Positions 1 through 64,000 of a stretch of 64,000 nt of DNA are shown here, one piece after another (position 1 is the first letter of the stretch; each line of letters starts with the position of its first letter). The notes beneath the pieces were generated by a model. The model was given only the letters and a program-made list of their open reading frames with translations. It was not told where the DNA came from and did no database searches. The stretch comes from Effusibacillus dendaii. GTDB lineage: Bacteria; Bacillota; Bacilli; Tumebacillales; Effusibacillaceae. The translations under genes and the position numbers were made by a program. The stretch lies in NCBI RefSeq assembly GCF_015097055.1, contig NZ_AP023366.1, positions 534,501-598,500 on the forward strand, read 5' to 3'.

Positions 1-355
1 TAAGGGCCACGACACATTCGGCCCCCTGGGTCCTTACTTTGTCGACAAAGAAGACATTTCCGATGTTGGGAATCTGGAACTGCGTACCTATGTCAATGGA
101 GAGTTGCGTCAACAAGGGAATACCAAGGATTTGATCTATACCATTCCCGACCTCATTGAATTTATCAGTTCGTTTATGACACTGCAAGCGGGTGACATGA
201 TATTGACCGGAACACCGAAAGGGATCTCGCCTGTAAATCCCGGAGATACCATGCGCTTGGAGATTGATGGCTTGGGAACCTTGGAAAATCCGATTCTTGA
301 TGGAAGGACCGATCAGGCTGCAGGGAGGAAAGACTATGAAACAATTCAAGGTTGA
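1..355 (+). CDS. FAH-family isomerase/decarboxylase, C-terminal part (HpaG-like)
   Basis: The reading frame is open from the first bases of the window to a TGA at 353-355, so only the last ~117 residues are present. The segment ...GDMILTGTPKGISPVNPGD... is the typical C-terminal core of fumarylacetoacetate-hydrolase fold enzymes, where a TGTP motif closes the active site. The next genes are hpaE, hpaB and hpaD, so this is most likely HpaG (isomerisation/decarboxylation of the ring-cleavage product of homoprotocatechuate). The 3' end overlaps the start of hpaE by 20 bp, indicating translational coupling. The exact activity cannot be settled from the fragment. Confidence 0.85.
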   Translation, partial: KGHDTFGPLGPYFVDKEDISDVGNLELRTYVNGELRQQGNTKDLIYTIPDLIEFISSFMTLQAGDMILTGTPKGISPVNPGDTMRLEIDGLGTLENPILDGRTDQAAGRKDYETIQG

Positions 356-1853
356 TAAGGTTCTTCACTATATTAACGGCAAGTTTGTTGAGGGAGTCTC
401 CGGTCGGCAATTCCAAAATATCAATCCTTTTACTAATCAATCCATTAATGAAGTGGCAGAAGGTTTTAAGGAAGACATTGATTTGGCCGTGGCAGCCGCT
501 CGTCAAGCGTTTGACAACGGCCCCTGGCGCACGATGAGTGTCGGGGAGCGGATGAAGTATATCATTAAGATTGCCGACCTGATTGAAGAGAATGCCGAAG
601 AAATCTCGTATTTGGAATCTCTCGACACAGGTTTGCCGATCAGCCAAACCAAGAAACAAGCGGCCCGTGCAGCGGAAAACTTCCGTTTTTACGCGGAAAT
701 GGTCAAGAGCCGTCTGGTGGGAGAAGCCTACCAGGTGGACCAATCCTTCATTAACTATACGATTCATAAACCGGTAGGGGTGGCTGGTTTAATTACACCT
801 TGGAATGCTCCGTTCATGCTGGAAACATGGAAAGTCGCTCCCGCTCTCGCTACAGGAAACACCTGTGTCCTGAAACCGGCGGAATGGTCACCGCTCACCG
901 CAAATAAGCTGGCGCAAATCATCCATGAAGCGGGGTTGCCGGAAGGCGTCTTCAACGTCGTTCATGGATTCGGAGAAACAGCCGGAGCTGCTCTTGTAGC
1001 CCACCCGGACGTTCAGTTGATCTCTTTTACAGGTGAAACGAAAACGGGTTCGGAAATTATGAAGAACGGTGCGGACACATTGAAAAGGTGTTCGATGGAA
1101 TTGGGAGGCAAATCACCTGCGATAGTCTTTGCGGATGCGGATTTGGAGAGTGCGCTGGATGCGGTTGTATGGGGGATCTTCTCCTTTAACGGCGAACGCT
1201 GCACGGCGAATTCCCGAATTTTTCTGCAAGAATCGATCTATGACCAATTTGTAGACGCTCTGAAAGAACGGGTATCCCGCATTGTGGTCGGGGATCCCAT
1301 GGATGAAGCCACGGAAGTGGGGCCGCTGATCCATCGGAAGCACTGGGAGAATGTGAAGAATTACATTGAGATTGCCCGGGCGGAAGGCGCTGAAATCATT
1401 TCGGGCCAAATACCGGAATCCTGTCGGAACGGGAACTATGTGGCTCCTACGCTTCTATTGAATTGCACCAATGATATGCGTGTCGCCCAGGAGGAAATTT
1501 TCGGACCGGTGATGGTTGTTATACCGTTTAAAACGGAGGAAGAAGCACTGCGAATGGCCAATGATGTGAAATACGGACTCGCCGCTTACATTTGGACGAG
1601 TGATATGAAACGGGGTCATCGTCTGGCACATGCGGTTGAAAGCGGCATGGTGTGGGTCAATTCACCAAATGTGAGGGATTTGCGGATTCCTTTCGGCGGT
1701 TCCAAACACAGCGGAATCGGACGCGAAGGCGGCCACTACAGTTTTGAATTTTATACCGAAACACAGGTCATTCATGTGGCTGTGGGGAATCCTCACATCC
1801 CGAAATTCGGCAAAACCAGGAAAGCGGAAGCTGTAACCGTCAGCCGGTTATAA
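336..1853 (+). CDS. hpaE: 5-carboxymethyl-2-hydroxymuconic semialdehyde dehydrogenase
   Basis: NAD-dependent aldehyde dehydrogenase of 505 residues, oxidising the semialdehyde produced by HpaD in 4-hydroxyphenylacetate catabolism (cytoplasmic). Catalytic Glu255 lies in ELGGKSP and the nucleophile Cys289 in GERCTANSR; the C-terminal PFGGSKHSGIGREGG segment is typical of the HpaE/betaine-aldehyde branch. I start it at ATG 336 because a GGAGGAA Shine-Dalgarno lies just upstream; the longer open frame from 264 would run deep into the preceding gene. The function is assigned from family plus the flanking hpaG-, hpaB- and hpaD-like genes. Confidence 0.88.
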   Translation: MKQFKVDKVLHYINGKFVEGVSGRQFQNINPFTNQSINEVAEGFKEDIDLAVAAARQAFDNGPWRTMSVGERMKYIIKIADLIEENAEEISYLESLDTGLPISQTKKQAARAAENFRFYAEMVKSRLVGEAYQVDQSFINYTIHKPVGVAGLITPWNAPFMLETWKVAPALATGNTCVLKPAEWSPLTANKLAQIIHEAGLPEGVFNVVHGFGETAGAALVAHPDVQLISFTGETKTGSEIMKNGADTLKRCSMELGGKSPAIVFADADLESALDAVVWGIFSFNGERCTANSRIFLQESIYDQFVDALKERVSRIVVGDPMDEATEVGPLIHRKHWENVKNYIEIARAEGAEIISGQIPESCRNGNYVAPTLLLNCTNDMRVAQEEIFGPVMVVIPFKTEEEALRMANDVKYGLAAYIWTSDMKRGHRLAHAVESGMVWVNSPNVRDLRIPFGGSKHSGIGREGGHYSFEFYTETQVIHVAVGNPHIPKFGKTRKAEAVTVSRL

Positions 1854-1909
1854 TGGAAGACGGATCATCCTGAAAAACTGCATTTCCAAATGCTGTGAGG
1901 GGGATACCA

Positions 1910-3382
1910 ATGCCAGCGAAAACAGGAAAGCAATATATAGAACGGGTAGACAAGGCGAAATCGAATGTTTGGATTGACGGCAAGCCAGTGCAGGGAAATT
2001 TCTCTGAGCACCCGGCATTTAGAGGGGTGATGAAAAGTCAGGCTGAACTTTATGATATGCAACATGATCCGGACAAACGGGATTATATGACATACGTGTC
2101 GCCGACTACAGGTGATCGTGTAGGCACTTCTTTTATGCAACCAAGAACAAAAGAAGACTTGGAAAAACGGCGGATGATGATTCAAGAATGGGCCAGGTAC
2201 AACGGAGGGATGATGGGACGTTCGCCGGACTATATCAACTCCGGTATGATGGCTTATGGCGCAGCGGCCGAGATGTTTGGGCAACAGGATCCCATGTTTG
2301 CTGAAAATATGCGCAGGTATTATGAATACTGCCGCGAAAACGACCTGTCGCTAACCCATACGTTGATTCAACCTCAGGTCAATCGAGCAGTAAATTCCGC
2401 TGAACTTCCGGATCCTTATATCGCGGCACGCATTGTGAAAAGAACCGCGGATGGAGTAGTGATCCGGGGAGCGCGACTGCTTGCGACGCAGGGGGGAATA
2501 ACAGATGAAATTATGGTATTTCCATCGACACTGCTCAAACAGTCGGATGAAGAGAACCCGTATGCTTATGCTTTCTGTATTCCCAATCATACACCAGGGT
2601 TGAAATTTATCTGCCGGGAAACATTTGACTATGGAAAATCGGCATTTGATCATCCGCTTGGTTCGCGGTTTGAAGAAATGGATACGATTGTCGTGTTCAA
2701 TGATGTGACCGTTCCATGGGATCGCGTATTCGCCCTTGGTGATGTGGAAGTATGTAACCGAGCTTATGTGGAAAGCAACGCTCAGGTTCATATGACCCAT
2801 CAAGTAGTGGCAAAGAACGTAGCCAAGACGGAATTCATCTTGGGAATTCTGCAATTGATGGTGGAAACCATCAATATCGGACAGTTTCAACATGTACAGG
2901 AAAAGATGGCTGAGGTCATTATAGTACTGGAAAATATGAAAGCGCTTTTGATCGCTTCTGAAGTAAATGCCAAAGTGGATAAGTGGGGAACGATGACCCC
3001 CGACTTCAAACCGTTAAATGCGGCACGAAATTATTTTCCACGCATTTATCCCCGTTTTTCCGAAATCATGCAGTTACTCGGGGCGAGTGGTTTGATGGCG
3101 ATTCCGAATGAAAGCGATTTCAGATCTGAGCTTCGGGCTGATTTGGATAAATACCTGCAGGCAGCGAACGGAGATGCATATAACCGTGTGAAATTATTCC
3201 GGTTAGCGTGGGATGTCTGCATGAGTGCATTTGGATCACGCCAAACGTTGTACGAGCGCTTTTTCTTCGGAGATCCCGTACGCATGGCAGGTGCTTTGTA
3301 TAACGGCTATGACAAGCAGCAATATGTCGATCGCGTGAAAGAATTCTTAAATCGCTCGGATGAGTTGGTGGCAAACCGGTAA
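1910..3382 (+). CDS. hpaB: 4-hydroxyphenylacetate 3-monooxygenase, oxygenase component
   Basis: 490-residue member of the HpaB/PvcC/4-hydroxybutyryl-CoA dehydratase superfamily, which uses FADH2 to hydroxylate 4-hydroxyphenylacetate to homoprotocatechuate. The N-terminal part (...PTTGDRVGTSFMQPRTKEDL...) and the C-terminal ...LYERFFFGDPVRMAGALYNGYD... are characteristic of the two-component HpaB group. ATG 1910 is chosen because GAGGGGG sits 6 nt upstream; the GTG at 1895 lacks a site. The flavin reductase partner HpaC is not in the window and may lie to the left, or be supplied in trans. Confidence 0.88.
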   Translation: MPAKTGKQYIERVDKAKSNVWIDGKPVQGNFSEHPAFRGVMKSQAELYDMQHDPDKRDYMTYVSPTTGDRVGTSFMQPRTKEDLEKRRMMIQEWARYNGGMMGRSPDYINSGMMAYGAAAEMFGQQDPMFAENMRRYYEYCRENDLSLTHTLIQPQVNRAVNSAELPDPYIAARIVKRTADGVVIRGARLLATQGGITDEIMVFPSTLLKQSDEENPYAYAFCIPNHTPGLKFICRETFDYGKSAFDHPLGSRFEEMDTIVVFNDVTVPWDRVFALGDVEVCNRAYVESNAQVHMTHQVVAKNVAKTEFILGILQLMVETINIGQFQHVQEKMAEVIIVLENMKALLIASEVNAKVDKWGTMTPDFKPLNAARNYFPRIYPRFSEIMQLLGASGLMAIPNESDFRSELRADLDKYLQAANGDAYNRVKLFRLAWDVCMSAFGSRQTLYERFFFGDPVRMAGALYNGYDKQQYVDRVKEFLNRSDELVANR

Positions 3383-3430
3383 TTCAATCGAGTGAAAATA
3401 CCGAATATTCTGTTTGCGGGAGGGGAAAGA

Positions 3431-4414
3431 ATGGATTTTTCTATTATCCGGGTCGCCAGAACGGTAATGAATGTTACCGACTTGGATCGTGCCAGGGAAT
3501 TTTATGTAGATGCTTTAGGGTTTATTGAAACTGAGAGTGATGATCAGCACATCTACCTGCGGGGATTGGAAGAACACTGTCATCACAGCCTTGTATTAAA
3601 GAAAGCGGAAAAAACAGGTGTTCATGCGATCGGATATAAAGTTCAAGAAGAAGGACAGTTAGAAAGCCTGGAAAAGCTTTTTCAATCAAAAGGACTCAAA
3701 ACGAAATGGATGGAAAACGGCTCGCAGAGGGCGATAGGGAAAACATTGCGAGTGCATGATGTTTCCGGAATCCCGTTGGAATTTTTCACAAAAATGGAAA
3801 CTGTTGAAAGAATGCTTCAAAGATATGAAATGTACAAAGGGGCGAGAATTCAACGAATTGATCATGTAAACTGCCAGGTGCCTGATGTCGAAAAAGCATA
3901 TGATTTTTATGTAAAGGAATTGGGGTTTGCTTGCTCTGAGTACACGGAAACTGAAGATGACAAAAAATGGGCCGCTTGGCTCCATCGGAAACAGAATGTA
4001 CACGATCAAGCTTTTATGAATGGAGAGGGTCCGAGACTTCATCATATCGGTTTTTGGTTGTCCGATCCTTTAAGCATTATTCACGCTTGCGACGTGCTTG
4101 CCTCACTGGGATATGGAAGCAATATTGAGAGGGGGCCCGGTCGGCACGGACTTTCAAATGCATTTTTCCTTTACCTCAGAGATCCGGATGGCAATCGAAT
4201 TGAACTCTATAACGGGGACTATCTGACAAGCGATCCTGATTTTAAGCCAATTCGCTGGGATATCAACGATCCGAGACGTCAAACATTCTGGGGGCACAAG
4301 GCGCCGGACAGTTGGTTTGAGGAAGCCACTCCGTTTTTGGATATTGAAACGGGAGAAGAAGTTGAAATCAAAAATCCAACGTTAAAACAAAGAAAACCTG
4401 AATTTGTCATATAA
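3431..4414 (+). CDS. hpaD: 3,4-dihydroxyphenylacetate 2,3-dioxygenase (extradiol)
   Basis: 327-residue vicinal-oxygen-chelate protein with two tandem VOC modules (about residues 10-120 and 140-270). The metal triad expected for the Brevibacterium/Arthrobacter-type homoprotocatechuate dioxygenase is visible: His145 in IDHVNC, His204/205 in LHHIGFW and Glu258 in RIELY, with the spacing of the characterised enzymes. It opens the ring of homoprotocatechuate between C2 and C3. ATG 3431 follows GGGAGGGGAAAG; the frame extends upstream to 3392 without a ribosome site. It is the last intact gene of the hpa operon before the broken Liv operon. Confidence 0.87.
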   Translation: MDFSIIRVARTVMNVTDLDRAREFYVDALGFIETESDDQHIYLRGLEEHCHHSLVLKKAEKTGVHAIGYKVQEEGQLESLEKLFQSKGLKTKWMENGSQRAIGKTLRVHDVSGIPLEFFTKMETVERMLQRYEMYKGARIQRIDHVNCQVPDVEKAYDFYVKELGFACSEYTETEDDKKWAAWLHRKQNVHDQAFMNGEGPRLHHIGFWLSDPLSIIHACDVLASLGYGSNIERGPGRHGLSNAFFLYLRDPDGNRIELYNGDYLTSDPDFKPIRWDINDPRRQTFWGHKAPDSWFEEATPFLDIETGEEVEIKNPTLKQRKPEFVI

Positions 4415-4487
4415 CGAAAGGGGGGCGATCCTTCTTGCCAGGATTAAAAAATAACGGTTCCCGTGAAGGAATCTTCAGGAGGTTACT

Positions 4488-5363
4488 ATGCAAAAAATAT
4501 GGTTTTTTCTATTAAGTCTGTCTATGGTGTTTTTTGTAACCGCATGCGGCAACAATACGGCCACCACAAGCTCCTCAAACAATTCTACCAGTCAAAAAAC
4601 GATCAGAATCGGTGGTGTGTTCTCTGCGTCGGGTGGATCATCCCCTTTAGGGAAGCCGGAAATGGATACTCTTAAAATGATGGTTGACAAGGCAAATGCG
4701 GAAGGAGGCATAAATGGACGGAAAATTGAGTTGGTAGCCTATGACGACAAATCGGATCAAAACGAAGCGGTCCTTGATATGAAGAAGTTGATTGAGCAAG
4801 ACAAAGTGGTAGCTGTCATTGGGGGTACATCATCCGGAAATTCGCTGGCCATGATTCCCTTGGCCGAAAAATCCAAGATCCCTTTCCTCTCTCTTGCCGC
4901 CAGCAAAAATATTAACATACCAACCAAGCAATTTGTTTTTAAGACCGCCCAGGGTGACGACGTTGTCGTTCCGCGCGTGGTGGAATATTTAAAAACCCAC
5001 AATCTGATGAAAGTCGCCTGGTTGGGGGTGGATAACTCTTTTGGTTCCAGCGGGAAAGAAGAGTTTGATGCTCTGACGAAGCAGGCGGGCATTCAGACCG
5101 TGATCTCCGAAACGTTTGAAGCTACCGTCAATGATGCAAAACCTATGTTGACCCGCGTGAAAAATGCCAACCCACAGGCAATTGTCATTTGGGGGACAAC
5201 ACAGGAATCTGCCGTTGTGACCAAAAACGTTCGCGAGTTGGGAATTGACGTTCCGATCGTGGAGTCACACGGGATCGCAAGTTCGAAATTTATCGAATTG
5301 GTGGGAAATGCAGCCAACGGTTATTGGAAATTGCAAGGGCCGCAGCCTCAGACCCCAAGCTGA
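4488..5363 (+). pseudogene. Liv-type ABC substrate-binding lipoprotein, 3' end deleted
   Basis: Begins normally: AGGAGG, then ATG, a lipoprotein signal peptide with lipobox VTAC (Cys about residue 20) and a type-1 periplasmic binding fold (IRIGGVFSASG...). Family members are near 390 residues; here similarity stops at about residue 277 (...GNAANGY), after which the frame runs through 14 unrelated residues into livG sequence. The rest of the gene, all of livH and livM and the first half of livG are missing. Following the hpa operon, it may once have imported aromatic acids or amino acids. Probably non-functional. Confidence 0.85.
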
Positions 5364-5617
5364 TTTTACTGGATGAACCAATGGCGGGTCTGAATCCGCA
5401 GGAATCGAGGGAACTGGTTGATATCATTCTTGAAATGCGGCAGCAGGGGATGACATTTCTCTTCGTTGAACACGATATGGAAACCGTGATGTCTGTTGCC
5501 GACAAGATCGTCGTGCTGGACTTCGGGGAAAAGATTGCGGAAGGTGCCCCGCAAGAAATTTTTAATAATCCGGTTGTGGTTGCTGCCTATTTGGGAGACG
5601 AGGAGGTGGCTATTTGA
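5318..5617 (+). pseudogene. livG 3' fragment (ABC ATPase), 5' part deleted
   Basis: From about 5318 a second frame reads RLLEIARAAASDPKLILLDEPMAGLNPQE..., that is, the segment just after the ABC signature, Walker B (LILLDEP), the H-loop (VEHDM) and the LivG-type end (YLGDEE). Walker A and the signature are missing, so it cannot hydrolyse ATP by itself. The join with the truncated binding-protein gene lies inside 5318-5335. The stop overlaps the start of the next gene, as in intact livG-livF pairs. Confidence 0.85.
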
Positions 5618-6345
5618 TGCTTGAAGTTACCGGTTTGCATACGTATCATGGGTACCTGCATGCCATAAAAGGGATCAGTTTTACTATAAGAAAAGGGGAA
5701 ATCTTATCCATCGTGGGTTCTAACGGAGCAGGAAAAAGTACGTTAATGGGAACCATTGCAGGGATCTACACGCCAAAAGAAGGCAGAATCCTGTTTGAAG
5801 ACGAGGATATTTCCGGACTGCCGACCGACAAGATAGTAACGAAAGGGATATGCCTGGTTCCGGAACGCAGACAAATATTCGATTCTCTTAGTGTCAAAGA
5901 CAATTTGCTATTGGGTTCTTACCACCGAGTGAAAAGAGAAAAAAGACAAGTGCAGCGGGATTACGATAAAATTCTGGATTTATTCCCGAAATTGAGAACC
6001 ATGCCAGACCGACCCGGAGGATTGCTTAGCGGCGGAGAACAACAGATGCTTGCGATCGGCCGCGGGTTAATGGCCAATCCCAAATTGATGATGCTGGATG
6101 AGCCGTCACTGGGTTTGGCTCCGCTTATTGTAAAAGATATCATGGCGATTTTCAAGCATTTGAAAAACGAATTTGGAACCACCATTATTCTTGTTGAACA
6201 AAATGTAAAGGCGGCACTTGCAATTGCGGATTATGCTTGTGTACTGGAACGGGGAGAAATCGTGATCCGTGGACCCGCAAAAGAAGTGGGAGACAACCCG
6301 GCAGTTCGCAATGCCTACCTCGGTAGAAGCAAGGAAGTCTCATAA
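5617..6345 (+). CDS. livF: LivF-type ABC transporter ATP-binding protein
   Basis: Complete 242-residue ABC ATPase: Walker A GSNGAGKST, signature LSGGEQQM, Walker B LMMLDEPSLGLAP, H-loop VEQNVK. The LDEPSLGLAP motif is typical of LivF rather than LivG. ATG 5617 overlaps the stop of the livG remnant (TGATG) and is preceded by AGGAGGTGG. The gene is intact, but its permeases and LivG partner are deleted upstream, so it is probably orphaned unless it works with another Liv set such as that at 46-49 kb. Confidence 0.9.
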   Translation: MLEVTGLHTYHGYLHAIKGISFTIRKGEILSIVGSNGAGKSTLMGTIAGIYTPKEGRILFEDEDISGLPTDKIVTKGICLVPERRQIFDSLSVKDNLLLGSYHRVKREKRQVQRDYDKILDLFPKLRTMPDRPGGLLSGGEQQMLAIGRGLMANPKLMMLDEPSLGLAPLIVKDIMAIFKHLKNEFGTTIILVEQNVKAALAIADYACVLERGEIVIRGPAKEVGDNPAVRNAYLGRSKEVS

Positions 6346-6417
6346 TTTATAAGAAGCAAATCGGATTACTGAACGGATGAAACACTGATTCTCCCGGGTA
6401 CCTTAATTGGCGTAAAT

Positions 6418-6455
6418 CCCCCTGATTCGATTTCTCCGATCAGGGGTTTCTTTAT
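6418..6455 (+). terminator. Intrinsic terminator after livF
   Basis: CCCCTGAT and ATCAGGGG form an 8-bp stem (left arm near 6419-6426, right arm 6439-6446) followed by TTTCTTTAT. It ends the hpa/liv transcript. The convergent ppx gene ends 24 bp away, so the hairpin could serve both strands, although the A-run needed on the other side is weak. Confidence 0.75.
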
Positions 6456-6478
6456 ACTTGGGAAAGCGGCGAAATCAA

Positions 6479-7936
6479 TCAGAGCTCCATATACTCAAGC
6501 CTAACGCCGAAAACTTTTTTGAATTCCGTTCCCAAATCCGCGTCGGCCGAATTTGCTACGATGCTTCTCATCCCCGGTGCTTTTCCAATCCATACACGGT
6601 TTTCTTCCACGGTGCATGTTAAGTTTTCGATCTCAATTCCTGACTGTAAAATGGCCAGTTTGGCCAAGCGAATCAGCAGTGATAATTTCCTAAGTGTGGG
6701 GTCGTTTTTTCCGCAGAGCAGGCCTGCGATCTGCTCGCATTCGGAAGGCTGCAGCCCGTGCAAGTGGGAGGAGAGCGTCAGATAAGCAGAGTGCCTTGTC
6801 CATTTTTCCGTATTGATATAGCAGCCGCAACTTTCGATTTGTGAAGTCACTTGAAGCAGCTTCCGTTCGAATTCGCTCAGACCATGAACCTGCTGCAGTG
6901 AATCAAATAAGTATAGCGCCGCATTCGTCACCAGGGTTGCGATGTTGGTGTTGATCTTAAACAGTTTCTGAAAATTGGCCAAGCTGTAATCCAACACGGA
7001 TGCTACTATCGGTTCCGAATTTTCCCGCAGCAAATACTCAAATGCAATTCCTTCCCGCAGTCCGCTTCGGCTGACAATGATGGTTTGCGCGGAAATCTGG
7101 TCTGCAAGCGCTTGGATTGCGGCAAACCCTGCGACCAGAATATCAGCCCGTTGCCTGGATAGTCCCTTGATTTTTTTTCGATCCTTGAGTGGAGATGATT
7201 TTATTTCTTGATACATATTTCTTAAGGAATTCAATGAGATTTGATAACCGTGTATACGTTTGGATAACTGATCGTTCTTGCTCCGATCCAGTTTTGCCAG
7301 TGCCCGGGCTGCGCCACCCAGTCCGACGAGGGGGAGATTGCGCAATTTTGTAAGCCATGGAATTTCCAAAAATTGTTGCTGCATGAAGCGATATACTTGA
7401 TCGCCCTGGAGATCAGCCGGAACCTCCTTGAACTGTGCGGTAAGGGTAACAGCACCATAAGGCAGGCTGACGACCTGCAGCAAACGACGGTTAAAAATGT
7501 ACATCAGTTCCATGCTGGCTCCGCCAATGTCAAACAGGAGCGCATCCTGAATATCCAGAGTGTTGATGACGCCCAAATAGCCATAACGCCCTTCCTCTTC
7601 ACCCTGAAGAACACGAAATGAAACACTTGTTTCCTTTTTGAGAGCCGCAAGAAATTCTGTCTGGTTCTGCGCTTGCCGAACTGCCGCCGTCGCGACGGCA
7701 ATCCAATCGGTAACCCCGTACATGCTGCCGGCACGATAAAATAACTTTGTACAATGGATCGCTTTTGCCAATCCATCGGGTGAGATCCGCGCCTCCTTAT
7801 CCAAATGCGCGGCTAAACGAATGTTACGTTTCATCTCAAAAATCGGATGGTAAGCGCCGTCCTCGTATATGTCATAAATTACGAAACGACAAGAGTTGGA
7901 GCCTAAATCAATAATCCCGATTCTCTCTGTCGTCAT
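6479..7936 (-). CDS. ppx: Ppx/GppA family phosphatase (exopolyphosphatase-like)
   Basis: 485 residues. The N-terminal actin-like/ASKHA domain starts GIIDLGSNSCRFVIYDI and has LLFDIGGASMELMY, the two phosphate-binding loops of exopolyphosphatase/pppGpp phosphohydrolases; the C-terminal ~180 residues resemble the HD-like domain of longer Ppx proteins. It would shorten polyphosphate or remove the gamma phosphate of pppGpp. Its ATG overlaps the stop of the upstream kinase-like gene by 4 bp, so it is the last gene of an operon 10142-6479. Confidence 0.85.
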   Translation of the reverse strand: MTTERIGIIDLGSNSCRFVIYDIYEDGAYHPIFEMKRNIRLAAHLDKEARISPDGLAKAIHCTKLFYRAGSMYGVTDWIAVATAAVRQAQNQTEFLAALKKETSVSFRVLQGEEEGRYGYLGVINTLDIQDALLFDIGGASMELMYIFNRRLLQVVSLPYGAVTLTAQFKEVPADLQGDQVYRFMQQQFLEIPWLTKLRNLPLVGLGGAARALAKLDRSKNDQLSKRIHGYQISLNSLRNMYQEIKSSPLKDRKKIKGLSRQRADILVAGFAAIQALADQISAQTIIVSRSGLREGIAFEYLLRENSEPIVASVLDYSLANFQKLFKINTNIATLVTNAALYLFDSLQQVHGLSEFERKLLQVTSQIESCGCYINTEKWTRHSAYLTLSSHLHGLQPSECEQIAGLLCGKNDPTLRKLSLLIRLAKLAILQSGIEIENLTCTVEENRVWIGKAPGMRSIVANSADADLGTEFKKVFGVRLEYMEL

Positions 7937-8628
7937 GCCATCTTCAACAACTTCTTCACTTTCTTTTTGATATGATCGTGGATATCGTCGATCGGCTGCG
8001 TACCGTCAACTGCATCGAACTGATATTGATCTGCCAATCGGTCATATTGTTCCAACAACCGGTTCTGGTACATGAGAAAGCTGTCAACCATATCGCTGGA
8101 TAAAGCCAAATCCATTCCGGACTCCCAATAAGACAACTGGCCGTAAGAATAAAAGCAGCGGTGCATTAATTCCTCGGCAGGCACAGACAAGTAAACTACA
8201 AAATCCGGCTTCAGAGCAAATCCCAGCAATGTTTCCAGCCAATCCGACTGGGCGCCGCGAACCTTTTGACGAGCCATGAGGGTAAACACGTAACGGTCGG
8301 CGACAACAATCATCCCGGCGCGAAGAGCAGGTATGATCACGTTCTCCAATTCATCCGCAAAATCGGTCGCATATAGGAGGCCCAGAGTAGTTTGTCCGAG
8401 AATATGCTCTTCTTTGGCTTCCTCAATCGCCTGCCGCATCAGTTTCGAGCGTTTGATTCCTGCCTCCGCCACGGCGTGACCCTTGACTTCCAACCATTCT
8501 TTCAGCAGAGCGCTTTGCGTGGAGTGCCCGGAGTAATCGGACCCTTCGATTACAATCAGTTTTCCTGACAGTGATTCATTCTCTAGGCCAGGAATGCCGT
8601 GCCCGAAAAATCGTCTGTCAACAGCCAA
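7933..8628 (-). CDS. Thymidylate kinase-like protein with altered P-loop
   Basis: 231 residues of thymidylate-kinase fold. TTG at 8628 is preceded by AAAGGAGGGA, which decides the start; the frame continues upstream only inside the neighbouring gene. The P-loop region reads EGSDYSGHST: the usual Walker A lysine (EGxxxxGKST) is His. The DRY motif (VVADRYVFT) and the ...SYWESGMDL... region are kept in parallel with the upstream paralogue. It overlaps the paralogue's 3' end by 11 bp and ppx by 4 bp. Catalysis by this subunit is doubtful; it may be a regulatory or heteromeric partner. Confidence 0.8.
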   Translation of the reverse strand: MAVDRRFFGHGIPGLENESLSGKLIVIEGSDYSGHSTQSALLKEWLEVKGHAVAEAGIKRSKLMRQAIEEAKEEHILGQTTLGLLYATDFADELENVIIPALRAGMIVVADRYVFTLMARQKVRGAQSDWLETLLGFALKPDFVVYLSVPAEELMHRCFYSYGQLSYWESGMDLALSSDMVDSFLMYQNRLLEQYDRLADQYQFDAVDGTQPIDDIHDHIKKKVKKLLKMA

Positions 8629-9328
8629 GGGAAATCCCTCCTTTACCTGTATTTTTTGCGATTTGGCGAATTGAGGCAGGGGGCACGTAATCTTCCAGAA
8701 TACCGGACACCAGGTCACGGACAATCGACTGTTGTTCCTCGATCGATTTGGTGGCGTCAATCATGGTAAGTCCATCCGTTTCCACCATCTCATCGTATTG
8801 ATCTTTGATCCGGCCCTGGTAAATTTTAAAACTTTGGACCGGATCCTGGCTTACACCAAGATCCATGCCCGCTTCATGATATTTTAATTCCGGTCTGCCG
8901 ACTAAAATCCGGTTCACCGCTACGTCTAGCGGCGTTCGAAAATAGAGGGCGAGAGAAGGGCGAACGGCCATCCGATATGTATTTCGCACCCATTCAGGAT
9001 CGCACCCGCGAGCCGCATCTCTTGCAAATGCGGTATAAATGTAGCGATCAGCCAAAACAATATAGCCGGCTCGCAACTGAGGCAGAATCAATTTTTCATA
9101 TCGGTCGAAAAAATCGCTGGCATGAATCAAACTGAATGTGGTGGGAGTCAGCATCTTTTGTTTTTTCGCTTTTTTCGTCCAGTTCTTGACCAGATCGGAA
9201 GAGTTCCATTCGGTAAAAAAAACAGGGTAGCCTTTCGCTTCGAGCCATTTTTTCAAAAGATACATCTGGGTGCTTTTGCCGGAACCGTCCGTTCCTTCGA
9301 CAATTATTAATTTTCCTGGGTGATTCAC
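8618..9328 (-). CDS. Thymidylate kinase-like P-loop kinase
   Basis: 236 residues with a canonical P-loop EGTDGSGKST near the N terminus and the LADRYIYTAFARD segment equivalent to the DRY/X motif of dTMP kinases. GTG start at 9328 with GGAGGAG about 8 nt upstream. It is longer and more divergent than the ordinary Bacillus Tmk, and it is followed by a paralogue and a polyphosphatase-family gene, so it may act on a different nucleotide or in phosphate/polyphosphate metabolism. That role is inference; the fold assignment is firm. Confidence 0.8.
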   Translation of the reverse strand: MNHPGKLIIVEGTDGSGKSTQMYLLKKWLEAKGYPVFFTEWNSSDLVKNWTKKAKKQKMLTPTTFSLIHASDFFDRYEKLILPQLRAGYIVLADRYIYTAFARDAARGCDPEWVRNTYRMAVRPSLALYFRTPLDVAVNRILVGRPELKYHEAGMDLGVSQDPVQSFKIYQGRIKDQYDEMVETDGLTMIDATKSIEEQQSIVRDLVSGILEDYVPPASIRQIAKNTGKGGISLGC

Positions 9329-9395
9329 AGGGGTGTCTCCTCCCGGACCGAGAATGTTTTACTAAGTTTCTCCAATACGGGTTGTTTACATTCCC

Positions 9396-10142
9396 TTAAG
9401 GCTCATAAATCATCTTGCGTGTCATGCCGCCATCGATGACCAGATTTTCACCGGTAATGAAATCGTTCTCCTCAGATGTAAGGAATAAGCATGCTCTGGC
9501 AATATCTTCAGGTCTACCGACTCGCATGGCAGGGTGTTGCTTATGGTCGATTTCCTTTAATTGTGAGTAATCGCCTGTTTCAATCCATCCTGGGCTGATC
9601 GAATTCACCCGAATACGATCGGGACCCAGAGAAATGGCCAACGCATGAGTCAGGGCCAGTATCCCGCCTTTTGAAGCCGCATACGCTTCTGTATTAGGCT
9701 CTGACATTAAGGCACGTGTTGAGGCAATATTAACGATCGAGCCCCCTCCTTGTTCTCTCATATATTTAGCTGCCTCCCGGGCACACAGAAAAACACCGCG
9801 CAAATTAATATGCAGCAGTGAATCCCATTCTTCTACGGTTAACTCATAAGGAGACTTCCACTTTGTAATCCCCGCATTATTGATCAAAATATCGATTCGG
9901 CCATACGTCTCTACCGTATAACGCATCAAGGACAGTATATCGTCCGGGCGCCCTACATCGACCAACTGAATCATACACTCTTTCCCGGCTTCTCGAATCA
10001 ATCGTTCCGTTTCTTGACATTCCTTCCTTTCCCGATCCGCGATGACGACTTTTGCTCCTTGATGCGCGTACATCTGCGCAATCCCGCGTCCAATGCCGCG
10101 TCCTGCTCCTGTAACAATGACGATCTTGTCAGCAAATTCCAT
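9396..10142 (-). CDS. SDR family NAD(P)-dependent oxidoreductase
   Basis: 248-residue classical short-chain dehydrogenase: TGAGRGIGRGIA coenzyme loop, NNAGI, catalytic Ser in NIAST and the YAASKGG pair (Tyr and Lys), and ENLVIDGGMT at the end. The TGAxxxGxG and D-rich strand (VVIADRERKE) suit NAD(H). Substrate unknown; 3-oxoacyl-ACP reductase or a catabolic alcohol/hydroxyacid dehydrogenase are possible. ATG 10142 is preceded by GGGAGGAA. The end of an upstream TetR-like fragment overlaps this start. Confidence 0.85.
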   Translation of the reverse strand: MEFADKIVIVTGAGRGIGRGIAQMYAHQGAKVVIADRERKECQETERLIREAGKECMIQLVDVGRPDDILSLMRYTVETYGRIDILINNAGITKWKSPYELTVEEWDSLLHINLRGVFLCAREAAKYMREQGGGSIVNIASTRALMSEPNTEAYAASKGGILALTHALAISLGPDRIRVNSISPGWIETGDYSQLKEIDHKQHPAMRVGRPEDIARACLFLTSEENDFITGENLVIDGGMTRKMIYEP

Positions 10143-10330
10143 AGTATTCCTCCCTGAGTGGAATCGATAGTTCTTTTATTTTATATAAAAATTCCGGAAC
10201 GGGTAAGTGCGAGTAATGTTCCCTCCAGATTCGTACTGAAACCGTCACGGCAAGCATAGATGCATAGTAAGCGAATACAAATTCCTCCCGTTCATAGGAC
10301 AAATCGATTTGTCGAACAGTTGACGCATCC
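10129..10330 (-). pseudogene. C-terminal fragment of a TetR-like regulator
   Basis: Minus-strand frame of about 67 residues (DASTVRQIDLSYEREEFVFAYYAS...REEYYGIC) ending inside the SDR start, a typical overlapping regulator-SDR arrangement. Its helical, aromatic-rich character resembles the ligand-binding C terminus of TetR proteins. The matching N-terminal DNA-binding half is absent: upstream of about 10330 the same frame becomes the antisense of a substrate-binding protein gene. The TetR assignment is tentative; that it is a gene 3' end is better supported by the overlap with the SDR gene. Confidence 0.45.
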
Positions 10331-11482
10331 ATGCAGATCGGCGCTCTATTTCCTCTAAGCGGGGCAGCGGCTCTGCTCGGGGATGAAAGTTTTCGCGGCG
10401 TGGAACTGGCTGTAAAACTCAGAAACAAAAATGGTGGAGTCGCGGGTGGCAAGCAGGTGGAATTGGTGAAAACCGATGCGCCTGACGCAAACGCCGCACA
10501 GGCGGAAGCAAATCGACTGATTACCCAAAAGGGGCTTACTCTGATTCTCGGATCCTATTCCAGTGCGATTTCGTTTGCAGCCACTGAAGTTACGGAAAGA
10601 AACGGCGTGCTCTTTTGGGAAATGGGAGCGATCTCAGACCCGATCACCGAAAGAGGATATAAGTATGTATTCCGGACCAACCCGGCAGCCTCCGATTTTG
10701 CAAAAGTGCAAATTCAATATATCAAGGAAGTGGTAGCGCCAAAATTAGGCAAGAGTCCGACGGATGTTCGAATCGGCATTGTGCATGAAGATTCCCTTTA
10801 TGGGACAACGGTAGCCGACTTCATACGGAAAATGACGAATGAAGAAAAGATGCAACTGGTTACTGCCCAGCCTTATAACATGAAATCGGTAGACCTGTCT
10901 TCCGTGGTGTTGAATGTAAAACAGGCAAAACCGGATGTGTTGATTGCGGTGTCTTATCTGAATGATGCGATTTTGTTCTGGCGTCAAGCGAAGGAATTGG
11001 GCCTGGATGTCCCCGTCTTTATCGGAACAGGCGGAGGCCATACGATGTCTGATTTACAAAAGGCGCTTGGCAAGGACGCCAACGGAATTATTGATGTAGA
11101 CTTTCCACAGTATGAAATCAACAAAACCTACACGCCTGGGCTTGATCAGTTCGTAAAACTCTACAAGGAAACTTACAATGAAGAACCTCGCTCCGGCCAC
11201 TCTTTGGCAAATTTTATGGGAACCAACGTACTGCTTGACTTGATTGATAAAGTAGGTGGAATCGATCCGGACAAAATCAAAAAGGTCGCTTTGGACTACA
11301 AATTGGAGCCCGGTAAATCGGCAACAGGTTGGGGCGTAGATTTTGATCCGGTGAAAGGCCAAAACAAACTTGGGAAACCGTATGTCCATCAGTGGATAGA
11401 CGGAAAACTTGTAACCGTATGGCCGAAAGGGGCAGCCGTTCAAGAGGCGCAACTGCCAATGCCAAAATGGAGCGAGAGGTAG
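10331..11482 (+). pseudogene. Liv-type substrate-binding protein lacking its signal peptide
   Basis: About 380 residues of type-1 periplasmic binding fold beginning exactly at the first beta strand (QIGALFPLSGAAALLGDESFRG...). The 30-40 residue lipoprotein signal peptide and lipobox expected here are missing, there is no ribosome site before ATG 10331, and the DNA just upstream is the truncated antisense TetR-like fragment. The body up to ...MPKWSER is intact and is followed 4 bp later by livH. Without export it cannot serve the transporter, so I call it broken. Confidence 0.8.
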
Positions 11483-11486
11483 CACT

Positions 11487-12374
11487 GTGGCTCAGCTCAT
11501 GCAGGTAATCATTTCGGGGATTCTTGTCGGCGGAATCTATGCCCTGATCAGTATGGGACTGAACTTGATCCTCGGTGTAGTGAGAATCATCAATTCTGCG
11601 CATGGTGAGTTTTTGATGATTTCGATGTATATCAGTTTTCTGTTTTTCGCTACATGGGGATTGGATCCTTATTTGTCAGCGCTGATTGTGGTTTTGTTGT
11701 TATTCATTTTTGGTTGTCTTGTGCAAAGAATCATGATCCAGCCGATCTTGGAAACTTCAGCTGCGGTAAAAATATTTGCCACTCTCGGGCTGTCGATTAT
11801 GATGCAAAACTTTGCCCTGATGATTTGGAATGCGGATTATCGGACTGTTCACACCGCTTATCAAACATCAGTAATTCGGCTGGGCGAAGTGGCCATCAGC
11901 GTCCCGCGGTTGATTGCGTTTGCGGTTGCGATCCTGATCGCCGTTTGTTTGTTTCTCTTCCTGAAAAAAACGTTCATCGGGAAAGCGATCCGCGCTGTTG
12001 CTATGGAAAGAAGAGCCGCTTCTTTAATGGGAATTCACGTCCGCAGGATTTATCTGGTTGCCTTCGGCATCGGCTCGGCTTTGGTTGGATTGGCGGGATC
12101 GCTGCTGATGCCGATTTACTATGTATTTCCAACAGTAGGCACCTTGTTTGTCTTAACCACATTCGTTGTCGTGGTGCTCGGCGGAATGGGAAGCATGTTT
12201 GGAGCGTTTCTGGGGGGAATCCTGATTGGACTGGTGGAAGCATTGGCAGGCGTGTTTATTTCACCCGGACTTAAAGAAGCGGTTTACTTTGTGATTTTTA
12301 TTTTGGTGCTGCTGTTCCGTCCTTCCGGGTTGTTCAGTTTGGGCAAGGGTTCCGAGGAGGTTGGTCTGAAGTGA
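11487..12374 (+). CDS. livH: LivH-type ABC transporter permease
   Basis: 295 residues, hydrophobic, about eight membrane segments, with the LivH landmarks GGIYALISMGLNLILGVVRIINSAHGEF near the N terminus and VVVLGGMGSMFGAFLGGILIG near the C terminus. GTG start at 11487, 4 bp after the binding-protein gene; the stop overlaps the GTG of livM (GTGA). The gene is complete, but its operon partners LivM and LivF are damaged, so function is doubtful. Confidence 0.87.
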   Translation: MAQLMQVIISGILVGGIYALISMGLNLILGVVRIINSAHGEFLMISMYISFLFFATWGLDPYLSALIVVLLLFIFGCLVQRIMIQPILETSAAVKIFATLGLSIMMQNFALMIWNADYRTVHTAYQTSVIRLGEVAISVPRLIAFAVAILIAVCLFLFLKKTFIGKAIRAVAMERRAASLMGIHVRRIYLVAFGIGSALVGLAGSLLMPIYYVFPTVGTLFVLTTFVVVVLGGMGSMFGAFLGGILIGLVEALAGVFISPGLKEAVYFVIFILVLLFRPSGLFSLGKGSEEVGLK

Positions 12375-12932
12375 AAAAGCTTTTCACAAAAAGGAACATT
12401 CTCCTGCTCGCAGTTCTTACTCTATTGTTGCTGGTTCCGCAGTTTGGCGTTAACAAATTTTATATGCACATTCTGATTCTGATCCTGTTTTATGCAGCAG
12501 TAAGCGGGTCCTGGAATATATTGGCCGGTTATGCCGGTCAATTGTCATTGGGGCATGCGATATTCTTCGGTCTTGGCGCTTACACCTCGACGTTATTGCT
12601 GATGAAAATTTATTGAACCGGAGGCGATATTCAACATCAATTTTTCCGTACAAGTGGCCCTAGTTTCCATTATCGGCGGTATGGGTACAGTTTTGGGTCC
12701 GGTCATCGGCGCCGTTTTAATGATTCCGTTAAATGAGATTTTGCGTTCCGCTTTTTCCAGTCTCAACGGCTTAAACTTCTTTGTTTACGGATTTGTATTG
12801 ATTCTGGTGGTGTCCTTCATTCCAAACGGAATCCTGCCCACGGTTAGAAATGGGCTAAAAAAAAGCAGGGATGAACAAAGGGGAAGCGCTGCAAGCCGTT
12901 GCAAGTCCGAGGAACGGAGGGGAACACGTTGA
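12371..12932 (+). pseudogene. livM with internal deletion and frameshift
   Basis: The first ~80 residues are normal LivM (...WNILAGYAGQLSLGHAIFFGLGAYTSTLLLMKIY) and then stop at 12614-12616. The last ~95 residues continue in another frame (FIEPEAIFNINFSVQVALVSIIGGMGTVLGPVIGA...). LivM proteins are about 300-330 residues, so roughly 130-150 residues from the middle, including the EAA loop region, are missing. The join lies near 12605-12620. The stop overlaps the TTG start of livG, as in the ancestral operon. Confidence 0.85.
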
Positions 12933-13651
12933 TTCTGCAAATTAAAAATCTTACCAAGCGGTTTGGCGGACTTACTGCCGTAAACAACGTGAGTTTTGAT
13001 GTCGAAGCAAAAGAAATTGTGGGAATCATCGGGCCAAACGGCGCAGGAAAAACCACGTTGTTCAATCTGATCTCAGGCGCCCTTCCCGTAACATCAGGTT
13101 CCGTGTTGTTTAAAAACGAGGACATCACAAACCAAAAACCGAATCGGATCTGTCAAAAAGGAATCGGCAGAACGTTTCAGGTTGTGAAACCGTTTGGAAA
13201 TATCAGCGTTTTGGAAAATGTGGTGATTGGCGCTTACAATCGACTCCCGAAAACGAAGGAAGCGAAACAGTACGCGCAATATGTATTGGAAAAAGTGGAT
13301 TTGATCCACAGACAGGATGTTATGGCGAAAAGCTTGACTATATCAGACAAAAAAAGGCTGGAAGTGGCAAAAGCATTGGCCACCCGGCCGACCTTGCTGC
13401 TGCTGGATGAGGTAATGGCAGGGTTAAATCCTGGTGAGATCAATGACATTATTCCTTTAATCCGTAACCTGGCTGATGAGGGCATTACGTTGATCGTGAT
13501 TGAACACATCATGCAGGTGATTATGCAATTGTCAAACAAGGTGATTGTAATTCATCATGGTGAGAAAATTGCGGAGGGAAGTCCGCAGGAAGTCACCAGC
13601 AATCCGAAAGTGATCGAGGCCTATCTGGGGGAGGAGATGGCGCTTGCTTAA
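12929..13651 (+). CDS. livG: LivG-type ABC transporter ATP-binding protein
   Basis: 240-residue ABC ATPase: Walker A GPNGAGKTT, Walker B LLLLDEVMAGLNP, H-loop IEHIM, and the LivG ending YLGEEMA. The signature region reads LTISDKKRLEVAKALA instead of the usual LSxGxQ, and Walker B has Val after Glu (DEV), both slightly degenerate. TTG 12929 overlaps the livM stop and follows GGAGGGG by 7 nt. It sits in a damaged operon, so the altered signature may reflect relaxed selection. Confidence 0.85.
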   Translation: MILQIKNLTKRFGGLTAVNNVSFDVEAKEIVGIIGPNGAGKTTLFNLISGALPVTSGSVLFKNEDITNQKPNRICQKGIGRTFQVVKPFGNISVLENVVIGAYNRLPKTKEAKQYAQYVLEKVDLIHRQDVMAKSLTISDKKRLEVAKALATRPTLLLLDEVMAGLNPGEINDIIPLIRNLADEGITLIVIEHIMQVIMQLSNKVIVIHHGEKIAEGSPQEVTSNPKVIEAYLGEEMALA

Positions 13652-14124
13652 GCTGGAAGATATCAATCTATTCTATGGGGAAGTGCAGGCATTGTGGAAT
13701 GTCAGCCTGGAAGTGGAGGATGGAGAAACGATCGCGCTTCTCGGTGCAAACGCAGCCGGGAAATCCACTACCATTAATGCGATCTCCGGGCTTGAGAAAA
13801 TATCTTCCGGCCGAATCCTTTATCAAGGGGAAGAGATACACGAAAAAAGCCCGCATGAGATTGTACGGTTGGGAATTATTCAGGTTCCAGAGGGAAGAAA
13901 ACTGTTCTCGTTCATGACGGTTGAGGAAAATCTGGAACTGGGCGCCTATTCGGAAAGGGCCAGAAAGGATTTTAAAAAAAAATTTGGAGATGGTGTATGA
14001 ACTGTTCCCGATTCTGAAAGAAAGAAGAAAACAACTCGCTGGTTCGATGAGCGGCGGTCAGCAGCAAATGTGTGCAATTGCCAGGGGATTGATGGGAAGT
14101 CCGAAAATCTTGATGATCGATGAT
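13644..14124 (+). pseudogene. livF, frameshifted and 3'-truncated
   Basis: TTG 13644 overlaps livG. Walker A GANAAGKST is normal. A run of nine A (13974-13982) puts the frame out by one, giving a stop at 13998-14000; with eight A the expected ...RKDFKKNLEMVYELFPILKERRKQLAGSMSGGQQQM... is restored. In that restored frame LivF sequence continues to SPKILMIDD (Walker B) and then changes abruptly at about 14121-14130 into a different protein. So there are two lesions: a homopolymer frameshift and a deletion/fusion. Confidence 0.85.
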
Positions 14125-14721
14125 TTGTCCAGTCCCATTGCAGCATTGGTGGAACCTTTGTCGATTGCAAATCATGCGGCAGAAGCAGTAGGAAAAGTAA
14201 AACCCGGTGATAAGGTCTGGGTGCAGGGGTGTGGAATCATTGGCTTTTTTGTCGGAGTGGTTTGTCGGTTTGCCGGGGCCGAAGTTACAATAGCCGGCCT
14301 GCCGAAAGATAAGGAAGCCCGTTTGCGGCATGCTTCTTCCTTTGGGATGAAACCGTTTATAATGGGAGAATCCGATAATACGACTGAAAAGGTGGATCTC
14401 CTGTTTGAATGCTCCGGCTCGCCTGGCGGAATCCGCGACGGTCTCGAACGGCTCAAAAAAGGCGGCAGGGCTGTCATGGTGGCCTTGTATGAACATGACA
14501 TCACTCTTCCCTTAACGAAGGCGGTACGAAATGAATGGGAGTTGCTCACCAGCTATGGTTGCCAACCCAGTGATTACGTCCGCTCGTTTTCGATCCTGAA
14601 GCAACTGAAATCCCAACTGCAAAACGTCGTATCTGTCTATCCCATTGCCATGGCACGGCAAGCATTTGATGATGCTTTACAGCAAAAAGTGTTAAAACCG
14701 ATTTTAAATGTAAAGGGATAA
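14125..14721 (+). pseudogene. Zinc-type medium-chain alcohol dehydrogenase, C-terminal fragment
   Basis: About 198 residues in the same frame as the distal livF piece: AALVEPLSIANHA, the nucleotide-binding VQGCGIIGFFVGVVCRF, VDLLFECSGSPGGIRDGLERLKKGGRAVMVAL, and a normal MDR ending. The N-terminal catalytic, zinc-binding half (~150 residues) is missing. The motif order matches sorbitol/threonine-dehydrogenase-like MDR proteins. It has no start of its own and survives as a fusion to livF. A terminator follows directly. Confidence 0.82.
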
Positions 14722-14756
14722 AATGCGGCAGCAAAGGTGATAGATTGCTTAAAACA

Positions 14757-14788
14757 AGAGGCCTGTCATTTCGATAGGCCTCTTTGAT
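14757..14788 (+). terminator. Intrinsic terminator after the MDR remnant
   Basis: AGAGGCCT and AGGCCTCTT form an 8-bp stem around an 11-nt loop (GTCATTTCGAT), followed by TTTGATTT. It closes the decayed Liv region and separates it from the diol-dehydratase operon. Confidence 0.75.
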
Positions 14789-14829
14789 TTGAAGTTATGG
14801 TCTCCAGGTTTTACGGTTTTTTTAAACTG

Positions 14830-14857
14830 TTCACAAAAGTAAGAAAAATGCTACTAT
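14830..14857 (+). promoter_or_regulatory. Sigma-A-type promoter for the glycerol/diol operon
   Basis: TTCACA (14830-14835), 16-bp spacer, TACTAT (14852-14857) is the best -35/-10 pair between the terminator and glpF. It would leave a leader of about 150 nt before GTG 15015. I see no cobalamin-riboswitch hallmark in that leader. Assignment by eye only. Confidence 0.45.
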
Positions 14858-15014
14858 GTGTAATTTGTGTCTAGGTACATAAAGAGGGCCGAAATTTATA
14901 ATGGCTTTGTGAAGTCGGAGGGGGGAATTTCCAAAAGATTATCGGTTAACTCCAGTGTAAGGATTCCAGTCGTTTTGTTGGGGTGACTTAAAAAAATGGA
15001 AAGGAGGTTTCCCG

Positions 15015-15860
15015 GTGAACGGATTAAAAGGAGAGCTTACGGCAGAATTTATTGGGAGTTTTATTCTTATTTTTGTCGGCGCAGGATGTGTAGCTGGCTT
15101 TGTTTTAAATGGCGCGCAATATGGCATGTGGGAGATCTCAATCGTTTGGGGACTGGGTATCAGTATGGCTCTTTATCTGACAGCAGCCATTTCCGGAGCG
15201 CATATTAACCCGGCTGTTACGATTGCATTGGCGGTTTATCGCGAATTTCCCTTGGGAAAAGTGTTGCCTTACATCATGGCGCAAATCGCAGGCACCTTCA
15301 CCGCCGCAGCTGTGGTTTATGGATTGTATCGCAACGGGTTTTTGCAATACGAAGCGACTAAGGGAATTGTCAGAGGAAGTGCGGAAAGCCAAGTCACCGC
15401 CAGCATATTTTCTACCTATCCCGCCCCCTACTTAAGCGTTGTGGAAGCCGCAATCGTGGAAATCGTGATCACCGCTTTTCTGGTTGCCGCCATATTTGCC
15501 TTTATTGACGATCGAAACGCATTTGCCCCGTCCAAAGCGTTGTTTCCCCTGGCGGTGGGGATCTTGGTAGCGGTGATCGGCGGTTCTTTTGGTACGCTGA
15601 CCGGATTTGCCATGAATCCCGCTCGCGATTTTGGCCCCAAATTGTTTGCCGCATTAGCCGGCTGGGGGAAGGTGGCTCTGCCCGGGCCGCACGGATATTT
15701 TTGGGTTCCCATTATCGCGCCTATCGTGGGAGCCCTTATAGGGGGAGGGGCGTATGATCTTTTCATTCGCCGGTTTCTGCCTGTAGACAAATCTGTAACA
15801 GAAGTTGACAGCGTTCAGAAAGGGACGGATGTTTCTGCAGAAAAAGGATTTAGTGTTTAA
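15015..15860 (+). CDS. glpF: Aquaglyceroporin (glycerol/propanediol facilitator)
   Basis: 281-residue MIP channel with six membrane segments and both NPA boxes: NPA at 65-67 and NPARD at 201-205. The Asp after the second NPAR is characteristic of glycerol-conducting members rather than strict water channels. GTG start with AAGGAGG upstream. Next gene is the diol-dehydratase large subunit, so the likely cargo is glycerol or 1,2-propanediol entering by facilitated diffusion. The C-terminal ~25 residues are a polar tail. Confidence 0.9.
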   Translation: MNGLKGELTAEFIGSFILIFVGAGCVAGFVLNGAQYGMWEISIVWGLGISMALYLTAAISGAHINPAVTIALAVYREFPLGKVLPYIMAQIAGTFTAAAVVYGLYRNGFLQYEATKGIVRGSAESQVTASIFSTYPAPYLSVVEAAIVEIVITAFLVAAIFAFIDDRNAFAPSKALFPLAVGILVAVIGGSFGTLTGFAMNPARDFGPKLFAALAGWGKVALPGPHGYFWVPIIAPIVGALIGGGAYDLFIRRFLPVDKSVTEVDSVQKGTDVSAEKGFSV

Positions 15861-15888
15861 ATCATCCGAAAGAAGAGGGGTGTTTTCT

Positions 15889-17556
15889 ATGCGTCGCTCA
15901 AAAAGATTTGAAGTTTTGGAGAAAAGAGCAGTCAATCAAGACGGGTTTGTCAGAGAATGGCCGGAAATGGGGTTTGTAGCCATGTCAAGCCCGAACGACC
16001 CTAAGCCCTCCATTAAAGTAAAAGATGGAAAAATAGTGGAAATGGATGGCAAGCAAAGGGAAGAGTTTGACATGTTGGATCAATTTATTGCGGATTATAC
16101 GATCGATGCTGCTGTTACTGAAACGGTAATGGCCATCGACAGCTTGGAGATCGCACGCAAAATGGTCGATATAAATGTCCCCCGTTCAGAAATTTTGGCG
16201 CTGTCAAGAGGAATGACGCCTGCTAAAGTGGTAGAGGTGCTGAACCATATGAATGTCGTCGAAATGATGATGGCTCTGCAAAAAATGAGAGCGAGAAAGA
16301 CGCCCTCCAACCAATGCCATGTAACGAACGTCCGCGACAACCCGGTATTGATGGCAGCAGATGCGGCAGAAGCGGGACTCCGGGGATTTGACGAACAGGA
16401 AACAACCGTTGGAGTTGTTCGTTATGCCCCCTTCAATGCCTTAGCCTTGCTGATTGGCTCACAAACAGCCAGAAATGGAATCTTGACGCAGGATGCGCTT
16501 GAGGAAGCGACTGAACTGCGGATGGCTATGCTTGGACTGACTTCCTACGCCGAGACGATTTCCATTTACGGTACGGAAGCTGTTTTTGTGGACGGAGATG
16601 ATACTCCTTGGTCAAAGTCGTTTTTAGCTTCCGCATATGCGTCCCGGGGTGCGAAAATGCGCTTCACTTCCGGCACCGGTTCGGAGGTTCAAATGGCCGG
16701 GGCGGAAGGGAAATCGATGCTGTATTTGGAAATTCGCTGCGTGATGATGGCCAAAGGAGCGGGCGTGCAGGGGCTGCAGAACGGTTCGATAAGTTGTATC
16801 GGGGTTCCGGCGGCGGTTCCGAGCGGAATTCGTGCCGTATTGGCGGAAAATCTGGCCACGACAATGTTTGATCTTGAAGTGGCTTCCGGGAATGACCAAA
16901 CCTTCTCGCATTCTGAAATCAGGCGAAGTGCGAAAATGTTATGTCAAATGTTGCCTGGCACCGATTTCATTTTTTCCGGTTATAGCGCCGTACCAAACAG
17001 CGACAACATGTTTGCCGGTTCCAATATGGATTCCTCTGATCTTGATGACTATCTGATTATTCAGCGGGATATGATGGTCGACGGCGGATTGAAACCGGTA
17101 GATGAAGCGAGTGTCATTGAAATCAGATACCAGGCAGCGAAAGCTTTGCAGGCTGTGTTTGAGGAAATGGGTTTCCCCATGATCACGGATGAGGAAGTGG
17201 AAGCGGCAACCTACGCCAACAGCAGTGACGATATGCCTCCGCGAAATGTAGTGGAAGATCTGAAAGCAGCGGAGCGGATTTTGCGGGAAGGAATTACGGG
17301 TTACGATATTGCGCTTGCTCTCGCTAAACGTGGGTACAGACAGACGGCGGAACGGATTTTTAATATGCTAAGGCAAAGAGTGGCAGGTGATTATTTGCAT
17401 ACGTCGGCCATCATCAATAAGGAGAATGTCGTAATCAGCGCGGTGAATGATGAGAACGATTATGCGGGTCCGGGAACAGGTTACCGCATAAGTCCGGAAA
17501 GATGGGAAGAAATCAAAAATATCCGCCAGGCCATCAGTCCAAAAGATTTTGATTAA
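15889..17556 (+). CDS. pduC: B12-dependent diol/glycerol dehydratase, large subunit
   Basis: 555 residues, the usual length of PduC/DhaB1. It carries the TIM-barrel of the adenosylcobalamin-dependent dehydratases, converting 1,2-propanediol or glycerol to propanal or 3-hydroxypropanal. Conserved stretches include [12 protein letters not shown] and [26 protein letters not shown] 15889 ([13 protein letters not shown]) follows AGAAGAGGGGTG; the open frame upstream overlaps glpF and lacks a site. Whether the preferred substrate is glycerol or propanediol cannot be told from sequence alone; the name pduC is by convention. Confidence 0.92.
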
Positions 17557-17570
17557 TGGAGGAACCAGAC

Positions 17571-18149
17571 ATGACGATCACCGCTTTTACGGTAGAAATG
17601 AAGTTGACGGAAGTCGGCAGCGCAAGCAAGGGAACGAATCCGCGCGAAGTCGTAGTGGCTGTCGGTCCTGCTTTTGGCAAAGAAATGAACAAGACCATCG
17701 TCAAAGTCGACCATGCGGCTGTATTGCGGGAAGTGATTTCCGGCATCGAAGAACAAGGGGCCTTTCCCAGGATTATCAGAAGCGTGCGCACGGCGGATCT
17801 GGCCTTTATGGCCCATGAAGCGGCCAAATTAAGCGGTTCGGGAATCGGGATCGGGATACAGTCGCGAGGGACGACCGTGATTCATCAACGGGATCTGGAT
17901 CCTCTAAGCAATCTGGAACTTTTCCCGCAATCGCCGTTAATTACCTTGGAAACGTATCGGGCGATCGGGCGTAATGCGGCGATGTACGCCCTGGGAGAAA
18001 GCCCCAACCCTGTTCCGGTTGTGAACGATCAAATGGCGCGTCCGAAATATCAGGCTGTAGCTGCCATTCTATATTTAAAAGAGTGTCAGTCACTTGTTCC
18101 TGATGCGAAGCCGATTGAATTGACAGCCGAATTTTTTATAAGAGACTAG
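17571..18149 (+). CDS. pduD: Diol/glycerol dehydratase, medium subunit
   Basis: 192 residues matching the core of PduD/DhaB2, with the B12-contacting ...[20 protein letters not shown]... region. It lacks the N-terminal targeting extension that PduD proteins carry in microcompartment-forming bacteria, and no shell genes are seen nearby, so the enzyme is probably free in the cytoplasm. ATG 17571 is chosen because TGGAGGAACC precedes it; the ATG at 17556 overlaps that site and the pduC stop. Confidence 0.9.
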
Positions 18150-18160
18150 GAGGATCTAGG

Positions 18161-18583
18161 ATGGAAAAGTTGACAAGAGAACACTATCCGCTTGGTATAA
18201 AACGTCCCGAAGTATTGTTCACGCCGACTGGAAAAGCGTATAGCGATTTGACATTGGATGCGGCTCTGAAAGGGGAGATCACCAGTTCGGATTTGCGGAT
18301 CAGTCCTGAGACGCTGCTTATGCATGCCGAAATCAGCGAAAGTTTAGGCAGAACCCAATTGGCGAAAAATTTTCGCCGGGCGGCTGAATTGATCGGAATT
18401 TCCGATTCCCGCATCTTGGAAATCTATAATGCATTACGGCCAAATCGTTCTACAAAGGAAGAGCTGCTGGCAATCGCTCACGAACTGGAGGAACAGTATG
18501 GAGCATTTGAAAACGCAGAGCTGATCCGCGAGGCTGCAGAAATTTATGAAAGGCGTGGCCGGTTGCGAAAAGTTGAGGGCTAA
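18161..18583 (+). CDS. pduE: Diol/glycerol dehydratase, small subunit
   Basis: 140 residues, helical, with the family signature ...TGKAYSDLTLDAALKGEITSSDLRISPETLLMHAEISE... of PduE/DhaB3. Starts 11 bp after pduD with AGGAGGATC before ATG 18161. Completes the heterotrimer with the two upstream genes. Confidence 0.92.
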   Translation: MEKLTREHYPLGIKRPEVLFTPTGKAYSDLTLDAALKGEITSSDLRISPETLLMHAEISESLGRTQLAKNFRRAAELIGISDSRILEIYNALRPNRSTKEELLAIAHELEEQYGAFENAELIREAAEIYERRGRLRKVEG

Positions 18584-18586
18584 CTT

Positions 18587-20422
18587 ATGGTGAATCGAAT
18601 TGTGGCTGGTGTGGACATTGGCAATTCATCGACTGAAGTGGCGATCGCTCGCATCGAGGGCGAAACGATTCAATTTTTCTCTCAACATTTGGTGAAAACA
18701 ACCGGTATAAAAGGGACTGTCGAGAACGTGAAGGGGATTCGGCTTGCTTTGCAGGAAGCAGCCAAAAAAGCCGGACTTGATTGGAAGCAAATTGATCTTA
18801 TACGACTGAACGATGCCGTTCCGGTCATTGGTGATCTTGCCATGGATTTGATTAGTGAGACGATTATTACAGAATCTTCCATGATTGGCCATAACCCGGA
18901 TACACCAGGGGGAGCCGGATTGGGTATCGGTCTCACGGTTTTGATCGATCAGATCTTTGATGTAGCGGAAGAAGAACAGGATTACATTGCGGTCGTACCC
19001 AAAGCTTTTGATTACGAATGGGTTGCCAATCGTTTGAATCAAGCGGAAATGCAGGGAATATCCATTACGGGGGCAATTGTTCAGAAAGATGACGGGGTTC
19101 TGATATACAACCGACTGCATAAGAAGATTCCTATTGTGGATGAGGTTTCTTTAATCGAAAAAGTACCTCTGCTTAGGCTCGCTGCTGTTGAAGTGGCTTT
19201 ACCTGGACATGTCATTCGGAGCTTAAGCAACCCTTACGGGCTTTCTACCGTTTTTAAACTGGATCCGGATCAGACGATACAGATTGCACCGGTTGCCAAA
19301 GCGTTGGTTGGCAATCGGTCCGCAGTCGTCATCCGTACACCGCAAGGCGAAGTGGTGGAACGAAAAATTGAAGCAGGCCGGATGATTTTGATCGGTCTCC
19401 AAAATCGGCTGGAAGTATCGATCAACGATGGGGCAGAAACCATTATGAACGCTTATGAAAAATTGGGCAAGCTGCTCGATGTTCAGGGGGAAACAGGAAC
19501 GAATGTCGGCGGCATGTTAAATGGCCTTCGACAGGACTTGGCTGAATTGACGGGTCAATCCCCAAATGAAATCTCCATCACAGATTTTCTGGCGGTTGAT
19601 GCGGGCATCCCTACCTCCATCAGCGGTTCAATGGCCGGTGAACTGTCTATGGAAAGCGGTGTTGCTTTGGCTTCTATGGTAAAAACAGATCGAGTTCCCA
19701 TTCAGAAGGTGGCCTCCCTGTTGTCGGAAGAAATGGGAATTGCGGTAGAAGTCGGTGGAGTAGAAGCGGAGATGGCCATTCGCGGGGCCTTGACCACGCC
19801 GGGAACAAGAAAGCCGATTGTGATTCTTGATATGGGTGGTGGTTCGACTGATGCGGCTATGATGGATGAAACCGGGAACATTACCTCTACGCATTTGGCC
19901 GGGGCGGGAGATATGGTAACGATGCTGATCAATTCCGAACTGGCTCTGGGCGACAGGGAACTGGCAGAAAAAATTAAGAAACATCCATTGGGCAAGGTAC
20001 TCAGCTTGTTCCATATGCAGTTGGAAGATGGGACGATGATGTTTTCCGAAACTCCTTTTCCTTCCTATACATTCGGAAGGGTAGTCATCCGGGAAGAGAA
20101 CGAGCTTATACCGTTAACCATTCGCGCTTCCATGGAGAAGATTCGAGAAATCCGCCGCAGTGCCAAAAGAAGGGTGTTTGTTGCGAACGCCTTACGCGCC
20201 CTGAAGCGGGTGAGTCCTACAGGAAATTTAAAGCATTTGTCTTTCGTCGCCATGGTAGGCGGTTCTGCACTGGATTTTGAAATTCCGCAAATGTTAACAG
20301 AGGAACTTGGCAAATACGGAATTGTCGCCGGTTTTGCCAATATACGCGGAACGGAAGGTCCGCGCAATGCGGTAGCAACCGGTTTGGTGCTTTCCTCCGT
20401 AAAACACGGGGTAACAAAATGA
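18587..20422 (+). CDS. pduG: Diol dehydratase reactivase, large (ATPase) subunit
   Basis: 611 residues, standard length for DdrA/DhaF. It begins with the actin/Hsp70-like phosphate loop (VAGVDIGNSSTEVAI) and has the second loop ILDMGGGSTDAAM near residue 410. The protein exchanges damaged cobalamin for intact adenosylcobalamin with ATP hydrolysis. ATG 18587 is 3 bp after pduE; the stop overlaps the next gene by 4 bp (ATGA). Confidence 0.92.
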   Translation: MVNRIVAGVDIGNSSTEVAIARIEGETIQFFSQHLVKTTGIKGTVENVKGIRLALQEAAKKAGLDWKQIDLIRLNDAVPVIGDLAMDLISETIITESSMIGHNPDTPGGAGLGIGLTVLIDQIFDVAEEEQDYIAVVPKAFDYEWVANRLNQAEMQGISITGAIVQKDDGVLIYNRLHKKIPIVDEVSLIEKVPLLRLAAVEVALPGHVIRSLSNPYGLSTVFKLDPDQTIQIAPVAKALVGNRSAVVIRTPQGEVVERKIEAGRMILIGLQNRLEVSINDGAETIMNAYEKLGKLLDVQGETGTNVGGMLNGLRQDLAELTGQSPNEISITDFLAVDAGIPTSISGSMAGELSMESGVALASMVKTDRVPIQKVASLLSEEMGIAVEVGGVEAEMAIRGALTTPGTRKPIVILDMGGGSTDAAMMDETGNITSTHLAGAGDMVTMLINSELALGDRELAEKIKKHPLGKVLSLFHMQLEDGTMMFSETPFPSYTFGRVVIREENELIPLTIRASMEKIREIRRSAKRRVFVANALRALKRVSPTGNLKHLSFVAMVGGSALDFEIPQMLTEELGKYGIVAGFANIRGTEGPRNAVATGLVLSSVKHGVTK

Positions 20423-20754
20423 ACAAACGTGAAATTTACATTCCGATTTTATATGAAAAGAGTGTTCCATTCGAAGTTTTAAAAGAAATTTGTGCCGGAC
20501 TGGAAGAAGAAGGAGTTCCTTTCCGTCTGGTGCAGAGGGAGCAAGATCTTGGGCTTGTTGCACTTGGCGCTGTGGCAGCTTCCATGTCTCCGCTGCATGT
20601 GGGCATAGGAGTTGATAGCAATGAGGGCTTGTGCCTGCACCACGACAAATTGAGAGCAGAGGAACCCTACCTGCAAGACAGGATTGAAAACGGGCGCCGG
20701 TTAGGTAAAAATGCAGCCCGTTTGGTCAAAGGGTTACCGTTATATTGTTCGTAA
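20419..20754 (+). CDS. pduH: Diol dehydratase reactivase, small subunit
   Basis: 111 residues of the DdrB/DhaG fold (resembles the dehydratase medium-subunit fold), with ...ASMSPLHVGIGVDSNEGLCLHHDKL.... Overlaps pduG by 4 bp, as expected for the A2B2 reactivase complex. Confidence 0.9.
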   Translation: MNKREIYIPILYEKSVPFEVLKEICAGLEEEGVPFRLVQREQDLGLVALGAVAASMSPLHVGIGVDSNEGLCLHHDKLRAEEPYLQDRIENGRRLGKNAARLVKGLPLYCS

Positions 20755-20787
20755 ATCTATTCTTCGTAAAGAAAGGATTGAGGAGCA

Positions 20788-21201
20788 ATGAGTCGGATTA
20801 CATTAGAATTAGCCAAGAAAATGATTGAAAACGCGGAAAAAGAAGCAAATCAAATAGGAGTCCCCATGGTAATCTGCGTTGTGGATGAGGGAGGAAATTT
20901 TATAGCCTGTCACAGAATGGACGATGCGTTCTTAGTCAGCGTTGATATCGCCCAAAACAAAGCCTGGACAGCGGCAGCCATGAAAATGTCCACAGCCGAT
21001 TTGGCACGGGTAGCTGGTCCGGGGCAAGAACTTTATGGAATCAATACGACAAACAATGGACGTATTGTGGTATTCGGCGGCGGAATTCCGCTGCGCAAAA
21101 TTGGTCAAATCGCCGGCGCGGTTGGTGTGAGTGGAGGGTCAGTAGAACAGGATGTTCAGGTGGCGCAAGCTGCTGTGAAGATATTCGAGGATTTTGAATG
21201 A
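20788..21201 (+). CDS. GlcG/HbpS-family heme-binding-like protein
   Basis: 137 residues of the DUF336/GlcG/HbpS fold (also the C-terminal part of PduO), with the typical GGGIPLRKIGQIAGAVGVSGGSVEQD ending. Members bind heme or accompany B12-dependent diol enzymes; the precise role here is not known. AAAGGATTGAGG precedes ATG 20788. It is probably the last gene of the dehydratase operon. Confidence 0.82.
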   Translation: MSRITLELAKKMIENAEKEANQIGVPMVICVVDEGGNFIACHRMDDAFLVSVDIAQNKAWTAAAMKMSTADLARVAGPGQELYGINTTNNGRIVVFGGGIPLRKIGQIAGAVGVSGGSVEQDVQVAQAAVKIFEDFE

Positions 21202-21235
21202 TCAATCCGGTATAAACTTCGACTCGACTTTCCAA

Positions 21236-21283
21236 AACCCTTGGTACCACAATCTTGGCTCGTCCGGGCTGGTACCAGGGGTT
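21236..21283. repeat. Strong 14-bp inverted repeat between dehydratase operon and kinase
   Basis: AACCCTTGGTACCA (21236-21249) pairs with TGGTACCAGGGGTT (21270-21283), 14 bp with one G-U when RNA, around a 20-nt loop. Each arm contains the 8-bp palindrome TGGTACCA. No T-run follows, so it is not a typical intrinsic terminator; it could be an mRNA 3' stabiliser, a two-site operator, or a weak terminator. The 161-bp gap to the kinase holds nothing else that I recognise except an A/T-rich stretch near 21330-21350 that may hold the kinase promoter. Confidence 0.7.
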
Positions 21284-21362
21284 ATCTATACTGGGCAAGT
21301 AGTAGGTTATTTTTCGAAAAGAATCGAATATTTTTACATAGTGGTAAAATTGGAGGGATACT

Positions 21363-22583
21363 ATGACCGTATTTGCATTGCGCAATATTGTAAATGTGGA
21401 GACTCTCCAGGAGATACAGGATCGCTTTGCCGAAGCTACCGGATTGGCGGTTGTTATTGCTGACGAGCAGGGAATACCCGTTACAGTGCCCAGTAACTTT
21501 ACTAATTTTTGCTCGTATATACGTTCTTCCGAGGAAGGATTGCGACGTTGCATGTTATCGGATGAACGAGTGGGGATCATGGCGGCCAAACGTGGAAAGC
21601 CTGCTATTCATCGCTGCCATTCGGGGCTTGTTGATTTGGCCGCGCCGATCATTCTTAATGACAAATATCTGGGAGCGGTTCTGTGCGGCCAAGTACTGAT
21701 TGAAGATCAAGATAAAGACAGGCTTGAACAGATTCGGCGAAATACCAGGAATCTGCTGGTCGATCAGGAACTTCTGCATCAGTATTTTGGGCAAATTGAA
21801 TTTACCGGTCAAAAACGGGTCGAAGCGGCGGCAGAAATGCTTTATCTGGTGGCCAATTATATTGTGAAAATGGGAGCGACTCACCTGGCCCGCGAGGAAT
21901 TAGACGAGAAGAATCAGAAGTTGATGGAAGAATTGCAGATTCGCGCTCAATTGGAGAAAACTCTGCAAGAAACGCAGCTACGAGTACTGCAATCGCAGAT
22001 TAATCCCCATTTTTTATTTAATACGTTGAATACGATTTCGCGTCTCGCTTACCTGGAAAATGCAGAACAGACCCAAAGTGTAACGTACTCTTTAGCCAAA
22101 ATATTGCGATATAGTTTGCGCAATATCGATCAGCTTGTAACCTTAAAAGAAGAATTGGAACACGTTACCAACTATCTGAATATTCAGCAATCTCGTTTCC
22201 GTGATCGAATTCAATATGAACAAACCCTGGAACTGGATGTTGAGTCAGTGAAAATTCCAATCCTGTGTATCCAGCCCATTATTGAGAATGCGATTGTACA
22301 CGGTTTTGAGCCGCAGGAAGGAAGTGTGAAGCTCACACTACGGGCATTTACGATTGGTCATAAGGTTGTTATCGAGATTTCTGATAATGGGATTGGCATG
22401 TCTGAGGAAAATTTAGTATCCATATTTTCAGAGAAAGAAACAAGAGGCGGCCATACAACGGGTATTGGAATTAAGAATGTTCATAAACGAATTCAACATT
22501 GTTTCGGACCGGATTATGGTATTACGGCGATTAACAGTGAAATGGGAGCAGGAACAACCGTTCAGATCACTATACCTCTATAA
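21363..22583 (+). CDS. PocR-domain sensor histidine kinase (LytS/YesM type)
   Basis: 406 residues. Residues ~15-165 form a PocR ligand-binding domain (LQEIQDRFAEATGLAVVIADEQG..., with CSYIRSS, RC and HRCHSG cysteine/histidine motifs); then a coiled coil (~170-205), a His_kinase domain with phospho-acceptor His216 in SQINPHFLFNTL, and an HATPase domain (ENAIVHG, DNGIGM, GIGIKNV). No membrane segment, so it senses a cytoplasmic ligand. PocR domains are known or predicted to respond to propanediol-type compounds, matching the dehydratase operon upstream. ATG 21363 follows TTGGAGGG. Confidence 0.88.
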   Translation: MTVFALRNIVNVETLQEIQDRFAEATGLAVVIADEQGIPVTVPSNFTNFCSYIRSSEEGLRRCMLSDERVGIMAAKRGKPAIHRCHSGLVDLAAPIILNDKYLGAVLCGQVLIEDQDKDRLEQIRRNTRNLLVDQELLHQYFGQIEFTGQKRVEAAAEMLYLVANYIVKMGATHLAREELDEKNQKLMEELQIRAQLEKTLQETQLRVLQSQINPHFLFNTLNTISRLAYLENAEQTQSVTYSLAKILRYSLRNIDQLVTLKEELEHVTNYLNIQQSRFRDRIQYEQTLELDVESVKIPILCIQPIIENAIVHGFEPQEGSVKLTLRAFTIGHKVVIEISDNGIGMSEENLVSIFSEKETRGGHTTGIGIKNVHKRIQHCFGPDYGITAINSEMGAGTTVQITIPL

Positions 22584-22607
22584 GGTCTGGCGAGGAGGTG
22601 TTTTCGC

Positions 22608-23369
22608 TTGAAATTGATGATTGTCGATGACGAACAGTTGGAGCGAGAAGTGTTAACGATGATAATCAAGAGGCACAACTTTGGGGTAAGTCAATTTTTT
22701 GAGGCGCAAAATGGTGCAGATGCTGTAACCTTAGCTAAACAGGAGCAGATGGACCTGGTGCTGATGGATATTAAAATGCCTGTGATGGATGGTCTTACGG
22801 CTGCCGAGATAATCAAGCAGGAGATTCCGCACTGTCGGGTTGTTTTTCTTACAGCTTATGATGAGCGTGATTTTGTAGATCAGACGATAGGCGCGGATGA
22901 TTATTTGTTAAAACCGGCTCATCCTGAAGACATACGACAGGCCTTGATTAAATATATACCGGTAGTAAGTGATGCAAATTCCCAATACCCGGAAATGACT
23001 TCCGAACACGATGATATCTCTAAAACAGTGGAATATATAGAACAGAATCTTCATAAAGAGTTAAATTTGGAGATTTTATCCGGGTTCGTTCATCTGAATG
23101 GGCAGTATCTCAGCAGGCTGTTCAAGCGGAAAACGGGTTTTACCATTACTCAATACATTACAATGCGTCGGCTGGAGAAAGCCAAACATCTGCTCGATCA
23201 TACAACGCATACGATTTCGGAAATTAGCGACAAATGCGGTTTTACTGAGCCGAACTATTTTGCAAGAGTTTTTAAAAAAAATGAGGGAGTTACCCCCTCA
23301 CAATATCAGCAGCAAGCGATCGCTGCAAGAAAGAAAAAATTAAATTCATTCGGCAGATTTTTGATGTAA
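22608..23369 (+). CDS. Response regulator with AraC-type output (YesN-like)
   Basis: 253 residues: receiver domain (~1-120; phosphorylation site Asp54 in LVLMDIKMP, acidic pair near the N terminus) followed by an AraC HTH pair in the last ~100 residues (...SRLFKRKTGFTITQYITMRRLEKAKHLL...GFTEPNYFARVFKKNEGVTPSQYQQ). TTG 22608 with AGGAGG upstream; pairs with the PocR kinase 24 bp before it. Likely activates the glpF-pdu operon, possibly through sites upstream of 14830. Its 3' end overlaps a small convergent gene. Confidence 0.88.
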   Translation: MKLMIVDDEQLEREVLTMIIKRHNFGVSQFFEAQNGADAVTLAKQEQMDLVLMDIKMPVMDGLTAAEIIKQEIPHCRVVFLTAYDERDFVDQTIGADDYLLKPAHPEDIRQALIKYIPVVSDANSQYPEMTSEHDDISKTVEYIEQNLHKELNLEILSGFVHLNGQYLSRLFKRKTGFTITQYITMRRLEKAKHLLDHTTHTISEISDKCGFTEPNYFARVFKKNEGVTPSQYQQQAIAARKKKLNSFGRFLM

Positions 23370-23537
23370 AATCCTTTTTACTTTTTCATTGGGACTCCAA
23401 CAATCGAATCGATAGTTTGGCTTTGTTCGATAACCGAGCCGTAAACATTGATAATCCACTTTTTTGCCATATTCTTTCAGGATTTTATAGTGCTTACAGC
23501 TAGCGCAACAATGGTATCTGTCATTCAACGTTTCCAT
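23346..23537 (-). CDS. Small cysteine-rich conserved hypothetical protein
   Basis: 63 residues: METLNDRYHCCASCKHYKIL... with CC, CxxC, a further Cys after YQ and a last Cys in DCW, suggestive of a small zinc-binding protein. Short proteins beginning METLNDRYHCCASC look familiar to me from other Bacillota, but I cannot name a function. ATG 23537; the ribosome site is weak. The start lies inside the 3' end of the upstream yeiH-like frame and the end overlaps the response-regulator gene by 24 bp (convergent). Confidence 0.65.
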   Translation of the reverse strand: METLNDRYHCCASCKHYKILKEYGKKVDYQCLRLGYRTKPNYRFDCWSPNEKVKRILHQKSAE

Positions 23538-24613
23538 GCCGGCACTCTTTTATTATCCAATCCATAGCGATTGACTTCAAAAATAATCACGGTTGTTTCC
23601 CTCCAAGTGGGTTGCAGTATAGAACCGAGAAACCCGCTGAAGATCGCTTTGATGCCCAAACGTCTTAACACGGCAATGTCAATGCCGAGTCCGAGTCCAG
23701 CCATCGCCATGGCCATCAGAAAATAAGAGAGGTTTACAACACCCGACGTAAATGCCGTCGAGAAAATTCCGAGCGAGTTGATACCGCTGACGGCCAAAAA
23801 ACCGAGCACAAACCAGGGGATAGGAAGAGCTTTGAGCGAGAGCCCCCTGTTCTCCTTTTTTTGTTTCGAACGGCTCGACCGGTTGACTACGATTCCAATT
23901 ACAATGGCGGCTGGGAGAAGGAGAGCCACACGAGTCAATTTCACGACTACAGCCATGTCAACCGCTGTTGAACTGACGGGGGCGGTGGCCGCCACAACGT
24001 GGGCAATTTCATGCAAAGTCGCACCGGCAAAAAAACCGAAAGCTGCATCACTTAGGCTCAGTATAGGAAATAAAAGCGTATAGCTGATGGTGAAAATGGT
24101 TCCCAAAATCGCAACAGCTGCTACGGCGACCGCAATCTCCTCATTCCTGCTCTTTAACTGCGGCGCCACCGCTGCGACTGCTGCCGCCCCACAGATTGCT
24201 GTGCCCACGGCGGTAAGCATTGCGAGCCCTTTTTCCACTTGAAACATTCGCGAAATCCAATAAACGGCCAAAATCGCAAACGCAATGTTAACGGCAGCTA
24301 CTACCAGTACTTTCGGTCCACATGAAAGATGTCAAGCAGGTTTAGCCGCATGCCAAGCAGAATGATCCCGATCCGCAAGAGCGTTTTTCCCGAAAAACGA
24401 GATACCCACCTGTGCGGTCTCCGGTATCCCCATGATGGCTCGCCACGCAATGCCCAACAGTATGGCGATCACCAGTTGCCCCATGATCGATAGAAAAGGC
24501 AAGGTAACGAGAACTTTCGCCACGATAGCGAGAACTATAGTCAGAAAAATTCCCTGCAGCCAACCAGGGGAAATCAGACTTTTCCTCTTTATTCCAAGCA
24601 CCGCGTATTCCAT
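23525..24613 (-). pseudogene. YeiH/CuyZ-type sulfite exporter, two frameshifts
   Basis: Member of the putative sulfate exporter family (ten membrane segments). ATG 24613 follows GGGAGAG. The frame is normal to FFGKN, then shifts at an A-run on the coding strand (T5 at 24384-24388); four A would give GKTLLRIGIILLGMRLNLLDIFH. A second one-base shift near 24315-24322 restores the original phase at PKVLVVAAVNIAFAILAVYW, and the rest is intact to about GFLGSIL. The last ~25 residues look foreign to the family. It lies divergent to suyAB, where a sulfite exporter is expected. Sequencing error cannot be excluded. Confidence 0.8.
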
Positions 24614-24817
24614 GATCAGGCTCTCCCTTCTCTTTTCGTTCTACCCCTAGAATACTTCGTCTTGAAACAGTAGAGAAATTAGGATCTTTTATTGAAAAGA
24701 TAAGAAAGGGTAATTCCAGTTAACACCGTGTGAATTTCGGTAATTATTTTCAAACAAAAATCCCTGGGACCAGGTTCTCCGCGTTCTATTTTTGATATTC
24801 CCACATAATGTTAAGTA

Positions 24818-24832
24818 TGTGGTATTACCACA
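24818..24832. promoter_or_regulatory. Palindromic operator before suyA
   Basis: TGTGGTATTACCACA is a perfect palindrome (7-bp arms, one central base) containing TGGTnnnACCA, the form bound by FadR/PdhR/LldR-type GntR repressors. It lies 28 bp before suyA, next to A/T-rich promoter-like sequence (TTGATA at 24792). The FCD-type GntR gene at 27351 is the natural candidate to bind it. Confidence 0.65.
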
Positions 24833-24860
24833 CACCTATTATCAAAAAGGGGGACTCAGG

Positions 24861-25139
24861 ATGCACAAGTTTCTTATCCATAAGAGAGGGGACCATATCG
24901 GGGTCGCCACGCAAGATATTGCAAAAGGGGAAACTGTCATCGGGGTACATATGGACGATGACAGTACAGTGGAAGTGCAAGCAAAGGGAAATGTTCCGCT
25001 CGGGCATAAAATCTCGATTGTATCGCTGCATGAGGGGGCGCAGGTAATCGAATACGGACACCAGATTGGATTGGCAAAATCGGACCTTGTGCCCGGCGAT
25101 TATGTCCACGTTCACAATATCAAGAGCGCGAGGTGGTAA
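24861..25139 (+). CDS. suyA: (R)-sulfolactate sulfo-lyase small subunit (UxaA/SAF domain)
   Basis: 92-residue SAF-domain protein ([24 protein letters not shown]...), corresponding to the small subunit of split UxaA-type lyases. Length and the separate large subunit match SuyA, which with SuyB cleaves (R)-3-sulfolactate to pyruvate and sulfite. ATG 24861 with AAAGGGGGACTCAGG upstream; translation could begin only here because the upstream frame lacks a site. Altronate/galactarate dehydratase small subunits look alike; the sulfolactate reading rests on the neighbours. Confidence 0.75.
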
Positions 25140-25141
25140 TC

Positions 25142-26293
25142 ATGAGCCAATTATTCGGGTATCGTCGCCCTAACGGAGCCGTTGGAATTCGCAATCATGT
25201 AGTGATTATTCCGGTAGATGATTTATCAAACGCGGCCTGTGAGGCGGTGACGAAGCAGGTGGTGGGCACAATCGCGATTCCTCACCCCTACGGACGTTTG
25301 CAATATGGAGAAGACTTGGAACTGCATTTCCGAACGTTGATCGGAACTGGGCGCAATGCCAATGTGGCGGCTGCAATCGTGATCGGAATCGAAGAAAACT
25401 GGGCGAAAAAAATCGCGGACGGCATTGCGGAAACAGGCAAGCCGGTTGCATACTTCGGCATTGAAGGGCACGGCGATTTGGAAACCGTGCGCAGAGCCAG
25501 CTGGAAGGCGAAAGAATTCGTGCAATCTGCCAGTGAATGCGTAAGAGAGGCGATTGAGATCAAAGAATTGATTGTCAGCATCAAATGCGGCGAAAGTGAC
25601 ACCACTTCCGGATTGGCTTCCTGCCCAACAGTCGGGGTTGCAGTGGACCGTTTGGTCGATGCCGGGGCTACGGTGCTGTTTGGCGAAACATCCGAACTGA
25701 CCGGCGGCGAGCACTTGATTGCGGAACGGATGGCAACTCCGGAGTTAAAGGACAAATTCATGAAAACGTATAATGACTATGTTTCTTTTATTGAAGCCCA
25801 GGATGCAGACCTGTTGGGCAGCCAGCCGACACAGGGAAACATTGCCGGCGGACTGTCCACCATTGAAGAAAAGGCGATGGGGAATATCGAAAAAACAGGA
25901 ACGTGCCCGGTAGTCGGAGTTCTCAAACCGGCAGAAGCACCTGACGGGCCGGGCCTGCATTTTATGGACACCTCGTCTGCAGCGGCCGAATGCATCACAC
26001 TGATGGCTGCCGCTGGAGCCGTGATCCACTTTTTCCCGACTGGACAAGGGAACATTGTGGGCCATCCGATCGAACCAGTCATTAAAATATCAGCGAATCC
26101 AAAAACGGTAGCCGGAATGAAAGAACATATTGATCTTGATGTAAGCGGACTGTTGTCACGGGAGTTGAGCCTGTCTACCGCCGGTGACGCCTTGTGGGAG
26201 ATTATGGAGCGGACGATTAACGGCCGCCTTACATCGGCGGAAGCACTCGGACATCGTGAATTTGCCTTAACCCGTCTGTATCCCAGCGCGTAG
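25142..26293 (+). CDS. suyB: (R)-sulfolactate sulfo-lyase large subunit (UxaA C-terminal family)
   Basis: 383 residues of the altronate-dehydratase C-terminal family: [29 protein letters not shown]..., [19 protein letters not shown]..., [22 protein letters not shown]. The length fits SuyB. ATG 25142 follows GAGGTGG inside the end of suyA. Adjacent comC- and slcC-type dehydrogenases and a sulfite-exporter-family gene make desulfonation of sulfolactate more likely than sugar-acid dehydration. Confidence 0.75.
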
Positions 26294-26303
26294 GCCGACT
26301 CGC

Positions 26304-27344
26304 ATGCGGTACCACTGGAATGAACTTCAGCAATTGGCAACCGATTGTTTTGTCGCAGTCGGTGTTCCGCCGGAGGATGCGGCGTGGTGTTCAGAAGTTC
26401 TGGTACGTGCCGATTTGACAGGAGTTCAAACCCACGGCTTGTCCCGGCTGGCTGCCTATATTCGTGCCATACAACGAGGTATTATCAATCCCCGTCCTCA
26501 CTTTACCTGGAAAAAAGGGGCTGCGGCCGTCAGCACATTGGACGGTGACAGCGGACTGGGTCCGGTGCTTGGTCGGGCCGCTATGCTGGAAGCCATAAAG
26601 CTTGCGGACCAGGCGGGAATCGGGATGGTAACTGTCAGACGAGGGAACCATGCCGGTATCATGTCAGCCTATGTCGATTTGGCAGTTCAGGCAGGGATGA
26701 TCGGCTGGGCATTCTCCAACGCCCAACCCGCCATATCTCCCTGGGGCGGAAGCAAAGCTTTTTTCGGCACAAATCCGATCGCTTTTGGTTCCCCGTGCCA
26801 GGCACATACACCTGTAATCATAGACTTGGCGACAAGTAAAGTTGCCAGAGGCAACATCATTTTGGCGGCCAAAACAGGGGATCCGATTCCTGATGACTGG
26901 GCGGTAGATGAGTTTGGCCGACCCACTACCGATGCTGCGGCCGCCCTGCGCGGGGCTGTCCTGCCGATGGCTGGCGCTAAAGGCTATGCCCTCGCTTTGA
27001 TGGTAGAGATTCTCACCGGGGTTTTGGCTGGAGCGCAAATGGCGCCCCATGTGGGTTCCGTTTATGAAAAGGAGTCCCGGGTACCGGGAACGGGCTTGTG
27101 TTTTATCGCCATAAATCCCACGCCTTTTCTCGGCAGTGATGATTTTCTGAGCCGGATGGATCAGCTTGTCGACGGGATTCATCAGGTCCCTCCCGCAGAT
27201 GGCTGTTCCTCCGTGCGTGTTCCGGGGGAACGGCGCATCCATGCAGAGAGAACGGCGAGACAAACAGGAGTTTTTCTGGAAGAAAGCACCTTGCTGGAAT
27301 TGAACCAACTGGCGCTAGAATTCGGGATCTCTTGGAGAGGATGA
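26304..27344 (+). CDS. comC: Malate/L-lactate-type dehydrogenase, likely (R)-sulfolactate dehydrogenase
   Basis: 346 residues of the Ldh_2/MDH2 family (bacterial and archaeal ComC, ureidoglycolate and malate dehydrogenases), an NAD(P)-dependent fold without a Rossmann domain. Recognisable parts: TGVQTHGLSRLAAYIRAI, VRRGNHAGIMSAYV, SPWGGSKAFFGTNPIAFG, MAGAKGYALALMVEILTGVLAG. In sulfolactate users ComC reduces sulfopyruvate to (R)-sulfolactate for SuyAB. ATG 26304 starts 10 bp after suyB. The gene name is context-based; a different hydroxyacid is possible. Confidence 0.7.
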   Translation: MRYHWNELQQLATDCFVAVGVPPEDAAWCSEVLVRADLTGVQTHGLSRLAAYIRAIQRGIINPRPHFTWKKGAAAVSTLDGDSGLGPVLGRAAMLEAIKLADQAGIGMVTVRRGNHAGIMSAYVDLAVQAGMIGWAFSNAQPAISPWGGSKAFFGTNPIAFGSPCQAHTPVIIDLATSKVARGNIILAAKTGDPIPDDWAVDEFGRPTTDAAAALRGAVLPMAGAKGYALALMVEILTGVLAGAQMAPHVGSVYEKESRVPGTGLCFIAINPTPFLGSDDFLSRMDQLVDGIHQVPPADGCSSVRVPGERRIHAERTARQTGVFLEESTLLELNQLALEFGISWRG

Positions 27345-27350
27345 CTGGAT

Positions 27351-28043
27351 ATGTTTGAACCAATCTCTGACAATACAGCGTTCAGCCAAAAAATCGTCTC
27401 ACAAATTACAGATGCGATCGTCCGGGGTGAATTGTCCCCCGGTGATCGTCTGCCAACGGAACGGGAATTGGGAAATCAGTTTGGAGTGAGCAGGACTGTC
27501 GTCAGAGATGCGATTAAGCTATTGGCGGGCCGAGGAATTCTACATGTCCGACACGGGGTCGGGATCTTTGTCTCGGAGTCCCAAATGGCGTATGCCGAAA
27601 TGGATGGAGCGCTTTATAACAAAGACAATTCGATTAAAGATCTGTTTGAAATCCGAAAAGTATTGGAATGCGAAACGGTTGTCTGGGCGGCGCAACGTGC
27701 CACAAACGCCCAATTGAACCGTTTGCAGCAGATCCTGAACGATGCGTCGGCAAACGTGGACAACCTGACGATTCTTGGGGAACGGGATGCACAATTTCAC
27801 GTCGGGCTGGCGGAGGCTTCCTGTAATTTGGTTTCGGTCCGTTTGATGCTGACGATGCTTGACCTTCTGTCAGAAAGCCGGATGGAATCGTTATCCATCG
27901 AGGGTCGTCCTCAGAGATCGCTGGTAGATCATCAACAGATCCTGGATGCCATTAAACAAAAAGACGGACAGTTGGCGAAACAGCGTATGCTTGCACACCT
28001 GACGGGAGTGGAAGAATCCATTCGCTTTCAAATAAAGAAATAA
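27351..28043 (+). CDS. GntR regulator, FadR/FCD subfamily
   Basis: 230 residues: N-terminal winged helix (IVSQITDAIVRGELSPGDRLPTERELGNQFGVSRTVVRDAIKLLAGRGIL) and C-terminal FCD ligand domain with the metal-binding residues in the E-D-x-x-F-H pattern (GERDAQFHVGLAEASCN). Sits in the middle of the suyAB-comC-slcC operon, 6 bp after comC, and probably represses it through the palindrome at 24818, induced by sulfolactate or a related acid. It may correspond functionally to SuyR. Confidence 0.85.
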   Translation: MFEPISDNTAFSQKIVSQITDAIVRGELSPGDRLPTERELGNQFGVSRTVVRDAIKLLAGRGILHVRHGVGIFVSESQMAYAEMDGALYNKDNSIKDLFEIRKVLECETVVWAAQRATNAQLNRLQQILNDASANVDNLTILGERDAQFHVGLAEASCNLVSVRLMLTMLDLLSESRMESLSIEGRPQRSLVDHQQILDAIKQKDGQLAKQRMLAHLTGVEESIRFQIKK

Positions 28044-28064
28044 ATGGCAAGAGGAGGGGAAAGA

Positions 28065-29024
28065 TTGCCGATTGTAATCACAGAGGATGTGTGGTGGCCG
28101 ATTCCCGATTGGATCACCTCCAAGTATGAAGTTTTACAGGATTTTACGTTATGGAGCAATCCGGAGCATATTGTGTCAGTAGGGGCAAACGCCGATGCAT
28201 TGGTGGTCCGCAACAGGACAAAAGTGGACCGGCTCCTGCTGGAAAGTCTGCCCCGCCTTAGAGTAGTCGGTCGATTGGGAGTAGGGTTGGACAATATCGA
28301 TTTGCAGGCCTGCCGTGACCTGGGAATTGTTGTAGTAGCTGCGAAGGGTTGTAATGCGAATGCAGTTGCCGAGTATGTGATTGCCTGTATGTTTCAACAC
28401 GCACGCTTTTTGAGTGTATGTGACAGCTGTACACGGACCGGTGTCTGGGACAGACAAAAATGTATGGGGCGCGAACTCAACGGCAAAACATTGGGACTGA
28501 TTGGCGTAGGCGATATTGGACAGCGCGTTGCGGTCCGGGCAAGAGCCTTGGGATTGCGGGTAATCGCCTACGACCCGTTTTTGTTGAAATCCCATATGCT
28601 GGTTCAGGATTTCGCCGTTGAACTCACCCGTCTGCAACTGGTCTGTCAAATGTCGGATTATATATCCGTCCATGTTCCGTTAACGGCAACGACTCGCCAT
28701 CTGATTACCGAAAACGAACTGGCTCTTTGCAAAAAGGACGCCGTGCTGATCAATACGTCGCGCGGCGGAATTATAAATGAAAATGCCCTCTTTACCCACT
28801 TGACCAAACAGCCCGAAAGTTTTGCTTTTCTCGATGTGCGTGAAAAAGAACCTTCTGCAGCTGATGACCCCTTCCTTTTGTTGCCGAACCTATTTTTAAC
28901 CCCTCATATTGCTGGAATCACGCATGAATCTTCCCAACGGGTCGCAGAACTTGTCCTGGATGATATCGACAGAGTGCTTTCCGGTCAAAACCCGATGGCA
29001 GCTGTGGTGTACCCATTGCCCTGA
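28065..29024 (+). CDS. slcC: D-isomer 2-hydroxyacid dehydrogenase, likely (S)-sulfolactate dehydrogenase
   Basis: 319 residues: NAD-binding GVGDIGQRVAVRARALGLRVIAYD near the middle and the catalytic triad Arg in NTSRGGIINE, Glu in DVREKEP, His in TPHIAGITHES. TTG 28065 is selected because GAGGAGGGG lies 5 nt upstream; the ATG at 28044 would place that site inside the coding sequence. Together with the ComC-type enzyme it could racemise sulfolactate through sulfopyruvate. The family also contains glycerate and phosphoglycerate dehydrogenases, so substrate is inferred. Confidence 0.72.
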   Translation: MPIVITEDVWWPIPDWITSKYEVLQDFTLWSNPEHIVSVGANADALVVRNRTKVDRLLLESLPRLRVVGRLGVGLDNIDLQACRDLGIVVVAAKGCNANAVAEYVIACMFQHARFLSVCDSCTRTGVWDRQKCMGRELNGKTLGLIGVGDIGQRVAVRARALGLRVIAYDPFLLKSHMLVQDFAVELTRLQLVCQMSDYISVHVPLTATTRHLITENELALCKKDAVLINTSRGGIINENALFTHLTKQPESFAFLDVREKEPSAADDPFLLLPNLFLTPHIAGITHESSQRVAELVLDDIDRVLSGQNPMAAVVYPLP

Positions 29025-29131
29025 AAAGATCGTTCTCACCTGGTACGTAAGAATTCCTTTCTTCTTTGTAAAGTCATAAACACACGTAGTGTTTGTTTTA
29101 CAAATATTTTGAAGGAAAGGTGAGGCACGGA

Positions 29132-30403
29132 ATGAAAAACTTTGGCGCGATGAAAATTTGGATTTTGTTCCTCGTGTTCACAGGGACTTTGATCAATGCG
29201 ATCGACAGGTCGAGCCTTGCAACAGCCAATACTTTTATTGCCAAAGATTTGCACCTGGATATGAGCACCATGGGCTTGGTTCTATCGTCATTCGGCTGGG
29301 CTTATCTTCTGTTTAATTTGCCGGCTGGTTGGCTGTGTGACCGATTCGGTACGAAAAAGGTGTACGGGATTGCCGCCTTTATTTGGTCAGTCGCCTCCGC
29401 GCTGACCGGATTGGCTAAAGGACTTGGAACGCTGCTTTTCAGCCGTATACTGGTCGGAGTAGGGGAGGCGGCCAATTTTCCGGCAGCAACGAAAGTCATT
29501 GCGGAGAATTTCAAAGAGTCGGAACGGGGAACCGCTACAGGCATTTATCTGGCCGGTTTACGGCTTGGTTTTGCATTAACTCCCGGACTGATGGTGGGGC
29601 TGATGGTCGCATTCGGATCAAAAGTTCATCCGAACTGGCAAATGGTCTTCTACATCACAGGTCTTGGCAGCCTGATCTGGGTGATACTCTGGTTTCTTAC
29701 TTTTCGGGAAAACAAACAAACTGCGGTAAAAACAGCAACCGTTGAAGAAAAAGTATCTGTTGCCACTATGCTGAAATTTCGCAACACATGGGCGATTATT
29801 TTTATCAAGTTCTTTCAGGATTACCTGTATTACCTGTATCTTACCTGGTTGCCCGGTTACCTGATTTCGGCACGTCATCTCGATCTGAAAAGTGTTGCCT
29901 TTTATGCCACGCTCCCCTGGGTTGCAGGCATGTTGGCGCAGCCTGTCATCGGAATCGTGTCGGATAGGCTGGTTAACGCGGGCTACGATATTACCAAAGT
30001 GAAGAAAACGTTAATCGTAATTGTTCAAATTATATCTGTCTCTGTAATTGGAGCCGCTTATGCGGAATCGGCAGTAACCGCGGCATGGGTTCTTGTTATT
30101 GCCATGGCGGCGGAATCGGCTTCTACCGCCATCTTATGGTCGATCCCACAAGACCTGGCGCCAAAAGGAACGGCGGGGTCCCTGGGCGGTATTATGAACA
30201 CAGCCGGGGCGGTCGCTTCCATCGTTTCACCTGCACTCACCGGGTATATCGCCCAAAACTTCGGATTTACCGCCGCACTGGTGCTGGGAGGGTGCATGAT
30301 GGCGGCCGCCGCTGCATCTGTCATATTCTTCTTGGGCAGGATTCGCCCACTCCCGTTTGGGAACGATTTTGTTCAATTGGATGTAACCCAATCAAAGCTG
30401 TGA
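29132..30403 (+). CDS. MFS transporter, anion:cation symporter family
   Basis: 423 residues, twelve predicted membrane segments, with the ACS-family pattern LINAIDRSSLATANTFIAKDLHLD and GWLCDRFGTKKVYG (loop 2-3). This family imports sugar acids, phthalate, tartrate and similar organic anions; following the suy genes it is the likely sulfolactate importer. ATG 29132 with GAAAGGTGAGG upstream. The 107-bp gap before it contains an AAACAC/GTGTTT inverted repeat (near 29080-29097) that may be an operator. Confidence 0.82.
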   Translation: MKNFGAMKIWILFLVFTGTLINAIDRSSLATANTFIAKDLHLDMSTMGLVLSSFGWAYLLFNLPAGWLCDRFGTKKVYGIAAFIWSVASALTGLAKGLGTLLFSRILVGVGEAANFPAATKVIAENFKESERGTATGIYLAGLRLGFALTPGLMVGLMVAFGSKVHPNWQMVFYITGLGSLIWVILWFLTFRENKQTAVKTATVEEKVSVATMLKFRNTWAIIFIKFFQDYLYYLYLTWLPGYLISARHLDLKSVAFYATLPWVAGMLAQPVIGIVSDRLVNAGYDITKVKKTLIVIVQIISVSVIGAAYAESAVTAAWVLVIAMAAESASTAILWSIPQDLAPKGTAGSLGGIMNTAGAVASIVSPALTGYIAQNFGFTAALVLGGCMMAAAAASVIFFLGRIRPLPFGNDFVQLDVTQSKL

Positions 30404-30455
30404 CTATCATTTTTTGAAAGAACATGAACAAGGGTTTGAGTTGAAAAATAAACGG

Positions 30456-30480
30456 AAGGACGCGTGATGGCGTCCTTTTT
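30456..30480 (+). terminator. Intrinsic terminator after the MFS gene
   Basis: AAGGACGC (30456-30463), 6-nt loop, GCGTCCTT (30470-30477), continuing into a T-run. Closes the sulfolactate-type cluster. Confidence 0.85.
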
Positions 30481-30523
30481 CATGTAGAAAAATCCTTATC
30501 TCGATAGGCCTCTTGTTTTGGAG

Positions 30524-31291
30524 TTATTTGGTTTCCGCCAGGAACGTTTCGATCGCCCTGTTCACTTCCTGCGGTTTGTCAATCATCACAGCATGACCCC
30601 CATTTGGAATCGAGACAAATTGTGCATTGGGGATTATGTCGGCTAATTCTTTGCCGTATTCCGGTTGAATAAGGTGATCATGGTCTCCGTGAATGATTAA
30701 GACTGGCTTGTTAAATTTATTCAGTAGGGGTCGATAATCAAACTCCGTTATGGCATGATTGACCAGCAAAAACTGTTCGGGAGGAATTTGTTCCTCAAGT
30801 TTAATATATTGGTGTATTTGCTCGTCCGTTGTATCCGGTCCATACAGAAACTCCCTTGAAAAACGGAATCGGGCTTCCAATGGATCTGTTTTCTCTTGAG
30901 TATCTGCTGCTTTTGATGTAGCCGCTCCCTTACCGTGGGATTTGGTTGCGATCAGTACAGCTCTCTTGACGATTTCCGGATGCTGAATCATAAGATTCTG
31001 AACAATGTAACCACCCATTGAGATTCCTACCACCGTTACTGGCTGTTCGAATAAAGAACAGATTTCAAAAGCATCGTTCGCGTGATCCTGCATAGACAAA
31101 ACCTCAGGAATCGTAGAAGCGCCATGACCACGGCAATCATATGCAAGGGTGTCAAAACTCCGGCAAAAATGTTGAAATTGATAATTCCATGACTGAAGAT
31201 TGCTTGCCAAGCCATGAATAAAAACCAACGGTTCACCTTTTCCCTGTCTTTTATAATGCAGGACTATCCCGGTTGAGGTCGTAAAATTCAT
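30524..31291 (-). CDS. Alpha/beta hydrolase (3-oxoadipate enol-lactonase-like)
   Basis: 255 residues. Nucleophile Ser in VVGISMGG, oxyanion HG near GLASN, acid Asp in IHGDHDHLI and the catalytic His in NGGHAVMID. ATG 31291, with GGAGGAAA upstream. It is alone on the minus strand, beside a sigma-54-controlled monooxygenase/lactonase set, so an ester or enol-lactone hydrolase role is possible but not demonstrated. Confidence 0.82.
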   Translation of the reverse strand: MNFTTSTGIVLHYKRQGKGEPLVFIHGLASNLQSWNYQFQHFCRSFDTLAYDCRGHGASTIPEVLSMQDHANDAFEICSLFEQPVTVVGISMGGYIVQNLMIQHPEIVKRAVLIATKSHGKGAATSKAADTQEKTDPLEARFRFSREFLYGPDTTDEQIHQYIKLEEQIPPEQFLLVNHAITEFDYRPLLNKFNKPVLIIHGDHDHLIQPEYGKELADIIPNAQFVSIPNGGHAVMIDKPQEVNRAIETFLAETK

Positions 31292-31504
31292 TGCCGTTTC
31301 CTCCTTTGTATTCTATGGTGAAATTATACGAGAACTACGTAATTATAGAAAAGTAATGGAAAATACAACTTGCGAAAGCAAATGGAACACATTAAGAAGA
31401 GAATCACCTTGCACTCACTTATTTTGCAAATACAATCTTGGTAGGTATATCCTTATACATATACCTGTCCATTTTCAGTTCGTACGACAGAAGGGGGAAA
31501 AAAT

Positions 31505-32542
31505 ATGTCCGAAACAAATTCTGTACATAAAAATAAAAAGCGGCTGAGCGATATCCGCTTCTCAGTTCTGGATCTTTCTCCGATCGTGGTCGGTGGCACA
31601 CCTGCTGACTCTTTCCGCAACAGTCTGGATCTCGCCCAGCACGCCGAGAAATGGGGCTTCCACCGCTACTGGCTGGCTGAGCATCATAATATGACCGGCA
31701 TTGCAAGTTCGGCTACATCGGTCGTAATTGGATACATAGCAGGAGGCACTTCCACTATTCGTGTAGGCTCAGGCGGGATCATGCTGCCCAATCATGCTCC
31801 CTTGGTGATTGCCGAACAGTTCGGTACTTTGGAATCTTTATATCCGGGACGTATTGATCTTGGACTGGGCCGCGCACCGGGTACCGATCAGGTGACCGCC
31901 CATGCTCTGCGCCGGGATTTGGGAAGCAATGGCGAGAACTTCCCGGAACAGGTAGATGAATTGCGATCCTATTTAAATCCGCCTGTGGATCCGCGTACCT
32001 TGCCTGTACGGGCGATTCCTGGTGAAGGACTGAACATTCCAATTTGGCTGTTGGGTTCGAGTGGTTTTAGCGCACAGTTGGCTGGCGAACTGGGGCTTCC
32101 ATTTGCGTTTGCGAGTCATTTCTCTCCGAATCATACACTTCCAGCCTTGAAACTGTACCGCAGCAGTTTCCAACCTTCGGAAGTGCTTGATGCGCCTTAC
32201 GCAATGGTGTGTGTAAACGTCATTGCAGCCGATAGCGATGAAACAGCCAGCTGGCTGGCTACCTCGATGCAACAACAGTTCCTGAATCTGGTGCGTGGTC
32301 TCCCCGGTCAGTTACATCCTCCGGTGGAAAACATGGACGAACTGTGGACCGATTACGAGAAGGCTGCTGTCAAACAGCAGTTGCGCTATACATTTGTCGG
32401 CGGCCCCAAGGCCGTAGAGGAACAACTGCAGTCGTTCCTGGATGACACCCAGGCGGACGAGATCATGGTCAATGCCCAGATTTTTGACCATCAGGCACGG
32501 CTGCGCTCCTACGAAATTGTATCGCAAATTGTCAATCGATAG
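31505..32542 (+). CDS. LLM-class flavin-dependent oxidoreductase (monooxygenase)
   Basis: 345 residues of the luciferase-like TIM-barrel family: [37 protein letters not shown] and [19 protein letters not shown] are hallmark stretches of the MsnO8/Atu3640-type group. Enzymes of this kind use reduced FMN (or F420) and oxygen. ATG 31505 follows AGAAGGGGGAAA. The 213-bp gap upstream shows no clear sigma-54 promoter. Substrate unknown. Confidence 0.85.
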
Positions 32543-32599
32543 CGCCCAGAGCTGTCAGAAAATGCCTGGACAGCATAGATTTCCACGTAAAAATCCCTA

Positions 32600-32628
32600 G
32601 GAAGCTCGTTTGGAGCTTCCTTTGTTAT
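32600..32628 (+). terminator. Intrinsic terminator after first LLM gene
   Basis: GGAAGCTC (32600-32607), 5-nt loop, GAGCTTCC (32613-32620), then TTTGTTATTG. Confidence 0.8.
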
Positions 32629-32756
32629 TGTTTGCATCAAAATATTTACTTCAACATGGCGTCTCCACTCCATTCATTCTGAAAAGGAACACTGTACTGC
32701 GGCAATGCTCAATATATGCCAGACGGGTTTCCAGGGGAGTTATAACAACAAGAGAA

Positions 32757-32793
32757 TGTTGCAGAAATCAGAAATTGTCGCAATAACGCAACA
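32757..32793. promoter_or_regulatory. Candidate upstream activating sequence for sigma-54 activator
   Basis: TGTTGC (32757-32762) and GCAACA (32788-32793) are inverted repeats separated by 25 bp, enclosing a smaller ATTG-N3-CAAT palindrome (near 32774-32784). It lies ~145-180 bp before the -24 box at 32936, the usual position of an AcoR/NtrC-type UAS. The remainder of the 523-bp gap 32543-33065 holds the terminator, this site and the -24/-12 promoter; I see no gene in it. Confidence 0.45.
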
Positions 32794-32935
32794 GGACTGA
32801 AAAGTCATGCGCCAACGGGGAGAACAAGCCGTAAATAAAGGCGCGGTAACTGAAATCTGTCTCCAGCCTGCAATCCCCTTTATTGGAGACATAGGTGGAA
32901 AATAGGGGAAAATGCCATTTTTTCAAAGGATGATG

Positions 32936-32953
32936 TTGGCATCCGTTTTGCTT
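32936..32953 (+). promoter_or_regulatory. Sigma-54 (-24/-12) promoter
   Basis: TTGGCATCCGTTTTGCTT: the invariant GG (32938-32939) and GC (32950-32951) are exactly 10 nt apart, and TTGGCA...TTGCT matches the RpoN consensus except for one base. The start site would be about 32963, ~100 nt before TTG 33066. A sigma-54 activator gene follows downstream at 34702, which supports the site. Confidence 0.78.
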
Positions 32954-33065
32954 ATATAAAATGTCAAATCGCCCAAAGTCCAAAAAAGAAGGGAGCTGAA
33001 CGGGTGATTACATCTTGGGCGTTCGTTTACCGTCAAAGTTTCGAAAAAATCAGGAGGTGTTCCAT

Positions 33066-34253
33066 TTGAAATTTGTATTATTCTATTTGCCGACTGTAGG
33101 AACGAAAAAACAGATTGAGTCGAGGATGCTGCCTGGTCAGAATACACAGGCTTACCAAAGTATGCTGTACCAAATAACTGAACAGGTCAAAGCGGCCGAC
33201 CAATTGGGGTATTATGCGTGTGCTTTTACAGAACACCATTTTCATATTGAAGGGTTTGAAACGTCCAACAATCCGATTCTTCTGAGCCTGTACCTAGGAA
33301 TGCAGACCAAAAATATTAAACTTGCCCAATTGGCCAATGTTCTTCCTTTCCATAATCCAATTCGTTTGGCTGAAGATATCGCCATGCTGGACCAAATGAC
33401 CAAAGGAAGGGCGATAGCCGGAATCGCCCGCGGCTATCAGAAACGTTGGGCCGATATATTGGGTCAAGTTTACGGTGTAGGGGCCACGTACTCGGACAAG
33501 TCGGAAACGGACGCGAAAAACAGAGCGTTGTTTAATGAACACTATCAAATCATGAAAAAAGCTTGGACTTCGGAAACATTCACCTATAAGGGAGACTTTT
33601 GGAACATTCCGCCTGAGAATCTGCAATTCCCGATGGAAGCGGTTCGCGCATTTGGCAAAGGATTGGGCGATGACAATCAGATCAGCGAAATCGGAATTGC
33701 GCCGCGTTGCTATCAGAAACCGCATGTACCGGTTTGGCAGCCATTTTCATTCAGTGAGGAGACTTTCCGATTCTGCGCACGGGAACACATTGTGCCATTT
33801 ATGCTGAATACAGATGATACATCTATCAGCAATCTGCTACGTGCTTATCAGGAAGAAGCAAGCAAGGTGGGACGTGAGCTTGCTCTGGGCGAGAGTGTGG
33901 GTGTTTTCCGGGATGTTCTTGTAGCCAAAACCGATGAAGAAGGGAAGCGATTGGCAGCAGGTGGAAACGGATGGGTGTGGGAGAATTGGTTCCATCCTCT
34001 GGGATTTGGTGAAGCGCTTCGTAGAGATGGAGAAAAGGGTCAAATCGGTGGGGACTTCAATACACTCTATGATCGCGGTTTCGAATATGTTGGAACACCT
34101 GATAGCGTGAATTTTATGATTGAAAAGTTGGTAAAGAATCATAACCCCGAATACTTGCTGATGTGGCAATATCCTGGCTTAGTTCCTCATGAGGACATGA
34201 TGCGTCATATTGAGATGTTTGCAAGTCAAGTGATGCCAAACTGGGTGGACTAA
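33066..34253 (+). CDS. LLM-class flavin-dependent monooxygenase
   Basis: 395 residues, bacterial-luciferase-like: FVLFYLPTVGTKKQIESRM at the N terminus, YYACAFTEHHFHIEGFETSNNPILLSLYLG, and GRAIAGIARGYQKRWADILG. TTG 33066 is decided by AGGAGGTG 6 nt upstream; the in-frame TTG at 33015 has none. First gene behind the sigma-54 promoter. Together with the next gene and a lactonase it may perform a Baeyer-Villiger-type or other ring-opening oxidation; this is inference. Confidence 0.86.
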   Translation: MKFVLFYLPTVGTKKQIESRMLPGQNTQAYQSMLYQITEQVKAADQLGYYACAFTEHHFHIEGFETSNNPILLSLYLGMQTKNIKLAQLANVLPFHNPIRLAEDIAMLDQMTKGRAIAGIARGYQKRWADILGQVYGVGATYSDKSETDAKNRALFNEHYQIMKKAWTSETFTYKGDFWNIPPENLQFPMEAVRAFGKGLGDDNQISEIGIAPRCYQKPHVPVWQPFSFSEETFRFCAREHIVPFMLNTDDTSISNLLRAYQEEASKVGRELALGESVGVFRDVLVAKTDEEGKRLAAGGNGWVWENWFHPLGFGEALRRDGEKGQIGGDFNTLYDRGFEYVGTPDSVNFMIEKLVKNHNPEYLLMWQYPGLVPHEDMMRHIEMFASQVMPNWVD

Positions 34254-34606
34254 TGATGATCAACAATCAGGGGATAACCAGCGACCAGATGATGGAATGG
34301 CTTCGCAAGAGTAATGGCAACGTATATGTCTCCTGTATGGGAGAGGACGGGTATCCCAATATATCGGTGCGCCACGTAGAAATGAATGGGGAGAATGCCT
34401 TGCTATACACGGATAACGCGAACAGTCGCACCGTTCAACTAATGATGCAGAGTCCAAAAGTAATTGTGAATCTATTGTCTGATACGGATCCATACCACGG
34501 GTGTAAAATGAAGGGAGAAGCAAAATTCGAACAAACTGGGGAGAGCAGTTTACAGTATACGCCTGTACGGGTCACGATTATTCTAAAGGAAATGTTTCCC
34601 TATTAA
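34253..34606 (+). CDS. PPOX-class (pyridoxamine oxidase-fold) flavin protein
   Basis: 117 residues with the split-barrel FMN-binding pattern NGNVYVSCMGEDGYPNISVRHVEMNGENALLYTDNANSRTVQLMMQSPKVIVNLLSD. It is shorter than most of the family (130-150), ending soon after the last barrel strand. Starts at the overlapping TAATGATG with the LLM stop (ATG 34253 or 34256), so it is co-translated. It could handle flavin for the monooxygenase or bind a product; activity unknown. Confidence 0.78.
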   Translation: MMINNQGITSDQMMEWLRKSNGNVYVSCMGEDGYPNISVRHVEMNGENALLYTDNANSRTVQLMMQSPKVIVNLLSDTDPYHGCKMKGEAKFEQTGESSLQYTPVRVTIILKEMFPY

Positions 34607-34665
34607 CACTCTTCTGAAACGATATTCAGAACTGTTTATATCGAATTAATATACTGAATAAAACG

Positions 34666-34671
34666 TATAAT
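34666..34671 (+). promoter_or_regulatory. Probable -10 of the sigma-54 activator gene
   Basis: A perfect TATAAT at 34666-34671 in a strongly A/T-rich gap; the -35 is poor (TCGAAT at 34641, 19-bp spacing). An ATCGAT lies just downstream (34676-34681). Confidence 0.35.
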
Positions 34672-34701
34672 AAAATCGATGTAACAGTGGGAGGGAAAAT
34701 C

Positions 34702-36714
34702 ATGTCCATCATTCCTGTTTCAATTTACAAACAAGTAAATGAAGCCGATGTTGTGTCGATTCGAGACAAATTGTTTGAAATTTGGAGGAAACAGCTGTTT
34801 GAAGAACAGAAAGATGGACATCTTTCCTCCAAAGATTCTATTATACGTGATTTGGTTTTACAATCTTGGGAACGTTGCAAAGACTATCGGTTGAACCCGC
34901 TGATCCAAGGTTCTACGAAAAATTTGTCGGAACATCGATTGATCGATTTGCAAAAATCCAACGAAGTATTATCTTTGGCAAAACCGATTATAAAGAAATT
35001 GGACCATGAACTATCCAATACCCACCATGTCGTTCTGTTCGCAGACCAAGAAGGCGTGATTTTGGATGCGCAGGGTGATCCGTGCACTCTGCAAAAAATC
35101 GGAAATACGGTCAATGCTGCAACCGGTTCGCATTGGGGAGAGCGTTGGGCGGGAACCAACGCAATTGGCACATCTATTGTTTTAAAGCAACCGGTGCAAC
35201 TGTTTTCCTCAGAACATTATGCGCAAGGTTGCCATCAGTGGATCTGTTCAGCCGCTCCAATCCGGGATCCCTTCTCGCATGAAGTAGTGGCGGTTCTCAA
35301 TCTCTCGACAGAAAACCACATTATACAACCTCGCAGTATGATGATGGCCATTTGGGGAGCCAATGAAATTGAGCGGATTCTCTTTCAAAATTACTATGAA
35401 GCTCGAGAAATGATGCAAAATATTTACGTCAATAGTGTGATGAAGTGGAAGAATCATCTGGTTATCTTAAGCGATTCCAAAGGCAATCCGTTGTGGATGA
35501 ATGAAGACTTTCCTAAAGAGGATGTCCGCGCCATCCTCTCTCGTGGTTTGGAAGGCAATGAAAGGGATCGGGAGAAGGAATGGGAAGAAGGAGTGATCCT
35601 TGTTGATTCACGTTATAAAGCCAGATTTAAGAAGATTTTCTGGAACGGCCGTCTGATCGGACAATTAGCACTCTTGGAAGAACCGGCACGCATGAACCAC
35701 CATAAAGTAAAACAGCGTAACCATGCCAAATATTCATTCGAATGCTTGATTGGACAATCCGAGGCTTTCCAACGCACCATACGTTTGGGCAAAGTGGCTG
35801 CCCAATGCGATTCCAATGTGCTGATTACGGGTGAAAGCGGCACCGGCAAAGAATTGATTGCAAATGCCATTCATCAGGCGAGCAGCAGATGCAATCAACC
35901 ATTTGTTGCCATCAACTGTGCAGCCATCCCTCAAAATTTGCTTCCCAGTGAATTATTCGGCTACGTAGGAGGCGCTTACACAGGCGCCAATCCGAAAGGC
36001 AGCATTGGTAAATTTGAAATGGCTGACCACGGAACGATCTTTTTGGACGAGATTGGTGACATGCCGTTAGGACTGCAGGTTCATCTTCTACGCGTCATTC
36101 AAGAGCAAGAGATTATGCGGTTGGGTGGTACACACTGTATTCCGATTAATGTCCGAGTGATTGCGGCCACCAACAAAAATCTTCCGGAAGAGATTAAGTC
36201 AGGAAGATTTCGTCAGGACCTCTACTACCGGATCAATGTGATAGAAATCGAAATGCCTCCATTGCGCCACCGCAGAGAAGATATTCCATTGCTCTGTGAA
36301 CATTTCTTCAAACATTTTGCGAAAAGAAAAGGAATTGGACCATGTGTGATCACGGATGAAGCCAAGCAGATTTTAACTCAGTATCCTTGGCATGGAAACA
36401 TTCGTCAGTTGGAAAATGTGATGGAATATGCAGTAAACTTCTCTTCCAATGGGCAAATCACACCGGAAGATTTACCGAAAGATCTGGCTCGGCACGACTT
36501 CCCCCTGGCAGGCGGTCACGCAGAGAATCTGAATCCGGTAGAGCAGGCGGAAATGAAATGGATACTGGAAATATTGGAACGTACCAAGATGGATGTTACC
36601 AAAGCGGCCAAAGAACTAAATATGAATCGAAGTTCCATTTATCGCAAGCTAAAAAAATATGGATACGATGTTGCGAAGTTAAAGCAGCAATTCATGGAAC
36701 GAGGCATCCTGTAA
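34702..36714 (+). CDS. Sigma-54-dependent transcriptional activator, AcoR-like
   Basis: 670 residues: N-terminal GAF sensory region (~70-260, with [20 protein letters not shown] as in AcoR), AAA+ domain with Walker A GESGTGKE from Gly377, the sigma-54 contact loop GAYTGA at 424-429 (Tyr variant of GAFTGA), [11 protein letters not shown], and a C-terminal Fis-type HTH ([24 protein letters not shown]). ATG 34702 follows GGGAGGG. It should activate the -24/-12 promoter at 32936 upon sensing a pathway compound. Confidence 0.93.
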
Positions 36715-36741
36715 ATTTCTTTCAATGGGAGGAATGATAAT

Positions 36742-37530
36742 ATGGCAAAAGGGTTGAAGGTGACCGTAGTTGACTGTGGACCTTTAAATATTGACAAAGG
36801 GGTTTTGATGACTGGGGCTACTGGAAAGATTACCGTACCATCAAGTGTCTATATCATTGAGCACCCGCAAAAAGGATTAATTCTTTACGACACGGGTGTG
36901 AACTATCAGGTAGCCGACCCGGAAGCGGCAGAAAAATACTGGGGTCCCGGAATGCGTGATGCCTTCGGCTGTACTTTAACGCGCGAAGGGGCAATTGACC
37001 GTCAATTGATTAACTTGGGATACAAACTGGACGATGTAAAATACGTGGTCATGTCCCATTTGCACCTGGATCATGCAGGGGGGATGTGCCATTTTCCGGA
37101 TGCCACTTTCGTGGTACAGAAAAATGAACTTCGCTATGCCTGGTGGCCTGATCACTGGCCGGGACTGGTTTACTGCTTAAACGATTACAAGGAAACGAGG
37201 GGATTCACATTCATCCAATTAAATGGCGATGTAGATTTGTTCCAGGACGGAACAATTAAACTGATCTCTACTCCAGGACATACCATCGGACATCAGGCGA
37301 TGATGATCAGATTGGAGAATCGCGGACTGGTATGTCTGGGTGCGGATACAGCTCATTTGAAAGAAGCCTATCAGAGCTTGGCGCCAATGCCATACGATTG
37401 GAATAACGAGGCTGTGACCGATTCTTATATGAAAATTCGTGCCATCGAACAGGCTGGCATCCCTGTCTATTTCACACATGATCCGAAAGATTTTGAAGAC
37501 TTTCCTCATAATGGAGAATGGGCCGACTAA
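36742..37530 (+). CDS. Metallo-beta-lactamase-fold lactonase (AHL-lactonase family)
   Basis: 262 residues. The HxHxDH dinuclear zinc motif starts at His106 (SHLHLDHAGG); further ligands are His in STPGHTIGHQ and Asp in CLGADTAH. The N-acyl-homoserine-lactonase-like subgroup hydrolyses lactones, here perhaps a lactone formed by the LLM monooxygenases rather than a quorum signal. ATG 36742 follows GGGAGG, 27 bp after the activator gene. Confidence 0.85.
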   Translation: MAKGLKVTVVDCGPLNIDKGVLMTGATGKITVPSSVYIIEHPQKGLILYDTGVNYQVADPEAAEKYWGPGMRDAFGCTLTREGAIDRQLINLGYKLDDVKYVVMSHLHLDHAGGMCHFPDATFVVQKNELRYAWWPDHWPGLVYCLNDYKETRGFTFIQLNGDVDLFQDGTIKLISTPGHTIGHQAMMIRLENRGLVCLGADTAHLKEAYQSLAPMPYDWNNEAVTDSYMKIRAIEQAGIPVYFTHDPKDFEDFPHNGEWAD

Positions 37531-37550
37531 CCGATCATGATCATTTTCCA

Positions 37551-37595
37551 AGGAAGAAGAAGGGTTCGCTCTTCTTCTCTTGTTTTCTTTTTTAC
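37551..37595 (+). terminator. Intrinsic terminator after the lactonase gene
   Basis: AAGAAGAAGGG, TTCG loop, CTCTTCTTCTC (10 bp, one G-U), followed by TTGTTTTCTTTTTT. Separates the activator/lactonase unit from the RibBA-like operon. Confidence 0.8.
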
Positions 37596-37625
37596 CTATA
37601 AACATAAATCGATAGGAGGAGAGGT

Positions 37626-38642
37626 ATGTTTGATCCGATCGAAGACAGTATGGCAGCTTTGAAAAAAGGGGGGATGGTCATCTTGGTTGATGATCATACG
37701 CCTGGACATCCATTGGGTTATCTCTATACCCTATCTGAACATATACAACCGGAAATCATTAATTATATGATCACACAAGCTAAAGGCTTGGTGTGTATAG
37801 CTTTGACAAAAGAACGGGCTAAATTTCTCAATATTCCTTTAATGGTAAATCCTTACGGTGAACCTGGTGAAAAAGCATTTACCGTTTCAGTAGATTACAC
37901 AAAAACCAGTACGGGCATATCTGCTTATGAACGTGCGGAAACCATTCAAGCTTTGCTCAGGGAAGAGTCATCACCCGAGGATTTCAAGCGGCCGGGCCAT
38001 ATGTTTCCCCTCGTGGCGGAGAGCAGGGGACTTCTGGATAAGAAAGGAATCGCCGAGGCGGCGGTTGATTTGGCGCAATTTTGCGATTCTTCCTCATTGT
38101 CCGGAACATTTTGTGAGGTATTGGGTAAGGATGGGTCTATAGCGAACATGGCGGAACTGAAGAAGCGAGCTAAAGAAGAGGGTTTGAAAACAGTATCCAT
38201 GACTCAACTTTACAATTATCGAAAGAAAACGGAATCTCTTATTGAACGCATAGGCCAATTTTCCTTCCCTACCAGATATGGCATGTTACACGCCATCATA
38301 TATATCAATCAGTTGGACGACAGTGAATATTTGGTAGTCGTGGAAGGCAGTGTAAAAGGGCTGTCCCCCATTCCGTTATATATGTACGCAGGAAATATCT
38401 TGGGTGATTTGTTTGTCAAAAGCGAGAAAAAGGGTATGAGCAATTTGTGCAGATCGTTGGAAGAATTGAAGAAAAGCGGCCATGGAGTTCTGATTTATCG
38501 AAACATAAGGTATCCCGGAAATGATTCCCTTCAAATCAAACAAACAGGAACAACTGGCGAAATTTGGGATGAGGTGATCATCCAGAAAATTTTAAAGGAT
38601 ATCCATGTTGCCGATGTAGTGGTAAAAGATAGTGTTTCCTGA
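37626..38642 (+). CDS. RibBA-like protein without the catalytic motifs
   Basis: 338 residues aligning over both halves of RibBA. The DHBP-synthase half keeps the framework (GLVCIALTKERAK, AFTVSVDYTKTSTGISAYERAETIQAL, RPGHMFPL, EAAVDLAQFCD) but the metal/substrate motif DDEDRENEGD is replaced by VDDHTPGHPLGY (from Asp22), and the His of HTEAAVDL is absent. The GTP-cyclohydrolase-II half lacks the zinc cysteines (SEC...CDC). So it can hardly make riboflavin precursors. First gene of an acyl-CoA operon, preceded by AGGAGGAGAGG. Function unknown; a new reaction or flavin-related sensor is possible. Confidence 0.8.
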   Translation: MFDPIEDSMAALKKGGMVILVDDHTPGHPLGYLYTLSEHIQPEIINYMITQAKGLVCIALTKERAKFLNIPLMVNPYGEPGEKAFTVSVDYTKTSTGISAYERAETIQALLREESSPEDFKRPGHMFPLVAESRGLLDKKGIAEAAVDLAQFCDSSSLSGTFCEVLGKDGSIANMAELKKRAKEEGLKTVSMTQLYNYRKKTESLIERIGQFSFPTRYGMLHAIIYINQLDDSEYLVVVEGSVKGLSPIPLYMYAGNILGDLFVKSEKKGMSNLCRSLEELKKSGHGVLIYRNIRYPGNDSLQIKQTGTTGEIWDEVIIQKILKDIHVADVVVKDSVS

Positions 38643-38685
38643 ATATGGGAGCTTTTCCGGAAAAAATAAACAGAGGTGAGTCTTA

Positions 38686-39855
38686 TTGCACAAGTTACTG
38701 GAGTTGCCGGTCGTTAAACTGTCGGAAGAAACCGAAAAGCTGAGGGAGGAAGTCCGTAAATTTATTTCAGAAGAACTGAACGCAGATTCATTCGAGCCAA
38801 AGTGTGATTCATGGCTTGGTGAACTATCGCAGGAATTTAGCCGCAAGTTGGGGGAACGTGGCTGGATTGGAATGACCTGGCCCAAAAAGTATGGGGGACA
38901 TGAAAGAACAGCAATCGAACGCTTCGTTGTAACCGAAGAACTGTTGGCAGCGGGCGCCCCGGTTGCCGGGCATTGGATTGCGGACCGCCAGACGGGACCT
39001 TTATTGTTGAGGTACGGAACGGAAGAGCAGCGGCAATTTTTTTTGCCAAAGATCGCAAAGGGAGAATGTTACTTTGCGATCGGATTGAGTGAGCCAAATG
39101 CGGGTTCCGATTTAGCGGGCGTATTAACGAGTGCAACAAAGGTGGAACAAGGATGGATTTTAAACGGCAGCAAGTTGTGGAGTAGCGGCGCCCATCATGC
39201 TCACTACATGATTGTACTATGCCGTACCTCACCTCAAAATCCGGAGAATCGCCATCAAGGGATGAGTCAGCTTCTCGTAGATTTGTCCGCGAATGGTGTA
39301 ACGATCAGGCCGATACGTTTAATGAACGGCGAACATCATTTTAATGAAGTAATCTTTGAAGATGTATTTATATCGGATGACATGCTGGTGGGTGAGGTCG
39401 GTAACGGCTGGAAACAGGGAATGGCTGAATTGGCGTATGAACGAAGCGGACCGGAACGTTTCCTAAGCACGTTTCCATTGTTGGTCGAATTAGTGGACAT
39501 TCTCCAAGACCATACAGACAAACGAATTCACATTGAAATTGGACAATTGGCTGCCCGTTTGCGCACATTGCGTCACATGTCTTTAGGTGTTGCCAGTTTA
39601 CTGCAACGCGGTGTAACACCTGACATTGCTGCAGCACTCGTTAAAGATTTGGGAACACAATTCGAGCGTGACGTCGCAGAGATCGCGCGATTGCTGGTTT
39701 CCCCTAGGTTGACAGCCCCCTCTGCAGTCCATGCCCCGACAAAATATGAAAAAAGGTTGGCCGAAGCGTTATTGCATGCACCTGGTTTTACGCTTCGCGG
39801 TGGAACAACCGAAATTTTACGCGGCATTGTTGCTAAGGGGGTAGCTGCGCGATGA
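38686..39855 (+). CDS. Acyl-CoA dehydrogenase
   Basis: 389 residues of the FAD acyl-CoA dehydrogenase fold: AIGLSEPNAGSDLAGVLTSATK (flavin/substrate loop), LNGSKLWSSGAHHA, and ...GFTLRGGTTEILRGIVAKGV at the C terminus. TTG 38686 with AGAGGTGAG upstream. The next acyl-CoA dehydrogenase starts inside its stop (ATGA), so the two probably form a heteromeric enzyme, as seen for steroid- and alicyclic-acid-degrading dehydrogenases. Confidence 0.87.
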   Translation: MHKLLELPVVKLSEETEKLREEVRKFISEELNADSFEPKCDSWLGELSQEFSRKLGERGWIGMTWPKKYGGHERTAIERFVVTEELLAAGAPVAGHWIADRQTGPLLLRYGTEEQRQFFLPKIAKGECYFAIGLSEPNAGSDLAGVLTSATKVEQGWILNGSKLWSSGAHHAHYMIVLCRTSPQNPENRHQGMSQLLVDLSANGVTIRPIRLMNGEHHFNEVIFEDVFISDDMLVGEVGNGWKQGMAELAYERSGPERFLSTFPLLVELVDILQDHTDKRIHIEIGQLAARLRTLRHMSLGVASLLQRGVTPDIAAALVKDLGTQFERDVAEIARLLVSPRLTAPSAVHAPTKYEKRLAEALLHAPGFTLRGGTTEILRGIVAKGVAAR

Positions 39856-40913
39856 ACGAGATGCGTAAAATGATTATCGACTCCGTCACGAAAATAATGA
39901 AAGACTTTTGTTCAAAAGAGATGATAAATGAATCCGAACATGGAGCTTGGGCAGGTCAATTGTGGAAAACACTGGCCGAAGCGGGGATGATTACCGTAGC
40001 TGTATCCGAAGAGGTTGGCGGAACCGGCGGAGATTATGGCGATGCTTTAAGCATACTTAGAATTAGCGGTAAATACTCCGCTCCCATTCCATTAGCGGAA
40101 ACATATATGGCGAATTGGCTGCTCGCCGAATTAGGGCTGCCGATTTACGAACAGCCGTTGACGATTTTGCCGTTTGAAAATAATGGAACGATAGAAGTCA
40201 GGAGAAATGCAAATGGGATGACCATCTGCGGAACAGCGAAGAATGTGCCATGGGCGAGATATGCGGAAAAATTAGTCGTTATGGGTCAATCGGAACAAGA
40301 ATTTTTGGTCGCTGTGATTGATCCTGATGATTGTATCATTATACCTGGCAAAAATCTGGCTGGTGAAGCACGCGATATTGTCGAATTAAACGGCGTGGAA
40401 ATGCAAGATTGTCCCTATGCCGCGGTCGACGGAGAAGCAGTGCAAAACAAATTACAATCTTATGGAGCATTAACCCGATCCGTCTTAATGGCGGGAGCAC
40501 TGGAACGGATTTTGGAACTGGCTCTGGCTTATTCGAATGAACGCCAGCAGTTTGGGCGTTCTCTTAACCGCTTCCAGGCAATCCAACAGCAAATTGCCAT
40601 TCTGGCAGGGGAGGTGGCAGCGGCGGGGGTTGCTGCCGACTATGCTGTTGAAGCGTTCACAGACGCAGTGAATCCGACTGAAACTATCGTTGCAAAAATC
40701 CGAATCGGGCAAGCAGCCAGCATAGCAGCGCCGATTGCCCACCAAATTCATGGTGCGATAGGATTTACCGATGAACATGTGTTACATCAAAGTACCCGCC
40801 GTCTCTGGTCTTGGCGTGATGAATTCGGAACCGAGAGCGAATGGGCAGAACAGTTAGGGAAGCGATTAATGAACACAGGTGCTGGATCCCTATGGTCATT
40901 TATTACTTTATAA
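39852..40913 (+). CDS. Acyl-CoA dehydrogenase, divergent partner subunit
   Basis: 353 residues. The middle domain is short and poorly conserved, the C-terminal helical domain is better kept (YSNERQQFGRSLNRFQAIQQQIAILAGEVAAAGVAADYAVEAF and HQIHGAIGFTDEHVLHQSTRRLWSW). No clear catalytic Glu at either usual position is evident to me. Overlap with the upstream gene suggests an alpha2beta2 complex in which only one chain carries the full active site. Confidence 0.82.
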   Translation: MNEMRKMIIDSVTKIMKDFCSKEMINESEHGAWAGQLWKTLAEAGMITVAVSEEVGGTGGDYGDALSILRISGKYSAPIPLAETYMANWLLAELGLPIYEQPLTILPFENNGTIEVRRNANGMTICGTAKNVPWARYAEKLVVMGQSEQEFLVAVIDPDDCIIIPGKNLAGEARDIVELNGVEMQDCPYAAVDGEAVQNKLQSYGALTRSVLMAGALERILELALAYSNERQQFGRSLNRFQAIQQQIAILAGEVAAAGVAADYAVEAFTDAVNPTETIVAKIRIGQAASIAAPIAHQIHGAIGFTDEHVLHQSTRRLWSWRDEFGTESEWAEQLGKRLMNTGAGSLWSFITL

Positions 40914-40958
40914 CCGTTCATTCCTGAACCTATCATGCAAGGTGCGGAGGTGGTGCTT

Positions 40959-41666
40959 ATGAGTAATACAAAAATTCGTTTCATTATAGAACAAGCAAGG
41001 GAAGAAAAAAGAGAACTCTTAACTGAATATGAATCAAAGTTGATTTTATCAGAACTAGGAATTAATACTCCTCCTATTATGATCGCGAAAACTCGTGAGG
41101 AAGTGGCGGAGAAGGCATCTTCATTGGGCTTTCCGATTGTCATGAAAATTCATTCTCCCGATATCGCGCATAAATCGGATATAGGGTGTGTCGTAGTAGG
41201 AATTGGATCGGTTGAAGAGTCAATAGAGGCCTATGACAAAATTATGAACAGTGCGGCAAAAAACGTGCCAATGGCCCGTATACAGGGTGTGTCCGTTCAG
41301 ACGATGGCTGACAAGGACATTGAAATTATCATTGGAATGAAAAGAGATCCGGTTTTTGGTCCTACCGTCCTGTTCGGTTTAGGTGGTATCTTCGTTGAGT
41401 TAATCAAAGATATCTCCTTAAGGGTCTACCCTTTCACTGACCAAGATGTGGGAACCATGATCAAAGAAATTAAAGGATATCCATTGCTTCGTGGATACCG
41501 GGGACAACAGAAGCGGGATATCGATGCGATTAAAGCGGTAATTCACAAAATAGCGGAGTTAGCTGTTCAAGTAAACGAAATCCAGGAAATCGATCTCAAC
41601 CCGATTTTTGTATATGAAAAAGGGATATGTGCTGTGGATGCGCGTATTTTGCTGGACTTTTGGTAA
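40959..41666 (+). CDS. ATP-grasp subunit of NDP-forming acyl-CoA synthetase
   Basis: 235 residues: ATP-grasp_5 domain (LTEYESKLILSELGINTPP, GFPIVMKIHSPDIAHKSDIGCVVVGI, MKRDPVFGPTVLFGLGGIFVEL, EIDLNPIFV). ATG 40959 follows GCGGAGGTGG. This is the beta part of ADP-forming acetate/acyl-CoA ligases; the alpha part is the next gene. Confidence 0.85.
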   Translation: MSNTKIRFIIEQAREEKRELLTEYESKLILSELGINTPPIMIAKTREEVAEKASSLGFPIVMKIHSPDIAHKSDIGCVVVGIGSVEESIEAYDKIMNSAAKNVPMARIQGVSVQTMADKDIEIIIGMKRDPVFGPTVLFGLGGIFVELIKDISLRVYPFTDQDVGTMIKEIKGYPLLRGYRGQQKRDIDAIKAVIHKIAELAVQVNEIQEIDLNPIFVYEKGICAVDARILLDFW

Positions 41667-41687
41667 AGCAAAAAAGGGGGAGCAAAG

Positions 41688-43091
41688 GTGGAGAACACGC
41701 GAAATCAAGTGCATAAGTTACTCTACCCAGAGTCGATAGCCATTGTAGGGGCTTCAAATAATGCGGCGAAAATGGGGGGACGTTTGCTGTCTTACCTTCT
41801 GAATCACTCTTACAAAGGAACCGTTTATCCTGTTAATCCGAAAGAGGATATCATTCAAGGATTAACCGCCTACTCAAGCGTCAGGGAAGTCCCTGAAAAA
41901 GTGGACCTGGCCTTCCTCATTGTTCCCAACCAGCATATTTTCAGTGTGCTGCAAGAATGTGCAGAAAAAGGGATAGAGACGGTCATCATCAGTTCTTCGG
42001 GATTTTCGGAAACGGGTAAAGATGGGGAACGACTGCAAAAACAACTGATCGACTTTGCGCGGGAAAAAGGCATCCGACTATGCGGACCGAATTCAATCGG
42101 AGTTGTTAATACACATCATCAATTGTTTTTAAGTTTTAGCATGTCGATGGAAATGGAAAATGTGCCGGTTGGAGCCATTTCCTTTATCACACAGAGCGGA
42201 GCCGTTGGCGGAGGCTTATTGAGCAAAGCCTGGGAAGAAGGAATCGGTATAGGGTTTTGCATCAGTTCGGGAAACGAAGCGGATTTGGACTCATCTGATT
42301 ATCTCGATTATTTATTGAATGATGAGAATACAAAAGTGATTTGTTTGTTTTTAGAAGGCATTTCAAATGGGGAAAAGTTCAAGCAGGTGCTTGCAAGAGC
42401 CAGAGATATAGGAAAGCCCGTTATCGTTTATAAAAACGGACGAACAGACATTGGCCAGAATACGGTTAAGTCACACACCGGATCCTTGGCTGGAAATTAC
42501 CAAGTCTATCAAGCTTTGTTTAACCAATATGGGATCATTTCCGTTCTATACTTAGAAGATATGTTTGACACGGCGAAAGCTATGTCAGTCTTACCACCAC
42601 CAAAAGGGAACCGCGTGGGGATCATTTCCACATCCGGTGGCGCATGTACAATTCTTGCAGATCATTGTGTCGCATGTGGATTGAATTTACCTGATTTGAA
42701 TGTGACAAGTAAAGAAAAACTGAAACAAGTTTTGCCATCCTTCGCGCAGGTGAAAAATCCTCTGGATACCACAGCCAACATCATTATGAATCCGGACATA
42801 TTTAAAGAGACATTACTCGTATTTTTGGACGATCATAACATTGATTCGATCATTCTTATGTTAACGACAGTAGGTGAACCTATCGCTTCCCAGGTGGCGG
42901 CTGACATTATTGAAATCTTCCAACGGGCGGAAAAACCGATCATTCTGGCTTGGTCGATAGCCGAATCTCTGGCCAAACAAGGGATGATGATGCTGAAACA
43001 AGCGCAAATTCCTTTATATCCTACAGCAGAGCGTGCCGTACGGGTATTGCATCAAATGGTTCAGTTTTCTGTGAAAGAATCAAATTTTTAA
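41688..43091 (+). CDS. CoA-binding/succinyl-CoA-ligase-like subunit of acyl-CoA synthetase
   Basis: 467 residues: N-terminal CoA-binding Rossmann domain (SIAIVGASNNAAKMGGRLLSYLLNHSYKGTVYPVNP), two ligase-CoA domains with the phospho-acceptor His in KSHTGSLAG. GTG 41688 with AAAGGG-type site. With the ATP-grasp subunit it activates an organic acid to its CoA thioester, feeding the acyl-CoA dehydrogenases. Members may also work in the ATP-generating direction. Confidence 0.85.
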   Translation: MENTRNQVHKLLYPESIAIVGASNNAAKMGGRLLSYLLNHSYKGTVYPVNPKEDIIQGLTAYSSVREVPEKVDLAFLIVPNQHIFSVLQECAEKGIETVIISSSGFSETGKDGERLQKQLIDFAREKGIRLCGPNSIGVVNTHHQLFLSFSMSMEMENVPVGAISFITQSGAVGGGLLSKAWEEGIGIGFCISSGNEADLDSSDYLDYLLNDENTKVICLFLEGISNGEKFKQVLARARDIGKPVIVYKNGRTDIGQNTVKSHTGSLAGNYQVYQALFNQYGIISVLYLEDMFDTAKAMSVLPPPKGNRVGIISTSGGACTILADHCVACGLNLPDLNVTSKEKLKQVLPSFAQVKNPLDTTANIIMNPDIFKETLLVFLDDHNIDSIILMLTTVGEPIASQVAADIIEIFQRAEKPIILAWSIAESLAKQGMMMLKQAQIPLYPTAERAVRVLHQMVQFSVKESNF

Positions 43092-43109
43092 AAATAAGGA
43101 GAATGGAAA

Positions 43110-43928
43110 ATGGGCGACTTGTTATTTTCGGTAGAGAATGGAATTGCAAGGATTACTATGAATCGACCCGATAGCTTGAATGCATTTAGCAAGGAAATGA
43201 TTCTTTCCTGGATGGAAGCATTGGAAACCATTCGTGACTCGGAAGAAATAAGAGTAGTGATCCTTACCGGCAGCGGCAAAGCATTTTGTACTGGCGGAGA
43301 TATTAAATCCCTGATCAACGGAGGCGGATTCCTGTACGACGATTCGGATGAGAAGGAGGACTTTACCTCAACCGCATTGGCAAGGAAAAATGTGCTATGG
43401 AAGAAAGTGCAGAGGATTCCTCTGTTAATGCAAGAAATTGATAAACCTGTAATTGCCTCTATTAACGGATTTGCGGTAGGGGCAGGTTTAGATATGGCAT
43501 TGATGTGTGATATTCGTATTGCCGCACAAAGTGCCAAGTTAGGAGAAGGATATGTGAAAGTCGGTATAGTCCCTGGAGATGGCGGAGCATACTTTCTGCC
43601 GCGAATTGTAGGAATTGACAAGGCTTTGGAAATGTTATGGAGAGGTGATATTCTTACTGCCGAGGAAGCAAAGGAAATTGGCTTGGTTACACATGTAGTT
43701 TCTGATGAAGAGTTGACCGATTTTGTTGAGAGCTATGCAGAAAGATTGGCAAACGGCCCTCAACAAGCGATACGGTTTATGAAAAGAGCCGTTTACCAGA
43801 GCTTAACGATGGATCTGCGTTCGTCATTGGACATGATTTCCTCAGCAATGGGAATAGTCACAGAACTTCCCGATTTTCATGAGGGCATACTGTCTATGGC
43901 AGAGAAAAGAAAGCCAAATTTTAAATAA
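43110..43928 (+). CDS. Enoyl-CoA hydratase/isomerase family protein
   Basis: 272 residues, crotonase fold: ITMNRPDSLNAFSKEM, oxyanion segments VILTGSGKAFCTGGDIKSL and ASINGFAVGAGLDMALMCDIRIA, and acidic residues in EGYVKVGIVPGDGGAYFLPRIVG (Glu and Asp at the two catalytic positions). AAGGAGAATGG upstream of ATG 43110. Likely hydrates the enoyl-CoA made by the upstream dehydrogenases. Confidence 0.88.
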   Translation: MGDLLFSVENGIARITMNRPDSLNAFSKEMILSWMEALETIRDSEEIRVVILTGSGKAFCTGGDIKSLINGGGFLYDDSDEKEDFTSTALARKNVLWKKVQRIPLLMQEIDKPVIASINGFAVGAGLDMALMCDIRIAAQSAKLGEGYVKVGIVPGDGGAYFLPRIVGIDKALEMLWRGDILTAEEAKEIGLVTHVVSDEELTDFVESYAERLANGPQQAIRFMKRAVYQSLTMDLRSSLDMISSAMGIVTELPDFHEGILSMAEKRKPNFK

Positions 43929-43952
43929 GCGAAGAGGAGACCGGAATATAAC

Positions 43953-44519
43953 GTGGAAGCTCATTATTGTTTGTCTTGTGGCCAGCGTTTGGAAATCCGC
44001 AGCATAGGAGGGGAGAACCGGAAAGCGTGTCCCAGCTGCAGCTTTGTATTTTGGGGAAATTACAGCATTGGCGTCGGTGCACTCATAATGAAGGATGAAA
44101 AGATCCTGCTTGTTCGGCGCTGCCAGGATCCAGGAAAAGGGTTATGGACGAATCCGGGCGGTTATATCGAACAGTATGAACCGATTGAGAAAAGCATTGT
44201 GCGGGAAGTATTGGAGGAAACAGGAATCTCTTCCAGGGTGAATGGAATTATAGCTCTTGGGGATCTGCCGCGTGATGTACACAATGTATACATCGTTTTT
44301 CTGATGGAGTATCTGGAAGGACAGCCTCAACCGGATAAAGATGAGGTCGATGAGGCAGGATTTTTTAGTCTGAACGATATGGAATCAATGAATGTGGCCG
44401 ATTTGACCCGCCGGTTGGCTCATATCGCTTTTCAGAAACCTTCGCACGGCTTAATGGCTGATTCAAAACCAATGATCTCTTTGCCTGGTTACGGACTGTA
44501 CCGTGTACAGTGCCTTTAA
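43953..44519 (+). CDS. NUDIX hydrolase with N-terminal zinc ribbon
   Basis: 188 residues. Two CxxC pairs (Cys6/Cys9 and about Cys27/Cys30) form a zinc ribbon as in NudC/NADH pyrophosphatases; the Nudix box GGYIEQYEPIEKSIVREVLEETGI is complete. GTG 43953 with GAAGAGGAGACCGG upstream. Possible substrates are NADH, CoA or FAD-type dinucleotides; it may act as housecleaning in this CoA/flavin-rich operon. Last gene before a structured repeat element. Confidence 0.83.
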   Translation: MEAHYCLSCGQRLEIRSIGGENRKACPSCSFVFWGNYSIGVGALIMKDEKILLVRRCQDPGKGLWTNPGGYIEQYEPIEKSIVREVLEETGISSRVNGIIALGDLPRDVHNVYIVFLMEYLEGQPQPDKDEVDEAGFFSLNDMESMNVADLTRRLAHIAFQKPSHGLMADSKPMISLPGYGLYRVQCL

Positions 44520-44560
44520 ATGCATATAACGCGACCTCTGGATTTTCTGTTGATTCACAT

Positions 44561-44634
44561 AACGTATATTATGGTGTGGGATAACCGGTGTTATGGGATG
44601 GACCGAATAGGCTCGGGACGTCCCTTTTTGTTAT
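44561..44634 (+). ncRNA. Structured repeat element, copy 1 (terminator-like RNA)
   Basis: Contains AACGTATATTATGGTG, a small hairpin ATAAC-cggt-GTTAT (44581-44594) and a second hairpin GGGATGGACCGA / TCGGGACGTCCC (44595-44606 with 44613-44624) with a tandem G-A internal loop, then TTTTTG. The same order of elements recurs at 59339-59412. It could be just the terminator of the NUDIX operon, but conservation upstream of the hairpins suggests a small RNA or a recombination site. Small spore-former RNAs such as CsfG are one thing to compare; I cannot confirm that. Confidence 0.55.
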
Positions 44635-44640
44635 AAGCAG

Positions 44641-44650
44641 TTATCGATAA
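44641..44650. promoter_or_regulatory. TTATCGATAA half-operator
   Basis: Perfect 10-bp palindrome identical to half of the 17-bp operator at 49761, just after repeat copy 1. May be an auxiliary site for the same regulator. Confidence 0.35.
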
Positions 44651-44789
44651 AGAGAGGGAAGTAATGGTTGTTTGTCAAATCTGCTTATAAACATGCATTA
44701 AGAAAGATAGGCAGGTGTGATCTTTCGACATATTTTTTTAACTGAATATTTTATAATTTTTTAATAGTACATATAAACAGAAAAATGAA

Positions 44790-44847
44790 TTGACAAATAG
44801 TGAAGAGGTAAAATAAACTGATTATATCGTTAATCGATAATCAATAA
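44790..44847 (+). promoter_or_regulatory. Promoter and operator of the liv operon
   Basis: TTGACA (44790-44795), 18-bp spacer, TAAACT (44814-44819), followed at once by TAATCGATAATCAATAA (44831-44847), which matches the palindrome before the Fe-ADH gene at 15 of 17 positions. The operator would lie at about +5 to +21, where a bound repressor blocks initiation. The gap 44520-44959 otherwise contains repeat copy 1, the half-site and A/T-rich sequence, with no gene. Confidence 0.6.
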
Positions 44848-44959
44848 TCGCTATGAAAGCGCTTGCTGTTGATAGGGGGGAATTTGAAAGCGAAAAAGCA
44901 GTGTACAAGAATTGTATGAGATGAAAAATCTACTAAATCGACAAAAAAGGGGTGTAAAC

Positions 44960-46114
44960 ATGAAAAAGTCGATTCGCGCCATGTTCGCAATGTGTGTAAC
45001 CGCAAGCATGGTCATTCTATCTGCTTGTGGGAGCAGCAGCACGGGTGGCAACGCAGACGGAGATAAGGGCGGAGTGATTAAAATCGGTATGTCAGCCGAC
45101 CTGACAGGTAAATCTGCGCTGACTGGCGAGTTTAAGAAAAAAGGAGCTCAAATCGCGCTCGATGAGATTAACGCTGCTGGCGGCGTTAAAGGGAAAAAGC
45201 TCGAGTTGGTGGTCGAAGATGATCGCGGGACAAATGACGGTATGGTATCCGCATTCCAAAAACTGATCTCCGATCCGAATATTGTAGCGGTTATCGGTCC
45301 GATTACGAGTACGATGTCGCTGTCGATCAATGAGATCGCACAGAAAACAGGCGTTCCGGTCATGATCGGCGGAACCAGTCCCGCTTTAACAACCGAATTG
45401 AAAAACAAATGGTTCTTCCGCTTCCGACCCAGTGACCTCTATTCCGCCAAAACCATCGTAGATTTCTCAACAGACAAATTAGGCAAAAATAAAATCGCTA
45501 TTGTTTATGACACCGACGCTTTCGGCACCAGCGGCAAAGACATGCTGCTTGCGGAATACAAGAAAAAGGGTATTACCCCGGTAGCGGTTGAAGGGTATAC
45601 GGCCAATACCAAAGACTTTACTCCGGTCCTTGAAAACATCCGCAAATCAGGTGCAGAAGTAATCAACGGCTATATGACTCTTTCGGCGGATGTTGCCCAG
45701 CTGGTTACTCAGATGAGACAGCTTGGCGTCAATGCTGAATTCGTCGGTTCCGCATCAGCAGCCCAGACGACGACGATCAAATTGGCGGGCGACAAACTGG
45801 ACGGCATTTATGGAGTGAACGATTTCGCTCTTGACCAAAGTGAGGAAACGAAAAAGTTTGTTGCAGAGTTCTCGAAGAAATATACGGATATTCCGGATTT
45901 GTACTCGGGTTGGGTGTATGATTCGATAAAAATTTTAGCCAAAGTTATGGCGGAAAAAGGCACTTCCCCTGATCAAATCCGTGAAGGAATCCTGGGCATT
46001 AAGGGATACAAAGGGGTCGAAGGCGAATACAACTTTGATCAAAACGGTGACGGTTTGCACGCGTATTCGATTGTAAAAGTCGATAAAGGCCAAATTGTTA
46101 CAGTGAAACAGTAA
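44960..46114 (+). CDS. Liv-type ABC transporter substrate-binding lipoprotein
   Basis: 384 residues: signal peptide with lipobox LSAC (Cys about residue 24), Ser/Gly-rich linker, then a complete type-1 binding fold (IKIGMSADLTGKSALTGEFKKKGAQIALDEINAAGGVKGKK...). ATG 44960 follows AAAAAGGGGTG. Unlike the two binding-protein genes at 4.5 and 10.3 kb it is intact. Anchored outside the membrane, it delivers ligand to LivH/LivM; ligand could be an amino acid, aromatic acid or dicarboxylate. Confidence 0.9.
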   Translation: MKKSIRAMFAMCVTASMVILSACGSSSTGGNADGDKGGVIKIGMSADLTGKSALTGEFKKKGAQIALDEINAAGGVKGKKLELVVEDDRGTNDGMVSAFQKLISDPNIVAVIGPITSTMSLSINEIAQKTGVPVMIGGTSPALTTELKNKWFFRFRPSDLYSAKTIVDFSTDKLGKNKIAIVYDTDAFGTSGKDMLLAEYKKKGITPVAVEGYTANTKDFTPVLENIRKSGAEVINGYMTLSADVAQLVTQMRQLGVNAEFVGSASAAQTTTIKLAGDKLDGIYGVNDFALDQSEETKKFVAEFSKKYTDIPDLYSGWVYDSIKILAKVMAEKGTSPDQIREGILGIKGYKGVEGEYNFDQNGDGLHAYSIVKVDKGQIVTVKQ

Positions 46115-46183
46115 ACCAAATGTTGAATTCGGCGGGCGTTCGATACCGCCGAATTCAACCAATACACGAGGAAGGGGAAGTTT

Positions 46184-47074
46184 ATGGATCTTATCAATAT
46201 GCCCCTGCAGCTCCTGGTCAGCGGAATGGCGATAGGAAGCATTTATGCGCTTGTGGCGCTGGGATTTGTTTTAATTTACGTATCCGTGAATGTGGTCAAC
46301 TTCGCGCAAGGCGAGTTTACCATGATGGGAGCTTTTGTTGCGTTTACACTGATTGTAAGTCTTCATATGCCGATTTGGGTCGGCCTTATTGTCGGGACGA
46401 TCATCGCCGGCGTGATCGGCTATTTATTTGAGCTTACCGTATACCGCCCTTTTGCAAAACGGAATAAGGCGTTTTTGGCTGTTATGATCAGCACACTCGG
46501 AGCTTCAATGATTCTCCAGAATATCTTCCTGCTGATTTATGGTGCAGTTCCGCTAAAACTGCCGCCCCTCTTTCAAACGGATACGATCAATGTGGGGGAA
46601 ATCGTGATTTCCGTCCAATATCTTTCAATCCTTTGCTGTGCCGTTATTCTGCTGATTCTTCAGTACTTTTTATTTGAAAAAACGCGGCTGGGCAAAATGA
46701 TGCAAGCCACTGCACAGGATCCAAATACCGCAAAATTAATGGGTATAAAGGTTTCCTATATGCAAGCGCTGACATTTATTTATAGCGCTGCACTGGGCGG
46801 GGCGGCCGGCATTCTTGTCGCACCTATTTTTATGGTAAGCCATACAATGGGATCCATCATTGGATTAAAAGCTTTTGCGGCAGCCATCGTTGGTGGTTTA
46901 GGCGACGTCAAAGGCGCGATCATCGGCGGCTTGATGATTGGCATTGCGGAAACCTATGCTGCCGCTTATATTTCAGGTCCTTATAAAGACGGTTTTGCGT
47001 TTTTGTTCTTAATTCTGTTCCTGATCTTTAGGCCATATGGAATATTTGGAGAAAAAGTCGGAACAAAAGCATAA
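46184..47074 (+). CDS. livH: LivH-type ABC transporter permease
   Basis: 296 residues, about eight membrane segments, with GMAIGSIYALVALGFVLIYVSVNVVNFAQGEF and the C-terminal AAAIVGGLGDVKGAIIGGLMIG loop. ATG 46184 with GAGGAAGGGG upstream. Second gene of the intact liv operon. Confidence 0.9.
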   Translation: MDLINMPLQLLVSGMAIGSIYALVALGFVLIYVSVNVVNFAQGEFTMMGAFVAFTLIVSLHMPIWVGLIVGTIIAGVIGYLFELTVYRPFAKRNKAFLAVMISTLGASMILQNIFLLIYGAVPLKLPPLFQTDTINVGEIVISVQYLSILCCAVILLILQYFLFEKTRLGKMMQATAQDPNTAKLMGIKVSYMQALTFIYSAALGGAAGILVAPIFMVSHTMGSIIGLKAFAAAIVGGLGDVKGAIIGGLMIGIAETYAAAYISGPYKDGFAFLFLILFLIFRPYGIFGEKVGTKA

Positions 47075-47109
47075 TCCCCCGATGAATTTCAACTCTAGGG
47101 AGTGTTACT

Positions 47110-48984
47110 ATGCAAACCAATACTCTTATAAAAAATCATTACAATCAAAATGAATTGAAAAGCGTGAAACCCACTCAACCTCTATTTCTAATCGGTGGCC
47201 TGCTATTTGTTGTTGTCGCCTTTTGCATACCGTTTCTACTTCCAGGAGGCCGCTTAGGCAACTACTATATGACAGAGGTTTTGCGAACAACCGTGTATTG
47301 CTTTGCTACGCTCGGACTAACGGTAGGTATGGGATATGCGGGACAAATTTCGCTTGCCCAAGCGGCGTTTTTTGGTCTGGGGGCGTATTCGCTTGCATCC
47401 TCGACCGTACTGTTCGGATTGCCTTATGGGATCGGAGTGATCTTAGCCCTACTCATTCCGATTGTAACGGGATTGTTCCTTGGCGCCATCTCTCTGCGTC
47501 TCGTTACTCACTACTTGGCGCTTGTTACGATCGGATTTCAAATCATCATCCAACTTGTCCTTCATAACTCGAAAAGCATTACTGGAGGTGCCGATGGATT
47601 AAGCAAAATTCCACGTCCGTTCGGGATTGAAAATGCAACCTATTTCTACTGGTTCTGCTTGGTTCTTTTATTCCTTTGCATTCTATTTGTTTACCGTTTG
47701 AGAAAATCAAGATTGGGCCGGGCATTGCTCGCTTTGCGCGAAGATGAATTGGCCGCATCCGCCGCCGGTATTGACCTGTTTAAAACAAAAATGCTGGCGT
47801 TTTCGGTATGCTCCACTTTAGGCGGCATTGGCGGTTTCCTGTATGCATCAAGTACCGGATATATCAGCCCGGACGTCTTTAGCTTTGATCAATCAGTCAG
47901 TTTTTTTGCGATGTTGATTACCGGCGGCTCGGATTCCATAATCGGTACGCTTGTGGGAACGGTTGTGTTAACGTGGCTGCCGGAATGGCTGCGGTCGTTC
48001 AAAGAATATTATTTGGCCATATACGGCGGTTTGATTATCGTGTTCCTGATTTTTGTTCCAAACGGAATCTGGGGAATCGTCAGCGATCTTTATCATTTGG
48101 CATTTAAAAAGAAAATCAACAATCAAGAAAAGCTTGCAGCGATTAAGTTTGTTGAGGGGAAAAAACTCGCCTACCTGGAACGGGAAGATGCCTTAGCGAA
48201 AATCAAAGAGGACAAAGTGATCTTCGAAGTTAAAGGGTTGAAGAAACATTTTGGCGGCGTTAAAGCGGTGGACGGTGTCGATTTTAATGTAAAAAAAGGC
48301 GACATTCACGTTCTCATCGGTCCGAACGGATCCGGGAAAACGACGGTGATTAACGTGTTAAGCGGGATTTACACCGCAACCGACGGGCATATCAAATACC
48401 GCGACCAGGAAATCACTAACCTGAAGCCGCACTTGATTGTAAAAATGGGAGCCGCCAGAACATTTCAGAACATTCGTTTATTTCCGGAACTTTCCGTCAT
48501 TGATAACGTCATGATTGGCCAGCATACACGGACAAAAGCAAATCTGTTGAATATTATTTTTAATTTCAAAATGCGGGATGAGGAAAGGAAGATTAGAGCC
48601 CGTGCAGAAGAAGCGCTCGCTTTTGTAGGGTTTGAAAACTATTTTGAGAAAGTAAAGAATCTTTCCTACGGCCAACAGAGGATGGTGGAAATTGCCAGAG
48701 CGCTTGCCACAGAGCCCGAATTGCTTTTTTTGGATGAGCCGGCTGCGGGTATGAATCCGGAAGAAACGCAAGAACTGGTCAAGCTGCTGAAACGAATGAA
48801 CGAACTCGGTATCACCATACTGCTGATTGAACATGACATGCATTTGGTTACACAAGTCGCGGATTATGTTACGGTTCTGGATTTCGGTAAAAAAATCAGT
48901 GAAGGATCTGTCGGGCAAGTATTAAGTGATCCGGAAGTGATTAAAGCCTACCTCGGGGAGGAATTTGTACGTGCTGAGGCTTAA
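47110..48984 (+). CDS. LivM-LivG fusion: permease plus ABC ATPase
   Basis: 624 residues. Residues ~25-335 are a LivM permease (TVGMGYAGQISLAQAAFFGLGAYSLAS..., SAAGIDLFKTKMLAFSVCSTLGGIGGFLYA). After a charged linker (~335-370, KKKINNQEKLAAIKF...) comes a LivG ATPase: Walker A GPNGSGKTT from Gly404, signature LSYGQQRM, Walker B LLFLDEPAAGMNPEE, H-loop IEHDM. No stop or internal start separates them. Fusing permease to ATPase fixes their stoichiometry. Otherwise a normal liv operon member. Confidence 0.9.
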   Translation: MQTNTLIKNHYNQNELKSVKPTQPLFLIGGLLFVVVAFCIPFLLPGGRLGNYYMTEVLRTTVYCFATLGLTVGMGYAGQISLAQAAFFGLGAYSLASSTVLFGLPYGIGVILALLIPIVTGLFLGAISLRLVTHYLALVTIGFQIIIQLVLHNSKSITGGADGLSKIPRPFGIENATYFYWFCLVLLFLCILFVYRLRKSRLGRALLALREDELAASAAGIDLFKTKMLAFSVCSTLGGIGGFLYASSTGYISPDVFSFDQSVSFFAMLITGGSDSIIGTLVGTVVLTWLPEWLRSFKEYYLAIYGGLIIVFLIFVPNGIWGIVSDLYHLAFKKKINNQEKLAAIKFVEGKKLAYLEREDALAKIKEDKVIFEVKGLKKHFGGVKAVDGVDFNVKKGDIHVLIGPNGSGKTTVINVLSGIYTATDGHIKYRDQEITNLKPHLIVKMGAARTFQNIRLFPELSVIDNVMIGQHTRTKANLLNIIFNFKMRDEERKIRARAEEALAFVGFENYFEKVKNLSYGQQRMVEIARALATEPELLFLDEPAAGMNPEETQELVKLLKRMNELGITILLIEHDMHLVTQVADYVTVLDFGKKISEGSVGQVLSDPEVIKAYLGEEFVRAEA

Positions 48985-49681
48985 CGGGGTCGAAACAAGG
49001 TATGGTAAAATTGTCGCTTTGAGAAAAATCTCCCTTGAAGTAAAAGAAGGGGAAATTGTGGCTCTGCTGGGAATGAACGGAGCTGGCAAATCCACAACGC
49101 TCAAAACCATTTCCGGATTGATTCGGCCGAAAACAGGGACGATCGAATTCATGGGCAAAAGGATCGATCATGTCTCGCCGGAAGAGATTGTTCGCCAGGG
49201 ACTTATTCATGTACCGGAGGGAAGAAAAATTTTCCCGGGACTCACTGTAAGAGAGAACCTGGTTTTGGGAGCAACCGGCAGGAAAATTCCTATGAGCCAA
49301 GTCAACAAAGACATGGAGGAAGTTTTGGAGGTATTTCCAGATCTAATTCCATTGATGGATCGACTTGGATGGTCACTTTCCGGCGGTCAGCAGCAAATGT
49401 GCGCGATCGGAAGAGGGTTAATGGCAAAGCCCAAACTGTTGATGCTCGATGAGCCTTCGCTGGGATTGGCTCCTGTGATCGTGCAAAACATGTTCCAAAC
49501 GATTAAGAAAATTAACCGGAATGGCACAACGGTGCTGTTGGTTGAGCAAAATGCGAGACAAAGCCTGGCAATTTCCCATCGAGGGTATGTTTTAGAAGCG
49601 GGCAAGGTTGCCGCACACGATACTGCCTTGAAGCTGCTCGACGGAATCCAAAACGCTTATCTGGGAGCGACCCGATCGTAA
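48971..49681 (+). CDS. livF: LivF-type ABC transporter ATP-binding protein
   Basis: 236 residues: Walker A GMNGAGKST, signature LSGGQQQM, Walker B LLMLDEPSLGLAP, H-loop VEQNAR. GTG 48971 is preferred (GGGGAGGA 8 nt upstream); the TTG at 48965 is too close to that site. It overlaps the end of the LivMG gene by 14 bp. Completes the transporter. Confidence 0.9.
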   Translation: MLRLNGVETRYGKIVALRKISLEVKEGEIVALLGMNGAGKSTTLKTISGLIRPKTGTIEFMGKRIDHVSPEEIVRQGLIHVPEGRKIFPGLTVRENLVLGATGRKIPMSQVNKDMEEVLEVFPDLIPLMDRLGWSLSGGQQQMCAIGRGLMAKPKLLMLDEPSLGLAPVIVQNMFQTIKKINRNGTTVLLVEQNARQSLAISHRGYVLEAGKVAAHDTALKLLDGIQNAYLGATRS

Positions 49682-49723
49682 TCGCTAATGCATTAACTAA
49701 AAGAAAAAAGTTTGAATACTCGC

Positions 49724-49777
49724 TTTACTTTTTTGGTGTGTGTGATAATATGAAGATAAATTATCGATAATCGATAA
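49724..49777 (+). promoter_or_regulatory. Promoter and palindromic operator of the adh operon
   Basis: TTTACT (49724-49729), 16-bp spacer, TAATAT (49746-49751), then TTATCGATAATCGATAA (49761-49777), a perfect palindrome with 8-bp arms and one central base. Placement right after the start site fits a repressor. The FCD-type GntR protein encoded at 58.7 kb is the candidate. Confidence 0.7.
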
Positions 49778-49800
49778 AAACAGTAAAGGCGTGGTAAAAT

Positions 49801-50970
49801 ATGAATCTTGCTTTAGACTCATTTGAATTCGGCCTGCATACGCAAATTTATTACGGAGTCAATAAGTTAAACGAACTTCCGGACATTATCAGAAAGTACA
49901 ACTACAAAAAAGTTTTTATTTGTACGGATAAAGGGATTGTGCATTCCGGCAATCTGAATCGTTTGGAGAATCTACTGAATCAAGCGGGGATTGATTTTTT
50001 CACATTTACAGATGTAGAACCGGATCCCAGCACAGAGATTGTCCAGCATGTAAAGAATCTGTATATAGAAAACGGATGCGACGCACTTATCGGTATGGGG
50101 GGCGGAAGCTCCATCGACACGGCGAAAGGTGTTTCCATAGCGGTAGCAAATCCGGGGGATCTCAATCAGTATGAAGGAAAAGACAAAATCCCAAACAAAG
50201 GTCCGGACATTATTGCCATTCCCACAACGGCCGGTACCGGTTCGGAAATTACTCATGCCACCGTGTTAAAAGATAAGAAACGCCATTATAAAATGGGAAT
50301 TTTAAGCCAAAAATTGCACGCCAAAGCAGCGATTCTTGATCCTCAATTACTAACCACTGTTCCAAGAGGCGTTGCGGCGATCACTGGTATGGATGCCCTA
50401 AGCCATGCGATCGAATCGTATACATCTAACCAGGCGCAACCGATTACAGAAGCACTGGGTTTATATGCGATTCGCTTAATCGGGAAACACCTGCGCCCAT
50501 TCGTGGCACAGAGAACGGATATAAACGCCGCTTCGCATATGATGTTGGCTTCCACTATTGCTGGCGCGGCGTTCATTTGGGGAAGAGTTGCCGCCGTTCA
50601 TGCAGTGTCACATCCGCTCGGAGGACGTCTCGGAGTTGCGCACGGGCTGGCGAATTCACTGCTATTGCCTGTCGTTATGAGATATAACGTCAGCACCAAC
50701 TATGAAAAATTCAGGGATATCGCGATCGCTCTTGGCGAAAATGTGGAAGGATTAAGCCTGCGTGAAGCCGCAGAACGCTCGATTGTCGCAGTCGAGCAGT
50801 TGATTCAGGACCTGGAAATCCCAACTACGTTAAACGCGCTGAATCTGCACCCATCGGATGAAGAGCTGGATGTGATTGCGCAGGAAGCATTTCAGTCGGG
50901 GATTGCCAACGCAAATCCGAAGGATTGTACAGTCGCTGATTTACGCAAGATGATCGAGAAAATCAGATAG
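49801..50970 (+). CDS. Iron-containing alcohol dehydrogenase
   Basis: 389 residues of the group III Fe-ADH family: GGGSSIDTAKG NAD-binding loop, PTTAGTGSEIT, and the metal ligands in GMDALSHAIESY, AAVHAVSHPLGGRLGVAHGLANS. Weak ribosome site before ATG 49801. First gene after the operator; its aldehyde product could be taken by the next gene. Substrate is unknown. Confidence 0.88.
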   Translation: MNLALDSFEFGLHTQIYYGVNKLNELPDIIRKYNYKKVFICTDKGIVHSGNLNRLENLLNQAGIDFFTFTDVEPDPSTEIVQHVKNLYIENGCDALIGMGGGSSIDTAKGVSIAVANPGDLNQYEGKDKIPNKGPDIIAIPTTAGTGSEITHATVLKDKKRHYKMGILSQKLHAKAAILDPQLLTTVPRGVAAITGMDALSHAIESYTSNQAQPITEALGLYAIRLIGKHLRPFVAQRTDINAASHMMLASTIAGAAFIWGRVAAVHAVSHPLGGRLGVAHGLANSLLLPVVMRYNVSTNYEKFRDIAIALGENVEGLSLREAAERSIVAVEQLIQDLEIPTTLNALNLHPSDEELDVIAQEAFQSGIANANPKDCTVADLRKMIEKIR

Positions 50971-50984
50971 GGGGGAAATTCAGA

Positions 50985-52448
50985 ATGGCAACCATACAAC
51001 AAACAGCCATACAAGTGAAGAATTATATCGGAGGTCAATGGGTTGCATCAAAAAGTGAAGACACCATTCAGAGAGAAAATCCTGCCCATACAGATGAAAT
51101 TGTAGCAATCGTAACCAATTCAACGCAAGAAGAGGCCATTCAGGCGATTGAATCGGCTCACGAAGCGTTCCAAAGTTGGTCGAAAATGCCTGCTCCGAAA
51201 AGAGCGGAGTATATTTTTAAGTTTATGGATGTTCTGGAGCAAAGAAGACAAGAGGTGGCCGAACTCCTTACAAGGGAAATGGGCAAGCCAATCAGGGAAG
51301 CACACGGTGAAATTACGAAGGCGATTAACGAGGCGCGGTATTCTGCCGGAGAAGCTCTCCGTTTGACAGGGGAAACCCTTCCAAGTGAACGCGCGGGAAT
51401 TCAAGTGAGAACTATCCGCGTTCCAAAAGGAGTCATCGCCGCCATTTCCCCTTGGAATTTTCCACTGGTTACACCGTTGCGTAAAATCGCTCCGGCACTG
51501 GCCGCCGGGAATACGGTTGTATTTAAGCCTGCAACGGTGACAGCGTCCATGGGAGCAAAAATCATAGAATTGTTTGAAGAGGCGGGGCTTCCTGCAGGCG
51601 TATTGAATCTAATTGTCGGTTCCGGCAGGAGCGTAGGAAATACGCTCGTATCGCATCCGCTGGTAAAAGGGGTTACCTTTACCGGTTCGACGCTTGTTGG
51701 GACCGGTATCTATAAACTGGCGGCAGAACGTCTGATTGAAGTGCAGTTGGAAATGGGTGGTAAGAACGCTGCTATTATTTATGATTACCCTGATATTTCG
51801 GGGGCGGTCGATCAGATTTTGTCTGCTGCCTTCGCAGCAAGCGGACAGCGATGCACGTCGATCAGCCGCATCGTCGTAGAAAGATCGATTGAAAGCGAGG
51901 TAGCGCAGTATTTAGCGGATAAACTTGCTTCCTATGTAATTGGCGACGGCATATCGGAAAACGTAAACATGGGTCCGTTGGTCAGTCAAGATCAACTGGA
52001 AACTGTCGAGAAATATGTCAAAATCGGGCTTGAGGAAGGCGCCACTTTACTGGTGGGAGGCAAAAAACCGGATGGAATTGCCGGAGGCTACTATTATGAA
52101 CCAACGGTATTCACAAATGTCAAGTCGGATATGCGAATTGCCCAGGAAGAAATTTTTGGTCCTGTGCTTGTTGTGATTCCGGTAGACAGCTTTGAGGAAG
52201 CGATTCAAGTGGCTAATCACAGCGAATACGGGCTGGCTGTTTCCTGCTTTACTCACAATATGTTCTATGCGGAGAAAGCCGTGGAAGAAATCGAGACGGG
52301 TATGATCCATATCAATAACGGCACAATCAGCGAATCACACGTTCCATTTGGCGGCCTTAAAAATTCAGCCGTTGGTTCATACTCGATCGGTTCGACCGGC
52401 AAAGACTTCTTAACCGCACTAAAAGTGGTGTATGCCAGTTCGAAGTAA
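50985..52448 (+). CDS. NAD(P)-dependent aldehyde dehydrogenase
   Basis: 487 residues: AISPWNFPLVTPLRKIAPALAAGNTVVFKPA, catalytic Glu in LEMGGKNA, nucleophile Cys in SGQRCTSISR, and the C-terminal PFGGLKNSAVGSYSIG. Most like succinate-semialdehyde/benzaldehyde-type dehydrogenases. AGGGGGGAAA before ATG 50985, 14 bp after the Fe-ADH gene, so alcohol to aldehyde to acid is a plausible joint reaction. Confidence 0.88.
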   Translation: MATIQQTAIQVKNYIGGQWVASKSEDTIQRENPAHTDEIVAIVTNSTQEEAIQAIESAHEAFQSWSKMPAPKRAEYIFKFMDVLEQRRQEVAELLTREMGKPIREAHGEITKAINEARYSAGEALRLTGETLPSERAGIQVRTIRVPKGVIAAISPWNFPLVTPLRKIAPALAAGNTVVFKPATVTASMGAKIIELFEEAGLPAGVLNLIVGSGRSVGNTLVSHPLVKGVTFTGSTLVGTGIYKLAAERLIEVQLEMGGKNAAIIYDYPDISGAVDQILSAAFAASGQRCTSISRIVVERSIESEVAQYLADKLASYVIGDGISENVNMGPLVSQDQLETVEKYVKIGLEEGATLLVGGKKPDGIAGGYYYEPTVFTNVKSDMRIAQEEIFGPVLVVIPVDSFEEAIQVANHSEYGLAVSCFTHNMFYAEKAVEEIETGMIHINNGTISESHVPFGGLKNSAVGSYSIGSTGKDFLTALKVVYASSK

Positions 52449-52495
52449 CGGCAAGCGCAGTTATTTGAAATCGCTTTTTTGGGGAGAGTTGACTT

Positions 52496-53641
52496 ATGGC
52501 TTATCAATTGACAGCAGAGCAACTGCAGTGGCAGTCCGTTGCGCGGGATTTTGCTGAGCGGAAATTGACGCCGGCCAAACACTGGCTGGAAGGCGAAGAA
52601 TTCTGGAAAAATGCAGAGATGCTGGCGGAACATGGATTTCTCGGAGTGACCCTGCCGGAAGAATATGGCGGTATGAACCTGGATCTGTTCAGTGCCATGT
52701 TGATCATTGAAGAGTTGTGCAAAGTGTGTCCTACCAGTGGTCGCCTGGTGTATCATACGGGCCCTGGAATCACGAACTTTATCAATCATCTGGGGACTCC
52801 GGAACAGAAGAAGAAATATCTGCCGCAAATCACTGCGGGTAAATACTACGTCGCGTTGGGCATGAGTGAACCGGATGCAGGAAGCGCGGCTACTGATTTA
52901 GCAACAACCGCTGTTGAAGAAGGAAATTTCTATAAACTGAACGGCTCCAAAATTTTTGTAAGTGAGGGTCATTTTGCTCATGCATTTGTCGTCTACGCCA
53001 GATTTGGCAATACAGGCAGCCCGTCAGATATCGGCGCCATACTTGTGGAACGAGGCACACCCGGCTTTTCTGTGGGAGTAGCCGAGGAAAATATGAGCGG
53101 TGAATTTCAGACGGCTCTTTATTTTGATGATGCGCTTGTTCCGAAAGAGAATGTATTGGTTACAAGAAACGCCTTTAAAGCATTGATGGGAGTTTATAAC
53201 GGCGTTCGTTTGGGATATGCGGCACAAACTCTGGGTATTACACAAGCGGCATTTGATCGGACCTGTCAGTATGTGAAAGAACGGAAACAGTTTGGCAAAC
53301 AGATTTGCGAATTCCAGGGTGTGCAGTGGATGATTGCCGATATGTACCTGCAACTCGAATCCGCGAGAGCACTGCTGTACAAAGCGGCTGCGGAAGTGGT
53401 CGACAATAAGACCGATAAAACGTCTGTAAGCGTTGCTAAAGTCTATGTTGCGGAAGCTGCCAAGAAGATAACAGATGACTGCTTGCAACTGCATGGCGGA
53501 TATGGATTTTCAAAAGAATATCCGCTCGAGTGGTACTATCGCTGTGTTCGGGCAGCATCGATCGCGGGTGGAACGATCCAGGTTCATAAAACGATGCTTG
53601 CCTCTTCTGTACTCGGGAGAAAATTCGATCAGCGAAAGTAA
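52496..53641 (+). CDS. Acyl-CoA dehydrogenase
   Basis: 381 residues: VALGMSEPDAGSAATDLATTAVEEGNFYKLNGSKIFVSEG, RKQFGKQICEFQGVQWMIADMYLQLESARALLYKAA, DDCLQLHGGYGFSKEYPLEWYYRCVRAASIAGGTIQVHKTMLAS. The Gly-Gly after IAG where short-chain enzymes have YEGT(S) with Glu is unusual; the catalytic base is therefore not obvious. GGGGAGAG upstream of ATG 52496. Confidence 0.87.
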   Translation: MAYQLTAEQLQWQSVARDFAERKLTPAKHWLEGEEFWKNAEMLAEHGFLGVTLPEEYGGMNLDLFSAMLIIEELCKVCPTSGRLVYHTGPGITNFINHLGTPEQKKKYLPQITAGKYYVALGMSEPDAGSAATDLATTAVEEGNFYKLNGSKIFVSEGHFAHAFVVYARFGNTGSPSDIGAILVERGTPGFSVGVAEENMSGEFQTALYFDDALVPKENVLVTRNAFKALMGVYNGVRLGYAAQTLGITQAAFDRTCQYVKERKQFGKQICEFQGVQWMIADMYLQLESARALLYKAAAEVVDNKTDKTSVSVAKVYVAEAAKKITDDCLQLHGGYGFSKEYPLEWYYRCVRAASIAGGTIQVHKTMLASSVLGRKFDQRK

Positions 53642-53674
53642 GCAACACGTCTATAAATGACGGGAGTGAAACGT

Positions 53675-54316
53675 ATGGCAGAACAGGAAACGATTACAAG
53701 TTTAATTGATCAATTGGCTCAATTCGACGCGGCAATCGTATCGGATTGTTTGGCAGGGAATGAACAGGCAATGTCGGCTGCGATCAAACCGCTTGTTCGT
53801 AATTTTAAGATTTGCGGGCCGGCTTTGACAGTCAAGTGCCAACCCGGGGATAACCTGATGCTGCATCTGGCAGTTGCACAGGCCAAACCGGGAGATGTAT
53901 TGGTTGCCACAACCAATCAACATTATGAAGCGGGCTACTGGGGCGAGATTTTAACAATTGCAGCCAAGGAACGCGGGATCAGCGGATTTGTGATCGATGG
54001 CAGCGTCCGGGATATTGAGCAAATCATAGACCTTGAATTCCCCGTATTTACTCACTCGGTATCGATCAAAAAAGCGGAAAAGAAAACTGTCGGTAAGCTG
54101 CAGGCTCCGATCATTGTTGGCGGCGTCACAGTCAATCCAGGAGATATTATTCTTGCCGATGCGAGCGGTGTAGTTGTGGTTCCTGCGAATCGGTTGAAAG
54201 AGATTGTACGCGCCGCGGAAGAGAAGGTCGAGTTTGAAAAAAACGTCATCGCCAAATTGAAGCAAGGACAACTGACAGCCGATTTGTTCGATCTGCGAAA
54301 ATATGAGATTCAGTAA
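53675..54316 (+). CDS. RraA-family protein (HMG/CHA aldolase-like)
   Basis: 213 residues of the RraA fold, with ARG-type motif GISGFVIDGSVRDIEQI (Arg-Asp metal/substrate pair) and DIILADASGVVVVP. Catalytic members cleave 4-hydroxy-4-methyl-2-oxoglutarate or decarboxylate oxaloacetate; others are RNase E inhibitors, unlikely here. ATG 53675 has CGGGAG upstream; ATG 53657 does not. Set among CoA enzymes, an aldolase/decarboxylase function in the pathway is likely. Confidence 0.82.
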   Translation: MAEQETITSLIDQLAQFDAAIVSDCLAGNEQAMSAAIKPLVRNFKICGPALTVKCQPGDNLMLHLAVAQAKPGDVLVATTNQHYEAGYWGEILTIAAKERGISGFVIDGSVRDIEQIIDLEFPVFTHSVSIKKAEKKTVGKLQAPIIVGGVTVNPGDIILADASGVVVVPANRLKEIVRAAEEKVEFEKNVIAKLKQGQLTADLFDLRKYEIQ

Positions 54317-54333
54317 GGAATGGAGATGCTAGC

Positions 54334-55893
54334 ATGCCGATGCAAAAAGGGAGTACAGCCGCTCGTTCCAAAGTAATGACGGCGGAAGAGGCAGTAGCCA
54401 ATATCCAAGACGGATCGACGATTGTGATCGGGGGCCTCATTTCGATTCTGTGTCCGGAAAAAGTGATCTCCGCCTTGGGAAACCGTTTTGATACAAGCGG
54501 CAGTCCGAAAAATCTTACGGTCGTTACACCCGTACGAGTTGGGTGGGATAAAGGAAAAACAACGGGCTTGGACCATTTTGCAAAGCCTGGAATGTTGAAA
54601 AGACTGATCAGCGGCAGTTTTAATGTAAAAGAAAGTCCGAAAATCACGGACATGATCCGAAATAACGAAATTGAAGCGTACAGTTTTTCGATGGGAACGT
54701 TATTCCATTTGATACGGAACATGGCCGGTGAAAAAAACGGAATGTTCACGAAAGTCGGACTGCAAACGTATGTCGACCCCCGGATTGAAGGGGGCAAACT
54801 GAACGAAAAAACCACAGAAAACATTAATGAAGTGGTTCAAGCGGCAGGAGAAGAATATCTCTACTATCGTCCACTGCCCATCAACGTTGCGATTATTCGC
54901 GGTACGACTGTCGATGAGGACGGGAACCTTTCTCTGGAACAGGAACCGGTTACACTTGCCGGATTGGAGATGGCGATGGCAGCCAAAGCCAATGGGGGAT
55001 ATGTGATCGCACAGGCCAAAAGACTTACGGCAAAAGGCTCCCTGCATCCGCGTTCCGTAGCCATTCCAGGCATTTTGGTGGATGCGGTCGTGATTGACCC
55101 GGAGCAGAAGCAAAGTCTGTTGGATTATAACCCGAGTTGGACAGGTGAAGTAAAAGCTCCGATCGATGAATGCGCCCAACCATTGCCGCTCAACACGAAG
55201 AAGATTATCTTGCGTAGGGCTGCACAGGAACTGGGTCCTGACTCGGTCGTCAATCTGGGGGTGGGAATACCGGTTTCCCTGCCGCAGTTATTGATGGAAG
55301 AAAATGTATTCGATCAGGTCACTTTCTGTTTGGAGCATGGAGCAGTCGGCGGGATCCCGATGGGGGAAGAGGTTTTCGGAGCGCATATCAATCCGCGTGC
55401 CATTCTCGGTTCTCCACAGGTTTTTGATTATTACCATAATGGAAGCCTGTCGGCTACTCTGCTCGGCTTTGCGCAGATTGACGGGGCAGGGAATGTCAAT
55501 GTCAGCAAATTTAACGGTATTTTTCGGGGGTCAGGCGGTTTTATCGACATCACTCACCGTACGAAACGAGTGTTGTTTTGCGGCACCCTAACCGGCGGGG
55601 GATTAGAAACCCAGATTCGTGGCGGCAAGCTCACCATTCTCAAAGAAGGAAAGCTTAAAAAGTTTATTCCGAAGGTCGAGCATCTTACTTTCAACGCTGA
55701 TGCCGCCAGGGAAAAGGGGCAGGAACCTCTCTATATTACGGAGAGGGCAGTTTTCCGATTGGGTTCGAACGGTCTGGTGCTTACCGAATATGCGCCGGGA
55801 ATCGATATTCAAAAAGACATTCTTCCATTTATCGATTTCGAGGTCGAAATCGACCCGGCAATAAAGCCAATGTCTTCCGATATTTTTGCGTAG
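54334..55893 (+). CDS. Acyl-CoA:carboxylate CoA-transferase (PCT/YdiF-like)
   Basis: 519 residues containing both halves of a family-I CoA-transferase. The N half has NIQDGSTIVIGGLISILCPEKVISALG; the C half has VNLGVGIPVSLPQLL and the catalytic Glu in FCLEHGAVGGIPMG, with the family's GSGGFIDITHRTKRVLFCGTL. Activates an acid using acetyl- or propionyl-CoA. AATGGAGATGC before ATG 54334, 18 bp after the RraA gene. Confidence 0.87.
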   Translation: MPMQKGSTAARSKVMTAEEAVANIQDGSTIVIGGLISILCPEKVISALGNRFDTSGSPKNLTVVTPVRVGWDKGKTTGLDHFAKPGMLKRLISGSFNVKESPKITDMIRNNEIEAYSFSMGTLFHLIRNMAGEKNGMFTKVGLQTYVDPRIEGGKLNEKTTENINEVVQAAGEEYLYYRPLPINVAIIRGTTVDEDGNLSLEQEPVTLAGLEMAMAAKANGGYVIAQAKRLTAKGSLHPRSVAIPGILVDAVVIDPEQKQSLLDYNPSWTGEVKAPIDECAQPLPLNTKKIILRRAAQELGPDSVVNLGVGIPVSLPQLLMEENVFDQVTFCLEHGAVGGIPMGEEVFGAHINPRAILGSPQVFDYYHNGSLSATLLGFAQIDGAGNVNVSKFNGIFRGSGGFIDITHRTKRVLFCGTLTGGGLETQIRGGKLTILKEGKLKKFIPKVEHLTFNADAAREKGQEPLYITERAVFRLGSNGLVLTEYAPGIDIQKDILPFIDFEVEIDPAIKPMSSDIFA

Positions 55894-55935
55894 GAAATGT
55901 AAGTGCAAAGGCAGCTTTACAAAGGGGATACTACC

Positions 55936-57675
55936 ATGTCCAATTTAAAGATCGCTAGAGAAATTGACGCGGATGTGCTGGTTGTGGGAGGCGGTGGAGC
56001 AGCCACTCGTGCGGCACTTTCCGCAAAGCAAGAAGGGGCCGACGTGCGGATGGCGGTCAAATCAAAATGGTTAAAAAGCGGATCCACGGCAACCGCGTTT
56101 TCCGAACTGCTTTCCATTGCAGCGGCAATCGGTCACGGAGACGAAAGAGACCATCCGGAAATTCATTTCTCCGATACGATGAAATCAGGTGAAGGATTCA
56201 TTGATCCTGACCTGGTTTGGGGGTTGGCGCATGAAGCGCCTGACAGAATTTTTGACTTGATCGAGTTGGGGCTGGATTTTGATAAACAGCAAAACGGAAA
56301 ACTCGTTCAGGGAATGAGCGATTTTGCCACATATCCCAGAACCTGTCGGGTGAATGGTGTCACAGCGAGACACATACTCAATATTTTGGCAAAAAGATTG
56401 AAAGAATTGAATGTGCCAGTCGATCAAGACATGATGATTTTTGACATTATGACTGACGAAAGTCAAAAGGTGATCGGTGCGTTAGGCTGGGACCATGCAG
56501 CAAAAGAATTGGTGCTGTACCGAACCCCGGCTGTGATCTTTGCTTGTGGCGGTTCTCACAGCGTTTACAAATATGGTGTCGGCACTTCGGAAATGACAGG
56601 CGACGGTTATGCGATGGCTTATAAATTGGGTTTGCCGCTGGTCAATATGGAGTTTGTGCAGATCGGACCGGCGGCGTTGTTTCCCTCAGTCACTCTTCTA
56701 TCAGGACCGGTGTGGAAAACCAACCCGATTTTGATGAATGGGAAAGGGGAGAGTATTTTTGCAAACATTCTTCCGGAAGGCGTATCGGTAGAAGAGGTCT
56801 ATCAGCACAAAGTGTTTCCGTTTTCTGTCTCCAACGTCTCATTTTATTTGGATACCTCGATTCAACGAGAAATGGAAACCAATCCAACGCCAAGAGGCGG
56901 GGTTTGGTATCAAAAAAGGCCTGGAACCGACGAACTGATCGAGTCGAAAATGCCAAAAACCAAGCGTGTGCTGAAAAGCAAAGGGATTGAGCTGGACGAC
57001 GATAAATTTGAAATTGGGCTGATTTCCCAGTGTAATAACGGTGGCGTACAGATTCTCAATATGGATTGTGAGACCGATATTTCAGGCTTGTATGTTGCCG
57101 GAGAAACGGCAGGTGGCCTGCGTGGACCGGACCGGCCGGGCGGTAATTCCCTTGCTGAGGGGCAGGTATTTGGACATAGAGCGGGTATCGCCTCGGCGCG
57201 GTACGCCAAGCAGCTAGGCGCGAAACCGCAGCCGCAGCTGGGCGCTTCGATCACGCTGGACAGCTACAATTCCTGGCTGCAGAAGTGCGCGAATGGGACT
57301 AAGAGTGTACAGGAAGCGGCAGATTCGGTTCGAGCAATAATGCACAAGAATTGTCTGGTCATACGAAGTGAGCAAAGACTTTCAGAAGCCTGGAATTTTT
57401 TGTGCAGCCTGGAGTCGGAGCTGCAGAGTGGTGAATTCTATGTCGATGAGGGTCAGTTCTATCAAGCTGTGGAATTGAATCACATGATTATTGCTGCCAA
57501 AATAATTGTCCGTTCCGCACTGGAACGAAAGGAAAGCAGAAGCTGCCATTACAGGGAAGATTACCCTGAGAAAAACGATAACGAATGGAAGAAAAGCATC
57601 CGGGTTAGATGTGTCAACGGTGAAATGAGAACGGAACTTTATTGTTGGCCAACCGTAAGAAAACGGCTAGGGTGA
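55936..57675 (+). CDS. Fumarate reductase/succinate dehydrogenase-like flavoprotein
   Basis: 579 residues: FAD-binding DVLVVGGGGAATRAALSAKQEG at the N terminus, TARHILNILAKRL, GDGYAMAYKLGLPLVNMEFVQ, GLYVAGETAGGLRGPDRPGGNSLAEGQVFGHRAG, and the C-terminal SRSCHYREDYP found in SdhA/NadB/AprA proteins. No iron-sulfur or membrane subunit is adjacent, so it may act as a soluble FAD oxidoreductase. ATG 55936 follows AAAGGGG; the GTG 11 codons upstream lacks a site. Confidence 0.85.
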   Translation: MSNLKIAREIDADVLVVGGGGAATRAALSAKQEGADVRMAVKSKWLKSGSTATAFSELLSIAAAIGHGDERDHPEIHFSDTMKSGEGFIDPDLVWGLAHEAPDRIFDLIELGLDFDKQQNGKLVQGMSDFATYPRTCRVNGVTARHILNILAKRLKELNVPVDQDMMIFDIMTDESQKVIGALGWDHAAKELVLYRTPAVIFACGGSHSVYKYGVGTSEMTGDGYAMAYKLGLPLVNMEFVQIGPAALFPSVTLLSGPVWKTNPILMNGKGESIFANILPEGVSVEEVYQHKVFPFSVSNVSFYLDTSIQREMETNPTPRGGVWYQKRPGTDELIESKMPKTKRVLKSKGIELDDDKFEIGLISQCNNGGVQILNMDCETDISGLYVAGETAGGLRGPDRPGGNSLAEGQVFGHRAGIASARYAKQLGAKPQPQLGASITLDSYNSWLQKCANGTKSVQEAADSVRAIMHKNCLVIRSEQRLSEAWNFLCSLESELQSGEFYVDEGQFYQAVELNHMIIAAKIIVRSALERKESRSCHYREDYPEKNDNEWKKSIRVRCVNGEMRTELYCWPTVRKRLG

Positions 57676-57680
57676 TGACC

Positions 57681-58451
57681 ATGTACGTAAAGATCGAATC
57701 GAATAGGGATGGAATTGCTAAAATTTCGCTTTCCAATCCAAATATGAATCTGTTGTCCAATCAGGTAAAGAGAGAGATTCATGATGTTTTTTCGCAAATT
57801 TCCCAGGCTTCGGACGTTCGGGTTGTGATTTTTGCTGCGGAAGGCTCACATTTCTGTTGCGGCGCCGATTTGAAAGAGTTTCCGGAACGTATTGAGAAGA
57901 AAGCGGCCAGACAGGTATGGGATGAAGGGCACGCCATGCTGCAGGCAATTTTAAACACTCCGCAGCCGACCATTGCATGTATCCAGGGAAATGCCCTGGG
58001 TGGTGGGGCCGAGCTGGCGGCGGCTTTCGATTTTCGGATTTTTGCGGATCAGGCAAAAATCGGGCTTCCGGAGGTAACAAGAGGCGTCATTCCGGGAAAT
58101 GGAGGACTGGAAAGATGGATTGACATTGCCGGAGCAGGCTACGCGATGAAGTTGCTTTTGACGGGCAGCGTAATCGAAGCCGTCGAAGCGAAAGAAATGG
58201 GCATTGCGACAGAAGTAGTAGCGGCAGAGCATCTGTATGAAAAGGCGGCAGAACTGGCAAAACAGATCGCTTCCCTTCCGGCGGTTGCGGTGCAAACGGC
58301 GAAAAGGGCTGTACATCAGTATCTTGTTGCGAAGAATGATTTCAATTCGATAGGACGAGAGCTTTTTTACCAGGTTCATGAAACTGAAGATGTAAGAGAA
58401 GGCGTTCAGGCGTTCATTGAAAAGCGGAAGCCTGTATTTAAGCACCGCTAA
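57681..58451 (+). CDS. Enoyl-CoA hydratase/isomerase family protein
   Basis: 256 residues, crotonase fold: VVIFAAEGSHFCCGADLKEF and ACIQGNALGGGAELAAAFDFRIFA supply the oxyanion hole; IGLPEVTRGVIPGNGGLERWIDIAG has Glu at the first catalytic position but Gly-Asn at the second, so it may not be a standard hydratase. Start is ATG 57681, or ATG 57675 overlapping the previous stop (TGATG). Confidence 0.85.
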   Translation: MYVKIESNRDGIAKISLSNPNMNLLSNQVKREIHDVFSQISQASDVRVVIFAAEGSHFCCGADLKEFPERIEKKAARQVWDEGHAMLQAILNTPQPTIACIQGNALGGGAELAAAFDFRIFADQAKIGLPEVTRGVIPGNGGLERWIDIAGAGYAMKLLLTGSVIEAVEAKEMGIATEVVAAEHLYEKAAELAKQIASLPAVAVQTAKRAVHQYLVAKNDFNSIGRELFYQVHETEDVREGVQAFIEKRKPVFKHR

Positions 58452-58643
58452 TTGTAAGCACTGCAAAAAAGAAGACAGTGAGGGGAAGAGGGAGTCGAGG
58501 GAGCTCCACACACTATGGAGTGGAATATAGAGAATTTGATATATTATTGATAGTGGAAGAATCGATGCGATCTCCTGAAGCTGTATGCTCATAGCAACTT
58601 TTCGAACAAATTGAGAATCATTATGTAAAAAGGAAGTGGGATC

Positions 58644-59300
58644 ATTAACAAGAAAGTGGTTTACAAATCTCTTGCCGAACAAGTGTATGAGGCTATAAAA
58701 GAAGCTATTATTAAATCCGAATTGAAGTCAGGGGATCGTATCATTGAGATGGATCTTGCCAGAACTTATGGTGTGAGTCAAAGCACCATTCGTGAAGCAT
58801 TGTCTCTGCTTCGTAAGGATGAGTTAGTCATTACTCACACGAATAAAGGAACGTACGTTTCGAATTTTTCTAAAAAAGATATTGAGGAAATTTACAGTTT
58901 CCGTGAAGTGATTGAAGTATTTGCAATGAACAGGGCAATTGAAAGGATTACTGACGAAGGAATCGCTTCCTTAGAAGAAGTTTATAATAAAATGGTTGAG
59001 GCCGGTAAAACAGACGATATTGAAAAAATGAGAATCAACGATGTCGCTTTTCACAGTATTATATACCAGATTGCGGAGCATTCGTTCATGTACCAGGTAT
59101 GGGAAGATATCACCAATAAGATGAACCGTATTTGGTATTTTACAAATCAGTTTTACTTCCGGGATTTGCTTGAACTGGCAGAGATGCACAAGCCGATTCT
59201 CGACGCATTCAAGCAGAAGAACAAAGAAGAAGCTCGTACAGCCTTTGTTTCACATTTGAACTATGTCAGACATCAGCTTTTGGGCTCCAAAAACCAGTAA
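58644..59300 (+). CDS. GntR regulator, FCD subfamily
   Basis: About 215-219 residues: winged helix (SLAEQVYEAIKEAIIKSELKSGDRIIEMDLARTYGVSQSTIREALSLL) and FCD domain (Asp and His residues in RINDVAFHSIIYQIA, later HKPILDAF and FVSHL). The first in-frame standard start is GTG 58656, which lacks a ribosome site; an in-frame ATT at 58644 sits 7 nt after AAGGAAG and may be the true start. Probably represses the liv and adh promoters via TTATCGATAATCGATAA. An imperfect half-site (TTATTGATA, 58544) precedes its own gene. Confidence 0.85.
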   Translation: MNKKVVYKSLAEQVYEAIKEAIIKSELKSGDRIIEMDLARTYGVSQSTIREALSLLRKDELVITHTNKGTYVSNFSKKDIEEIYSFREVIEVFAMNRAIERITDEGIASLEEVYNKMVEAGKTDDIEKMRINDVAFHSIIYQIAEHSFMYQVWEDITNKMNRIWYFTNQFYFRDLLELAEMHKPILDAFKQKNKEEARTAFVSHLNYVRHQLLGSKNQ

Positions 59301-59338
59301 GTGTTTTCGTAAATTTCCATATACTGCTAAGTTGTCAG

Positions 59339-59412
59339 AATGTATATGATGGTGCGTGAAATAACGCGTGTTAGGGGATGGACCGATATAATCGGGACGT
59401 CCTTTTTTGTTA
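59339..59412 (+). ncRNA. Structured repeat element, copy 2 (terminator-like RNA)
   Basis: Same order as at 44561: AATGTATATGATGGTG, hairpin ATAAC-gcgt-GTTA (59361-59373), hairpin GGGATGGACCGA / TCGGGACGTCC (59375-59386 with 59392-59402) and a T-run ending TTGTTAT. Same strand as copy 1. Together the copies bracket the liv-adh-CoA-gntR block. May terminate the GntR transcript, encode a small RNA, or both. Confidence 0.55.
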
Positions 59413-59495
59413 TGCGATGCGTAAGTGATCCATGCAGATCGGCAGATGCATAAAGCTGGAAAGGAGTGTAACCCTACATTCCAGGTGGATGAAAA

Positions 59496-60197
59496 GTGTG
59501 CCTGCACATTATCTTAGAAATGGGTGAAAATTTGAGACTTATATTAGGGCTTTTTATACTGTTATTTTTGGGGGTACATACGGCAAGAGCTGAAGGTTCC
59601 AACCCCCCCGTGATTGTAATTGATCCCGGCCATGGGGGGATAGATGGAGGCACTCAAAGTGCAGACGGGGCGATTTTGGAGAAGGATTTAAATTTACTGA
59701 TTGCAACTCAACTTGCGGCAAGGCTAAAGAAAGATGGCATACAAGTCGAAATGACCCGCAATACCGATGAAGATGTAACGAAATTTGCTCCTAAAAATCG
59801 AATATGGGGACGGTATAGGCGCGACCTGTTTGGCCGTGTTGAAGTGGCACGGCAAACAAATGCAACTTTATTTATCAGCATTCATGGCAATCATGGCAAA
59901 TCTACAAGGAGAGGGGGAGTTGTTTTTTATAAAAAATCATCCTTGCACAGTTACCTTTTGGCTAACGAATTACAGATCCGATTAAATGCGTTGACGCAGA
60001 CGTTTCATATGCCTCATCCAGGGGACTTCTATATTCTCAGAAATCTGGATATTCCGAGTGTCCTCGTCGAGTATGGATACTTGTCGAACCCTAATGAATT
60101 AGCCAGTCTTCTTGAACCGAGGTACCAAACAAAAATGGTTGATTCATTAGCGGAAGGGATTGAACATTTTCTAATCGTACAAAAATGGGAATCGTAA
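59496..60197 (+). CDS. cwlD: N-acetylmuramoyl-L-alanine amidase CwlD
   Basis: Up to 233 residues: hydrophobic signal segment (LRLILGLFILLFLGVHTARA), then Amidase_3 with zinc ligands His in IDPGHGGIDGG, Glu in AILEKDLNL and His in SIHGNHG, and Glu in VLVEYGYLSN. CwlD makes muramic-delta-lactam in spore cortex, so this marks a spore former. GTG 59496 has AGGTGG 7 nt upstream; ATG 59520 and TTG 59532 are alternatives giving a more usual signal peptide. Confidence 0.85.
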   Translation: MCLHIILEMGENLRLILGLFILLFLGVHTARAEGSNPPVIVIDPGHGGIDGGTQSADGAILEKDLNLLIATQLAARLKKDGIQVEMTRNTDEDVTKFAPKNRIWGRYRRDLFGRVEVARQTNATLFISIHGNHGKSTRRGGVVFYKKSSLHSYLLANELQIRLNALTQTFHMPHPGDFYILRNLDIPSVLVEYGYLSNPNELASLLEPRYQTKMVDSLAEGIEHFLIVQKWES

Positions 60198-60283
60198 AAA
60201 ATTTAACAGGCTTTTCTTATTCATTTGCGGGAGGTATAACTGAGAGAGGAGAAATATTGTGATTCGGAAAGTGGGGAAATGGC

Positions 60284-61039
60284 ATGTCAGTGGACAAGTC
60301 AACCTTGGTGGAGCATTTAGCTGAGCTGCGCAAACGCCTGATTTATACAGTGGTGGTTTTTCTCGTGTTTCTCATTCTCTCGTTCTTTTATGTAGATCGT
60401 ATTTTTGGCATTTTGAAAGGCAATCTCCCGGCGGGAATGAAGTTAACCGCACTGGGTCCCGGCGATGTGCTGCACGTGTATGTATTGGTCGGGTCGCTGG
60501 CTGCGTTGGCCCTTACCCTGCCGTTTGCGCTGGTACAGGCTTGGTTGTTTATCAAGCCCGCTTTGAGCCGGAAAGAGCAGAGGTGGGCCATCACTTATAT
60601 TCCGGGCGTCATCTTGATGTTTGTACTGGGAGTGTTGTTTGCCTGGTATGTGATTTTCCCCATGCTGTTGTCCTTTTTAATCCGGCTCGGCAGTCAACAG
60701 TTCACCGTTTTAATGACCGCCTCCAGCTATTTTGGGCTGATGACAAACATTGTCTTGCCGCTCGGATTTTTCTTTGATATGCCAGTGGTGGTGCTTTTCT
60801 TGACGCGAATTGGAATTATCACACCACAGCAATTAACCAGATTCCGCAAATACGCCTACCTGGTTCTGGTAGTGATTGCATCGATGATTTCGCCGCCTGA
60901 ATTTATCTCGCATCTGTCTGTTGCAGTCCCATTGATACTGCTTTATGAAATTTCGATCTGGATTTCAAAATGGGCTTATCGCAATCGGGGTGAGCGCTTG
61001 TCAGACAGCAATCTCGTAAAAACCGATACCGATCAATAA
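60284..61039 (+). CDS. tatC: Twin-arginine translocase subunit TatC
   Basis: 251 residues, six membrane segments. Typical N terminus LVEHLAELRKRLIYTVVVFLVF and the conserved Glu/Phe-Pro periplasmic loop ...WYVIFPMLLSFLI; the ending is polar. Works with TatA (not in the window) to export folded proteins. Its 3' end overlaps the convergent ytaF gene by 39 bp. Confidence 0.92.
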   Translation: MSVDKSTLVEHLAELRKRLIYTVVVFLVFLILSFFYVDRIFGILKGNLPAGMKLTALGPGDVLHVYVLVGSLAALALTLPFALVQAWLFIKPALSRKEQRWAITYIPGVILMFVLGVLFAWYVIFPMLLSFLIRLGSQQFTVLMTASSYFGLMTNIVLPLGFFFDMPVVVLFLTRIGIITPQQLTRFRKYAYLVLVVIASMISPPEFISHLSVAVPLILLYEISIWISKWAYRNRGERLSDSNLVKTDTDQ

Positions 61040-61615
61040 GAGTCCCGCGCATAGGTTTGAATAACGCCCGAACCATGTATGTGCAATTCGGTCGCCCATT
61101 CGTACGCCGAGAGCGATGGTCAGCAGGGAAAACAATCCCACCGAAATGGTTGCCCACACAGGGGATACTCCGCTGATGCCAGCGCCAAATCCGCTGGTCA
61201 TACAGTTTAATCCTAGCGCAAGTCCCAGTGTGACCGACTCTTTGCAGGAAATGACATGGTCCTGATTGATGTCTGCATCAGACGGTTTACGAATTATATG
61301 AATGATAGGTCCTTCTTCGGGCGAAGCCGTTCCCGCCCGACTCTTGTGTATGTCCGACCAAATGCTCCAAACTCCGACCATAACAATCAAAATGCCGCCA
61401 ACAAAATTGGCCACCATGGACGATACAAATCCTGAAAAATATTCACCCAGCAGGAGCGATAAACTGGTTGCAATCATGGATATAATGGCAATGATAAGAT
61501 TTGAAATAAACGGGATCTTTGTGGTTCGCATGCCGAACGAAACACCAATTCCCAAATTGTCAAGGTTGGAAGCCAATCCAATCAGCACAATCGAAAGCCA
61601 ATGCATGAAGCCCAC
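61001..61615 (-). CDS. ytaF: Sporulation membrane protein YtaF (MntP-like fold)
   Basis: 204 residues, six membrane segments in two repeated halves related to the MntP/LysE fold: LIGLASNLDNLGIGVSFGMRTTKIP and LGLALGLNCMTSGFGAGISGVSP, separated by a polar loop of ~50 residues. B. subtilis YtaF is a sigma-E sporulation gene product of unknown activity; divalent-metal transport is suggested by the fold. ATG 61615. Confidence 0.85.
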   Translation of the reverse strand: MGFMHWLSIVLIGLASNLDNLGIGVSFGMRTTKIPFISNLIIAIISMIATSLSLLLGEYFSGFVSSMVANFVGGILIVMVGVWSIWSDIHKSRAGTASPEEGPIIHIIRKPSDADINQDHVISCKESVTLGLALGLNCMTSGFGAGISGVSPVWATISVGLFSLLTIALGVRMGDRIAHTWFGRYSNLCAGLLLIGIGFYEIAV

Positions 61616-61752
61616 CTGTACCCTTCCTGTATCTTTTTTAGTCAGATACCCACAAGATATGAGGAAGAAGCAAAAAATGTGTCGTCAATATCGGGAGCTT
61701 CCTGTGAAAAACCATGATATTTGTTGTTTACCAATAAATACGTAAAGAGTAT

Positions 61753-61947
61753 TATAATAAAGAATTTATAGTTGAAGGAGTTGAGTTTTGAGTGGGTAGT
61801 CAGTGTTCTAGCTGGAATTCCAAGACAGACCCTAGCCCTAGATGGAGGGGGTCCATAGTCATACCATTCGAAAAGAACTGGCTGTCTTACAGATCATCAA
61901 CTTTTTCAGAAAGGTATCCTATCGGCCCCCTCTAAATAAAAGAGGAG
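61753..61947 (+). promoter_or_regulatory. Promoter and long structured leader of the DUF1003 gene
   Basis: TATAAT at 61753-61758 (weak -35) would give a ~195-nt leader. Arms 61846-61865 and 61913-61931 pair over ~19 bp with a few mismatches (AGGGGG...ATAG...ATACC against GGTAT...CTAT...CCCCCT). A competing hairpin CCTCT (61929-61933) / AGAGG (61941-61945) would cover the Shine-Dalgarno AGAGGAG (61941-61947). The two are mutually exclusive at 61929-61931, the layout of a translational switch. It does not match a riboswitch class I know by heart. Confidence 0.5.
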
Positions 61948-61956
61948 TGAATAACG

Positions 61957-62505
61957 ATGGGAAAAAGAAATTTCTATGTAAAACCAGTGGACCATAAGGA
62001 AGGTTCTGTAATTGAAGGTTTTGACATTGCGATTAATGAGGATCACGTAAAAAGAATAGACCGTTTAGTAAATGACTACGAAAATCTTATTTTGACCCAT
62101 TTGGACGAGGAATACCTGCGTAAAACAAAATGGTCAGATCGCGTTGCGGATCGAATTGCAGGTTTTGGAGGCAGTTGGACATTCATCATTTGGTTTGGCT
62201 TATTTCTTGCTGTATGGATGATATGGAACACCGTAAGTTTTACAAAACATTTTGATGAGCCGCCCTTTATTTTATTGAATTTAATTCTTTCTTTTATCGC
62301 AGCATTTCAGGCGCCCGTCATTATGATGAGTCAAAACAGACAAGCGGCGCGTGATAAACATGAATCCATAATTGACTTTGCAATAAACTATAAAGCGGAA
62401 CAGGAAATCGATGATATGCAGAGTCATTTACACAGAATAGAGGGAGAATTACACGAAATTAAAAAAATGTTGCTCTCTATTCAAAAAACAGAGAATAGTA
62501 AATAA
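61957..62505 (+). CDS. DUF1003 membrane protein
   Basis: 182 residues: polar N-terminal ~65, then the DUF1003 core DRVADRIAGFGGSWTFIIWFGLFLAVWMIWNTV, a second membrane segment (PPFILLNLILSFIAAFQAPVIMMSQNRQAARD), and a C-terminal coiled coil (EQEIDDMQSHLHRIEGELHEIKKML). Function of the family is not established. AGAGGAG lies 9 nt before ATG 61957, at the foot of a possible regulatory hairpin. Confidence 0.87.
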   Translation: MGKRNFYVKPVDHKEGSVIEGFDIAINEDHVKRIDRLVNDYENLILTHLDEEYLRKTKWSDRVADRIAGFGGSWTFIIWFGLFLAVWMIWNTVSFTKHFDEPPFILLNLILSFIAAFQAPVIMMSQNRQAARDKHESIIDFAINYKAEQEIDDMQSHLHRIEGELHEIKKMLLSIQKTENSK

Positions 62506-62510
62506 TTGCT

Positions 62511-62540
62511 AAAAAGCCCCTAAAAAGGGCTTTTTACTTA
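62511..62540 (+). terminator. Intrinsic terminator after the DUF1003 gene
   Basis: AAAAAGCCC (62511-62519), 7-nt loop, GGGCTTTTT (62527-62535), with the T-run in the right arm. Confidence 0.85.
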
Positions 62541-62636
62541 AGCAAGACGGGGCTTTCTGTCCCCTAATGCACCCGTTTTTGTGATAAAATTTATCACTGA
62601 CAGTTACAATTAGAATCGGAACGGAAGAGGATTTCT

Positions 62637-64000
62637 ATGAAAAAAGTTATGAAAAAAGTGATACTCGGATTGCTCACGTTTGTTTTGGTAGCGGGCATAA
62701 CGGTTTATGTTCAAGCGAATACGGGTATTAATGCGCTTCCGGATGCAAATAAACGACATGCCATGCTTCGACTCGAAGATGTGGGGCCTGGCGGCAATTA
62801 TAGTACATTAGACGATTTGGGACGATTGCGTGCCATTTTTGAATATCTGGAGAAAGAACAGGTACCGTTTCATGTAGCGGTCATTCCACGTTGGAAATAC
62901 CTTCAACCAAACGGAACATGGTATGAAAAAGGAATTGATGATCAGAACCCGGATTTGCAGGTAAAGAAGTTTATTGAGTTGCTGCAAGACGCTGAAACAC
63001 ACGGCGCCGTTCTTGGCATGCACGGATATACACACCAATACGGGGACCATAAAATGGATAATAATAATCAAGATACCGGCATAGGAGCCGAATTTCATGT
63101 TAAAGGCGCTCCACAGACCGATCAGGTTGCATATGCGGCAGATCGAATTACGAAGAGCTTGGCCGCGTTTGATAAGGCAGGACTGCAGCCCGGTTTTTGG
63201 GAATCACCGCACTACAATGATACACGGGAACAGGAACAGGTCTTCCGGTCGTTTATGGGTATTCTCTATCAGCCGGATTTCTACTCGCTTCGTTCTTTAA
63301 AAGACTTGAATGTCTACGAAAGTGAAAATCACTATAGTAGGAATACACTCGGTTCCGTCTACATTCCGGCGCCCCTCAAATACATACATGACAAGGATAA
63401 CGTGGAAAAAGTTTTGGCGGAACTGCCGACCTATCAAGGTTTGGCGTCGCTGTACTATCATCCTTTCTTGGAATACCCTTATTTAGAACCGGAAAAAGAT
63501 TCAACTGGCAAGCCTCTCATCCGTGACGGTCTACCTGTTTACACATACAAAGCGGGAGTACAATCGAATCTGCAGCGGCTGATCAACGGGGTGAAGCAAC
63601 AGGGCTTTCGCTGGGTTTCCATACACGATGCAGTACCGTTCTCTCCTGCGCATCGTATTGACCTGCCATCGGGAACAAAAGCATCCGATTTGTTGCTGGG
63701 GGATGTGTGCGGCTATGGGCATGCTGACGTTGTAGTTCGAGCAGAAAATCAGATCCAAGTCATCCAAGGCACCTATAAATGGCCTCGCAATCGGGCCCAA
63801 GAGCCATCCCAGGTGTGGTTAAAACGAAAATTTTTACCAGAGGAGCAATTGTTACTAGCCGACATGAATGGTGACCAGAAACAGGATCTGGTTGTCTATA
63901 ACCGGAAAACAGGTGAAGTCAGTGCATTCTACTCAAACGGAAAATCATTTGGTCCTCCCGTTTCGTTTGGTGAATTACCTGCTGGACTTGATTCACTCCA
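62637..64000 (+). CDS. DUF2334 deacetylase-like exported protein, 3' end outside window
   Basis: The frame is open from ATG 62637 (GGAAGAGG upstream) to the window end, 454 residues so far. Signal peptide (KKVILGLLTFVLVAGITVYVQA), then a DUF2334/polysaccharide-deacetylase-like domain: HAMLRLEDVGPGGNY (Glu-Asp metal position), VPFHVAVIPRW, GMHGYTHQYG (His pair), YYHPFLEYP, WVSIHDAVPF. From about residue 395 an FG-GAP/VCBS-like calcium repeat begins (LLADMNGDQKQDLVVYNRKTGE). Probably acts on a cell-surface polysaccharide; substrate unknown. Confidence 0.82.
   Translation, partial: MKKVMKKVILGLLTFVLVAGITVYVQANTGINALPDANKRHAMLRLEDVGPGGNYSTLDDLGRLRAIFEYLEKEQVPFHVAVIPRWKYLQPNGTWYEKGIDDQNPDLQVKKFIELLQDAETHGAVLGMHGYTHQYGDHKMDNNNQDTGIGAEFHVKGAPQTDQVAYAADRITKSLAAFDKAGLQPGFWESPHYNDTREQEQVFRSFMGILYQPDFYSLRSLKDLNVYESENHYSRNTLGSVYIPAPLKYIHDKDNVEKVLAELPTYQGLASLYYHPFLEYPYLEPEKDSTGKPLIRDGLPVYTYKAGVQSNLQRLINGVKQQGFRWVSIHDAVPFSPAHRIDLPSGTKASDLLLGDVCGYGHADVVVRAENQIQVIQGTYKWPRNRAQEPSQVWLKRKFLPEEQLLLADMNGDQKQDLVVYNRKTGEVSAFYSNGKSFGPPVSFGELPAGLDSL

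Follow-up and report, generated by a model that had tools for sequence, protein, structure and literature searches.

The window, meaning the whole 64-kb stretch of Effusibacillus dendaii DNA that we analysed, carries a gene of the RibBA family among genes that are predicted to serve catabolism. We designate this gene pseudo-RibBA (pRibBA). The features of the locus, from the LLM2 gene to the dehydrogenases at its far end, are as follows.

33015..34253, + strand: LLM-class (luciferase-like) flavin monooxygenase LLM2, 75% identical in Peribacillus (domain match and tblastn)
34253..34606, + strand: PNPOx_N-like small protein (match just below the Pfam cut-off)
34687..36714, + strand: sigma-54-dependent activator (domain match)
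36742..37530, + strand: AttM-like lactonase of the metallo-beta-lactamase fold, 71% and 76% identical to two Peribacillus copies (domain match and tblastn)
37555..37578, + strand: terminator-like hairpin of 10 pairs with a T-rich tail, in the gap between lactonase and pRibBA (consensus match only)
37614..37619, + strand: ribosome-binding site AGGAGG of pRibBA, 6 bases 5' of the ATG (read from the sequence)
37626..38642, + strand: pRibBA, 338 aa (open frame, domain match and comparison with the Peribacillus homologue)
38686..39855, + strand: acyl-CoA dehydrogenase 1 (ACAD1), 70% identical in Peribacillus (domain match and tblastn)
39852..40913, + strand: acyl-CoA dehydrogenase 2, 57% identical in Peribacillus (domain match and tblastn)
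40935..43091, + strand: ADP-forming acyl-CoA synthetase, beta 40935-41666 and alpha 41688-43091 (domain match)
43110..43928, + strand: enoyl-CoA hydratase, 69% identical in Peribacillus (domain match and tblastn)
49801..52448, + strand: iron alcohol dehydrogenase (49801-50970) and aldehyde dehydrogenase (50985-52448), which may belong to this catabolic region too

The pRibBA frame, at 37626-38642, is open through all 338 codons, and ACAD1 starts 43 bases past its end. A preliminary description of this locus had the gene leading an acyl-CoA operon with its own ribosome site. The ribosome site is there, at 37614-37619, and from the hairpin just upstream and the short gap to ACAD1 it is plausible that pRibBA is the first gene of the operon. 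The hairpin is one of 17 found in the scanned region, where shuffled sequence gave a mean of 14.7. Matches to the sigma-54 promoter pattern with at most two mismatches were uninformative (37 against 33.2 expected), and sigma-70-like sites in the scanned region were fewer than in shuffles (20 against 28.5).

The acyl-CoA genes are followed by a branched-chain-type ABC transporter and then by the iron alcohol dehydrogenase and aldehyde dehydrogenase. LLM2 would, by its family, use reduced FMN. Judged by gene content and analogy, the cluster looks like a pathway in which an alcohol is converted to a ketone, an FMNH2-dependent monooxygenase inserts oxygen, the resulting lactone is opened and the product enters beta-oxidation. 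The model for this pathway is provided by the camphor ketolactonases, reported as FMNH2 users grouped with luciferases (PMC6352141). Six linked genes are common to the window and Peribacillus: LLM2, the lactonase, pRibBA, the two acyl-CoA dehydrogenases and the enoyl-CoA hydratase. The Peribacillus versions of the dehydrogenase and hydratase genes are encoded on the opposite strand, indicating that the gene set has been rearranged yet kept together. The Peribacillus region also contains flavin reductases and two stand-alone riboflavin kinases, and flavin supply may therefore be a theme of the cluster.

The Peribacillus riboflavin kinase genes lie beside LLM genes, at 31481-31792 and 39264-39695 of locus L091 and at 21063-21455 of L092; the kinase adjoining the Peribacillus pRibBA has 103 aa in the BFRIG and Ant232 plasmids and 130 aa in R9-11. 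A second LLM protein, of the MsnO8 type, is encoded just upstream of the window's cluster (31505-32542); a search of the Peribacillus stretch L056 for it found nothing at 1e-10.

The host's riboflavin genes lie outside the window in a rib operon that, by our reading of the sequences, runs ribD-ribE-ribBA-ribH. An FMN riboswitch match lies upstream of that operon, and one other RibBA-family gene, with its motifs intact, was found in the host. In the 64-kb window, neither an FMN riboswitch nor any other Rfam RNA matched at the gathering score. Near the host rib operon there is also a group II intron match (L104, 384-456).

Residues replaced in both halves of pRibBA

Pfam DHBP_synthase (PF00926) matched pRibBA residues 7-198 with an E of 1.3e-55 (188.4 bits against a cut-off of 26.4), and GTP_cyclohydro2 matched residues 211-293 with an E of 1.7e-9, covering only profile positions 5-84 of 165. 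The protein scored 239.6 bits against the NCBIfam model for bifunctional RibBA (NF006803), below its cut-off of 569, and its 338 aa compare with about 391-403 aa in most full-length relatives. A confident AlphaFold2 model, with a mean pLDDT of 83.2, predicts that the DHBPS fold is kept; the best Foldseek matches of this model were 4i14, a solved RibBA, and 6mnz, a RibBX. The structure prediction that the preliminary description had proposed favours an intact fold for that domain. Its statement that the whole two-domain RibBA architecture is kept was too strong, because the GCH2 part lacks the zinc cysteines and the C-terminal piece. For the structure alignment 24 of 31 references were used, with the window protein on the pRibBA side. 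Within the gene, the segments considered below are these.

37689..37721, + strand: rewritten loop-1, residues 22-32, DDHTPGHPLGY instead of DDEDRENE-GD (alignment)
37899..37934, + strand: retained loop-4, residues 92-103, proposed cover of the partner's active site in DHBPS dimers (alignment)
37980..38012, + strand: retained loop-5, residues 119-129 (RPGH), which lines the partner's active site in DHBPS dimers (alignment)
38034..38063, + strand: rewritten His segment, residues 137-146, LLDKKGIAEA instead of VLRRAGHTEA (alignment)
38226..38639, + strand: truncated GCH2-like region, residues 201-338, without the zinc cysteines (Pfam and alignment)

Residues were compared with 83 motif-intact relatives, percentages being taken over rows with a letter at the site. 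From the 88 proteins built, a partial protein (L035), two pieces (L038 and L039) and a repeat of L036 (L084) were left out before residues were counted; L031 was not in the built set. R, E, E, D and H at positions 26, 27, 29, 32 and 142 are present in 83/83 motif-intact rows. R26, E27, N28, D32, R139, H142 and T143, each found in 98-100% of these relatives, are missing from pRibBA, which bears out the replacement of the DRENEGD motif recorded in the preliminary description. The acidic loop-1 is absent from the Peribacillus homologue as well: in the window and Peribacillus proteins respectively, R26 has become P and E, E27 G in both, N28 H and K, E29 P in the former with E kept in the latter, and D32 Y in both. 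The HTEA histidine, H142, is I in both proteins, and T143 is A in the window and S in Peribacillus. The HTEAAVDL segment, listed in the same description as replaced, has lost its H and T and kept AAVDL.

Twelve DHBPS-domain sites that are at least 95% conserved are lost in both homologues (R26, E27, N28, D32, T83, G134, R139, H142, T143, M172, R174 and I192), and at eight of them the new residue is the same in both (G27, Y32, K83, R134, I142, I172, N174 and M192). In the GCH2 half, the zinc-cysteine column 270, Cys in 97% of relatives, is lost in pRibBA. Where the host RibBA reads HSECMTGDVFGSHRCDCG, pRibBA reads YAGNILGDLFVKSEKKG; neither the three cysteines nor the full domain was found, and the earlier reading of the zinc cysteines as replaced holds. 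From these residues, both RibBA activities have very probably been lost.

A DHBPS or GCH2 that stays active with unusual residues and boosts flavin supply directly may have counterparts elsewhere, as motif-intact ribB or ribBA genes occur in LLM or flavin-reductase clusters of Sulfitobacter, Sphingopyxis and Agrobacterium (with LLM genes specifically, motif-intact ribB in Sulfitobacter and Sphingopyxis). For pRibBA we regard this as highly improbable, given that all five of the residues invariant in the 83 relatives are replaced in the window protein, and that a zinc-cysteine column is lost together with the C-terminal part of GCH2. In the Sulfitobacter plasmid (L095, 12055-16028), genes for an LLM protein, a metallo-beta-lactamase-fold protein, an SDR and a motif-intact single-domain ribB stand in a row that adjoins aromatic-degradation and thiamine genes.

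The Peribacillus homologue and the history of the frame

A plasmid search returned 299 matching records, three of which are Peribacillus plasmids with a rewritten homologue. Motifs were read in 8 of the 299 and in the Sulfitobacter ribB, which was reached through its LLM neighbour; among the plasmid records read, the rewriting was seen in the three Peribacillus records only. Two of the Peribacillus copies are identical and intact (325 codons) and the third is frameshifted. The Peribacillus loop-1 reads DDFIEGKEIGY where pRibBA has DDHTPGHPLGY and the enzyme DDEDRENE-GD, and TISDA stands at the site of the enzyme's GHTEA. The two homologues have in common the changes of E to G, D to Y and H to I and one inserted Leu or Ile, giving a shared loop-1 skeleton of DD-x3-G-x2-[LI]-G-Y. 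The preliminary description had asked whether the replacements are conserved next to acyl-CoA genes in other genomes; the exact string VDDHTPGHPLGY is not conserved, and the skeleton is, in Peribacillus, with acyl-CoA neighbours.

Identity between pRibBA and the Peribacillus protein is 40% by tblastn and 43% over aligned residues. In a tree of 50 of the 85 aligned rows they form one group with support of 100/99, on branches of 1.15 and 2.85 compared with a median end branch of 0.25; both are flagged as long branches, and the Peribacillus row is odd in letter make-up. Close homologues with intact motifs would have pointed to isolated degeneration. The sole homologue that groups with pRibBA carries the rewriting and has acyl-CoA neighbours, and we rejected isolated degeneration because the same rewriting is found in Peribacillus too.

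Genome samples, which overlap, gave no further member at cut-offs that would hide members more distant than the canonical RibBAs. In the class sample (398 genomes, limit 1e-62) there were 246 matches besides pRibBA, the best at 5.7e-86 in a 399-aa frame, and the motifs were intact in all 28 aligned rows and same-order loci in which they were read. The phylum sample (398 genomes, 1e-87) returned pRibBA itself as sole match, and further samples, run without a positive control, returned 0/39 and 0/4 at 1e-87 and 0/397 at 1e-84. Replaced motifs occurred in none of 33 genome loci, over the matched parts listed; L030 and L034 read DREAEGD and HTEG, and L035 begins past loop-1 and has HTEA. A phage search gave 11 matching records, by match count only. 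Only two independent homologues are known in the lineage. This pseudoenzyme branch of the RibBA family is real, though rare, and is tied to a catabolic cluster.

At fourfold sites the six shared genes differ by 0.62-0.72 between the window and Peribacillus, which is near saturation; in pRibBA the first and second positions differ by 0.38 compared with 0.72 at fourfold sites. In a simple drift simulation with uniform point changes only, a single run out of 2000 retained the open 338-codon frame at 0.2 substitutions per site, and none of 2000 did at 0.3. The near-saturated fourfold sites and the simulated loss of the frame together argue that selection kept the pRibBA frame, so it stayed open over most of the period since the lineages split. 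An active-site loss shared with an independent lineage in which the frame is open is what a pseudoenzyme under selection would present, with one of the three Peribacillus records frameshifted. The earlier wording that the gene is "not decayed" fits the open window copy and does not extend to that record.

LLM2, at E <= 1e-100, was found in two of the 397 other genomes of the class sample, G041 and G033. Each has one RibBA-family gene, with motifs intact, and lacks pRibBA; G033 has lactonase, dehydrogenase and hydratase genes as well, and in G041 the cluster is seen in part only, its contig ending beside LLM2. As LLM2 genomes occur without it, pRibBA is accessory to the LLM cluster.

These genomes would also suit a dispensable relic, a flavin-supply RibBA that hitch-hiked with the cluster, became inactive, had a temporary use and is now gradually disappearing, the window copy being as yet unbroken. 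The R9-11 copy from Peribacillus points the same way: it has a frameshift and is shortened by 10 bases, and apart from the deletion it differs by two substitutions, each of them protein-changing, whereas LLM2 in this plasmid pair has 13 silent codon changes and no protein-changing one. Among the six shared genes pRibBA has diverged fastest, with 43% identity where the others have 56-76%, and its branches in the tree are long. We nonetheless think a relic somewhat unlikely, since the two frames, of 338 and 325 codons, have remained open despite near-saturated synonymous sites although free drift in the simulation would have broken them, since the eight identical DHBPS-domain replacements fall at near-invariant sites, and since the window copy is preceded by a good ribosome-binding site.

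Own pocket and partner-lent loops

In DHBPS dimers each active site is reported to be formed mostly by loops 1-3 of one chain and loops 4-5 of the other, and loop-4 is proposed to act as a lid over the other monomer's active site (PMC5228156). We mapped the loop boundaries through an alignment with the V. cholerae protein and widened them by a few residues, the choice being made after the sequence had been seen. The His segment, which we take to be part of a chain's own pocket, was counted there.

Near-invariant residues were kept in both homologues at 10/27 sites of the own pocket, 12/13 of the lent loops and 13/17 of the rest of the domain (lent loops against own pocket, one-sided Fisher p = 0.001; own pocket against rest, p = 0.012), in tests that were framed after seeing the sequence and in which neighbouring sites are not independent. 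Identity between the window and Peribacillus proteins is 27/50 in the own pocket, 17/23 in the lent loops and 55/127 elsewhere. The excess over the rest is significant for the lent loops (p = 0.006) and not for the own pocket (p = 0.13), and lent loops over own pocket reach p = 0.086 only. By comparison, in six motif-intact pairs of similar divergence the own pocket was always above the rest (p 0.0006 to 0.011); the pairs with L030 and L034 are not independent, because their counts are identical, and the L060 partner is RibBX-like with intact DHBPS motifs. Constraint on the old pocket thus appears to have weakened while the lent loops and core were kept. A heterodimer partner of the housekeeping RibBA would be expected to show this pattern, and so would a protein that merely folds and dimerises.

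The preliminary description had also suggested a new catalytic or sensory function. In such an enzyme or ligand sensor the pocket would have been rebuilt (G27, Y32, K83, R134, I142, N174) for a lactone, hydroxy acid, acyl-CoA or flavin, and the place of the gene inside a catabolic cluster would suit it. Where both homologues leave the consensus, they have the same new residue at 11/23 own-pocket sites, a share that hardly exceeds the 24/59 elsewhere in the domain. The identity of the own pocket is not clearly raised, unlike in the control pairs, which argues against new shared chemistry there and lends no support to the idea of a changed catalytic role for the old pocket. The Peribacillus plasmids differ among themselves by an E to K change in loop-1, although K is found in the frameshifted copy, and the pathway genes occur without pRibBA. 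Together these observations make a new enzyme or sensor quite unlikely.

Known RibBA paralogues and a possible role

Homology to the bifunctional RibBAs of Bacilli (DHBPS/GTP cyclohydrolase II) extends over pRibBA residues 1-293, with 37-41% identity in order-level relatives and the same predicted fold, and the N-terminal part scores highest against Bacilli RibBAs rather than against RibBX types. Compared with these RibBAs, pRibBA has loop-1, the His and the zinc cysteines replaced, lacks the C-terminal GCH2 part and lies outside the rib operon, with no riboswitch found in the window.

RibBX proteins (Acinetobacter 6mnz, Shewanella, Aeromonas) are RibB fused to a dead GCH2-like X domain, and 6mnz is the top PDB sequence match of pRibBA. 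A GCH2-like domain without zinc and ring-opening residues, a RibBX trait by the definition in PMC10012899, is present in pRibBA. RibBX has an active RibB half, whereas the RibB residues of pRibBA are replaced and an active RibB is not predicted. Membership of RibBX was rejected on the loss of these residues, on the scores of the N-terminal part and on the tree, in which pRibBA does not group with the RibBX-like rows.

In Arabidopsis, RIBA2 and RIBA3 are reported as RIBA paralogues in which residues needed for one of the activities are missing and which are no longer bifunctional (PMC3509567). Each has lost one of two activities, whereas pRibBA has lost the residues for both and sits in a catabolic cluster. 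Dead-half RibBA paralogues are already known, as RibBX and as plant RIBA2/RIBA3, and a lineage with both halves dead differs from them. Among the matches listed in open-licence literature, by titles and abstracts, there was no double-dead RibBA or RibBA pseudoenzyme partner. The mel2 locus of Mycobacterium marinum, in which the gene for luciferase-like MelF is reported to be clustered with DHBPS and GTP cyclohydrolase II domains (PMC1793995), resembles the pRibBA cluster in combining an LLM gene with these domains; its neighbours and context differ.

We tentatively read pRibBA as a paralogue of bifunctional RibBA that has lost catalysis, resembles the Bacilli RibBAs most closely and serves as a non-catalytic partner or regulator of the housekeeping RibBA, a possibility that we put short of probable. 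A RibBA gene would have been copied into a catabolic cluster, common to Peribacillus and built round the LLM monooxygenase, lactonase and beta-oxidation enzymes, after which both active sites were apparently lost. We infer the loss of activity, the keeping of the frame for a protein still useful without chemistry, and its pairing with the housekeeping RibBA. With loops 1-3 largely lost and loops 4-5 kept, pRibBA could act on its partner's DHBPS site: by lending loops 4-5 it would complete, stabilise or throttle that site, and flavin supply would thereby be tuned while the flavin-using pathway is on.

This partner role is suggested by the lent loops, which are kept at 12 of 13 sites and show higher identity between the two proteins than the remainder of the domain does, and it is consistent with the six linked genes shared with Peribacillus, the selection on the frame, the predicted fold and the presence in the host of an intact RibBA in a riboswitch-controlled operon. 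Precedent comes from Shewanella, where the dead X domain of RibBX reportedly regulates the RibB domain to which it is fused (PMC10012899). Against it, loops 4-5 may be kept for folding or self-dimerisation alone, their 12/13 standing beside 13/17 in the core, and the frameshifted Peribacillus copy, the LLM2 genomes without pRibBA and the fastest divergence of the six genes also weigh on that side. A more specific version, which we consider unlikely, is that the catabolic operon brings its own pseudoenzyme subunit, which pairs with the housekeeping RibBA and raises or lowers flavin supply past the RNA-level control of the FMN riboswitch when the FMNH2-dependent pathway is on. If true, a RibBA with both halves dead in two distant Bacilli would be a clean case for the coupling of flavin supply to flavin-using monooxygenase pathways, and the lineage poses the question of what a pseudoenzyme does by lending loops across a dimer interface.

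Two further kinds of RibBA-family gene were seen in the genomes sampled. A second RibBA-like gene in same-order relatives (L050-L055, from G007, G008 and G010-G013) encodes proteins of 362-380 aa with intact DHBPS motifs and no GCH2 RQEGRGIGL loop, that is, RibBX-like proteins in Firmicutes; four of them are in the tree, apart from pRibBA. Five loci of Bacillus-type genomes, Neobacillus among them (L025, L027, L028, L032 and L033), have their RibBA match in a short frame of just 202-211 aa that carries DHBPS motifs and so is perhaps a stand-alone RibB.
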